Shown here: positions 1 through 41,252 of the stretch, piece by piece
How the letters are laid out: the number at the start of each line of letters is the position of its first letter
Numbering within the stretch: position 1 is the stretch's first letter
From: Burkholderiaceae bacterium
GTDB taxonomy: Bacteria; Pseudomonadota; Gammaproteobacteria; Burkholderiales; Burkholderiaceae_F
Direction: 5' to 3'
Assembly (NCBI GenBank): GCA_025055385.1
Contig: JANWXE010000065.1
Span: forward strand, 1-41,252
Length of the DNA: 41,252 nucleotides
Made by a program: the position numbers and the translations under genes
The notes under the pieces: model-generated
The model's input: only the letters and a program-made list of their open reading frames with translations
The model's database searches: none
What the model was told of the DNA's origin: nothing

Positions 1-1712
1 ATAGCGGTACCAGCCCTTGCCGGTCTTCTGGCCCAGGCGGCCCGCCTCCACGATGCGGTCGGCGATGGCCGGGTAGTACATGTTCGGGCGTTCCACGCGC
101 CGCCGTTTGCGGATTGCGTAGCCAATGTCGAGGCCGGCGAGGTCACCCATGGCAAACGGCCCCATGGCCATGCCCCAGGCCTGCAGCGCGCCGTCGATCT
201 GCTGCGGGCTGGCGCCCTCCTCCAGGAGCAGCAGCGACTGGCGCCCGTACTGCTCGCTCATGCGGTTGCCGATGAACCCGTCGCACACACCAGCGACCAC
301 CGCGACCTTTTTAATGCGCTTAGCCAGCTGCATGATTGTGGCGAGCACGTCTTTCGCGGTTTTCTTGCCGCGCACCACTTCGAGCAAGCGCATAACGTGC
401 GCGGGCGAGAAGAAATGGGTGCCGATCACGTCTTGTGGACGCCCTGTCACGGCAGCAATCGCATCCACGTCCAAGGTCGAGGTGTTAGTGGCCAAAATCG
501 CGCCTGGCTTCATCACGCGGTCCAGCTTGCGGAATACCTCTTGCTTGACCGCCATGTCTTCATAGACAGCCTCGATCACCAAATCGGCATCGCGCAGGTC
601 TTCGTAGCGCAGCGTAGTCTTGATGAGGCCTATCCGCTGTTCGACCTCTGCCGACGTCAGTTTGCCTTTCTTTGCGCTCGCCTCCCAGTTGCGGCGGCAG
701 GTCGCCAGCCCGCGGTCCAGCGCCTCTTGATTGGCTTCCAGGACACGCACCGGTATACCGGCATTGGCAAAGCTCATTGTGATGCCGCCGCCCATCGTGC
801 CAAAGCCGATCACCGCAACTTGATTGATCGGCCGCGTCGGCGTGTCTTCCGGCACATCCGGGATCTTGGCGGCGGCCCGCTCGGCGAAGAACGCATGCCG
901 CAGCGCTTTCGACTCAGTGCCATTGAGCAGCTCAATGAACAGCGAGCGCTCGAACTGCATGCCCTCGGCAAACGGCTTCGTCACGGCCGCCTCTACCGCA
1001 TCGACGCACTTCAGCGGCGCCGTCAGGCCGCGTGCCTGCGCAGCCGCCCGTTTGCGCGCCTCCGCGAAGAATGCCGCCGGCTCCGTGCCCGGCGGCAGAT
1101 CGACGGTGCGGTCGCGCAAGCGCGGGTGGCGGCTGCGCTCGGCGACCTCATGGGCAAAGTCGATTACCCCCTGGAAGGTCGTATGCGGCACGATGCGCTC
1201 CACCAGTCCGTAGCGCTGCGCCTCCTCAGCCGGGATCGGTTCGCCGCTGACGATCATCTGCAGCGCTTTTTCAACTCCAATCGCACGCGGCAGCCGCTGC
1301 GTGCCACCGGCCCCCGGTAGCAGCCCCAGCTTAACCTCCGGCAACCCCAGGCTGGCATTTGGCGTGGCGATTCGGTAGTGGCAGCCGAGGGCGAGCTCTA
1401 ACCCACCGCCCATGCACACGCCGTTGATGGCGGCAATCACTGGCTTGCCACTGGCCTCCACCGCCTCGATCACTTGCAGCAAACTAGGCTCGGCGATCAT
1501 CGCTGGCGTGTTGAACTCGCGGATATCGGCGCCGCCGGAGAACACCTTGTCGGTGCCGGTGATCACGATCGCCCGGACCTTGCTGTTCGCCTGCGCGCGC
1601 TTAAGCCCCTCTACCACGCCCTTGCGCGAAGCGTGGTTCAGACCATTGACCGGCGGATTGTCCAATTGGATAACGGCGATATCGCCGCGCACCTCATAAT
1701 GTGTGCTCATGC
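1..1712 (-). CDS. Bifunctional enoyl-CoA hydratase / 3-hydroxyacyl-CoA dehydrogenase (FadB/FadJ type), 3' end outside window
   Basis: Beta-oxidation enzyme predicted to hydrate enoyl-CoA and then oxidise the L-3-hydroxyacyl-CoA with NAD. About 570 codons are visible and the C-terminus runs off the left edge; the family is usually near 700 residues. The N-terminal crotonase domain (about 1-190) shows the oxyanion-hole segment [17 protein letters not shown] with a catalytic-type Glu near 105, and [15 protein letters not shown] with the second Glu near 125. The dehydrogenase domain begins near residue 295 with the NAD-binding motif [10 protein letters not shown], followed by [11 protein letters not shown], which holds the catalytic His. 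Start is the ATG at 1712, preceded by GGGAGA and lying 11 bp after livF, so it is probably the last gene of the liv transcript. The linkage to an acyl-CoA synthetase and a Liv importer suggests breakdown of an imported acid or branched-chain amino acid; the actual substrate is not visible. Confidence 0.92.
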
Positions 1713-1723
1713 GCTTGCTCTCC

Positions 1724-2416
1724 CTAAACCTCTAGCCATTCTTGGCGGATCGTCTTGTTGTTGCGCAGCTCGGCCGGTGTGCCTTCAAAGACCATCTGCC
1801 CGTGACCCATCACATAGACGCGCTGTGAGATCTCCAGCGCGATGGTCAGCTTCTGCTCGATTAGCAAGATCGCGGTGCCGCGCTCTTTCAACTCGCGCAG
1901 GAAGCCCGCCACCAGCTCGACGATCATCGGCGCTAGCCCCTCAGTGGGCTCGTCAATGATCACGAGCTCCGGGTCGCCCATCATCGTACGCGCCAGCGTG
2001 AGCATCTGCTGCTCGCCGCCCGACAGCACCCCAGCCTCGGTGTGCCGGCGCTCTTCCAGACGGGGAAAGAGTCGGTACATGTCGGCATAGGTCCACCGAC
2101 CCGGTTTGCGGCCCTTCAGCCCCAGCGTTAGGTTTTCTTCTACCGTCAGTCCGGGGAATATGTCGCGGTTCTCCGGCACATAGCCGATGCCGAGGTGCGC
2201 GATTTTGAAGGTCGGCAACCGCGTCAGGTCATGCCCTTTAAATTCGACGCGGCCAGTGCACTGCACAAGACCCATGATTGCTTTGGCGGTGGTCGACCGA
2301 CCGACACCGTTGCGGCCAAGGAGGCTAACGATCTCGCCGGCGCGCACATCAAGGTCGACGCCATGCAGCACGTGGCTCTTGCCGTAGTAAGCATGCAGGT
2401 TACGCACGGTCAACAT
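1724..2416 (-). CDS. livF: Branched-chain amino acid/HAAT-type ABC transporter ATPase LivF, with altered Walker A
   Basis: One of two cytoplasmic ATPases that drive the LivHM permease. Its 230 residues match the usual LivF length. The signature LSGGEQQM, Walker B LVIIDEPTEG and the LivF-typical LLIEQ in place of the H-loop are intact. The Walker A, however, reads GRNGVGRST (residues 34-42) where the family has GRNGAGKST: the ATP phosphate-binding Lys is Arg (codon CGG, two base changes from AAG). This normally cripples ATP hydrolysis, so LivF may work as a degenerate site partnered with LivG, or the transporter may be impaired. The rest of the protein shows no sign of decay. It follows livG after 15 bp. 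Confidence 0.93.
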   Translation of the reverse strand: MLTVRNLHAYYGKSHVLHGVDLDVRAGEIVSLLGRNGVGRSTTAKAIMGLVQCTGRVEFKGHDLTRLPTFKIAHLGIGYVPENRDIFPGLTVEENLTLGLKGRKPGRWTYADMYRLFPRLEERRHTEAGVLSGGEQQMLTLARTMMGDPELVIIDEPTEGLAPMIVELVAGFLRELKERGTAILLIEQKLTIALEISQRVYVMGHGQMVFEGTPAELRNNKTIRQEWLEV

Positions 2417-2429
2417 GGCCCCCCCCTTT
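2417..2429 (-). promoter_or_regulatory. livF ribosome-binding region with a run of eight G
   Basis: On the coding strand the start codon of livF is preceded by AAAGGGGGGGGCC. The eight-G tract supplies the Shine-Dalgarno sequence and is also a homopolymer prone to slippage, so its length sets the spacing between the ribosome site and the ATG. Confidence 0.5.
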
Positions 2430-2431
2430 GT

Positions 2432-3184
2432 TTATGCGTCCGCGTGTTTGCCCAGATACGCCTCCTTGACCCGAGCATCGGCACGGATCTGCGCCGGCGG
2501 TCCCGATGCGATCACCTCGCCATAGACCAGCACACTGATCGTGTCGGCCAGTCCAAACACCACGCTCATGTCGTGTTCGACCATCACCAGCGTGCGACCC
2601 TGTGTGACCTCACGGATCAACTCCACGGCATGCGCGGTCTCGCTGCGGCTCATCCCCGAGGTCGGCTCATCCAGTAGGATGACAGACGCACCGCCGGCGA
2701 TCGTGATGCCGATCTCCAATGCCCGCTGCTCGGCGTACGTGAGCAGGCCGGCGGCCACGTTGCGCCGACGCTTCAGGCCGATGCGCTCCAGCACCTCCTC
2801 GGCCCGCTCGCGCGCGTCGGTTAGCTTATTAAGATTGCGCCAGAACGCGTACTTGTACCCAAGCGACCACAGTACCGCGCAGCGCAGATTCTCGAACACT
2901 GACAGACGGTGAAAGATGTTCGTGATTTGAAACGAACGCGATAGGCCCAGCCGGTTGATCTCGTAAGGCTTGCGGTTTGTGATGTCCGTGCCGTTGAGCC
3001 GAATCGTGCCGCTGCTGACCGGAAAGCGCCCGCTGATTAGGTTAAACAGCGTCGACTTGCCCGCGCCGTTGGGCCCGATGATCGCGTGCCGCTCGCCCTG
3101 CCGGATCGACAAGGTCACACCCCGGATAATCTCGGTATTGCCAAACCGCTTGCGCACGTCGATCAGTTCGAGTGCCGCTTGCAT
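2432..3184 (-). CDS. livG: Branched-chain amino acid/HAAT-type ABC transporter ATPase LivG
   Basis: Second ATPase of the importer, 250 residues. Walker A GPNGAGKST is canonical, followed by the LivG-style signature LTYAEQRALEIG, Walker B VILLDEPTSGM and the switch His in LVMVEHDM. The reading frame is open for another 45 codons upstream, but that stretch lies inside livM. The ATG at 3184 overlaps the livM stop (TGATG), follows a good GGAGG site and begins the family-typical ALELIDVRKRF, so it is chosen as the start. Translational coupling to livM is likely. Unlike its partner LivF, this subunit keeps the Walker A Lys, so it may supply most of the ATP hydrolysis. Confidence 0.95.
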   Translation of the reverse strand: MQAALELIDVRKRFGNTEIIRGVTLSIRQGERHAIIGPNGAGKSTLFNLISGRFPVSSGTIRLNGTDITNRKPYEINRLGLSRSFQITNIFHRLSVFENLRCAVLWSLGYKYAFWRNLNKLTDARERAEEVLERIGLKRRRNVAAGLLTYAEQRALEIGITIAGGASVILLDEPTSGMSRSETAHAVELIREVTQGRTLVMVEHDMSVVFGLADTISVLVYGEVIASGPPAQIRADARVKEAYLGKHADA

Positions 3185-4500
3185 CACGCTGCCTCCGGGT
3201 TGGCCCGTAGATAATCTTCGATCTCTTCCTGGATGCGGTCCCACTCGCGTTTGAACCGCCGTCGCGTGTATTCGAAAGCCGCGCCGCCCCCAATGAGCAG
3301 CGCCAGCATGAATACCCACGACTCGCTCGACGCGGTATTAAACGGGAAGCCGAACACCTTGACCGTGGGTCCGAGCGCCGATTCGAGCGTCAGGTGGTAG
3401 GTCATCTCGATCAGCAGCACCACGCCGGCCAGTAGCGTCAGTCCGGCCATGATCAGCCCGAAGTACGGATCGCGCAGGCGCCCGAACTTGCCGAACTTCA
3501 TCACCCGCAGGTTCATCAGCACGATGCTGGCGAGCCCGCCGGGCGCATACATCACCAGCAGCACGAAAAACACGCCGAGATAAAACTGCCAGGCCTTCGT
3601 CCACTCGCCCAGCGCAATCGCGAACAGCACGAACACGATTGCGCCGATGATCGGCCCGAAGAAAAACAGCGCCCCGCCGATGAAGGCCGCCAGCAACACT
3701 CCGCCGGAGCGGATCGCGCTGACGTTTTCGGCCGTGACGATCTCGAAATTAATGGCCGACAGGCCACCGGAGATGCCAGCGAAGAAGCTGGACAGAATCA
3801 GCACCAGCCAGCGTACCCGCTGCGTGTTGTAGCCGATGAACTCGGCGCGCTCCGGATTATCACGCACCGCATTGGCGATCCGTCCCAGCGGCGTGTGCGT
3901 CCAGGCGTACATCGCGATCATCGAGACGAAACACCAGAACGCAATGAGGTAGTAAACCTGGATGTCGCGGCCGAAGTTCAGCCCCTCAATGCCGAGGAAA
4001 TTGCCGCCGGCGGTACGGTTGCCGCTAATGCCGCCCTCACCGCCGAAGAAATCCGGAAACATCAACGAGCAGGCAAACACCATCTCGCCGATCCCCAGCG
4101 TGATCATCGCAAACGGCGTCCCTGATTTCTGCGTAGTCGGATAGCCGAAAATCACGCCGAAGAGCATGCCGAAGAAGCCACCAATCAGCGGCAGCAGCGA
4201 CACCGGGAAGACGAGGTGGCCGGCATCGATCCAGTTCAGTGCGTGAATCGCGAAATACGCACCAAGCCCCGAGTAGACCGCGTGGCCAAAGGACAACATG
4301 CCGGTTTGGCCCAGCAGCATGTTGTAGGAGAGTGCGAACACGATCATGATGCCCATTTGGGCCATCAAGGTGCGCGCAAAGCCCTGCGTAAAAATTAAGG
4401 GCGCAACGATAAACAGCAATGCTGTTCCGCCCCAGATGATCCAGCGGCCAAGATTGATCGGCTTGTAGCGCAGCGTCGGCGTAGCGGTCACAGCAGCCAT
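3184..4500 (-). CDS. livM: Branched-chain amino acid/HAAT-type ABC permease LivM
   Basis: Inner-membrane permease subunit that pairs with LivH. It has 438 residues with many hydrophobic helices, including the conserved NMLLGQTGMLSFGHAVYSG near the N-terminus and the EAA-like cytoplasmic region with TPLGRIANAVRDNPERAEFIG. It is at the long end of the LivM range because of a C-terminal extension: an extra pair of hydrophobic segments ending in a charged tail rich in Arg and Glu (about 400-438), probably cytoplasmic. Start ATG at 4500 follows GGGAGA and lies 3 bp after the livH stop; the stop overlaps the livG start. Confidence 0.94.
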   Translation of the reverse strand: MAAVTATPTLRYKPINLGRWIIWGGTALLFIVAPLIFTQGFARTLMAQMGIMIVFALSYNMLLGQTGMLSFGHAVYSGLGAYFAIHALNWIDAGHLVFPVSLLPLIGGFFGMLFGVIFGYPTTQKSGTPFAMITLGIGEMVFACSLMFPDFFGGEGGISGNRTAGGNFLGIEGLNFGRDIQVYYLIAFWCFVSMIAMYAWTHTPLGRIANAVRDNPERAEFIGYNTQRVRWLVLILSSFFAGISGGLSAINFEIVTAENVSAIRSGGVLLAAFIGGALFFFGPIIGAIVFVLFAIALGEWTKAWQFYLGVFFVLLVMYAPGGLASIVLMNLRVMKFGKFGRLRDPYFGLIMAGLTLLAGVVLLIEMTYHLTLESALGPTVKVFGFPFNTASSESWVFMLALLIGGGAAFEYTRRRFKREWDRIQEEIEDYLRANPEAA

Positions 4501-4503
4501 GCT

Positions 4504-5457
4504 TTACGTCTCCCGTGTGCCCATCAGGCCGCGCGGCCGCACAATCAAAATTAGAACCAGCAAAAGGAACGGCAGCACCGGGCCGACCTGCGCCACCGTC
4601 AGCTTCCAGACGGCGTAGCCAAATGTGTCCGGCGTCACCGTCACACCGAAGAACTCCAACAGCCGCCCAAGCCGGAAGTCAGACGCCAGCGCAAAGGTCT
4701 GGATCAGGCCAATCAAGAGCGAGGCGATGAAAGCGCCAGCAAGCGAACCCATGCCGCCGACCACGATCACCACAAACACGATCGCGCCCGCTACTGCCGC
4801 CATGCTCGGCTCGGTGACGAAGACCTTGCCGCCGATGACCCCGGCCAGTCCGGCCAGCGCCGATCCCCCGCCGAAGACCAGCATGAACACGTTGCGCACG
4901 TTGTGGCCGAGCGCCTCCACCATGTCCGGATGCGTCAGCGCCGCCTGGATCACCAGACCGATGCGGGTGCGTGTCAGCAGTAGCCATAGCGCCACCATCA
5001 TCAGCACGGCGACTAACATGATGAAGCCGCGCGCGATTGGGAAGGTGGTCGTGTAAATCGTGAATAGGGGCCCATCCAGCTCCGGCGGCAATGGATTTGG
5101 CACCGGAGGCCGACCCCAGATCACTTGCACCAGTTCGACGATGATGAAAGACAGGCCGAAGGTAAACAGCAGTTCCGGCACGTGGCCCCATTTGTGAACG
5201 CGCCGCAGGCCGTAGCGCTCCACCAGCGCGCCAAGGATGCCGGTGAGGATCGGCGCCACCACCAGCGCGGGCCAGAAGCCGACCCACTTGGAGATCTGGT
5301 AGCCAAAGTACGCGCCGAGCATGTAGAAGCTGGCATGGGCGAAGTTCAGGACGCCCATCATGGAGAAGATCAGCGTCAGCCCGGAGGCGAGCATGAACAG
5401 CAACAGCCCGTAGCTGATGCCGTTTAATAAAGATACAAGCGCAAGTTCAGCGGTCAC
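4504..5457 (-). CDS. livH: Branched-chain amino acid/HAAT-type ABC permease LivH
   Basis: Inner-membrane permease subunit, 317 residues, rich in transmembrane helices. It shows the LivH hallmark segments NGISYGLLLFMLASGLTL and MGVLNFAHASFYMLGAYF at the N-terminus, and a glycine-rich conserved loop (VVGGMGSLAGAF) in the second half. The start codon is GTG at 5457 with only a weak upstream GAG-type ribosome site, so translation may be modest. It is separated from livK by a strong terminator, so its expression probably depends on partial readthrough from livK. Confidence 0.94.
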   Translation of the reverse strand: MTAELALVSLLNGISYGLLLFMLASGLTLIFSMMGVLNFAHASFYMLGAYFGYQISKWVGFWPALVVAPILTGILGALVERYGLRRVHKWGHVPELLFTFGLSFIIVELVQVIWGRPPVPNPLPPELDGPLFTIYTTTFPIARGFIMLVAVLMMVALWLLLTRTRIGLVIQAALTHPDMVEALGHNVRNVFMLVFGGGSALAGLAGVIGGKVFVTEPSMAAVAGAIVFVVIVVGGMGSLAGAFIASLLIGLIQTFALASDFRLGRLLEFFGVTVTPDTFGYAVWKLTVAQVGPVLPFLLLVLILIVRPRGLMGTRET

Positions 5458-5472
5458 GGCAGCTTAACTCGC

Positions 5473-5505
5473 AAAAAAAGGCCGGCCCTGAAGTAAGGGC
5501 CGGCC
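5473..5505 (-). terminator. Rho-independent terminator between livK and livH
   Basis: Perfect 10-bp inverted repeat (GGCCGGCCCT / AGGGCCGGCC, 6-nt loop) followed on the minus strand by seven T. It sits 31 bp past the livK stop and 16 bp before the livH start. Such a hairpin usually lets the abundant binding protein be made in excess over the membrane subunits. Confidence 0.9.
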
Positions 5506-5536
5506 GAATACGGTACCGGCGCAGCCGATCCGGTGC

Positions 5537-6796
5537 TCAACCGGCCGGACGTGCGGGCCGCTTCATGTTGCAGCTGGTCGGCTGGGCCGCGATGAACGCA
5601 TCCAGCACGCGCTCGGTACGCCACCCATAGCCTGTATTCTCGGCATCAAATCGAACCTGCTTGCCATCCACCTTCTGCCAGCTCGAGATGAACAGCGGCT
5701 GTTGCAGCTGATGGTCAGAGGCGCGCATTTCAACTTCGCCGTTTAGGCTTTGAAAGCGCAACCCCTCTAGCGCGAACGCCACTTTAACCGGATCCGTCGA
5801 TTTCGCCTTGTTCATCGCCTCAGCCAAAGCGCGGATCACCGTATAGGTGGCGATTGTGTAGTAGTCGTCCTTGAAGCGAGTCTTGAACTCCTTGTATATG
5901 CGCTCGCCGAGCGAACCCGGTTTTTCACTATTCAGATTCCAATAACCGATGAAGCGCACCCGGTCCACACCTGCATCGCCAATTGCGGTCGGCACACCCG
6001 TCGTGCCTGCATAGTAGGTGTAGAAATGCGCATTTAAGCCCGCCTCTTTAGCGGCCTTGATAAGCAACGCGAGGTCGGATCCCCAGTTGCCGGTGATGAC
6101 GGTATCGGCGCCAGAGGCCTTGATCTTGGCAACGTACTGCGAAAAGTCAGTCACCTTCGCGAGGGGGTGTAGTTCGTCGCCAACGATCTTAATGTCCGGC
6201 CGCTTGCGCGCCAGATATTCTCTCGCGGCGCGGCGCACTTGGTGGCCGAACGAGTAATCCTGGTTAATTAGGTAAACCGCTTTGATGTCTTTGCGCTCTG
6301 CCATGAAGGTGGTGAGCGCTTCCATCTTCATGTCCGAATTGGCGTCGAAACGGAAGTGCCAAAAGGTACACTTCGAGTTGGTGAGATCCGGGTCGACGGC
6401 CGCATAGTTCAGATATACGACCTCTTTGCCGGGGTTGCGCTCATTGTGCTTGGCCACTGCATCGGCAAGCGCAAGCGCCACCGACGAGCCATTGCCCTGC
6501 GTGATGTACCGAATGCCCTGATCGATGGCCGCCTTCAGCGCATTGAGGCTCTCTTGGGGCGACAGTTTGTTGTCGAAAGGCACGATTTCGAACCGCACGC
6601 CCTTAACCCAATTTTCCCGGTTCGCGATCTCCGCGATCAGCTGGTAGCTGCGAAGAATGTTGGTACCGACAGGAGCCATCAGGCCCGACTGCGGGTCGAT
6701 GAAGGCGATTCTTACGGTTTCGGACTGCGCCCAGGCCGCTGCAGCGGTCCCCAGCGCAACCGCCACGGCTGCCGTGCGAAGGGCGAAGCGCATCAT
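5537..6796 (-). CDS. livK: Periplasmic substrate-binding protein of the Liv/HAAT ABC transporter
   Basis: Type I periplasmic binding protein (Leu/Ile/Val-binding fold), 419 residues, that delivers ligand to LivHM. A signal peptide is clear (MMRFALRTAAVAVALGTAAA, cleavage after WAQ). The mature start ETVRIAFIDPQSG and later segments such as YLINQDYSFGHQV and ADTVITGNWGSDLALL are typical of the family. Start: the frame extends eight codons further up, but the ATG at 6796 follows AAAGGAGA by 5 nt and begins the signal peptide. The protein is longer than classical LivK and belongs to the broad group whose ligands include amides and aromatic or aliphatic acids as well as amino acids. The true ligand cannot be read from sequence. 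Confidence 0.93.
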   Translation of the reverse strand: MMRFALRTAAVAVALGTAAAAWAQSETVRIAFIDPQSGLMAPVGTNILRSYQLIAEIANRENWVKGVRFEIVPFDNKLSPQESLNALKAAIDQGIRYITQGNGSSVALALADAVAKHNERNPGKEVVYLNYAAVDPDLTNSKCTFWHFRFDANSDMKMEALTTFMAERKDIKAVYLINQDYSFGHQVRRAAREYLARKRPDIKIVGDELHPLAKVTDFSQYVAKIKASGADTVITGNWGSDLALLIKAAKEAGLNAHFYTYYAGTTGVPTAIGDAGVDRVRFIGYWNLNSEKPGSLGERIYKEFKTRFKDDYYTIATYTVIRALAEAMNKAKSTDPVKVAFALEGLRFQSLNGEVEMRASDHQLQQPLFISSWQKVDGKQVRFDAENTGYGWRTERVLDAFIAAQPTSCNMKRPARPAG

Positions 6797-6834
6797 GCTG
6801 TCTCCTTTCTGGCTACACACTTTTTATGGCGAGC

Positions 6835-6863
6835 AGGATACTGAAGCCCGTTGCGCGCGTAAA
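6835..6863 (-). promoter_or_regulatory. Candidate promoter for livK
   Basis: On the minus strand TTTACG and TATCCT are spaced by 17 nt, each matching the sigma-70 hexamers at four of six positions, about 40 bp before the livK ATG. This is the best pair in the 106-bp gap between the acyl-CoA synthetase and livK, but it is weak evidence; readthrough from the synthetase gene is also possible. Confidence 0.3.
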
Positions 6864-6902
6864 GCCGGGCTGTCCCGCAGTGCAACCACCGTCGTTTTCC
6901 TG

Positions 6903-8534
6903 TCAAGCGACGCTCGGTAATTTGTAATCCCGAAACTGCTCGCGCAGCTTCGTCTTTAACATCTTGCCGGTGGCGCCAAGGGGAATGCTCTCGACAAATA
7001 CGACATCATCCGGGATCTGCCACTTCGCCACCTTGCCTTCGAAGTGCGCTAGCAGCTCCTCGCGCGTGACCTGCGCGTTCGGCTTCTTCACCACTACCAG
7101 CAGCGGCCGCTCATCCCACTTCGGATGTTTCACCGCAATGCAGGCGGCCATCGCCACCGCCGGATGAGCCATCGCGATGTTCTCTAACTCGATCGAGCTG
7201 ATCCACTCGCCGCCCGACTTAATCACATCCTTGCTGCGATCGGTGATTTGCATGTAACCATCGGCGTCGATCGTGGCCACGTCGCCGGTAGGAAACCATC
7301 CGTTCCTCAGCGGATTGCCGCCCTCGCCCTTGAAGTATTCGCGTACTACCCAGGGGCCGCGTACCAAGAGATCGCCGAACGCCTTGCCGTCCCACGGCAG
7401 CTCGCCGCCATCGTCGCCAACGATCTTCATGTCGACACCAAACACGACGCGCCCCTGCTTCTGCTGCACCGCCTCACGTTGCTGTGGTGGCAGCGCCAGG
7501 TGCTTAGCTTTTAAGGTCGCTACCGTACCGACGGGACTCATTTCGGTCATGCCCCACGCGTGCAAGACCTGCACGCCGTACTTTTCCTGAAAAAGTTTGA
7601 TCATCGCCGGCGGGCAGGCCGACCCCCCGATGACGGTGCGGTTCATCGTCGAGAATTTCAGGCCACTGGCCTCTGTGTACGCAAGAAGGCCCTGCCACAC
7701 GGTAGGTACACCGGCCGATACCGTCACGCGCTCTTGCTCGAACAGCTCGTAAAGCGACTTGCCATCTAGCTGCCCGCCCGGCATCACCATCTTGGCGCCG
7801 GTCATCGTCGCCGCATACGGAAGCCCCCAGGCGTTGACGTGAAACATCGGCACCACCGGCAGCACAACGTCTCGCGCCGACAATGACAGCGAATCCGGCA
7901 GCGCGATCGCATATGTGTGCAGGATCGTCGAGCGGTGGCTGTAGAGCGCGCCTTTCGGATTGCCGGTGGTGCCGGACGTATAGCACAGCGAGGAGGCCAG
8001 GTTCTCATCGAATTCCGGCCACTCGTAATCGTCGGAGTGGCTATTGATCAGGTCTTCATAACACAGCAAGCTCACCTTGGATGTGGCCGGCATTTTTTCT
8101 TTGTCGATCATTGCTACCCAATGACGTATTGACCGGCAGTGAGGTGCGACCGCCTCCACGATCGGCAGGAAGGTCAGATCAAAAAACAAAGCCCGGTCCT
8201 CGGCATGATTGGCGATCCAGGCGATTTGCTCCGGATGCAGCCGCGGGTTGATCGTGTGCAGCACCGCACCGGAGCCGGAGACGGCGTAATACAACTCCAG
8301 ATGCCGGTAGCCGTTCCAAGCCAGCGTCGCGACGCGATCCGACATCCGAATTCCGAGACTTGCGAGCGCGTTAGCCATCTGCCGGGCTCGCCGATGCAGG
8401 TGCCGGTACGTGTAGCGATGGATGTCGCCCTCGACGCGCCGCGATACGATCTCGGTGTCGCCGTGATGCCGGTCCGCATGCTTTATAAGCGCTGAGATCA
8501 GCAGCGGCATCTGCATCATCAAGCCGTGCAGCAT
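6903..8534 (-). CDS. Acyl-CoA synthetase (AMP-forming), AlkK-like medium/long-chain fatty acid CoA ligase
   Basis: Activates a carboxylic acid to its CoA ester through an acyl-adenylate. It has 543 residues. Adenylate-forming motifs are intact: [18 protein letters not shown] (P-loop), the [19 protein letters not shown] segment with its ribose-binding Asp, [15 protein letters not shown] (hinge) and [10 protein letters not shown], which holds the catalytic Lys near the C-terminus. The start at 8534 is chosen because GGGAGA precedes it and the 31 upstream codons are not family-like. The nearest relatives I recognise are AlkK-type ligases for medium-chain acids, but aromatic acids cannot be excluded. 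It lies upstream of livK on the same strand, suggesting that whatever the importer brings in is activated here. Confidence 0.9.
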
Positions 8535-8615
8535 AGATTGTGTCTCCCTGAATTGATCATGTTGCGATGTGACGCGCAAGTTTGCCGGCGCCGCCGGCCG
8601 CGTCAAGCGGGTCAC

Positions 8616-8621
8616 TACAAT
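8616..8621 (+). promoter_or_regulatory. Candidate -10 element for the yciB-bolA-ppiC operon
   Basis: TACAAT (five of six consensus) lies 30 bp before the yciB start in the 116-bp divergent gap. I see no good -35 hexamer at 16-18 bp upstream. Confidence 0.3.
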
Positions 8622-8650
8622 CTTCACATTGCTCGCCCAAAGGCTCGCCC

Positions 8651-9277
8651 GTGAAACTTTTATTCGATCTGCTGCCGGTCATCCTGTTTTTCGTCACTTA
8701 CCGGCTGGCCAGCGCTGACCCGCAGGGAGCAGCCGCATGGGCCGATGGATGGCTTGCACCGCTAGTCTCCGACGGACCGGTGCCAGCGCAGCAGGCGCCG
8801 ATCGTGCTCGCTACGGCGGTGGCGATCGTGGCCACCGCGACACAGATCGGCTGGCTACTCGCACGCAAGCGCCGGGTCGATCCCGCGCTGTGGCTCGGGC
8901 TAGCGGTGATCCTGCTGTTTGGCGGCGCCACGATCTGGCTGCACGACGAGACGTTCATCAAGTGGAAGCCGACCATTCTGTATTGGCTCTTCGCCGCCAT
9001 CCTGGTCGGCGGTCGCCTGCTGTTCGGACGCAACCTGCTGCGCGCCTTGCTGGGCACTCAGCTCGCCGTCGAGCTGCCAGTATGGGAGCGGTTGCTGTGG
9101 GCTTGGGTCGTTTTCTTCCTCGCCGCTGGGGCGCTCAACCTGTGGGTCGCCTTTACGTTTGCTACCGAGGTGTGGGTCAATTTCAAACTGTTCGGCCTGC
9201 TTGGACTGACCCTCGCATTCGCGCTTGCCGTTGGCCTGTGGGTGGCACGTCACGTCAAGGAGCGGCCGCATGGCTGA
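8651..9277 (+). CDS. yciB: Inner-membrane septation protein YciB (IspA/IspZ family)
   Basis: Polytopic inner-membrane protein linked in Escherichia coli to cell-envelope and septum synthesis. It has 208 residues with about six hydrophobic segments. Family hallmarks are LLFDLLPVILFFVTYRLA at the N-terminus, FGGATIWLHDETFIKWKPT in the middle and WVNFKLFGLLGLTL near the end. Start is GTG at 8651, where homology begins; the frame is open upstream but without family similarity. About 28 residues (ADPQGAAAWADGWLAP and following) sit between the first and second helices, making it longer than the roughly 180-residue E. coli protein. I recall similar loops in Burkholderiales homologues. It overlaps bolA by 8 bp. 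Confidence 0.93.
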   Translation: MKLLFDLLPVILFFVTYRLASADPQGAAAWADGWLAPLVSDGPVPAQQAPIVLATAVAIVATATQIGWLLARKRRVDPALWLGLAVILLFGGATIWLHDETFIKWKPTILYWLFAAILVGGRLLFGRNLLRALLGTQLAVELPVWERLLWAWVVFFLAAGALNLWVAFTFATEVWVNFKLFGLLGLTLAFALAVGLWVARHVKERPHG

Positions 9278-9575
9278 GGCCGGCCGCGTCGAGCGCATCC
9301 GTGCCCGCCTGCAGGCGGCGTTGGCGCCAGCGGAGCTGCGCATCGACGACGACAGCGCCGCCCACGCAAGCCATGCAGGCGCGCGTGGCGGGGCAGGTCA
9401 CTACCGCGTCTATGTTGTAAGCGAACGCTTTCGCGGCCTGCCGCGCTTGGCCAGACACCGCCTTGTGTATGATGCCCTGCACGACCTCATACCGCATGAA
9501 ATCCACGCGCTGTCCATGACCCTGCTTGCGCCCGAGGAGGTCGGCGGCGTCAAAGCATCACCACGAAAGAGTTAG
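9270..9575 (+). CDS. bolA: BolA-family protein
   Basis: Small protein (101 residues) of the BolA family, which binds monothiol glutaredoxins through [2Fe-2S] clusters and affects iron handling and cell shape. Visible features are the HASHAGARGG segment, the FRGLPRLARHRLVYDAL helix region containing the conserved RH pair, and IHALSMTLLAPEE at the C-terminus. Start ATG at 9270 follows AAGGAG by 7 nt, and overlaps the yciB stop. The ppiC gene follows after 4 bp, so the three genes form one operon. Confidence 0.92.
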   Translation: MAEAGRVERIRARLQAALAPAELRIDDDSAAHASHAGARGGAGHYRVYVVSERFRGLPRLARHRLVYDALHDLIPHEIHALSMTLLAPEEVGGVKASPRKS

Positions 9576-9579
9576 TTCC

Positions 9580-10347
9580 ATGAGTAAGACCCCTTGGTTC
9601 GTCGCGCTGCTCTTTAGCGCCCAAGTGGCGTTCGCCCAGAACGTCGCCGTCGTCAACAACAAGCCGATCCCGAAATCGCGCGAGGAAGCATGGATCAAGC
9701 AGCTACAGGCGCAAGGTCAGCAGGACACGCCGGAGCTGCGCCGAATGGTGCGGGAGGAGCTGATCCGCCGTGAGGTCTTTCTGCAGGAGGCGCAAAAGCG
9801 CGGGCTGGCCGATCTGCCGGACGTGAAGTTTCAGATCGACATCCAACGGCAGAACACGTTAATCCAGGCGCTGATGCGAGATGAACTCAAGCGTAATCCA
9901 GTGACGGAGGCGCAAATTCAGGCCGAATATGAGCGGCGAAAGAACTTAGCGGGCGGCAAAGAGTACCGGGCTCGGCACATTTTGGTCGAAAAGGAAGACG
10001 AGGCCAAGGCGATTATCGAGCGGTTAAAAAAAGGTGAGAAATTCGAGGAGCTCGCCAAGCAGTCAAAGGATCCCGGCTCGGCCGCGCGCGGCGGCGATCT
10101 TGACTGGGCTGGCCCGGACGCTTACGTGAAACCGTTCTCCGATGCGATGGTCAAGCTCGAAAAAGGCACGTTCACCGAGGCGCCTGTGCAATCACCGTTC
10201 GGCTGGCACGTGATCCGGCTCGACGATGTGCGCGATGCGCAGTTTCCGCCACTTGCCCAAGTAAGCGCGCAGATTCGCGAGAGCCTGCAGCAACAGCGCA
10301 TTCAGAGCTTCCTTGAGGAGCTGCGCAAGAAAGCGAACGTGCAGTAA
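9580..10347 (+). CDS. Periplasmic parvulin-type peptidyl-prolyl isomerase (PpiC/PrsA-like)
   Basis: Secreted foldase of 255 residues. A signal peptide is visible (MSKTPWFVALLFSAQVAFAQ). Next comes a charged helical chaperone-like region (about 25-120) and then a parvulin domain (about 128-222) with YRARHILV, FEELAKQSKDPGSA, GGDLDW and PFGWHVIRLDD, the classical PpiC blocks. The C-terminus is a helix rich in Gln and Glu. It probably assists outer-membrane or periplasmic protein folding alongside PpiD. Start ATG at 9580 lies 4 bp after bolA. A terminator follows immediately, closing the operon. Confidence 0.92.
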   Translation: MSKTPWFVALLFSAQVAFAQNVAVVNNKPIPKSREEAWIKQLQAQGQQDTPELRRMVREELIRREVFLQEAQKRGLADLPDVKFQIDIQRQNTLIQALMRDELKRNPVTEAQIQAEYERRKNLAGGKEYRARHILVEKEDEAKAIIERLKKGEKFEELAKQSKDPGSAARGGDLDWAGPDAYVKPFSDAMVKLEKGTFTEAPVQSPFGWHVIRLDDVRDAQFPPLAQVSAQIRESLQQQRIQSFLEELRKKANVQ

Positions 10348-10358
10348 TGACGCAAGAA

Positions 10359-10384
10359 ACGGGCGCTGATGGCGCCCCGTTTTT
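10359..10384 (+). terminator. Rho-independent terminator after the yciB-bolA-ppiC operon
   Basis: ACGGGCGC and GCGCCCCGT form a GC-rich stem with one bulged base and a TGATG loop, followed by five T. It starts 11 bp after the ppiC stop. It may also slow transcripts coming from the facing outer-membrane protein gene, although the T-run on that side is poor. Confidence 0.75.
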
Positions 10385-10401
10385 GCGCGCGCATGCGCGG
10401 A

Positions 10402-10908
10402 TCAGAAGCGGTAGCTGATGCCGAAGCTTAACAAGTTACCTTGGTCGAACTCCTCGAACTCCAGTCGCAGTGCGACCTGGGGCGTCAACTGATAGCGTCC
10501 CCCGACGCCGATTAGGGGGTTGAATTCACCGTCGGTGCTAGAGCCGCCCGAGGCCCGGACGCGCACACGACCGTAATTCAAGCCAAGTTTTCCATACACG
10601 GAAAAATTCTGCGGCAGCGGGATGATCCCGACCGCCGCCACGCTCAGTCCCCAGTAATCGGTGCTGCGTTCACCCAGCGGCGTGCGAATTTTCTCTTTCA
10701 CGAACTGCGTGAAGGCCGCTTCCCAGCCAAAATTCGGCAACAGCTGCTGACCGCCATAGATCTTTAGCCCGAGGTCGCCGAACTCGGGCTCGCCGACGGC
10801 GACACCCACGTAGCTGCCCCAGTTTTGACGCATTTGCGCCTGCGCGGCGGGCGCCGCGACGATGAGCGCAGCCACGGCGGCGATGGCGAGCGAGCGTTTC
10901 CTATGCAT
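10402..10908 (-). CDS. Small outer-membrane beta-barrel protein (OmpA/OmpX-like barrel)
   Basis: Secreted protein of 168 residues. It has a clear signal peptide (MHRKRSLAIAAVAALIVAAP, cleavage after AQA), alternating hydrophobic strands with Gly and aromatic girdle residues, and a C-terminal strand ending in Phe (LLSFGISYRF), the usual recognition signal for the BAM machinery. The size fits an eight-stranded barrel without a peptidoglycan-binding domain. A very strong ribosome site, AAGGAGG, precedes the ATG, so it is probably an abundant protein. Its specific role (adhesion, structural or lipid-related) cannot be told from the sequence. Confidence 0.8.
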   Translation of the reverse strand: MHRKRSLAIAAVAALIVAAPAAQAQMRQNWGSYVGVAVGEPEFGDLGLKIYGGQQLLPNFGWEAAFTQFVKEKIRTPLGERSTDYWGLSVAAVGIIPLPQNFSVYGKLGLNYGRVRVRASGGSSTDGEFNPLIGVGGRYQLTPQVALRLEFEEFDQGNLLSFGISYRF

Positions 10909-11002
10909 TGATTTCCTCCTTCTTTTAACCGTGTTGCAGTGTAGTTGGCCTAAACCGCACCGCGGCTCACCCCTTCACCATCCGGCCGCAGGGACTAGCC
11001 CG

Positions 11003-14000
11003 CTACCCTACCCAGCGGCGCGCATTACGGAACATGCGCATCCAAGGCGAATCTTCGCCGAGCCCCGGCGGCTGCCAGGACATCTGTACAGTACGGTGCA
11101 CGCGCTCGGGGTGCGGCATCAGAATCGTGACGCGGCCGTCGGCCGTGGTCAGACCGGTCACCCCGCCGGGTGAGCCATTCGGGTTGTACGGATACCGCTC
11201 GGTTGGTCGACCCTGCGGATCCACATAACGTAGCGCGACCAACGCCTGCGCGCGCGCTTCCTCGCTCGCGAACACGGCGCGTCCCTCCCCATGGGCGTTG
11301 GCGATCGGGATGCGGCTGCCGGCCATGCCGACGAAAAAAATCGACGGCGACTTGGTCACCTCAACCATCACGGTGCGGCCCTCGAACTGTTCAGAGCTGT
11401 TGCGTTCGAAACGCGGCCAATGCTGCGCCCCAGGGATCAGCGGCGCAAGCTGGCTCATCATCTGGCAGCCGTTGCAGACACCGAGCGCAAACGTGTCGGC
11501 ACGTGCGAAAAAGGCGGCAAATTGTTCAGCCAGGCGGGGGTTAAACAGAATCGTTTTCGCCCAGCCGCCGCCGCCGCCGAGCACGTCGCCGTATGAGAAA
11601 CCGCCACAGGCCGCCAGTCCCTTAAAGGCGGCCAGCTGAACGCGGCCCTCGAGTATGTCTGTCATATGGACATCGACGGCGGCGAAGCCGGCGCGATCGA
11701 AGGCCGCCGCCATCTCATATTGGCTGTTGACTCCTTGCTCCCGCAGGATCGCCACGCGCGGCCGCGCGCCACGAGCGACGAAAGGCGCAGCGACATCTTC
11801 CTGCGGATCGAAGGTCAAGTGCAGCGACAGGCCGCGGTCCTCCGGGTCGGCGATACGCGCATACTCCGCGTCGGCACAGGCCGGGTTGTCGCGCAGCCGC
11901 GCGATGCGCCAGGAGACCTCGCTCCAAATTTGCTGCAGTTCCGCGCGCGGGCGCGCAAACACGCATTTGGCGTCGCGCCAGATCTCGATCACGTCGCGAT
12001 CGTTTGGGCGGCCGATTTCGTGCGTCAGCGCCCCGAGTCCGAACGCGCGCAGCCGCGCCAGCACAAGCTCACGTTCGGCGCGCCGCACCTGTAACAGTAT
12101 GCCCAACTCTTCATTGAATAGCGCGCGCAGCGTGGCTTCCTCGCGCTGCACAGCGACTTGTTCGGCCCGGATCTTGAAGTCGCCCCAGTCGGTGGCAGTG
12201 GGGTCGAACGTCAGCACATCGATCATTAGAGTTACGCCGCAGTGCCCGGCAAAAGCCATCTCGCAGACAGCGGCAAACAGGCCCCCGTCGGAGCGGTCAT
12301 GGTAGGCCAGCACGAGGCCGTCGGCGACAAGCGCGCGCACCGCCCGCACCGCAGCGGCAAGGCGCGCGGCATCGTCTACATCAGGCGCTTCATTACCAAT
12401 TTGGCGCGTGACCTGCGCGAGGATGGAGCCGCCCAGCCGCTGGCGGCCGGCGCCGAGGTCGATCAGCAGCAGGATGCTGTCGCCAGCATCGGTGCGCAGC
12501 TGCGGCGTCACCGTGCGGCGCACGTCCGCCACTGGCGCGCAGGCCGATGCGATCAGCGACACCGGGGCGATCACCTTGCGCGGCTGTCCGCCGTCTTCCC
12601 ACACCGTGCGCATCGACAGCGAATCCTTGCCCACCGGAATGCTGATGCCCAATTCGATGCAAAGGCGGCTGGCGGCCGCCACGGCGTCGTACAGCGCGGC
12701 GTCCTCGCCCGGCTCGCCGCAGGCAGCCATCCAGTTGGCCGATAGCTTCACGCGCGGCAACGCCACGTCCGCCGCGGCGATGTTCGTCAGCGCCTCGCCG
12801 ATGGCCAGGCGGGCAGCCGCCGCCGCATCGATCACCGCCACCGGAGTGCGCTCGCCGACGGCCATTGCCTCGCCGGCGTAACCATCGAAATCGGCCAGGG
12901 TCACTGCGCAGTCGGCCACGGGCACTTGCCAGGGGCCGACCATCTGGTCGCGGCAGGTCAGCCCCCCCACGCTGCGGTCGCCGATCGTGATCAGGAACGC
13001 CTTGCTCGCCACGGTCGGATGGCGCAGGACGTCACAGGCCACCTGCGCGAGGTCGAGGCCGGTCAGATCGATTGGCGGCAACTGCCGTCGCACATGAGTG
13101 ACATCGCGCCGCATGCGCGGCGGTTTGCCGAGCAGAGCCGACAGCGCCAAGTCCACCGCAGGCTCCGCGCCGTTGCACGCCACACGCAGCCGCCCATCGT
13201 CGGTCGTCTCCCCAAGCACCGCATAGGGGCAGCGCTCACGCCGCGCTAGCCACTCAAAAACCGGCAACCGCTGCGGGTCAAGCGCCAGTGCATACCGTTC
13301 CTGCGACTCGTTGCACCAGATCTCCAGCGGACTCATCCCGGTGTCCTGGACCGGAATGCGCGCCAGATCAATTCGTGCGCCACAACCGGCTGCATGCGCC
13401 AGCTCCGGCAGGGCGTTGGACAGGCCGCCAGCGCCGACGTCGTGGATCGACAAAATCGGATTGTCGCCACCCAGCGCGGCACACCGATCGATGACTTCTT
13501 GCGCGCGCCGCTGCATCTCGGCGTTGCCGCGCTGGACGGAATCGAAATCGAGCTGCTCGGTGTTGCTGCCCACCCCCATGCTGGATGCTGCCCCGCCGCC
13601 AAGGCCGATGCGCATGCCTGGTCCGCCCAACTGCACCAGCAGGGCGCCAGGCGGCAGAGGCGCCTTCTCGACCAGCTGCGCGCGGATGCTGCCGATGCCG
13701 CCGGCGAGCATGATCGGCTTGTGATAGCCGTAACGGATGCCGCCGACATTCTGTTCGTAGACACGGAAATAGCCGAGCAGGTTTGGTCGCCCAAATTCGT
13801 TATTGAACGAAGCGGCGCCAATCGGCCCCTCTAACATGATTGACAGCGCCGTGGCGATGCGGCCAGGGAAACCCAGATCGTGCTCGCTGCCGATGCCGGC
13901 GACCACATCATGGTCGAGTTCCCAGTCCCGCCGTGCGCCGGGCAGCCTCAAGTGCGAGACGGAAAAGCCGCACAGGCCGGCCTTGGGCCGCGCGCCCCGG

Positions 14001-14995
14001 CCGGTAGCGCCCTCGTCGCGAATCTCGCCGCCAGCGCCCGTGGCCGCCCCTGGAAACGGTGAGATGGCGGTTGGGTGGTTGTGCGTCTCCACCTTGAAGA
14101 CGAGGTGCGCGATCTCCGGCACGCGCCGGTATTCGATTCCGATCGCGTGTTCAGTACCTGGCAGCAGTCGCTGCACCATGCCGCCTTCAAGCACCGCTGC
14201 GTTGTCGCGGTAGGCGATCACCGTGCCCTGCGGCGCCGCCGCGTGGGTAGCCTGGATGAGCGCAAACAGCGACTGCTGTTTGCGCTCACCGTCAACGATC
14301 CACTCGGCGTTAAAGATCTTGTGCCGGCAGTGCTCGGAATTGGCCTGCGCAAACATCATCAGCTCGACGTCAGTTGGATCGCGTCCCAAGTCGCGGTAAA
14401 CGTCAAGCAGATAGTCGATCTCGTCATCGGCAAGTGCCAACCCCAGCTCGCGGTTAGCCCGCTCCAGCGCCAACCTGCCTTCGCGGCTGAGCCCGATGCG
14501 CTGCATCGGCTTAGGTTTCGCCGCACGGAAAAGCTCCTCTGGATCGATGTCGCCTTCGAGCAGGCTCTCGGTCATGCGGTCGTAAAGCAGCGCACCGATG
14601 GCAGCCCGCTGCGCCGAATCAAACCGTCCCGTGACTCCGATCCAATACTGTGTACCACGTTCGATGCGAAGGACCGCATCTAGCCCGCAGTTGTGCGCAA
14701 TGTCGGTGGCTTTGCTGGACCACGGCGAGACAGTGCCGAGGCGCGGCACCACCAGCAGGGTAATCGCCGCCGCCGGCGCGTCGCCTTCAAAGGGCTCTCC
14801 GTAGGTTAGCAGCGCGTGCAGGCGGTTGCGCTCGATGTCGTCAAGCACCCGCGCGGCATGAACGAAATGCACGTAGCGGGCGCGCACCGCAGACACCGCC
14901 GCCAGCCGCTGCAAGCGCGCAATTAAGGCGTCCGCACGGAAAGGGCTCAGTGCGTTCGGTCCATCGACCGTGTAAACACGGTGCGTGGTAGGCAT
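11003..14995 (-). CDS. purL: Phosphoribosylformylglycinamidine synthase PurL (single-chain)
   Basis: Converts FGAR, ATP and glutamine to FGAM in purine biosynthesis. The 1330 residues match the large single-chain PurL of proteobacteria, with the order PurS-like N-domain, two AIR-synthase-like ATP-binding halves and a class I glutamine amidotransferase. Visible blocks include [32 protein letters not shown] and [20 protein letters not shown]. In the amidotransferase, [10 protein letters not shown] supplies the nucleophile Cys near 1174 and PHPERVHR supplies His near 1295 and Glu near 1297. Start ATG at 14995 has no clear Shine-Dalgarno sequence, but [17 protein letters not shown] is a normal N-terminus. 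Transcribed alone, it diverges from the glycosyltransferase gene. Confidence 0.97.
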
Positions 14996-15038
14996 CTTTT
15001 AAAAAGGTGGCGGGCCGAGGCAGCAGGCGGGTGTTTGC

Positions 15039-15070
15039 ATTTTAGCCGCAGCGCACCATGCGGCATGGTG
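15039..15070 (-). promoter_or_regulatory. Candidate purL promoter with 17-bp perfect palindrome
   Basis: On the minus strand TAAAAT (15044-15039) matches the -10 consensus at five of six positions, about 45 bp before purL. Directly upstream, 15054-15070 is CACCATGC-G-GCATGGTG, a perfect inverted repeat with 8-bp arms that covers the spacer and -35 position. This geometry suits a repressor site. It does not resemble the E. coli PurR box, and no regulator gene is nearby. Confidence 0.4.
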
Positions 15071-15127
15071 TCATCGCAATGTCATCAATGGCCACGACGA
15101 TCCGCGGCAGCCATCAGCAAAGCAAGC

Positions 15128-16288
15128 ATGGCGCGCATTGAGATTGTGACCTTCAACGCGGGCGGGGGACATCAAGCAGCCGCCCGCGCGCTCACAGCCG
15201 CCCTTGCTCAGCGGCATCCGCAGTGGGAGGTTCATGTCGTCAATTTATTTGACCTCCTGGATCCACAGCGGCATTTTCGCCGCTTCACTGGCTTGGCGCC
15301 CGAGGACTTGTACAACCTTCGTTTGCGGCGCGGGCTAACCTTCGGGCTTGCCCAGGAACTGCGCCTGCTGCAGGCGACCGTGCGCGCTAGTCGCGCCCTG
15401 ATGACGCGCCGACTGCAGCCGTACTGGCAGCGGACTCGTCCAGATCTGGTCGTTTCGCTGATCCCGAACTTTAACCGACCGCTGGCCGACAGCGTGCAGC
15501 TCGCCCTGCCAGGCACCCCCTATGTCACAGTCCTGACTGACCTCGCCGATCATCCTCCGCATTTCTGGATCGAACCGCAGACCGAACAGCATGTCGTCTG
15601 CGGCACGGCGCGTGCCGTCGAGCAGGCGCGTGCGCAAGGCGTACCCGCGCATCGTATCCATCGGGTCTCTGGCATGCTGCTGCACCCCAGCTTTTATAGT
15701 CCGTTACCAGCCAGCACCGCTGAGCAACGGCAGGCACTCGGTTTACACCCCGAGCGTGTGACTGCTGTAATCTCCTTTGGCGGTTACGGCGCTCCAGCGA
15801 TGCGGGCGATTGCGCGCGCGCTGCCCGATTTGCAGCTTGTGCTGCTGTGCGGACACAATCTGGCATTGGCGCAGCAGCTGCGCAGCCTGCGTGCGCAGGC
15901 TGCCCGCGCTGTGGTCGGCTTCACCCCTGATGTGCGGCGGTACCTTCAGCTCGCTGATTTCTTCATCGGCAAACCTGGCCCCGGAAGCCTAAGCGAGGCC
16001 ATCCATTTGGGATTGCCGGTCATTACGTTCTGCAATGCCGCCACCATGCCGCAGGAGCGGTACAACACACAGTGGGTACGCGAGCACGGGCTGGGGTTGG
16101 TTGTGCCCTCAGTGCGCCGGCTCAGACCGGCGGTAGAGGCGCTACTGGCCGACCTAGAGACGTATCGGAAACGGGTGCGCAGTATGCGTAACAACGCCGT
16201 CTTCGAGGTCGTCGCGCTTCTGGAGCGATTGCTATCGGGCTCGCAACGCACACTGCCAGCGAACAATTCCGTGCTGTGGCGCGGCTAA
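15128..16288 (+). CDS. Glycosyltransferase of the MGDG synthase / GT28 family
   Basis: Predicted transferase of a sugar from a nucleotide donor to a lipid acceptor, 386 residues, GT-B fold. The N-terminal motif FNAGGGHQAAARAL is the hallmark of monogalactosyldiacylglycerol synthase-like enzymes. The C-terminal half has VISFGGYGAPAMRAIA, LVLLCGHN and GKPGPGSLSEAIHLGLPVI, the donor-binding region of GT28 enzymes. No signal peptide or membrane helix is seen, so it would act at the inner face of the membrane. Start ATG at 15128 is where similarity begins; the frame is open further up but overlaps purL. The acceptor and sugar are unknown. It ends 14 bp from the facing HDOD gene with no terminator between. 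Confidence 0.8.
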   Translation: MARIEIVTFNAGGGHQAAARALTAALAQRHPQWEVHVVNLFDLLDPQRHFRRFTGLAPEDLYNLRLRRGLTFGLAQELRLLQATVRASRALMTRRLQPYWQRTRPDLVVSLIPNFNRPLADSVQLALPGTPYVTVLTDLADHPPHFWIEPQTEQHVVCGTARAVEQARAQGVPAHRIHRVSGMLLHPSFYSPLPASTAEQRQALGLHPERVTAVISFGGYGAPAMRAIARALPDLQLVLLCGHNLALAQQLRSLRAQAARAVVGFTPDVRRYLQLADFFIGKPGPGSLSEAIHLGLPVITFCNAATMPQERYNTQWVREHGLGLVVPSVRRLRPAVEALLADLETYRKRVRSMRNNAVFEVVALLERLLSGSQRTLPANNSVLWRG

Positions 16289-16302
16289 CCCAGTACGTCG
16301 AA

Positions 16303-17532
16303 TTACAAGTCGGCGTCGAGGGTATCCGCCGTCGCCATGGCTTTGAGCAGTGCCTGATTGCAGGCACCGACTGGAACGGCCAGCGCATCGAGCTGGCGGG
16401 CGATGCCGATAGGGTCAGACCGCTCGATTGCCTCGATGAGATTGAGAAACGGTGCGTGCGGGCCCCGGCGCTGCACGATCGCGTCGACGACGTTTTCCGG
16501 CAAGGCGATCAGCTCGAACAGTTGCTCGAACGAGGCGCCGGTGATGCGGTCTAGCATCGAGAAAGCCCCTGTGATAAACAACTCGTCACGCAGCTCCGCA
16601 TCGGCATCGGCTGCACCGAGATACTCAAGAAACAGGCCCCGCCGGATCGATGCGTGCATCAGTGGATAGGTATTCGCATCCTTACTGGCCGTGGCAAGCA
16701 GCAGCGACAGCCACCGCATCATCTTCTTGTAGCCGAGCATCATCACCGCGTGCTGAAAGCTGGTGATCTGCACCGGCAGGCCGAACGCAGCCGAATTCAC
16801 CAACCGCAGCAGTTTGAAGGCGAGTGCCGGATCGCGTTTCAGAGTCGCCTCGATTTTGGCCAGCTCGGCGTCGTCGCGCACTAAACGCAGCAGTTCCAAC
16901 ACCACTGCCTGGCCCGGTTGCAGCGGCCTTGCTTGGCGGTGCAGCGCATCGTCCAATGGCCAGCCGACACTGGCAGCAGCGCCCCGCGCAAATGCCGCAT
17001 CAATATCGGCTACCGTCTGTACGCCGGTGATGATGAACGGTAGGCGCCGCGAGCTTGCTCCGAGAACACGCGCAATTTCTTCCCCGGCGCGCCGGTCCTC
17101 GGCGATGTGAATCAGCGCGTACTCAAAACAAGCCAACAACGCCGGCGGCAAAGGCGAGTCAGGGCGACCACGCAGTGCCAGCCGCTTGCCATCGCGAAAA
17201 AGCCGCTGCGTTAACAACTGTACGTCGGGATCGCGCAGGGCCACACTTGAAATCTCAAGGATCGCGTTCGGCGGCGCCTTCCAGGAGGCCGCGGAAGAGT
17301 CGAATTCTGCGTCCAAAGGTGCCACCAGAATCGGCGCGCTCGACTGTGGCCACACGGCATTGAGCGCTGCCAACACGGCGCCAATCGGTGGCCGGTCCTG
17401 CGGCCGCATCGAAATAACCGTCAGCCGGGTGCCAATCGCCTTGCGCTTGGCATTGATCAACGGCGCATAGCAGATGGCCAGCGTGCCAAGGACGCCGCCT
17501 GTGCCGAGTTGCAGTTTGTCCGGCGCGTTCAT
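16303..17532 (-). CDS. HDOD-domain signalling protein with degenerate EAL-like N-terminus
   Basis: Protein of 409 residues. The C-terminal half (about 205-400) is an HDOD domain, recognised by LKRDPALAFKLLRLVNSAAF, the helix around HAVMMLGYKKMMRWLSLLLA and FITGAFSMLDRI. HDOD domains are non-hydrolytic relatives of HD domains that act in signalling. The N-terminal half resembles the degenerate EAL region of YuxH/CdgA-type proteins (GVQTVADIDAAFARGAAASVGWPLDD) but has no EAL motif or metal-binding acids, so it is not expected to degrade cyclic-di-GMP. It may bind partners or sense nucleotides. No strong ribosome site is visible. It lies 97 bp downstream of the oxoprolinase gene on the same strand, but a functional link is unlikely. 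Confidence 0.8.
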   Translation of the reverse strand: MNAPDKLQLGTGGVLGTLAICYAPLINAKRKAIGTRLTVISMRPQDRPPIGAVLAALNAVWPQSSAPILVAPLDAEFDSSAASWKAPPNAILEISSVALRDPDVQLLTQRLFRDGKRLALRGRPDSPLPPALLACFEYALIHIAEDRRAGEEIARVLGASSRRLPFIITGVQTVADIDAAFARGAAASVGWPLDDALHRQARPLQPGQAVVLELLRLVRDDAELAKIEATLKRDPALAFKLLRLVNSAAFGLPVQITSFQHAVMMLGYKKMMRWLSLLLATASKDANTYPLMHASIRRGLFLEYLGAADADAELRDELFITGAFSMLDRITGASFEQLFELIALPENVVDAIVQRRGPHAPFLNLIEAIERSDPIGIARQLDALAVPVGACNQALLKAMATADTLDADL

Positions 17533-17607
17533 CGCTTACTGGTTGATCCCCTGATCCGCGATTATCGAAGCGCGCCGGGTGCGAAATCGCCTGAATTGTT
17601 GCCGCCG

Positions 17608-17631
17608 GCAGCAAGAATTTGCTGCTTTTTT
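17608..17631 (+). terminator. Rightward terminator-like hairpin at the end of the oxoprolinase gene
   Basis: GCAGCAA-GAAT-TTGCTGC (perfect 7-bp stem, 4-nt loop) is followed by six T on the plus strand, which run into the reverse complement of the oxoprolinase stop codon. The T-run is oriented for plus-strand transcripts although both flanking genes are on the minus strand. Confidence 0.5.
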
Positions 17632-20600
17632 AAGACGATGGTGCGCCGAAGCCGCCTCCGCCCGGGGTGTGAATCTCGAATATATCGCCAGCAGCCATCT
17701 CGGCACTGCCGATATGCGGCAGCTCTTCGACGCGGCCATCAGTGCGGATCACGCGATTCAGGCCGGGCGCACCCGCTTGGCCGCCCGCCAGCCCGAAAGG
17801 CGGGACCACGCGGTTGTTCGACAGGATCGAGGCGGTCATCGGTTCTAAGAATCGAATACAGCGGATACCGCCGTTGCCGCCGCGCCAGCGGCCCGCACCA
17901 CCCGAGCCCGGCCGGATCTCGTAGCGCTCCACGCGCACGGGGAAGCGCAACTCCAGTACTTCCGGGTCGGTGAGGCGTGAATTCGTCATATGCGTTTGCA
18001 CGACGTCGGTACCGTCAAAGCCTTCGCGCGACTGTGCGCCGGCACCCAGATCCAGGATGCCGGCGCCGGACCCACCCGCGATGGTTTCGTAGTACTGATA
18101 ACGCGCGTTGCCAAACGTGAAGTTGTTCATCGTCCCCTGCGCGGACGCAAGCACTCCGAGCGCGCCGTATAAGGCGTTGGTAATGCAGCTCGAGGTCTCG
18201 ACGTTGCCGGCCACCACCGCCGCCGGATAGCGGGGTGCCAGCATCGAGCCAGCTGGGATTACGATGCGCAATGGCTTCAAGCAACCGCTGTTCAGCGGGA
18301 TCTCATCGTCAACCAACGTGCGGAACACATACAGCACCGCCGCTACGCAGATCGCCGAAGGCGCGTTGAAGTTGTTTGGCAGCTGCGGCGAAGTGCCGCT
18401 GAAATCAATTGTCGCCTCCCGCGCGCGGCGGTCCACCGTGATGCGTACGCGGACAATCGCGCCGTTGTCGAGCCGGTACTCGAAGGCGCCGTCGCGCAGC
18501 ACGCCGATGACTCGCCGCACGGATTCCTCGGCGTTGTCCTGCACGTGCCGCATGTAGGCGCGCACCACATCCAACCCATACTCGTCCACTATCTTGAGCA
18601 GCTCTTCGCGTCCTTTCTCGTTGGCAGCGATCTGCGCTTTGAGATCCGCCAAGTTCTGCTGCGGATTGCGTGCCGGATACGGGCCGCTGGTCAGCACCGC
18701 CAAGCACTCGGCCTCTCGCAGGCGGCCAGGCCGCCCCACACCCTGCCCTTCGACCAATAAGAAATTGGTGAACAACACGCCCTCTTCGTCTAACGTCTTC
18801 GAAAACGGCGGCATTGAGCCCGGCGTGATGCCGCCGATGTCGGCATGGTGCCCGCGCGAGGCTACGTAGAACAGGATCTCGCGGCCGGCGCGGTCGAACA
18901 CCGGTGTGATCACCGTGACGTCGGGCAAGTGGGTGCCGCCGTGATACGGATCGTTTATGACGTAAGCATCGCCCGGCTTCATGCGGCCCGCGTTGGCGCG
19001 CATCACGGTCTTGATCGACTCGCTCATCGAGCCCAGGTGTACCGGCATGTGCGGCGCATTGGCGATCAGATTGCCCTCCGCATCGAACACGGCGCAAGAA
19101 AAATCGAGCCGCTCTTTAATGTTCACCGAGTAGGCGGTGTTCTGCAGCCGCACCCCCATCTGCTCGGCGATCGACATAAACAAGTTGTTGAAGACCTCCA
19201 GCATCACCGCATCAGCCTGGGTGCCGACCGACCGCCGCGCCGGGCGCGCCGTCACACGCCGCATCACCAGGCCGCCTGCAGGCGTGATCTGCGCACGCCA
19301 TCCCGGTTCGATCACCGTCGTGGCGTTTTCCTCGGCGACGATGGCAGGCCCGTCGATCGCATCGCCGCCACGCAGCCGCCCGCGCAGGTACAGCGGCGTA
19401 CGCTGCCACTGGCTGTCAAAATACGCTTGCACAAAGGTCGCTGGCGCAGGGCTGCCCCCGCTCGCTAAGCCGCCGTCTCTGCCTGCATCGATCGCCTCGC
19501 CTCCGCCCGACGCCTCCACTGCGACGGTCTCCACGACAAGGCGCCGCTCGCGCATCAGAAAGGAAAACCGCGCCGTATAGGCGGCCTCGAACTGCGCAAC
19601 CATCGCGGGCAGCGCATCAAAATGGACCGGCAGCGCCGTGTCGGTGCCCTCGTACTTTAAGTGCACGCGCCGCTGCAGACGGATGCGCTCGCGCGGCACG
19701 CCCTGCGCCACGAGCTCCGCGCTGGCCGCCTCTGCGAGGACCGCGAGCCTCGCCTCGACCTGCGGCATCGTCTGCGGCAGCAGTGGACTCTCCACGGTGG
19801 CCTCGCGCAGCACCGCCTGATCCGCAAGCCCCATGCCGTAGGCCGACAACACGCCGGCGAGCGGATGCACGAAGATCGAGGTCATGCCGAGCGCGTCGGC
19901 CACCGCACAGGCATGCTGGCCGCCCGCGCCGCCGAACACCGTCAGCGTGTAGCGCGTCACGTCATGCCCGCGTTGCACGGAGATACGTTTGATCGCCTCG
20001 GCCATGTTGCCGACCGCGATCTGCAGAAAGCCGGCGGCCACCTGCTCGGGCGTTTTCTTTTGGCCGGTGGCGCGTTCGATCTCGGCGGCGAGCTCGGCAA
20101 ACCGTGTGCGCACGATGGCGGCATCGAGCGGCTGATCGCCGCTCGGCCCAAAGACGCGCGGAAAGTATTCGGGCTGGATGCGGCCGAGCATGACGTTCGC
20201 ATCGGTGACGGTCAGCGGCCCACCGCGCCGGTAGCAGGCCGGGCCGGGGTTCGCACCGGCGGAATCCGGCCCCACCCGCATGCGCGCACCATCGAAATGC
20301 AGGATCGAGCCGCCGCCGGCGGCAACTGTATGGATGCTCATCATCGGCGCGCGCATCCGCACGCCCGCCACCGTCGTCTCAAACGAGCGCTCGAACTCGC
20401 CCGCGTAGTGCGAGACGTCGGTGGAGGTCCCGCCCATGTCGAAGCCGATCACGCGCTCGAAGCCCGCCGCCAGGCTAGCCCGCACCATACCGACGATACC
20501 GCCGGCAGGCCCCGAGAGGATCGCATCCTTGCCCTGGAAGCGGTGCGCATCGGTCAGGCCGCCGTTGCTCTGCATGAACAGTAGCCGTACGCCCGGCAGC

Positions 20601-21295
20601 TCGGCCGCCACCTGCTCGACGTAGCGGCGCAGGATGGGCGACAGATAGGCGTCGACGACCGTGGTGTCGCCGCGCGCCACGAGTTTGATCAGCGGGCTGA
20701 CCTCGTGCGATACCGACACCTGCGGGAACCCGACCTGCCGCGCGATCTGGGCGATGCGCTGCTCGTGCTGCGGGTAGCGGTAGGCATGCATCAGCACGAT
20801 CGCCACCGCCCGCAGGCCGTCGCGGTAAACGCCCTCGAGCGCGCGCCGGATGGCCTCCTCGTTCAACGGCTGCACGATCTCGCCGTGCGCGCCGATGCGC
20901 TCCTGCACCTCGATCACCTGCGCGTACAGCAGCTCCGGCAGCACGATACGGCGATCGAACAGGCGTGGCCGGTTCTGATACGCGATCCGCAGCGCATCCC
21001 GGAAGCCCTTCGTGATCACCAGTACGGTCGGCTCGCCTTTACGCTCCAGCAGCGCATTGGTGGCCACCGTCGTGCCCATCTTCACGCACGCGATCTGCTG
21101 CACCGGGATCGGTTCTCCCGGCGCCACCCCCAGCAGGTGGCGGATGCCGGCGATCGCCGCGTCGCGATAGCGCTCCGGGTTTTCCGACAGCAGCTTATGC
21201 GTCACCAGCGTGCCGTCCGGGCGCCGGGCCACGATGTCGGTGAACGTGCCACCGCGATCGATCCAGAACTGCCATTTGCCGTCTGCGCTGCCCAT
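17630..21295 (-). CDS. ATP-dependent 5-oxoprolinase-type fused hydantoinase A/B protein
   Basis: Predicted cytoplasmic enzyme that opens the lactam ring of 5-oxoproline (or a related hydantoin-like compound) using ATP. Its 1221 residues are one chain carrying both HyuA and HyuB parts, as in eukaryotic-type OPLAH. The HyuA half (about 1-700) begins with the nucleotide-binding [12 protein letters not shown] and has SGPAGGIVG and [11 protein letters not shown] (about 285-295), the ASKHA phosphate loops. The HyuB half (about 710-1215) contains [41 protein letters not shown] and the terminal HTPGGGGFG. Substrate assignment to 5-oxoproline is inferred from the fusion, the IDRGGTFTD signature and the divergent TRAP transporter. 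N-methylhydantoin or acetone carboxylase-like roles are less likely. Confidence 0.85.
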
Positions 21296-21379
21296 GTCGC
21301 TTGCCCCGCTTGCCCGGCACGGCGGTGCGCCTTGACAGTCCGCCCACCGGGTGTTGCGTCGATGCTAGCCGTTTCTCCG

Positions 21380-21403
21380 GGGCGATGCGTTTCGCCCTAC
21401 ACT
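21380..21403 (+). promoter_or_regulatory. Candidate dctP -10 element with abutting inverted repeat
   Basis: TACACT (21398-21403) lies 33 bp before dctP. Immediately upstream is GGGCGA-TGCGTT-TCGCCC (21380-21397), a perfect 6-bp-arm inverted repeat where a regulator could sit between the -35 and -10 positions. A perfect TTGACA occurs at 21332-21337 but is too far away to pair with this -10. The 141-bp gap also has to serve the divergent oxoprolinase gene. Confidence 0.3.
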
Positions 21404-21436
21404 GTCCGCACCATCGACCCACGAAGCGGGAGTGCG

Positions 21437-22408
21437 ATGATGAAATCAAACCCCTTTGTTGCCTTGTTGCTCGCCGGCGCCATGACGGTAGCCTCGGCGC
21501 AAACCAAGTGGGATCTGCCCGCCGCTTATCCGGCGAGCAACTTCCACAGCGAAAACCTGGTGCAATTTGCCAAAGACGTGGAGAAGCTTTCCGGTGGCAA
21601 ACTGCTGATCACCGTGCACCCGAATGCCTCGCTGTTCAAGGCGCCGGAGATCAAGCGCGCCGTGCAGGGAGGCCAAGCGCAGATCGGGGAGATCCTGATC
21701 TCCAACTTCGCAAACGAGAATCCGCTGTTCGGCATCGACGTGTTGCCGTTTATCGCCACCAGCTATGAGGCCGCGCGCAAGTTAGACCGCGCCTCGCGTC
21801 CAGCGCTAGAGAAACTGCTGGCCTCGCAGGGGCTGCGGTTGCTGTACACCGTGCCGTGGCCGCCGCAGGGACTGTTCGCCAAGAAGCCGCTCAATTCGGC
21901 GAGCGACCTCAAGGGCGTGAAGTTCCGCGCCTACAACCCGGCCACGGCCAAAATCGCGGAGATGTTCGGCGCGCAGCCGGTGACGATCCAGGCCGCGGAG
22001 CTGTCGCAGGCGATGGCCACCGGCGTGGTGGAGTCCTACATCTCCTCGGGTGCCACCGGATTCGACACCAAGACCTTCGAGCATCTGAAGTACTTCTACG
22101 ACACGCAGGCCTGGCTGCCGAAGAACGCGGTCATCGTGAACCAAAGGGCATTCGACGCGCTCGACAAGGCCACGCAGGAGGCGCTGCTGAAGGCCGCCGC
22201 CGAGGCGGAGCGGCGCGGCTGGGCGGTGTCGCAGGAGAAGACCAAGTGGTACCTGGACCAGTTGAAGGCCAACGGCATGAACGTGCTGCCACCGCCCGCG
22301 AAGATGACCGAGGAGTTCAAGAAGGTCGGTGATGTAATGGTCGAGGACTGGCTGAAGAAGGCCGGGCCGGAGGGCCAGGCGATCCTGGACGCCTACCGGA
22401 AGATGTGA
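21437..22408 (+). CDS. dctP: TRAP transporter periplasmic substrate-binding protein (DctP family)
   Basis: Extracytoplasmic receptor of a TRAP transporter, 323 residues. A signal peptide is visible (MMKSNPFVALLLAGAMTVAS, cleavage after ASAQ). The family core GVKFRAYNPATAKIAEMFGA contains the conserved Arg that clamps the ligand carboxylate, followed by AAELSQAMATGVVESYISSG. The frame is open for some 240 codons upstream, but those lie opposite the oxoprolinase gene; the tandem ATG at 21437 follows GGGAG and starts the signal peptide. The next gene overlaps its stop (TGATG). Known members bind small carboxylates including pyroglutamate, and the neighbouring oxoprolinase makes that ligand plausible. 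Confidence 0.93.
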   Translation: MMKSNPFVALLLAGAMTVASAQTKWDLPAAYPASNFHSENLVQFAKDVEKLSGGKLLITVHPNASLFKAPEIKRAVQGGQAQIGEILISNFANENPLFGIDVLPFIATSYEAARKLDRASRPALEKLLASQGLRLLYTVPWPPQGLFAKKPLNSASDLKGVKFRAYNPATAKIAEMFGAQPVTIQAAELSQAMATGVVESYISSGATGFDTKTFEHLKYFYDTQAWLPKNAVIVNQRAFDALDKATQEALLKAAAEAERRGWAVSQEKTKWYLDQLKANGMNVLPPPAKMTEEFKKVGDVMVEDWLKKAGPEGQAILDAYRKM

Positions 22409-22917
22409 TGCGCGGTCTGCTGGACCGCGCCTACGACGTGGCCGCCTACCTGGCGGCCGTCTGTCTGATCGGCCTGCTGGCGATGGTGCTGCTGTCGATC
22501 GCCGGCAGGCTTTTCCATTTCTTCGTACCTGGCACCGACGCCTATGCCGGCTACTTAATGGCAGCCTGCGGGTTCCTCGCGCTCGCTCATACCCTGAAGC
22601 GCGGCGAACACATCCGCGTGACGCTGCTGCTGGCGCGACTGCGCGGCCGCTTGCGCTACGGCGTCGAGCTGTGGGCGCTGGCGGTGACGGCCATCCTGGC
22701 CGCGGTCTTCGCCTGGTTCAGCCTGCGGCTGGTCTGGCAGTCGTGGGTCTTCAAGGACGTGTCCACCGGCACCGATGCGACGCCGCTGTGGATCCCGCAA
22801 CTGGCGATGGCAGCCGGCGCCTGCCTGTTCGCGGTGGCGCTGATCGACGAATGCATCGGCCAGTTAAGGCGCCGGCGCGCACCGCACATGCCGGCCGAGG
22901 CGCTGCGCAACGAGTAG
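22408..22917 (+). CDS. dctQ: TRAP transporter small permease (DctQ family)
   Basis: Small four-helix inner-membrane subunit, 169 residues. Hydrophobic segments lie near residues 12-35, 48-65, 88-110 and 128-148. The conserved LAHTLKRGEHIRVTLLLARL lies between helices two and three, as is usual in DctQ. It starts at the ATG overlapping the dctP stop and is followed by dctM after 4 bp, so the three genes are translationally linked. Confidence 0.9.
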   Translation: MRGLLDRAYDVAAYLAAVCLIGLLAMVLLSIAGRLFHFFVPGTDAYAGYLMAACGFLALAHTLKRGEHIRVTLLLARLRGRLRYGVELWALAVTAILAAVFAWFSLRLVWQSWVFKDVSTGTDATPLWIPQLAMAAGACLFAVALIDECIGQLRRRRAPHMPAEALRNE

Positions 22918-22921
22918 CCCG

Positions 22922-24223
22922 ATGGGCGAGGTCGGCATCGCGCTGCTGCTGATCGTCGCGCTCTTTCTGCTGCTCGCCAGCGGGGTCTGGATCGGTCTGG
23001 CGTTGATGGGCGTGGCCTGGGTCGGCATGGAGTTGTTCTCGAACCGGCCGGCCGGTGATGCGATGGCGGTCACGGTCTGGGGCGCCGCCTCCAGTTGGAC
23101 GTTGACGGCGCTGCCGCTGTTCATCTGGATGGGCGAGATTCTGTTCCGCACCCGCCTGTCGGAAGACATGTTCCGCGCCCTCGCCCCATGGATGAACCGC
23201 TTGCCAGGGCGACTGCTGCATACGAACGTGGTGGGCTGCACGATCTTTGCCGCCGTCTCCGGCTCCTCCGCCGCCACCTGCGCAACGATCGGCAAGATGA
23301 CGCTGCCGGAACTGGCCCGGCGCGGCTATCCCGACCACATGGTGGTCGGCACGCTGGCCGGCGCCGGCACGCTCGGCCTGCTGATCCCGCCGTCGATCAT
23401 CATGATCGTCTACGGCGTGATGGCCGATGTCTCGATCGCCAAACTGTTCGTCGCCGGCGTGCTGCCGGGCCTGCTGCTGGCGCTGCTGTTCTCCGGCTAC
23501 ATCGTCGCCTGGTCGCTGCTGAATCCCCACCGGATCCCGGCGGCTGAGGCGCAGCCACGCCTCGCCGAACGGCTGCGCGCAGCCCGCCACCTGATCCCGG
23601 TCGTGCTGCTGATCGCGTTCGTGATCGTGTCCATCTACGCCGGCATCGCCACCGCCACCGAGGCGGCCGCGCTCGGGGTGGTCGGTGCGCTGCTGCTGGC
23701 CGCGAGCCAGCGCGCGCTGACGGTGCGCACCTTCGTCGATTCGCTGCTCGGCGCCACGCGCCTGTTCTGCATGATCGCGCTGATCCTGGCAGGCGCTGCC
23801 TTCCTGACGCTGGCGATGGGCTACATCGGGCTGCCGCGTCACCTGGCGCAATGGATCGGCTCGCTCGGGCTGTCGCAGTTCGAGCTGCTGCTCGCCCTGA
23901 TGCTCTTTTATATCTTGCTCGGCTGCTTCCTGGACGGCATTTCGATGGTGGTCCTGACGATGGGTGTGGTGCTGCCGAGCGTGCAGGCCGCCGGCATCGA
24001 CCTGCTGTGGTTCGGCATTTTCATCGTGATCGTGGTCGAGATGGCGCAGATCACGCCGCCGGTCGGCTTCAACCTTTTCGTGCTGCAGGGCATGACGGGC
24101 CGCCAGCTGCCGTGGATCGCCCGCGCCGCGGCGCCGATGTTCGTGTTAATGGTCGTCGCCGCCATGTTGATCTTTTTCTTTCCGCAGCTTGTCACCTACC
24201 TGCCGGGCCGCATGCGCCTGTAA
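22922..24223 (+). CDS. dctM: TRAP transporter large permease (DctM family)
   Basis: Large inner-membrane subunit that carries out sodium-coupled substrate transport. Its 433 residues with about 12 hydrophobic helices match the usual DctM length. Characteristic segments are LPLFIWMGEILFRT, AVSGSSAATCATIGKMTLPE, GTLGLLIPPSIIMIVYG, FLDGISMVVLTMGVVLP and MAQITPPVGFNLFVLQGM. The gene is intact and ends 5 bp before the start of the decayed dadA copy, which suggests dadA once belonged to the same transcript. Confidence 0.95.
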   Translation: MGEVGIALLLIVALFLLLASGVWIGLALMGVAWVGMELFSNRPAGDAMAVTVWGAASSWTLTALPLFIWMGEILFRTRLSEDMFRALAPWMNRLPGRLLHTNVVGCTIFAAVSGSSAATCATIGKMTLPELARRGYPDHMVVGTLAGAGTLGLLIPPSIIMIVYGVMADVSIAKLFVAGVLPGLLLALLFSGYIVAWSLLNPHRIPAAEAQPRLAERLRAARHLIPVVLLIAFVIVSIYAGIATATEAAALGVVGALLLAASQRALTVRTFVDSLLGATRLFCMIALILAGAAFLTLAMGYIGLPRHLAQWIGSLGLSQFELLLALMLFYILLGCFLDGISMVVLTMGVVLPSVQAAGIDLLWFGIFIVIVVEMAQITPPVGFNLFVLQGMTGRQLPWIARAAAPMFVLMVVAAMLIFFFPQLVTYLPGRMRL

Positions 24224-24228
24224 GCCCG

Positions 24229-24930
24229 ATGCATGGGGTCGTAATCGGCGCCGCTGTCGCCGCTGTCGTCGGCTTTACCAACACCTGGTGTCTACGCCAA
24301 CGCCGGCTTGAAGTTTCCCTCGTGAAGCGGCACGCAGCGGTCGCGCAGAAAGGAAGCTTCGCTAACGGGGCGCCCGGTGTACGTCATGCGCTGGGCGCAG
24401 CCCGGTATGGCGCGCAAGGTACTCGCCGACTGGCTGCGGCGGCGCGCGCCGGTGCGGCTGCGGCCGATGCTCGACCCCGCGCTGTGGCAGTGGCTGCGAC
24501 GCTGGTGGTGCGAGTGCGAGCTCGTGCGGTACCAGCGCCATCTGGCGCGGCTGCGGCCGCTGGCGTTCTGTAGTCGCGCCGAGCTGCGCGCGCTGCGCGA
24601 GCGATTGGTGCTGCGCGACGAGACGGCTGCCGGTTGCTGCCGGGGTTCCGCACCGCGCGGACATGGGAACACTACGCGCCGGCGCGGCAAGCGGTCTCAG
24701 TCTGGCATGCCATGAAAACCGCATTTCGCTCTTTCCGCTAAACGGCTATTCGGCGACCGTGCGCATCGCCGGCCGTGCCGTCGCGCCGCGCCGCGCACCG
24801 ATAGACGAATACAAAAAGGCCGCGCTAACACCGCTGGGCCATCGGCTGTGCATCGCGGGCACTGCCGAAACTTCGCGCGCGGCGGCAGCCGGCCCCCGGC
24901 GTTGCGAACACTACTTGCGGTGGCGCGCGA
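24229..24930 (+). pseudogene. dadA: Decayed D-amino acid dehydrogenase (DadA-like FAD oxidoreductase)
   Basis: No single frame is open across this stretch, but pieces in three frames line up in order with DadA. (1) 24229 onward: MHGVVIGAAVAAVVG, then LEVSLVKRHAAVAQKGSFANG, the FAD-binding N-terminus with its GxGxxG glycine changed to Ala. (2) Frame shift near 24370, then PGMARKVLADWLRRRAP, LDPALWQWLRRWW and SRAELRALRERL. (3) Shift near 24633, then FRTARTWEHYAPAR. (4) After a loss of roughly 150-180 residues, LNGYSATVRIAG, IDEYKKAALTPLG and CIAGTAE from near the usual C-terminus. (5) A further shift to FARGGSRPPALRTLLAVARD. The last 50 or so residues are absent. Intact relatives are about 420-430 residues. 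Alignment is from memory of the family, so segment borders are approximate. The product cannot be functional. Confidence 0.8.
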
Positions 24931-24984
24931 TCCAGAAGGTCTGGCGCTTGCCGTTACGCCGCAGGCACAGCGTAACATCGCGCC

Positions 24985-26448
24985 ATGGGCTTGGCGCTCT
25001 ATTCGGTTGCGCAGCTGCGTGCGCTGGAACAGTCCGCGCAGCGCGAACTCGCCCCGGGCACGCTGATGCAGCGCGCAGGCATGGCGGCGGCGCGCGCGAT
25101 CGGCCGCCGCATCGGCAACGCCCGCCGCATCGTGGTGGTCTGCGGCGCCGGCAACAATGGCGGCGATGGCTATGTCACCGCCTCGGAGTTGGCTCGGCGC
25201 GGCCACGCAGTCGTCTGCTGGGCCCTTGCGCCGCCGGCAACCGAGGATGCGCGCGCAGCGGCGGCCGCCTGGCGGGCCGGCGGTGGCACGGTGGTCGTGT
25301 CGCTTGATGCTGCCCAACGCGTCGACGTGGTTGTGGACGCGATGCTAGGAATTGGCCTGACGCGCCCGCTAGCTGACACCTACCTTGCCGCCGCGCAATG
25401 GATGCGCACGCTGCCGGCGCGCAGTGTGTTCGCGCTGGACGTACCAAGCGGTTTAGACGCCGACCGCGGCAGTTGGGTCGGAGGTGTGCCGGGTGTGCAC
25501 GCCGGCACCACGATCACCTTTCTCGGCGCGAAGCCTGGATTGTTCACAGCGGCGGGATGCGATGCAGCCGGTGAAGTCGTCGTCGATACGTTGGGGCTGC
25601 AACCCTCACCTGCACAATGCTGGCGATCGGATCCAACCGATTTTGCTGGAGTCTGCCAGCCCCGCAGGCGCGACACACATAAGGGCACATTCGGCACGCT
25701 CGGGGTGCTGGGCGGCAATGTCGGCATGGTGGGCGCCGCCCTGCTCGCCGCGCGCGCCGGGCTGCGCCTGGGTGCTGGGCGTGTGGTCGTAGAATGCATC
25801 GGCGCGCGCGAGCTTCAGCTCGACTGGGCCTGCCCCGAACTCATGTTGCGCGGGCTCGATTTGGAGGCGCTTTCGGCGCTGGTCGCCGGCTGTGGACTGG
25901 GCAGCGATCCGCCCGCACGCGCGGCGCTTGCGCGTACGCTTGCCTTTCCGCGCCCCTTACTGTTGGACGCCGATGCCTTAAACCTCCTAGCTGCCAATGC
26001 TGATTTGCTCGCCGCCCTGAAGACTCGCACAGCACCCACCGTGCTGACGCCGCACCCGCTAGAGGCAGCGCGTCTGCTCGCCGTGTCGGTGCGCGACGTG
26101 CAGCAGGACCGCTTACACGCGGCCAAGGCCCTTTCACAGGCAAGCGGCAGTTTCGTCGTGCTGAAAGGCGCAGGCAGCGTAATTGCCGCGCCGGATGGAA
26201 GGGCATGGATCAATCCGACTGGCGGCCCTGCGTTGGCAACGGCCGGCAGCGGTGATGTGCTTGCCGGAATGATCGGCGCGCTGCTCGCGCAGGGCTATGA
26301 CGTGCGTGAGGCCACGCTTGCGGGCGTCTGGCTGCACGGTGCGGCGGCGGAGATCCACGGCGGCGACTGCGGCCTTGCCGCGAGCGAAATCGCCGCGCTC
26401 GCCGCGCAACGTCTGCAGCAACTGCGCCGCGCGGCGTCAGCCCGATAA
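24985..26448 (+). CDS. nnrD: Bifunctional NAD(P)H-hydrate epimerase / ADP-dependent dehydratase
   Basis: Metabolite-repair enzyme of 487 residues that epimerises and dehydrates the damaged cofactors NADHX and NADPHX. The N-terminal YjeF_N epimerase domain (about 1-210) has VVVCGAGNNGGDGYVTASEL. The C-terminal ribokinase-like dehydratase domain (about 215-487) has GTFGTLGVLGGNVGMVGAAL, the LTPHPLEAARLL block and NPTGGPALATAGSGDVLAGM with its catalytic-type Asp. Start ATG at 24985 begins at the family N-terminus, with no obvious ribosome site. The last 12 bp overlap the end of the facing ABC ATPase gene. Confidence 0.94.
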   Translation: MGLALYSVAQLRALEQSAQRELAPGTLMQRAGMAAARAIGRRIGNARRIVVVCGAGNNGGDGYVTASELARRGHAVVCWALAPPATEDARAAAAAWRAGGGTVVVSLDAAQRVDVVVDAMLGIGLTRPLADTYLAAAQWMRTLPARSVFALDVPSGLDADRGSWVGGVPGVHAGTTITFLGAKPGLFTAAGCDAAGEVVVDTLGLQPSPAQCWRSDPTDFAGVCQPRRRDTHKGTFGTLGVLGGNVGMVGAALLAARAGLRLGAGRVVVECIGARELQLDWACPELMLRGLDLEALSALVAGCGLGSDPPARAALARTLAFPRPLLLDADALNLLAANADLLAALKTRTAPTVLTPHPLEAARLLAVSVRDVQQDRLHAAKALSQASGSFVVLKGAGSVIAAPDGRAWINPTGGPALATAGSGDVLAGMIGALLAQGYDVREATLAGVWLHGAAAEIHGGDCGLAASEIAALAAQRLQQLRRAASAR

Positions 26449-27123
26449 CAGGCGGCCGCCCTGCAGCGCGATACGACGCTGGCAGCGGCTGGCAATGGCC
26501 GGATCATGTGTGACCAACACCAGGGTCGATCCCGCCTCGCGGTTCAACTCGAACATGAGATCGATCACGGCGGCACCCGTGTTCGCATCCAGGCTGCCGG
26601 TCGGTTCGTCAGCGAGCAAAATGGGCGGCCGCGCCACGAAGGCGCGCGCCAGCGCCACGCGCTGCTGCTCGCCGCCGGACAGCGTCTTCGGATAGTGATG
26701 CAATCGGTCGCCCAAGCCAACGCGCTGCAACAGCTCGGTGGCGGCCGCAAGCGGCGTGGCGCCGTTCGGGCGCCGTCCCGACAGCTCCAGCGGCAGCAGC
26801 ACGTTTTCCAGGGCCGTTAAGTGCGGCAGCAACTGGAAGGACTGGAACACGAAGCCGATTTTTTCCGCCCGCAGGCGCGCCCGGCCGTCCTCGTCGAGCG
26901 CGAAAAGATCGATGTCAAAGAGCCGCACCCGACCCTGCGTAGGCGTATCAAGCCCAGCCAGAAGTCCAAGCAGCGTCGACTTGCCGGATCCGGAGGGGCC
27001 AGTGATGGCCACCGTCTCGCCGGCGTTAATCGTCACGTTGATATCATCCAAAATCGTTAGCAGACCGCTTACGTCCTGAACGGTCTTGCCGAGGCCCTGC
27101 GCCTCGATTGCGTTGATCGTCAT
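26437..27123 (-). CDS. LolD/YbbA/MacB-type ABC transporter ATP-binding protein without adjacent permease
   Basis: ATPase of 228 residues from the lipoprotein-export/MacB-like class. All motifs are intact: Walker A GPSGSGKST, Q-loop FVFQSFQLLPHL, signature LSGGEQQRVALARAF, Walker B ILLADEPTGSLD and the switch His in VLVTHD. In E. coli the related ybbA also sits back to back with tesA and is followed by its FtsX-type permease ybbP. Here the next gene is the facing nnrD, so the permease is missing from this locus. Only 24 bp separate the starts of this gene and tesA, so the promoters must overlap or lie within coding sequence. Confidence 0.9.
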   Translation of the reverse strand: MTINAIEAQGLGKTVQDVSGLLTILDDINVTINAGETVAITGPSGSGKSTLLGLLAGLDTPTQGRVRLFDIDLFALDEDGRARLRAEKIGFVFQSFQLLPHLTALENVLLPLELSGRRPNGATPLAAATELLQRVGLGDRLHHYPKTLSGGEQQRVALARAFVARPPILLADEPTGSLDANTGAAVIDLMFELNREAGSTLVLVTHDPAIASRCQRRIALQGGRLLSG

Positions 27124-27147
27124 CGGGCGATCCGCACCACGTCAGCC

Positions 27148-27801
27148 ATGGGATTCATCGAGGGATTGCACCGCTGGTGCGTAGCGGTCGCGCTGGCGTT
27201 GCTAGCCGCGACCGCCGCGGCCGTCAATCGCCCCGCGATCCTCGTGCTGGGCGACAGCCTGTCGGCGGAGTACGGACTGCCGCGCGATACCGGATGGGTG
27301 AAGCTGCTGGCTGACCGTCTGGCCGCGGAACGCACGGTCGGATCGCAGTATAGCGTCGTCAATGCCAGTATCAGCGGCGAAACCACAGCTGGCGGGCGCG
27401 CGCGTCTGCCGCAGCTGCTTGAGCAGCATCGGCCGCGCATCGTAATTATCGAACTGGGCGGCAACGACGCGCTGCGCGGACTGCCGCTGGCGACGGTGCG
27501 CGCCAATCTGCGTGCGATGATCGAAGCCTGCCAGGCGGCTGGTGCGCGGGTACTCTTGGTGGGCATGCGAATACCGCCCAATTACGGGCGCGATTACGCC
27601 GAGGGCTTCCACCGCTTGTATGCGGAATTGGCGCGTGAAACTAAATCGGCGCTCGTCCCGTTTCTGCTAGAAGGCTTTGCCGACGCACCAGAGTACTTCC
27701 AGCCCGATCGAATCCACCCGAACGGACGCGCACAGCCTCGCATGCTAGAGAACGTCTGGCCGCACCTATGGCCCCTGCTAGTGGACCTCAGTAAGCGATG
27801 A
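27148..27801 (+). CDS. tesA: GDSL esterase/lysophospholipase TesA (thioesterase I family)
   Basis: Secreted SGNH hydrolase of 217 residues, predicted to cleave acyl esters or thioesters in the periplasm. A signal peptide covers about residues 1-25 (CVAVALALLAATAAA core). The four catalytic blocks are present: GDSLS with Ser37, SGETTAGG with Gly77, GGND with Asn106, and DRIHPNG with Asp187 and His190. The gene overlaps mnmH by 4 bp (ATGA), so they are co-translated. Divergent pairing with a YbbA-like ATPase is conserved with E. coli. Confidence 0.94.
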   Translation: MGFIEGLHRWCVAVALALLAATAAAVNRPAILVLGDSLSAEYGLPRDTGWVKLLADRLAAERTVGSQYSVVNASISGETTAGGRARLPQLLEQHRPRIVIIELGGNDALRGLPLATVRANLRAMIEACQAAGARVLLVGMRIPPNYGRDYAEGFHRLYAELARETKSALVPFLLEGFADAPEYFQPDRIHPNGRAQPRMLENVWPHLWPLLVDLSKR

Positions 27802-28847
27802 ACTGTAGCGTCGTTTCCGTCGACGAGGCGCTGCGCGACCTCTCTGCGTTCGACGCGGTGCTTGACGTGCGCAGCGAGAGTGAATTCGCTGAGGATCATC
27901 TGCCGGGCGCCATCAACACACCCGTGCTCAACGATGCGGAACGCGCCGAGGTCGGCACCCTGCACAAGCGCGAGTCGGCGTTTGCCGCCCGGCGGCGCGG
28001 CGCGGCGCTGGTGGCACGCAACATCGCGCATCTTCTGGAAACCCGATTCGCGCAGATGCCGCGCGACTGGAAACCGCTCGTCTACTGCTGGCGCGGCGGC
28101 CAGCGCAGCGGCGCCCTCACGCTGGTGTTGGAGCGTGTCGGCTGGCACGCGCGGCAGCTGGAGGGCGGCTACCGCGCCTACCGGCGGCGGGTGCTCGCGG
28201 ATCTTGAGCGCTTGCCGCAGCAGTTTGAGTTTCGCGTCGTCTGCGGTCCGACCGGATGCGGCAAAAGCCGTCTGCTGCAGGCCCTGGCCACTGCCGGTGC
28301 CCAGGTGCTTGACCTCGAGGCGCTCGCGCATCATCGCGGCTCGGTGCTGGGTGCGCTGCCCAGTCTGCCGCAGCCCGCGCAGAAAATGTACGACTCTCGC
28401 ATCTGGTGGATGCTGCGCCGCTTTGACCCGACCCGGCCAGTGTTCGTTGAAGCCGAGAGCCGCAAGGTTGGCAACCTACGCGTCCCCGATGCGCTGATCA
28501 TGGCGATGCGCGCCGCCGCTTGCATTCGCCTGGAGCTACCGATGGCCGAGCGCATCGCACTGCTGCGCGACGAATATGCGTTTTTCGAACGAGACCCGGC
28601 CGTCCTCATGGCCCAGCTCGACTGTCTGCGCGCATTGCATGGAAGCGAGCGGGTGTCACAGTGGAAGGCGCTGGCTCAGCGTGGGCAGTGGGATGAATTG
28701 GTCGAGCGTCTGCTGCGCGAACATTACGATCCCGCATACCAGCGCTCTCTCACTCGCAACTTTATCCGAGCAAGCAAGGCTGACGTGCTCATACTCAGGC
28801 GCGGCCAGGATGCCGATTTTGCTGCAGCCGCACAGCGGCTGTTATAG
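27798..28847 (+). CDS. mnmH: tRNA 2-selenouridine synthase MnmH (SelU/YbbB)
   Basis: Replaces sulfur by selenium (through a geranylated intermediate) at the wobble 2-thiouridine of tRNA-Lys, -Glu and -Gln, using selenophosphate. Its 349 residues have an N-terminal rhodanese domain (LDVRSESEFAEDHLPGAINT and YCWRGGQRSG with catalytic Cys97) and a C-terminal P-loop domain (CGPTGCGKSRLL, about 149-160). Both key sites are intact. Activity implies a selD gene elsewhere in the genome. It starts inside the tesA stop and ends 27 bp from the facing ppiD. Confidence 0.94.
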   Translation: MNCSVVSVDEALRDLSAFDAVLDVRSESEFAEDHLPGAINTPVLNDAERAEVGTLHKRESAFAARRRGAALVARNIAHLLETRFAQMPRDWKPLVYCWRGGQRSGALTLVLERVGWHARQLEGGYRAYRRRVLADLERLPQQFEFRVVCGPTGCGKSRLLQALATAGAQVLDLEALAHHRGSVLGALPSLPQPAQKMYDSRIWWMLRRFDPTRPVFVEAESRKVGNLRVPDALIMAMRAAACIRLELPMAERIALLRDEYAFFERDPAVLMAQLDCLRALHGSERVSQWKALAQRGQWDELVERLLREHYDPAYQRSLTRNFIRASKADVLILRRGQDADFAAAAQRLL

Positions 28848-28874
28848 GGCGCCGCGCTGTTGGCCAGATGGCGT

Positions 28875-30794
28875 TTACGTCGGGCCTTTCTCGGCCGACT
28901 TTAGCCCTGGCTGCAGAATTTCCGTTTTGTATTTGCTTTTTAGCGCCTCTACGTATGCGTGGCTGTCGCCGCTGGCGAGCGCCTGCGCCCAACCCAGCGC
29001 CATCTGTTCACGACGCGCCACATCTGGTTTTTCTGGCACACGAGCCGACAGCACGTGCAAGATCGCAAAACTACCACCCTCCAGCTCCACGCCAAGGAAC
29101 TTTGGCAGCTGTTGCGCCGGGATCTGAAACACTGCTTTTAACGCGCTGTCAGGCAGCCCGCCGGGCGCCAGGCGCGAAATCGTGCGCGGCTTGTCGAAGC
29201 CGGACAGATCCGGTTGCTCGCGCAGCGCCGCTAGCCTCGTTTGGCCGGCCTCCTTGGCTAACCGAATCGCCTCCTGGCGCTGCAGGCGCTTGCGGATTTC
29301 GCCCGCCACCTCGGCTGGCGGCCGCACTTGCGCCGGCCGGTGTTCAAGCACACGCGCTGCCACCAGCGTGTTGGGCGCCGTCTCGATGGCCTCCGTATTG
29401 CGCCGGTTCTTCAACGCGTCGGCGGCAAACAGCGCCTCAATCACGCGCGGCGTGAAAACGGGTGGATGCGGCGCGACGCCTTCGGCGCCCTGGCGCGTGA
29501 CCCGTTCAGCGGTCTGCACCTTCAGTTTCAGCTTCTCCGCCGCCGGCTGCAGGCTGTCGGCCTGCTCATAAACCGTGTTGGTAAACGTTTCGGCCGCCTC
29601 GGCGAACTTCTTTTGCGCCTGCTGGCGACGAACCTCGCGCTCGATTTCCGCCCGTACCTCGTCGAACGATTTCACCCGCGCCGGCCGGATTTCGGTCAGC
29701 CGAATGATGTGGAAGCCAAAGTCAGTTTCAATGACCTCACTGAGTTGCCCTTCCTTCAGCGCGAAGGCCGCCTCCTCGAACGGCTTGACCATCATGTTGC
29801 GGCCGAAGAAACCGAGATCGCCGCCGTTGGCAGCCGAACCCGGGTCCTTCGACAGCTCCTTGGCCAGGCGCGCGAAGTCGCCCGGAGCGTTGCGCAGACG
29901 CGCTAGCGTCTGCTCGGCGAGCTTTCGGGCCCCCTCTTTGTCCTTGGCGCTGCCGTCGGGACCGTAGGTGAACAGGATGTGGCTCGCGCGGCGCTGTTCC
30001 TCCTGCCCATACCGCGACCGGTTCTGCTCGTAGTAAGCGCGCAGATCCGCCTCCGGCACACTGATCTGCGTCGCCACATCGTCGAGCGTCAGCACCAAAT
30101 ACTCGGCGCGCACGCTCTCGGGAGTCTCAAAATCTTTGCGATGGGACGCATAGTAGGCAGAAATTTGTTCGTCCGTGACACTTACCTGGTGAAGGAAATC
30201 CTCGGGGCGAAGCCGTAGCTCCCGCACCTCTCGCTGCTCCTCAAAGGCAACGTGCAGCCTTTCGGCGACGGTTCGTGGCAGCAAGGCGGAATCGGCCAGC
30301 GCGCGCAGCAGCGTCTGCTGGATTAGGTCCGCGCGCACGCGCGCCTCAAAGGACTGCTCGCTTTGTCCCTGTGCCGCGAGGATTGTCTTGTAGCGCTCGT
30401 AGCTGAAGCGTCCGTCTTGCTGAAAAGCCGGCACCGCTGCAATCACGTCGCGCAAGCGCTCGGCGCTGACCCAAAGGTGCGCGCGCTGTGCCTCCTGCGC
30501 GAGTACCTTGTCGGCAATTAACGCATGCAGCGTGGCGGCTCGTGTGGCAGGCGTGTCAAAGATCTTTGAATCGAAGCTGGAACCGAGGATTTGGCGAAGC
30601 TGTTCTAGGCGGTTGCGTTGCGCTGCTTCGAGAGCATCGATGGTGATTGACTGCCCCGCAACTCTGGCAACAGCCCGCTCATCGCTGATGAACCGGTTGT
30701 ATCCTTGTACACCAAAAAAAACGAACGACGGGAACACCAGCACGATTAAAAAGATCATTAGCCATCGGCGGTGCGAGCGGATCGACTCGAACAT
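28875..30794 (-). CDS. ppiD: Membrane-anchored periplasmic chaperone PpiD
   Basis: Foldase that receives proteins leaving the Sec translocon. It has 639 residues. One transmembrane helix near the N-terminus (WLMIFLIVLVFPSFVFFG, about 11-30) anchors it, followed by a SurA-N-like chaperone region and a parvulin domain (about 266-370) with RRASHILF, LAKELSKDPGSAANGGDLGF and DFGFHIIRLTEI, then a long C-terminal region. The frame is open 22 codons further, but that part encodes the terminator hairpin; the ATG at 30794 follows GGGAA and begins the family-typical MFESIRSHRRW. It lies downstream of hupB and two tRNA genes, behind a terminator. Confidence 0.94.
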   Translation of the reverse strand: MFESIRSHRRWLMIFLIVLVFPSFVFFGVQGYNRFISDERAVARVAGQSITIDALEAAQRNRLEQLRQILGSSFDSKIFDTPATRAATLHALIADKVLAQEAQRAHLWVSAERLRDVIAAVPAFQQDGRFSYERYKTILAAQGQSEQSFEARVRADLIQQTLLRALADSALLPRTVAERLHVAFEEQREVRELRLRPEDFLHQVSVTDEQISAYYASHRKDFETPESVRAEYLVLTLDDVATQISVPEADLRAYYEQNRSRYGQEEQRRASHILFTYGPDGSAKDKEGARKLAEQTLARLRNAPGDFARLAKELSKDPGSAANGGDLGFFGRNMMVKPFEEAAFALKEGQLSEVIETDFGFHIIRLTEIRPARVKSFDEVRAEIEREVRRQQAQKKFAEAAETFTNTVYEQADSLQPAAEKLKLKVQTAERVTRQGAEGVAPHPPVFTPRVIEALFAADALKNRRNTEAIETAPNTLVAARVLEHRPAQVRPPAEVAGEIRKRLQRQEAIRLAKEAGQTRLAALREQPDLSGFDKPRTISRLAPGGLPDSALKAVFQIPAQQLPKFLGVELEGGSFAILHVLSARVPEKPDVARREQMALGWAQALASGDSHAYVEALKSKYKTEILQPGLKSAEKGPT

Positions 30795-30824
30795 TGGGTT
30801 CCCGTGGCACGAGGAAGGAGAAGG

Positions 30825-30848
30825 AAAAAGGCGAACAGTGTTCGCCTT
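30825..30848 (-). terminator. Rho-independent terminator between tRNA-Asp and ppiD
   Basis: Perfect 9-bp inverted repeat AAGGCGAAC-AGT-GTTCGCCTT with a T5 run on the minus strand, 19 bp past the 3' end of tRNA-Asp. Only 30 bp remain before the ppiD start, too little for a full promoter and ribosome site, so ppiD probably depends on readthrough. Confidence 0.85.
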
Positions 30849-30867
30849 GTTGCCTCGCATTTAAGGC

Positions 30868-30944
30868 TGGCGGAGTGGACGGGACTCGAACCCGCGACCC
30901 CCGGCGTGACAGGCCGGTATTCTAACCGACTGAACTACCACTCC
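30868..30944 (-). tRNA. tRNA-Asp (GTC)
   Basis: 77 nt including encoded CCA. The acceptor stem GGAGTGG pairs with CCACTCC, the anticodon loop reads CTGTCAC with anticodon GTC, and the T-arm contains GGTTCGAGTCC. It is 32 bp downstream of tRNA-Val, and both are probably processed from the hupB transcript. Confidence 0.97.
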
Positions 30945-30976
30945 CCGTTTGACTTTGCCTCCGGCCGCAGGCGCAC

Positions 30977-31052
30977 TGGTGGGTGTTGAGAGGTTCGAAC
31001 TCCCGACCTACGCCTTGTAAGGGCGTCGCTCTACCGACTGAGCTAAACACCC
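30977..31052 (-). tRNA. tRNA-Val (TAC)
   Basis: 76 nt including encoded CCA. The acceptor stem GGGTGTT pairs with AACACCC, the D-arm is TAGCTCAGTCGGTAGAGC, the anticodon loop CTTACAA carries TAC and the T-loop contains GTTCGAA. It begins 23 bp after the hupB stop with no terminator between, so it is likely co-transcribed with hupB. Confidence 0.97.
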
Positions 31053-31075
31053 CGGCAGCAACAGCCGAAGACTTT

Positions 31076-31348
31076 TTAGTTTAGCGAATCTTTCAGAGCC
31101 TTACCAGGCCTGAACTTTGGAACCCGTGCAGCCTTGATCTTGATCGTCGCCCCGGTGCGCGGATTGCGGCCCGTGCGCGCCGCCCGCCGAGCCACCGTAA
31201 AAGTGCCAAAGCCGACCAACGTAACCGAGTTGCCTTTTTTTAAAGCCGCGCGGATACCGCCGACCACAGCGTCCAGCGCGCGACCGGCCGCTGCTTTTGA
31301 GATGTCAGCCTGCTTGGCGATGTGATCGATCAACTCGGTCTTATTCAC
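31076..31348 (-). CDS. hupB: DNA-binding protein HU (beta-type)
   Basis: Histone-like nucleoid protein that bends DNA as a dimer. The 90 residues match the family exactly. The two-helix dimerisation part ([20 protein letters not shown]) is followed by [20 protein letters not shown], where the DNA-gripping arm begins, and by [12 protein letters not shown]. The start is GTG at 31348, preceded by AGAGGGGG at good spacing. It has its own promoter downstream of lon and leads into two tRNA genes. Confidence 0.97.
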
Positions 31349-31460
31349 TGAAACCCCCTCTAGGTCGATCTCGTTGGTTTAATTGGGTAATTGGGCGCAC
31401 GCGCCTCATTGCCCATGCGCTGCGCACACGGCAACACATCCGGTTATGCTGCTTGACGCT

Positions 31461-31495
31461 CGCGCTATTCAAGCGCGCACCCCCCGTAGTGTCAA
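31461..31495 (-). promoter_or_regulatory. hupB promoter with palindrome over the -10 region
   Basis: On the minus strand a perfect -35 TTGACA (31495-31490) is followed after 17 nt by TTGAAT (31472-31467, four of six -10 matches), about 118 bp before the hupB start. A perfect inverted repeat CGCGCT-ATTCA-AGCGCG (31461-31477) spans the -10, which could be an operator or fold at the transcript's start. The remainder of the 212-bp gap would be a long 5' leader. Confidence 0.55.
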
Positions 31496-31514
31496 GTTAA
31501 ATGCGCGCTGTCTC

Positions 31515-31534
31515 CCTCACGCCCAGCGGTGAGG
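31515..31534 (-). repeat. Inverted repeat downstream of lon
   Basis: CCTCAC and GTGAGG arms (6 bp, 8-nt loop) lie 27 bp past the lon stop codon. There is no T-run, so this is at best a weak or Rho-assisted terminator or an mRNA 3' end-protecting hairpin. Confidence 0.3.
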
Positions 31535-31560
31535 CCTCAATACCCTGTCCACCCCTTGAA

Positions 31561-33984
31561 TCAATGCGTGACCAAACCGCCCGCCTGTGCTCCAGCAGCT
31601 GGTGCGGGCGCTGACGCCGGCGCCACCGCGTCCGTCTCTTCCAACGGCACCGGCTGCCGCTGCAGTGCGATTTCCAACACCTTATCGATCCATTTCACCG
31701 GAATGATCTCAAGCCGGTTTTTGACGTTGTCAGGAATCTCCGCCAGGTCTTTGACGTTTTCCTCCGGAATCAGGACGGTCTTGATGCCGCCGCGCAGCGC
31801 CGCCAACAGCTTTTCTTTTAAGCCGCCGATTTGCAAGACTTCGCCGCGCAGGGTGATCTCACCGGTCATCGCGACGTCCGGCCGCACCGGGATCCCGGTC
31901 AGCACCGACACCACCGCAGTCGTAATGGCGATGCCCGCGCTGGGGCCGTCTTTCGGCGTCGCCCCCTCCGGCAAGTGAATGTGCATGTCGTATTTCTCGA
32001 ATGCGTCGTCGCGGATGCCCAAGCGTCGCGCCCGGCTGCGCACCACCGAACGGGCCGCTTCGACCGATTCTTTCATGACATCCCCGAGCGAACCCGTGCG
32101 GATGATGTTGCCCTTGCCGGGCATAACGGCCGCCTCAATGGTAAGTAGTTCGCCGCCGACTTCGGTCCACGCCAGGCCAGTCACCTGACCGACCTGCGCT
32201 TCTTTCTCCGCCACACCGAAGGTGTAGCGGCGAACACCGAGGAATTTGTCGAGATTGCGCGGAGTCACGCGCACCTTAACTTTTTTGTCGCCCTTTTTCA
32301 ACAACGCATTTTTCACTACCTTACGGCAAATCTTCGACAACTCGCGTTCCAGCCCCCGCACGCCGGCCTCGCGCGTGTAATAACGAATGATGTCGCGCAC
32401 AGCCGCTTCGCTAATTTCGAGTTCCTCTTTCTTCACGCCGTTGTTTTTCATCTGCTTCGGCAGCAGATGCCGCATGGCAATGTTGACTTTCTCGTCTTCG
32501 GTGTAGCCCGACAGCCGGATCACTTCCATTCGATCCAGCAACGGCGGCGGGATATTCATCGTATTGGCAGTCGCCACGAACATGACGTCTGACAGGTCGT
32601 AATCAACCTCGACGTAATGATCGACGAACGTATGGTTCTGCTCTGGGTCCAGCACCTCCAGCAGCGCCGAAGCCGGATCACCGCGAAAGTCCTGCCCCAT
32701 CTTGTCGACTTCATCGAGCAGGAACAAGGGATTGCGCACACCCACTTTGGCAAGATTCTGCAAGATCTTGCCCGGCATCGAACCGATATATGTGCGCCGA
32801 TGGCCGCGGATCTCCGCCTCGTCGCGCACTCCCCCCAGCGCCATACGTACAAACTTACGATTCGTTGCGCGCGCAATCGACTGTCCAAGCGAGGTCTTGC
32901 CTACTCCCGGCGGTCCAACCAGGCACAGGATTGGGGCTTTTAACCGGTCGACTCGCTGCTGCACGGCCAAGTACTCGACGATGCGCTCTTTGACCTTCTC
33001 CAAACCATAGTGGTCTTCGTCGAGCACCTTCTGGGCATTAGCCAAATCGTTATTGATCTTGCTCTTTTTCTTCCACGGCAGCGATACCAACGTATCGATG
33101 TAGTTGCGCACCACAGTGGCCTCAGCCGACATCGGTGACATCAGCCGCAGTTTTTTAAGCTCGCTTTCCGCCTTCTGTCGCGCCTGCTTCGGCATGCGCG
33201 CGGCCTTGATCTTCTTCTCCAGTTCCTCGAGGTCAGCCCCTTCCTCGCCCTCGCCCAGCTCCTTCTGGATCGCCTTGACCTGCTCGTTTAAGTAGTACTC
33301 GCGCTGGCTTTTTTCCATCTGCCGCTTGACACGGCCGCGGATTCGCTTTTCTACCTGCAGGATGTCAATTTCGGTCTCGAGTTGTGCCAGCAGGTGCTCA
33401 AGGCGCTGCGTCAGCGCCGACATTTCCAGGATTTTCTGCTTTTGCTCGAGCTTCAGAGGCAAATGCGCAGCGATCGTGTCGGCCAGACGGCCGGGCTCGT
33501 CGATGCCGGCGATCGAGGTCAAGATCTCCGCCGGAATCTTCTTGTTCAGCTTGACGTATTGGTCGAACTGGGCAAAGACGGCGCGGCGCAGCGCCTCCAC
33601 CTCTGCACCGCTTGCGGTTTCAGGCACGATCGGCGTGGCCTCGCAACTAAAATGGGTGCCGCCCTCATCGATCGAGTGAATCGTGGCCCGCTGCGTGCCT
33701 TCGACGAGCACTTTGACGGTACCATCGGGTAGCTTCAGCATCTGCAAAATCGTGGCCACGCAACCAATCGTGTAGATGTCGTCGGCGCGCGGCTCGTCCT
33801 TGGCGGCATTCTTTTGCGCCACCAACATGATGCTCTTGCCGCTTTCCATCGCCGCCTCCAGCGCCTTAATCGATTTTGGGCGCCCAACAAAGAGCGGAAT
33901 TACCATGTGCGGGAAGACCACCACATCGCGCAGTGGCAGCAGTGGCAGCGACGTGCGCACAGCAGGCAAAACGTTGTTGGACAT
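31561..33984 (-). CDS. lon: ATP-dependent protease Lon
   Basis: Cytoplasmic AAA+ protease that removes misfolded and regulatory proteins, 807 residues. The N-terminal substrate-binding domain ([20 protein letters not shown]) is followed by a coiled-coil region, the AAA+ module with Walker A GPPGVGKT (about 357-364) and Walker [10 protein letters not shown], and the protease domain with the catalytic dyad: Ser in PKDGPSAGI (about 682) and Lys in [10 protein letters not shown] (about 723-725). The C-terminus ends in an Ala/Pro-rich tail. The ATG at 33984 is preferred to one eight codons upstream because AAAGGG precedes it and [20 protein letters not shown] fits the family. A 131-bp gap separates it from clpX; I found no convincing heat-shock promoter there. 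Confidence 0.97.
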
Positions 33985-34115
33985 GACTAACCCTTTAAGA
34001 TGGCGCAACAGACACAGGCGGCGGCGCGGATGCCCAGCGCCGTCGCATCCCTAGCACGAGCGACCGCCGACGAGCTTGAAAGTTCAATGTAGCACGTGCC
34101 GACGCGAACCCATGC

Positions 34116-35381
34116 TCAGCGCGGCCCGCCCGCTACGCGAGGTTGGTCGGCGTACACGACGATCGGCCGCCCGCCCGCAACAGCGTTCTCGTCGATCACT
34201 ACCTTGCTCACGTTTTTTTGGCCGGGTAGCTCAAACATCACGTCCAGCAGCACCGATTCGACGATCGAACGCAGACCGCGCGCGCCGGTGCGCCGCTTCA
34301 ACGCTTTCTTCGCAATCGCGGTCAGGGCCTCGGAGCGCACCTCCAGATCGACCCCCTCCATCGCGAACAGCCGCTGGAACTGCTTGATGAGCGCGTTCTT
34401 CGGCTCGACCAAAATCTGCACCAGCGCTTCCTCAGATAATTCGTCCAGGGTGGCCACCACCGGCAGCCGACCCACCAACTCGGGGATGAGACCAAACTTG
34501 ATTAAATCTTCTGGTTCGACCTCGCGCAGCAGCTCGCTGACCGACCGGCCGCTGTGCCCAATGACTTCGGCCCCAAAGCCAATGCCGCTTTTTTCTGTCC
34601 GGTTGCGGATGATCTTTTCCAGACCATCGAAGGCCCCCCCACAGATGAACAAGATATTGGTCGTGTCGATCTGTACGAAATCTTGATTCGGATGCTTGCG
34701 GCCACCCTGTGGAGGGACCGATGCGATTGTGCCTTCAATTAGCTTCAGCAGCGCTTGCTGCACGCCTTCACCTGAAACGTCGCGCGTAATCGAGGGATTG
34801 TCACTCTTGCGCGAGATCTTGTCGATTTCGTCGATATAGACGATGCCCCGTTGCGCCTTCTCAACCTCGTAATTGCAATTCTGTAGCAGCTTCTGAATGA
34901 TGTTTTCTACATCCTCGCCTACATAGCCTGCCTCGGTCAGCGTGGTCGCATCCGCAATCACAAACGGGACGTTGAGCAGCCGCGCCAGCGTTTGCGCAAG
35001 CAGCGTCTTGCCGGATCCAGTCGGCCCGATCAGCAAGATGTTGCTTTTGGCCAGCTCAACGTCATCCTTCGCGTTCAGGTGCTTCAACCGCTTGTAATGG
35101 TTGTAGACCGCTACCGCCAGCACGCGTTTGGCTTTCTCCTGACCGATCACGTACTGGTCGAGGATCGCTTTGATCTCGCTCGGGGTGGGCAGCTCCGAGC
35201 GCCCAGCGCCGGCCATCGCTTCCGCGTTCGTCTCGTCGCGAATAATGTCGTTGCACAGCTCGATGCACTCATCGCAAATGAACACCGACGGGCCAGCGAT
35301 CAACTTCTTTACCTCGTGCTGGCTCTTTCCACAAAAGGAGCAATAGAGCAGCTTTTCGCCAGAACTTTTTTTGTCCGACAT
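34116..35381 (-). CDS. clpX: ATP-dependent Clp protease unfoldase subunit ClpX
   Basis: AAA+ unfoldase that feeds substrates to ClpP, 421 residues. The N-terminal zinc-binding domain has Cys14, Cys17, Cys36 and Cys39 (YCSFCGKS and FICDECI). Walker A is GPTGSGKT (about 119-126) and Walker B is [11 protein letters not shown] (about 180-190). The ClpP-docking loop of the IGF type is represented by [10 protein letters not shown]. It follows clpP by 28 bp on the same strand, the common clpP-clpX arrangement. Confidence 0.97.
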
Positions 35382-35409
35382 CGCCCGTCAGCCCGTGCTG
35401 CAGTGCCGC

Positions 35410-36036
35410 CTACACCGGTTCGCCGCGTTTAACGAAGATCTTGTCGATTAGCCCGTACTTTAATGCATCCTCCGCGGACATGAAGTTGTCGCGGTCGCTG
35501 TCGGCCCGGATTTTTTCGACCGTCTGCCCAGTGCGCTCTGCAAGGATCGTATTGATGCGGTCGCGCAGATACAAGATTTCGCGTGCTTGAATTTCGATGT
35601 CCGACGCTTGCCCTTGGGAGCCACCCGACGGCTGATGAATCATGATGCGGGAGTTAGGCAGCGCGTAGCGCTTTCCTTTGGCACCGGCGGCGAGCAAAAA
35701 AGCACCCATACTGGCTGCCATGCCGACACAAATCGTGGACACGTCGGGTTTAATGAACTGCATTGTGTCGTAAATCGCCATGCCCGCGTACACCGAGCCG
35801 CCCGGCGAGTTGATGTACAGTGCAATGTCCTTGTCGGGATTCTCGGACTCCAGGAACAGTAGCTGGGCAACCACCAAATTGGCGGTCTGCTCGTTGACCG
35901 GTCCGACCAAGAAAACGACTCGGTCGCGCAGCAGACGTGAGTAGATGTCGTACGCACGCTCGCCACGCCCACTTTGCTCAATGACGATCGGCACCAGGCC
36001 GAGATTTTGCGGCGCAAATTCCGATTGACCGTTCAT
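35410..36036 (-). CDS. clpP: ATP-dependent Clp protease proteolytic subunit ClpP
   Basis: Serine peptidase that forms the 14-subunit barrel with ClpX, 208 residues. The catalytic triad is complete: Ser109 in GMAASMGAF, His134 in IMIHQPSGG and Asp183 in [11 protein letters not shown]. The oxyanion segment [10 protein letters not shown] is present. Start ATG at 36036 follows GAGGAG at short spacing, 28 bp after the tig stop, indicating one tig-clpP-clpX transcript. Confidence 0.97.
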
Positions 36037-36064
36037 CGGTGCTCCTCGACCTTGTTGGCTGAAT

Positions 36065-37372
36065 TCAGCCCGCCGGCTGCATCAACTCGTCAAACGGAAC
36101 TGCCCGTTCGACGGTTTGCGCATTCTTTAGAACCCAGTCAATGACGTTATTTTCTGTCACCGCATTTTCCACTTCGGCCAGTCGCTCGCGCTGGCCGAGA
36201 TACCATTGGATTACCTCAGCAGGCTTCTCGTAACTTTGCGCGATTTGCTCAATCGTACGGCGTACCTGTTCAGGCCGCGCTTGCAGCTTTTGCGCTTGCA
36301 CGATTTCGGCTAACAACAGCCCCAGCCGCACACGCCGCTGTGCCTGCTCCGCAAACAGCTGCGGCGACAGTGACGCCTGCCCCTGCGGCCGTACACCACG
36401 CGCCGCTAAATCGACGCGCGCCATTTCCGCCAGCCGCTGCTGCTCCGCGGCCACTAAGGATGTCGGCACCTCGAAATCGGCCACTGACAGCAGCGCCTGC
36501 ATGACCGCATCTCGCGTACGCTCGCGCAGGCGCGCTGCCACCTCTCGTTCGAGGTTCACGCGGACCTCTGCGCGCAGTTTGTCTATATCGCCATCGGTCA
36601 CGCCCAGCGCGCGCGCAAAATCGGCATCGAGCGTTGGCAGCTGGATTTGCTCAACGCGCTTGACCGTCACCTCAAAGGACGCTTGCTTGCCTGCCAGCTC
36701 GCTGCGGGGGTAATCGGACGGAAACGTCAGCTCAAACCTTGTCTTCTCACCCGCACGCATTCCACGCACAGCGGTCTCGAACTCGGGCGGCATGCGCCCC
36801 TGGCCGAGCGTAAACTGCACATCCGTTCCGCTGCCGCCAGCAAAAGGGGCGCCGTCGATTGCGCCAACGAAGTCAACAGTCACACGGTCCCCATCAGCGG
36901 CGGCTCGCTCTACCCCCTCAAAGGTCGCGCGTTGACGCCGCATGATCTCGATCGTTTTTTCCACCTCGGCATCTCCGACCGCGCATACTGGCCGCTCGAT
37001 GCGCAACGCCGACACATCGCCCAGTTTAATTTCCGGCAAGACCTCGAATGTGGCCGTAAACGACAAATCGTCGCCATTGCTGCCCTCGATCGGTTCGAGC
37101 CGCGGCGCCCCAGCTACGCGCAGGCCGCTGGCAGCCACAGCGGCATGGAAGGCTGAGCCGAGCTTGTCAGTGAGGACTTCGGAGTGCACCTGCGCGCCAT
37201 ACGAAGCGGCAACCATCTTCAACGGCACCTTGCCCGGCCGGAAACCAGGCATTTTCAGCGTACGTGCCAGACGCACCAAGCGCGCCTGCACCTCGCGCTG
37301 TAGCTCGGCGGCCGAAACAGACAGGCGGATGCGCCGCTGCAGCGCACCGAGGGTTTCGATCGACTGCGACAT
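36065..37372 (-). CDS. tig: Trigger factor
   Basis: Ribosome-bound chaperone and prolyl isomerase for nascent chains, 435 residues. The N-terminal ribosome-docking domain has [14 protein letters not shown]. The FKBP-like isomerase domain (about 155-245) contains [19 protein letters not shown] and [15 protein letters not shown]. The rest is the helical C-terminal chaperone domain. The frame stays open another 30 codons upstream, but these lie within the tRNA-Leu gene and spacer, so the ATG at 37372 ([15 protein letters not shown]) is chosen; GAAAGAG precedes it. It lies 46 bp after tRNA-Leu and probably shares its transcript. Confidence 0.96.
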
Positions 37373-37418
37373 GGCTCTTTCGAAAAGGGCGCCAGCGAGA
37401 GCGCGGCGCGGATCAAAC

Positions 37419-37505
37419 TGGTGCGAAGGGTGGGACTCGAACCCACACGCCGGTGAAGGCATCAGGACCTAAACCTGGTGCGTCTACCAATTTCGCCACC
37501 TTCGC
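37419..37505 (-). tRNA. tRNA-Leu (TAG)
   Basis: 87 nt including encoded CCA, with the long variable arm of a class II tRNA. The acceptor GCGAAGG pairs with CCTTCGC, the D-arm region is GGCGAAATTGGTAGACGC, the anticodon TAG lies in GGTTTAGGTCC and the T-loop is GTTCGAG. It is directly upstream of tig. Confidence 0.96.
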
Positions 37506-37519
37506 GTGCGATGCACGAC

Positions 37520-37559
37520 CCATGCGCGCATGGCAGCGCTGCGTGCGGATGGCATTCTA
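37520..37559 (-). promoter_or_regulatory. Candidate tRNA-Leu/tig promoter -10 and downstream palindrome
   Basis: TAGAAT (37559-37554 on the minus strand, five of six -10 matches) lies about 50 bp before the tRNA-Leu 5' end; no good -35 is seen at the right distance. Between it and the tRNA is a 14-bp perfect palindrome CCATGCGCGCATGG (37520-37533), which shares its half-site with the palindrome upstream of purL. Confidence 0.35.
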
Positions 37560-37601
37560 TCGGAACACGGCGCGCGCGCATGTGCGTGCCAGTGTCGCCC
37601 C

Positions 37602-38412
37602 ATGGCTGGGGGCCCTACTGAAACCATTCCCGTCGCGTCGCTGCGGCTGCTACGCCGGCTTCGGCCCGCTGTCAAGGGGTTATACCGCTTCGCGCGCCAC
37701 GCAGACGATCTGACTGACGAAGGAAGCGCGCCGCCGGCGCAACGCGCGCTCGCCCTGCGGGCGTTGCACGCGCAGCTGGACGCCATCGAGCGTGCCGCGC
37801 CGAGCGCCTGGCCGGATCTGGCCGCCGCTGTCCGCACCTATCGCTTGCCGTTGCTGCCGCTGCGTGATTTGCTGTCCGCTTTCGAGCAGGATTTGCACAT
37901 GACGCGCTATGCCAACTACGCCTCCCTGCTCGATTACTGCCGGCGCTCGGCCAATCCGATCGGCCGTCTCCTGCGCGCCTTATTTGGGTGCCCGCAGCCG
38001 GCACTCGTGGCCTGGTCGGACGCAATTTGCCCTGGCTTGCAGCTTATCCGGCAGGACATTGCGCTGGATTATTGCCGGTGGCCGGGTGTACCTGCCGCGC
38101 GCTGAGCTCGAGCGCTTCGGGCTCAACGACAGCGCGATTGCCGGCGCGCGCATCGACCCAGCCTGGGTCGCGCTGATGGTCGCGCAAACGGCGCGGGCGC
38201 GCACGCTGCTGCTGTCCGGGATGCCGCTGCTGCAAGCGCTCGGTGGCCGCATTGGACTGGAGCTGCGGCTGACGATCGATGGCGGTCTGCGGATTGCCGA
38301 GCGCATTGATGCTGTCGGCGGTGACGTGTTCCGCCACCGCCCCACGCTGAGGCGGCGCGATTGGCTGTTGTTGCTGCTGCGCGCGTTACGACCGGGCAGA
38401 ATGCGGCCATGA
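37602..38412 (+). pseudogene. hpnC: Squalene synthase HpnC (hydroxysqualene synthase), frameshifted
   Basis: HpnC converts presqualene diphosphate to hydroxysqualene in the three-enzyme bacterial squalene route. The first part (37602 to about 38077) has LYRFARHADDLTDEG with the first Asp-rich motif, LLSAFEQDLHMTRY and YCRRSANPIGRLLRALFG. After DYCR the frame breaks and continues one base later as GRVYLPRAELERFGLNDSAI to the stop at 38412. Removing a single G near 38077-38078 restores a 270-codon reading frame. In addition, the motif normally reading LQLxNFWQD is LQLIRQD here (about 38043-38057), a two-residue loss with Trp replaced by Arg. Two independent lesions make simple sequencing error unlikely. 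The stop overlaps the hpnD start (ATGA). Start is tentative; no ribosome site is evident. Confidence 0.85.
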
Positions 38413-39266
38413 CGCCGGACGAATACTGCCAGCAACGCGCGGCCGCCAGCGGCTCGAGCTTCTATTACGCCTTCTTGTTCCTGCCGCCGCTGCGACGGCG
38501 CGCGATCACTGCCCTGTACGCCTTCTGCCGCGAGGTGGACGACGCCGTGGACGCAGTCAGTGAGCCGTCTGTCGCGCAGGCCAAACTTGCCTGGTGGCGT
38601 GAGGAGGTGCAACGGCTCTATGCCGGCATGCCCCAGCACCCGGTGACGCGCGCGCTGGCGCCGCACTTGACACGATTTTCGATCGACCGCGAACGGCTGC
38701 TACAGGTCATCGAAGGCATGACCATGGATCTGCAGCCAACACCCTACCATGACTACGCCGCTCTGCAGCGCTACTGCCACCTGGTGGCCGGCGTCGTCGG
38801 TGAGCTGGCCGCCGGCATCTTCGGCGACCCCTCGCCTGCAACGCTGACATATGCGAGATGCCTCGGGCAGGCGCTGCAACTGGTGAACATCTTGCGCGAC
38901 GTCGGCGAGGACGCCCGGCGCGGCCGCGTCTACCTGCCACTGGAAGATCTGCAGCGATTCGACGTCCGAGTCGCGGATTTGCTGGCCGCCCGCTACGTGC
39001 CCGGCTTCGCGCCGCTGATGGCCTTCGAAGCGCAGCGAGCCCGCTCGCTATTGCGCGAGGCACTGGCTGTGCTGCCACCGGCAGAGCGGTCAGCGCAACG
39101 GCCCGGCCTGATTATGGGCGCGCTGTATTTCGCGCTGCTGGAAGAACTAGAACGCGAGCAGTTCCGCGTGCTGCACCAGCGCATCGCGTTGACGCCGCTG
39201 CGCAAGCTGTGGATTGCCTGGCGTACCTGGACTTTCGGCTACCCGGCGATCGACCGGCGGGAGTAA
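38409..39266 (+). CDS. hpnD: Presqualene diphosphate synthase HpnD
   Basis: Condenses two farnesyl diphosphates to presqualene diphosphate, the first step of bacterial squalene formation. The 285 residues show every family block: SSFYYAFLFLPPLRRRAITA, the first Asp-rich motif CREVDDAVD (Asp44, 45 and 48), and the second, LQLVNILRDVGEDARRGRVY (Asp164, Asp168). Start ATG at 38409 overlaps the hpnC stop; longer upstream frames lie within hpnC. The gene appears intact although both flanking pathway partners are broken, so its product would have no local route to squalene. Confidence 0.93.
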   Translation: MTPDEYCQQRAAASGSSFYYAFLFLPPLRRRAITALYAFCREVDDAVDAVSEPSVAQAKLAWWREEVQRLYAGMPQHPVTRALAPHLTRFSIDRERLLQVIEGMTMDLQPTPYHDYAALQRYCHLVAGVVGELAAGIFGDPSPATLTYARCLGQALQLVNILRDVGEDARRGRVYLPLEDLQRFDVRVADLLAARYVPGFAPLMAFEAQRARSLLREALAVLPPAERSAQRPGLIMGALYFALLEELEREQFRVLHQRIALTPLRKLWIAWRTWTFGYPAIDRRE

Positions 39267-39268
39267 TC

Positions 39269-40566
39269 GTGCGCGTAGCTTTAGTGGGCGCGGGCTGGTC
39301 AGGGCTGGCCTGCGCGCTCACGCTGGCCGAGGTCGGCTGTGAGGTCGACGTCTTGGCGGCTGCGCCACGGCCCGGCGGCCGCGCAGAACGCCTCGTGCTT
39401 GATCTGGGTGGACGACGCTGCCTGCTCGATAACGGCCAGCACGTGCTAATCGGTGCTTACACGGAGACGCTGCGGCTCTTAAGCAAGCTCGGCATCGACG
39501 CGCAGCGCGCCTTTCTGCGTCTGCCCTTCACACTCCGGTATCCGGACGGCGTTGCCTTGGCGGGGCGCGGACGGCGTGCGCCTTGGCATCTGACCGCAGC
39601 CGTGCTGACCGCGCGCGGCTTGCCATAGTGCGCGCGCGGCCGCGCTCGGCTGGGTCATGCATTGGCGCCGGCGCCGTTGGCGCGTGTCTGAGGACCTCGC
39701 CGCCGCCGCGCTTTTTGCGAGCCAGCGGCGCGTGTTGGTCGACCGGCTGTGGGCGCCGCTGTGTCTGGCCGGCCTGAATGTTCGCCTGCCCGAGGCCTCG
39801 GCGCAGATCCTGCTTAACGTCCTGCGCGAGGTGCTTGATGCGGAGTCGCCCACGAGCGACCTGCTGCTGCCACGCAGCGATCTGTCGCGCCTGCTGCCAG
39901 ATGCGGCCGCCGCGCTTCTGGCGCACCGGCTGCGACTGCGTGCGGCCGTGCGGTCGCTCGCGCGCCACGCTGGGCGCTGGCGCCTTGGCTCACGCGCCGG
40001 GGTGGAGTGCGATGCGGTCGTGCTGGCGCTGCCGCCGGACCGCGCCGCGGCTGTTGCAGTCCGTGGCGCAGCCGGTCGCTGCGACGCTGGCACAGATTGA
40101 GTTTGCACCGATTTGCACTGTCTACCTGCGCTACGCACAGCCGCCACGATTGCCGCAGCCCATCTACGCGCTGCACACGCAACCGGACAATGGGCATTTC
40201 GGACCGTGGGTGTTCGACCGGCGGCAGACGAACCCGAACTGCGCCGGCGTGCTCAGCGTGGTGATCAGCGGCGCTGGAGCGCATCAGGCGCTCACCGCTT
40301 GTGGTCTGGCCGCGTTGGTCGCTCAGCAAATGATCGCTACCTTTGGGCTGCCCGCGCCGGCAGGCAGTGCGGTCATCCCTGAGAAGCGGGCCACCATTGT
40401 GCCGCGGCGCGGGCTCGTGCATCCGCCACCGCGCGTCTCGGCCGATGGGCTGAACCTCGCCGGCGATGCCGGCAGTCCGTTTCCGTCCACCCTCGAAGGG
40501 TCCGTGCGCGCCGGACTGGCTGCCGCGCAGGCGCTGTGCGCCGCCTGCGGCTTCACGCGCGTTTGA
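39269..40566 (+). pseudogene. hpnE: Hydroxysqualene dehydroxylase HpnE (FAD-dependent), two frameshifts
   Basis: HpnE reduces hydroxysqualene to squalene. The gene starts with GTG at 39269, 2 bp after hpnD, with the FAD fold VRVALVGAGWSGLACALTLA and PRPGGRAERLVLDLGG. A stop is met at 39626-39628, but homology continues one base on as WVMHWRRRRWRVSEDL, DRLWAPLCLAGLNV and ASAQILLNVLREVL. A second break near 40049-40050 leads into LLQSVAQPVAATLAQIEFAP through to NLAGDAGSPFPSTLEGSVRA at the C-terminus. Deleting one base at each site gives 432 codons, the normal family size, so both lesions are single-base insertions. The 3' end overlaps the end of radA by 14 bp. Confidence 0.87.
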
Positions 40567-41252
40567 GCGCCTCCAACGCCTGCTCCAGCCGCTCCACCGC
40601 GATCACTTCCATCCCCTCGATCGGCTGCTTCGGCGCGTTGGCCTTTGGGATCAGCGCACGCGCAAAGCCCAGCTTGGCTGCCTCCCGCAGGCGCTCTTGC
40701 CCACGCGGCGCGGGGCGTACCTCGCCGGCCAACCCCACTTCTCCGAAGGCGACCAGCCCCCGCGGCAGCGGCCGGTTGCGGATCGAAGAGACGATCGCCG
40801 CCAGCACCGCCAAATCGGCAGCTGGCTCCTGGATGCGCACACCGCCCACCGCGTTGACGAATACGTCCTGATCGAAGGTGGCTACTCCCGCATGCCGGTG
40901 CAGCACCGCCAGCAGCAGCGCCAGCCGCTGCGGGTCTAGGCCCACCGACAGCCGGCGCGGATTGGGCACATGCGCGGTATCGACTAGCGCTTGGATCTCC
41001 ACCAGCAGCGGCCGCGTGCCCTCCTGTGTGACCAGCACGCAGGACCCGGGCACCTGCTGGGCGTGCTGCGACAGGAACAGCGCGGACGGATTAGCCACGC
41101 CACGCAGGCCACGGTCGGTCATCGCGAACACGCCGATCTCGTTGACCGCGCCGAAACGGTTCTTCACCGCGCGCACCAGCCGGAACGACGAGTGCGTGTC
41201 GCCCTCGAAGTACAGCACCGTGTCCACCATGTGCTCGAGCACGCGCGGACCC
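40553..41252 (-). CDS. radA: DNA repair protein RadA, 5' part outside window
   Basis: RecA-like ATPase that promotes branch migration in recombination repair. Only the C-terminal 232 residues or so are visible; the zinc finger and Walker A lie beyond the right edge. The visible start GPRVLEHMVDTVLYFEGD leads through the RadA-specific KNRFG motif (VKNRFGAVNEIGVFAM) into the Lon-protease-like C-terminal domain (VGGVRIQEPAADLAVLAAIV and GEVGLAGEVRPAPRGQERL). No internal lesion is seen. It converges on hpnE with a 14-bp overlap. Confidence 0.95.
   Translation of the reverse strand, partial: GPRVLEHMVDTVLYFEGDTHSSFRLVRAVKNRFGAVNEIGVFAMTDRGLRGVANPSALFLSQHAQQVPGSCVLVTQEGTRPLLVEIQALVDTAHVPNPRRLSVGLDPQRLALLLAVLHRHAGVATFDQDVFVNAVGGVRIQEPAADLAVLAAIVSSIRNRPLPRGLVAFGEVGLAGEVRPAPRGQERLREAAKLGFARALIPKANAPKQPIEGMEVIAVERLEQALEALKRA

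Follow-up and report, generated by a model that had tools for sequence, protein, structure and literature searches.

What fills the 761 bp between dctM and yjeF in this stretch of Burkholderiaceae DNA, and what does it say about the operon around it? The window, meaning the whole 41,252-nucleotide stretch that was analysed, carries a set of TRAP transporter genes, dctPQM, that ends at 24223 (stop codon included), and yjeF does not start until 24985. The initial annotation, made from the letters alone, proposed that this gap of about 760 bp is filled by the ruin of a gene for a D-amino acid dehydrogenase (DadA), in ordered pieces in three frames, without its middle and its C-terminus, and starting 5 bp after dctM. 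The features of the locus are the following, with columns referring to a 419-column profile of intact DadA proteins encoded at the same place in other genomes, such as the family member G012:

17630-21295, minus strand: fused HyuA-HyuB of the hydantoinase/oxoprolinase family (1221 aa), intact and divergent from dctP; Pfam Hydantoinase_A, Hydantoinase_B and Hydant_A_N
21437-22408, plus strand: dctP, TRAP solute-binding protein, intact; PF03480, close to 2pfz/2pfy
22405-22917, plus strand: dctQ, TRAP small permease, intact; assigned from its position, with tblastn matches in the corresponding place of relatives
22922-24223, plus strand: dctM, TRAP large permease, intact; TIGR00786, E 2.9e-116
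24229-24378, plus strand: remnant piece 1, the DadA N-terminus, columns 1-44 and 48-50; profile searches and frameshift-tolerant alignment
24380-24607, plus strand: remnant piece 2, columns 51-126, in a second frame; 138.7 bits, 39/76 residues identical to G012 DadA, NF001933 E 1.7e-11
24639-24872, plus strand: remnant piece 3, columns 159-164 joined to 244-315, in a third frame; 17.5 + 79.3 bits, NF001933 E 1.1e-9
24884-24931, plus strand: remnant piece 4, columns 316-317 and 323-336; 30.4 bits for 24890-24931
24985-26448, plus strand: intact yjeF for NAD(P)H-hydrate repair (nnrD/nnrE); matches to TIGR00196 and TIGR00197 that exceed their cut-offs, and synteny

A dadA Remnant behind dctM

The gap contains three matches to the NCBIfam model of D-amino acid dehydrogenase, NF001933: 24229-24369 corresponds to profile positions 1-44 (E 7.5e-5), 24374-24607 to positions 49-126 (E 1.7e-11) and 24654-24884 to positions 245-321 (E 1.1e-9). 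The three are collinear with the profile, and each lies in a different frame. As separate protein queries, the same pieces match NF001933 with E values of 2.2e-6, 3.1e-12 and 4.6e-9, and a Pfam search of the three gave no match. The first codon of the remnant is an ATG at 24229, which places its start exactly the 5 bp past the end of dctM that had been claimed. Compared with DadA as described by NF001933 and PRK00711, the remnant thus follows the family in order over positions 1-126 and 245-321, but the copy in the window is broken, whereas the intact G012 operon copy, at 532.8 bits, clears the cut-off of 383.

The significance of the whole was assessed by a frameshift-tolerant alignment to the profile of 14 operon DadA proteins, with gap costs set once. 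The remnant scores 279.3 bits along a path that covers 221 of the 419 columns, uses three frames and meets no stop codon. By comparison, 150 dinucleotide shuffles of the stretch gave a mean of 25.5 bits (sd 4.1, maximum 38.2), its reverse strand gave 26.7 bits, and 49 further 800-bp segments from elsewhere in the window, read on both strands (98 scores), reached no more than 40.8 bits. The frameshift-aware comparison with DadA that the initial annotation had called for is thus significant, at 279 bits versus at most 41 in the controls, and its reading of a DadA fossil behind the TRAP operon is borne out together with the coordinates, the order and the frames of the pieces. The alignment also gained 24890-24931 (30 bits, columns 323-336), and the end of the remnant is therefore set at 24931; path segments of two to seven codons are individually not significant. 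Almost certainly, then, 24229-24931 is the pseudogene of an operon-borne dadA of the FAD-dependent D-amino acid dehydrogenase family that formerly lay between dctM and yjeF.

The State of Decay

Columns 45-47, 127-154, 165-243, 318-322 and 337-419 are absent from the remnant, so that both the missing middle and the missing C-terminus were correctly called. Altogether, 198 of the 419 columns are uncovered, and the losses include 107 middle codons and the last 83 codons. The C-terminal GHG..GW residues, which are invariant in 13 orthologs, went with columns 337-419. At the other end, in the GxGxxG motif of the FAD-binding loop, the second G (column 9) has become A and nine extra bases lie inside the loop. 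The curated cut-off of NF001933, 383 bits in a single frame, is missed by the remnant, whose pieces, spread over three frames, reach 22-46 bits apiece.

What is left has diverged as well. Individually, the three pieces match operon DadA proteins at 39-55% identity; taken together, over some 207 columns, they do not exceed 49% with any DadA, whereas the intact operon DadA proteins of the family are 54-69% identical to that of G012. Among residues invariant in the 13 orthologs, 36 of 49 are kept in the remnant and 13 are changed, a kept fraction that is if anything too high because the alignment was optimised for the remnant's own score; the most divergent intact DadA keeps 49 of 60, counted on its own columns. 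At conserved sites, the remnant has changed at 30/121, 28/133 and 22/50 first, second and third codon positions (0.248, 0.211 and 0.44), the highest of eight sequences at each, and the third position is still the most changed, on just 50 usable sites. The DadA of G012 has changed at 6/121, 3/133 and 11/50 of the same sites. The intact DadA of L104, from outside the family, has changed at 18/121, 16/133 and 11/50, and since its ratio of positions 1 and 2 to position 3 is similar to the remnant's, the substitutions by themselves are no proof of lost constraint. The loss of function is settled instead by the deletions and the frame changes, and it is this combination, the shifts of frame with the loss of the middle and of the last codons, that killed dadA.

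The window genome is a draft in 200 contigs, fragmented and 81.9% complete, and the alignment path is free of stop codons, both of which would suit a still functional dadA garbled in sequencing or assembly. Such an error would have to account for the uncovered columns, for an identity lower than that seen among intact family copies, for the 13 changed invariant residues and for the open frames of dctM and yjeF on either side. Furthermore, the other genome of the genus, G001, has no dadA either. With 107 codons gone from the middle and 83 from the C-terminus, and with no such gene in G001, the remnant is no read error. That reading was rejected on the missing codons, the changed invariant residues and the absence in G001, and is extremely improbable.

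The Same Locus in Related Genomes

Sixty-seven genomes were searched as the window's family, and 11 of them, the window genome included, contain this dctM (E up to 1e-150). An intact dadA is the next gene after dctM in nine (G012, G007, G018, G029, G079, G010, G028, G013 and G003), with a match that spans at least residues 1-414 of 419. The initial annotation had suggested looking for an intact dctPQM-dadA operon in relatives, and one is thus found in nine of the other ten family genomes with dctM. The order dctM-dadA-yjeF is seen in eight of the nine; the sequence of the remaining one, G079, ends before the position of yjeF. dadA also adjoins yjeF on short contigs of G024 and G017, in the former together with an incomplete dctM.

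The other two of the 11 are the window genome, with its remnant, and G001, with no dadA, and they make up the entire sample of the genus. In G001, the stop codon of dctM overlaps the start codon of yjeF (TGATG), which leaves no room for dadA. Elsewhere in the window genome (82% complete), further matches to NF001933 are confined to the first 45 profile positions, and other proteins of the wide DAO family are present. A single distant DadA, above the NF001933 cut-off and 33% identical to the DadA of G012, is encoded at another place in G001 (61% complete).

The gap might also have been put to new use, as two short open reading frames do exist in it: 24377-24715 on the plus strand (112 aa) and 24362-24724 on the minus strand (120 aa). 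The window, however, has 128 open reading frames of at least 100 aa on its two strands, many of them mutually overlapping, nothing corresponds to either at this place in G001, and the plus-strand frame crosses the piece boundaries of the remnant. On these three grounds, a new gene was rejected, and there is hardly any chance that one exists here.

Beyond the family, the best 80 dctM loci from a scan of named records (one of which, L088, is G001's own contig) include at least 50 with HyuAB beside dctPQM and at least three (L091, L099 and L104) with dadA next after dctM on the same strand; these counts are lower bounds, as many contigs are incomplete. In L095, L102 and L144, which are Burkholderiaceae without dadA at the locus, the next recognised gene after dctM is yjeF, whose match begins 18, 59 and 215 bp past that of dctM, respectively.

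The loss of dadA is ordinary pseudogenisation, unusually well framed by its intact, ruined and absent states. The locus catches a step of gene loss: other genera have dadA intact, it is ruined here, and the second species of the genus has none. No trace of dadA is left in the G001 lineage, and in the window genome the uptake genes and the divergent HyuAB are still intact beside the ruin.

Kinship of the Remnant

A DadA tree of 38 rows was built from the joined remnant pieces, the 14 operon DadA proteins and 23 other DadA proteins. Each piece by itself best matches operon-type DadA, which takes the top 8, 13 and 10 ranks for the three pieces, and the remnant falls inside the operon DadA group with support of 100/100, both in this tree and in one of 36 rows. 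The operon proteins form a group separate (98/95) from the 23 others, five of which come from the same genomes or the same family. Since the operon DadA proteins stand in a group of their own, their substrate may differ from that of known DadA.

Within the operon group, the remnant joins L091, L099 and L104, all from outside the family, at 98/92 in the 38-row tree. The support for its grouping with L091 and L099 vanishes when L104 and L073 are removed, and a clade of the remnant with the ten DadA rows of the family is not rejected (p 0.28, or 0.20 without the same two rows).

Conflicting Ancestry of the Transporter Genes

The genes of the locus do not all tell the same history. Trees were made from chosen rows (35 DctP, 19 YjeF and 23 HyuAB), and clade tests used 29 DctP, 32 DctM and 31 DctQ chosen rows; G046 and G038 were left out of the tests because of their very long branches in a large DctM tree of 92 of the 93 loci, from which the incomplete dctM of G024 was omitted. 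In the HyuAB and YjeF trees, the window sequence falls within its family (at 100/100 and 100/99), and a union with L095, L102 and L144 is rejected for both (p 0.007 and 8e-7). In contrast, the window DctP groups with those three (100/99), and the DctP test rejects a single family clade (p 0.0004; 0.0002 without G012). For DctM, the 92-row tree recovers the same union at 92/90, but the best tree of the smaller set lacks it (p 0.30); there, rejection of the family clade is marginal (p 0.039), and without G012 the clade is not rejected (p 0.22). For DctQ, the union is found at 68/90 and the family clade is not rejected (p 0.21).

Composition also sets the three genes apart. Their third-position GC contents (GC3), 0.873 for dctP, 0.889 for dctQ and 0.910 for dctM, are the three highest of 19 window genes measured, the other 16 lying at 0.69-0.83. 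Synonymous divergence (dS) between the window genome and G001 is 0.73 for dctQ and 0.59 for dctM, and higher for yjeF (1.41), the gene at 26437 (0.93) and the gene at 27798 (1.48). Because of the conflict with HyuAB and yjeF, the GC3 and the dS, with DctP carrying most of the weight, dctPQM (21437-24223) was probably exchanged in place by horizontal transfer, with moderate support, for a copy related to that of the dadA-less Burkholderiaceae. In G012, dctPQM is of yet another affinity and stands beside a still intact dadA. The locus as a whole suggests that transporters can be exchanged within a conserved gene order.

Several histories could connect this exchange with the death of dadA. The replacement of dctPQM may have made dadA dispensable: one tentative, possible account is that dadA died after the exchange with another Burkholderiales lineage, when an altered substrate or enantiomer began to enter and left the oxidase useless. 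If so, the locus would offer a natural series of transporter swaps in which the enzyme is kept (G012), decayed or gone.

Alternatively, dctPQM and dadA may have come as one block from dadA-bearing Burkholderiaceae such as L091 and L099, with dadA decaying later. The union of the remnant with L091, L099 and L104 in the 38-row tree speaks for such an arrival, which is nonetheless unlikely, as that support depends on two long rows, a clade with the family DadA proteins is not rejected in either test and DctP joins L095, L102 and L144 rather than L091 and L099.

The remnant could also be the leftover of a recombination end if dctPQM came from a donor without dadA, bringing its junction along and cutting into the resident gene, in place of slow decay. 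L095, L102 and L144 have the expected arrangement, with yjeF as the next recognised gene, and the TGATG junction of G001 has the same form as that of L095. This is quite improbable, however: the remnant begins with the DadA start codon itself, 5 bp after dctM, its pieces span most of the gene and carry substitutions throughout, as expected from slow decay, and the yjeF start of G001 resembles that of the window, not that of L095.

What the Operon May Do

Compared with the G001 copies, dctQ and dctM have dN/dS ratios of 0.18 and 0.14, respectively, and are under purifying selection. dctQ has no strong match in NCBIfam. The longest mechanical open reading frame for dctP, 20705-22408, starts inside HyuAB on the opposite strand, and the gene proper starts near 21437.

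Among solved structures, DctP is closest to 2pfz (E 4.4e-137 over residues 23-322), followed by 6wgm (3.2e-93) and 2pfy (1.8e-89). 2pfz and 2pfy are presumably the TRAP protein pair of Bordetella pertussis that was crystallised with pyroglutamate, and the window DctP is a close relative of both in sequence. The best solved relatives of HyuAB are the N-methylhydantoinase 7hk5 and the 5-oxoprolinase 6yra, and its best NCBIfam model is the caprolactamase CapA. With lactam hydrolases such as 5-oxoprolinase, N-methylhydantoinase and caprolactamase CapAB, it shares the Hydantoinase_A, Hydantoinase_B and N-terminal domains; the difference is that it is fused in one chain and reaches the cut-off of neither the caprolactamase nor the acetophenone carboxylase model. 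By its domains and solved relatives, HyuAB falls among the ATP-dependent lactam hydrolases.

PMC5812351 and PMC12344293 both mention a pyroglutamate-binding TRAP protein pair of B. pertussis. For one such system, PMC5812351 describes the membrane parts as seemingly mutated; in the window, by contrast, the membrane parts are intact and it is the neighbouring enzyme that is dead.

HyuAB lies directly upstream of the operon in G012, G018, G029, G010 and G003 as well, and the available sequence ends short of that position in G028, G013 and G079. G007 has a second, distant TRAP set (L076:13891-16583) between HyuAB and its dctPQM-dadA operon.

Because DctP is near the pyroglutamate-binding TRAP proteins and an intact HyuAB lies divergent to it, the substrate of the operon is probably 5-oxoproline or a like lactam, as judged from sequence kinship. 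In such a pathway, the transporter would import the lactam, HyuAB would open its ring with ATP, and DadA, where it survives, would oxidise the resulting D-amino acid to a keto acid. The initial annotation had suggested that the operon once coupled uptake to D-amino acid oxidation, and we infer the same, with the qualification that the family dadA may have evolved next to a transporter other than the one now present in the genus. The genus would now do without the oxidation step. The comparison points to a conserved operon, HyuAB / dctPQM-dadA-yjeF, with a binding protein that resembles pyroglutamate-binding ones, and offers a testable hypothesis for lactam and D-amino acid use in these Burkholderiales. 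In the literature, among the matches listed and judged by titles and the openings of abstracts, neither a dctPQM-dadA nor a HyuAB-dctPQM operon is named.

Two further observations concern the neighbourhood. G046, from the same order, has dctM followed by yjeF without dadA, and another FAD enzyme close by: a gene resembling L-2-hydroxyglutarate oxidase lies between HyuAB and dctP (L084:11567-12598, plus strand; NF008726 E 3.4e-58, below cut-off). In the window itself, 27798-28847 encodes the tRNA 2-selenouridine synthase MnmH (498.8 bits versus a cut-off of 266), which several relatives also carry in this position.

Follow-up and report, generated by a model that had tools for sequence, protein, structure and literature searches.

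A squalene locus (hpnC-hpnD-hpnE) of an uncultured Burkholderiales bacterium, probably caught in recent and ongoing loss

The window, meaning the whole stretch of 41,252 nucleotides analyzed here, is contig C170 of G000, a draft metagenome-assembled genome (MAG) of an uncultured member of the Burkholderiales (2.2 Mb in 200 contigs, 82% complete, 2.6% contamination). It carries hpnC (37602-38412), hpnD (38409-39266) and hpnE (39269-40566) in this order, adjoining a tRNA-Leu gene, which is their usual place. In the pathway as summarized in PMC5462960 (after Pan et al., 2015), HpnD forms presqualene diphosphate, HpnC yields hydroxysqualene and HpnE performs the reduction to squalene. The stop codon of hpnC overlaps the start codon of hpnD in the sequence ATGA (38409-38412), as it does in G001, a sister species of the same genus. 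The features of the locus are as follows.

37602-38102, plus strand: upstream piece of the hpnC pseudogene, covering roughly the first 160 residues of HpnC; TIGR03464, 158.9 bits, profile 5-161
38045-38050, plus strand: site of a 6-base in-frame deletion in the second Asp-rich motif of hpnC, from the alignment with G001 and relatives
38067-38077, plus strand: frame switch in hpnC, from the codon HMM and the family pieces
38077-38412, plus strand: hpnC pseudogene, downstream piece; TIGR03464, 95 bits, profile 164-266 of 267 (match 38077-38409)
38409-39266, plus strand: hpnD, predicted intact presqualene diphosphate synthase; TIGR03465, 376.8 bits, cut-off 278.6
39269-39628, plus strand: hpnE pseudogene, piece 1, cut short by a premature TAG; TIGR03467, profile 1-116
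39620-39633, plus strand: first frame switch in hpnE, from the codon HMM
39630-40047, plus strand: hpnE pseudogene, piece 2; TIGR03467, profile 132-270
40047-40051, plus strand: second frame switch in hpnE, from the codon HMM
40051-40566, plus strand: hpnE pseudogene, piece 3; TIGR03467, profile 273-429 of 430

With the NCBIfam models, one frame break splits the match of hpnC into two pieces in different frames, and two breaks split that of hpnE into three, each piece in a frame of its own; searching the whole of G000 with Pfam and NCBIfam recovered identical pieces. A codon-usage HMM, which was trained on long open reading frames of G000 and is independent of the family profiles, placed the switches at 38067/38068, 39620-39630 and 40047-40051, so that both the number and the positions of the breaks in the original prediction are borne out. 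A continuous HpnC with intact Asp-rich motifs cannot be read from the locus (two frames, and two residues deleted from the second motif), nor can a continuous HpnE (three frames and the premature TAG). HpnD is matched in a single frame over profile positions 2-266 of 267 and retains both Asp-rich motifs, DDAVD and NILRDVGEDARR (the NILRDVGED motif being present), as had also been anticipated. Programmed frameshifting was considered and ruled out, because the three sites differ from one another, are spread over two genes and have orthologues in G001 that are read in one frame.

The two broken genes show decay beyond the frame breaks, which the original prediction had missed. The second Asp-rich motif of HpnC reads LQLVNFWQD in G001 and LQLIRQD in G000, where the 6-base in-frame deletion, specific to G000, removes a conserved Asn. 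Near-invariant columns, defined as at least 97% conserved in alignments of relatives (93 HpnC, 100 HpnD and 72 HpnE sequences), are violated in G000 at 8 of 57 positions in HpnC (8 of 44 in its upstream piece), at 6 of 45 in HpnE and at only 1 of 83 in HpnD (HpnC and HpnE together vs. HpnD, p = 0.002), and the sole violation in HpnD is common to G001. The relatives average 0.3-0.6 violations per protein, although a single HpnC and a single HpnD among the reference sequences have 9 each and such scores are thus not exclusive to G000. For changes confined to the G000 branch, at which G001 and the near relative G007 agree and G000 differs, the ratio of nonsynonymous to synonymous changes (N/S) is 52/85 in hpnC and hpnE. 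It is lower in control genes taken from the window (169/617, p = 8e-5) and in hpnD (8/34, p = 0.025), whose ratio is that of the controls. The excess in hpnC and hpnE is partly a property of these genes, because on the G001 branch they also show 19/42 against 96/394 in controls (p = 0.04). The two branches do not differ significantly in this respect (p = 0.42), and therefore either the relaxed phase has been short or the codon test is weak. In summary, hpnC and hpnE combine disabling lesions, relaxed constraint and intact orthologues in relatives, as expected of pseudogenes.

Frame breaks are scarce in the rest of the genome. The remaining genes of the window show no frame switch except for the dadA remnant (24371-24960), in agreement with the original prediction, and in the 425 kb of G000 that were surveyed (412 kb after discounting five contigs of N), the only other homology-supported broken genes are this remnant and one acyl-CoA ligase. 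By the codon HMM, suspicious junctions occur at equal rates in G000 and G007 (4.9 and 5.3 per 100 kb, respectively). A homology-based frameshift count against 1.3 Mb of G007 found one break in 34 genes and, in the reverse direction, none in 65; because it covered only these 34 and 65 genes, the HMM is given more weight. The parallel with dadA is apt, since this gene is intact in G007 (L247:13514-14792), a remnant in G000 and deleted in G001 (L252, about 1869-1887). The breaks are concentrated in few genes, like those of real pseudogenes. The five discounted contigs (L136, L150, L156, L159 and L167) are short and consist of N throughout. The acyl-CoA ligase, of the PRK07470 type (L145:2088-3128 on G000:C14), is a further pseudogene of G000 and is spread over at least three frames.

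The relatives of hpnD come from Burkholderiales; of those with a name, the MAG BroJett031 is closest (77% identity). In the comparison set, in which each species is represented by one genome and G001 is the sole further member of the genus of G000, the gene order at the locus is kept in G001 and G007. As the suggested comparison with a sister genome revealed, hpnC and hpnE are uninterrupted in G001 at the same location, and it is hpnD that is interrupted there: the gene breaks off at the end of one contig (C128 of G001, L033:5794-5922) and continues at the start of another (C96, L034:1-99). The joins carry the inverted ends TGTCGCATCCCGGATGATCA and TGTCATGTCCCGGATGATTA, the 6-base repeat ACTACG flanks both sides, and additional copies of the left end lie in two other contigs. 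A 33-residue fragment of the element had tblastn matches annotated as IS481-family transposases and was matched by no NCBIfam model. An IS481-type insertion thus appears, from these sequence features, to disrupt hpnD in G001. In G012, which belongs to a different genus, the locus (L125:4331-6477 on G012:C58, contig JAKOQB010000172.1) has a broken hpnC, a remnant of hpnE and an open hpnD, in whose product the second Asp of the metal-binding DxxxD motif is replaced by His (D48H); elsewhere in this genome, the cyclase gene shc adjoins an SQS-type gene. Within one family, the same cassette shows a different kind of damage in each of three genomes, and it is missing from eight genera, 8 of the 18 genera in the family (67 genomes) being without any match to PF00494 (SQS_PSY).

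The locus had originally been described as a hopanoid cluster, a label that is not supported. Neither squalene-hopene cyclase (PF13249, PF13243), expected of a hopanoid cluster, nor HpnH (TIGR03470), expected where extended hopanoids are made, was found in G000 (82% complete), and the same is true of G001 and G007. Among 61 relatives, 29 have HpnE above the cut-off, and the cyclase domain PF13249 is absent from 27 of these, being present only in G008 and G022. The name hopanoid cluster is a misnomer here, and the cassette is a squalene cassette, whose product is probably squalene itself, because searches of G000, G001 and 27 of the 29 HpnE-bearing relatives yielded no squalene-hopene cyclase. 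HpnC, HpnD and HpnE are known to feed non-hopanoid products, namely C30 carotenoids in Methylobacterium extorquens and P. limnophila (PMC10448405). The occurrence of hpnCDE without a hopene cyclase is widespread, extending to nearly all sampled Burkholderiales that carry the cassette, and annotation of these genes as hopanoid genes could mislead surveys of hopanoid biomarkers.

The breaks might be suspected to be sequencing or assembly errors in a functional locus, given that the assembly is a metagenomic draft and that the squalene locus lies within 4 kb of a contig end. This is extremely unlikely, because the breaks are accompanied by the in-frame deletion at the active site of HpnC and by near-invariant substitutions, and because breaks are almost absent from other genes of G000. 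The type of assembly also argues against errors. The 3′-terminal 141 bases of the window are identical to the initial 141 bases of contig C128, and a second exact 141-base join was found between two sampled contigs; such fixed overlaps suggest a k = 141 de Bruijn assembly from short reads, in which single-base insertions are rare errors. The lesions in hpnC and hpnE are thus most likely genuine, and the independent decay and the parallel damage in relatives lend good support to the proposal of an ongoing loss of squalene synthesis.

Two further explanations were considered. The hpnD gene may be kept for a use of its own, with presqualene diphosphate or some other C30 compound having a function that needs neither HpnC nor HpnE. 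HpnD retains 82 of 83 near-invariant columns amid decaying neighbors, its N/S is at the level of the control genes, and hpnD without hpnC and hpnE also occurs in some acidobacteria (PMC5462960). Few changes over a short branch can, however, arise by chance; hpnD is interrupted in G001 and its product lacks a metal-binding Asp in G012; and the search of assembled G000 yielded no second SQS_PSY enzyme, no other protein scoring near HpnE and no candidate consumer of presqualene diphosphate. A separate use, which had been raised as an option, therefore has no positive support and is improbable, and it is very unlikely that HpnD alone has been retained in the lineage with presqualene diphosphate as the end product, for example as a signaling or membrane lipid. 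Alternatively, a one-enzyme squalene synthase of the FdfT type, encoded in the unassembled 18% of the genome, may have taken the place of HpnCDE. Such a replacement seems to have occurred in G012, where an SQS-type protein is encoded beside shc while hpnC and hpnE decay. Acidobacteria with hpnD and fdfT but without hpnC and hpnE have likewise been described (PMC5462960). Because G000 is only 82% complete, a cyclase or second squalene route could sit in the missing part, but the genome-wide search recommended originally yielded no PF00494 match in G000 beyond this locus, a cyclase was found in neither G000 nor G001, and replacement is likewise considered improbable.

Recent, ongoing loss of the pathway is thus the likely explanation of the locus. 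The frame breaks, the 6-base loss from the active-site motif of HpnC and the changes of conserved residues have most likely turned hpnC and hpnE into pseudogenes, with hpnD as yet undamaged. HpnD without its partners would yield presqualene diphosphate at most, and no squalene is expected from G000 as assembled, because HpnC and HpnE are broken in the known three-step pathway. Expression of hpnD is probably reduced as well: translation of hpnC would stop at 38105, about 300 bases upstream of hpnD, and translational coupling between the two genes is probably lost because termination is early and far from the ATGA overlap. The loss is probably tolerated because there is no squalene-hopene cyclase to supply in this lineage, none being encoded in the assembled 82% of the genome. 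A short time since the loss is the most economical explanation for the persistence of hpnD, although its better conservation relative to hpnC and hpnE is not required under pure drift of the whole locus. Of the original interpretation, pathway loss stands, and the separate use of hpnD and the hopanoid label lack support. The case, best read as ordinary recent pathway loss, provides a clear example of a conserved membrane-lipid pathway caught in the middle of being lost.

The locus corresponds to the HpnC-HpnD-HpnE pathway (TIGR03464, TIGR03465 and TIGR03467) in its gene order, in the families of all of its pieces and in an HpnD above the curated cut-off; it differs in that hpnC and hpnE are pseudogenes and that no shc (hpnF) adjoins it or occurs elsewhere in the assembly. 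The occurrence of hpnD alone is already on record in acidobacteria in which a one-enzyme synthase is present (PMC5462960): in S. bohemicum S15, G. mallensis and strain TAA166, hpnD likewise persists without hpnC and hpnE, but these organisms have fdfT and shc, whereas the search of G000 yielded neither, and its hpnC and hpnE can still be recognized as pseudogenes. G012 (MAG all_maxbin.099; L125, L270) shares with G000 the family, the locus and the state of its three genes, and differs in that decay is further on, that HpnD itself carries the D48H substitution and that an SQS-type gene and shc are encoded elsewhere in the genome.
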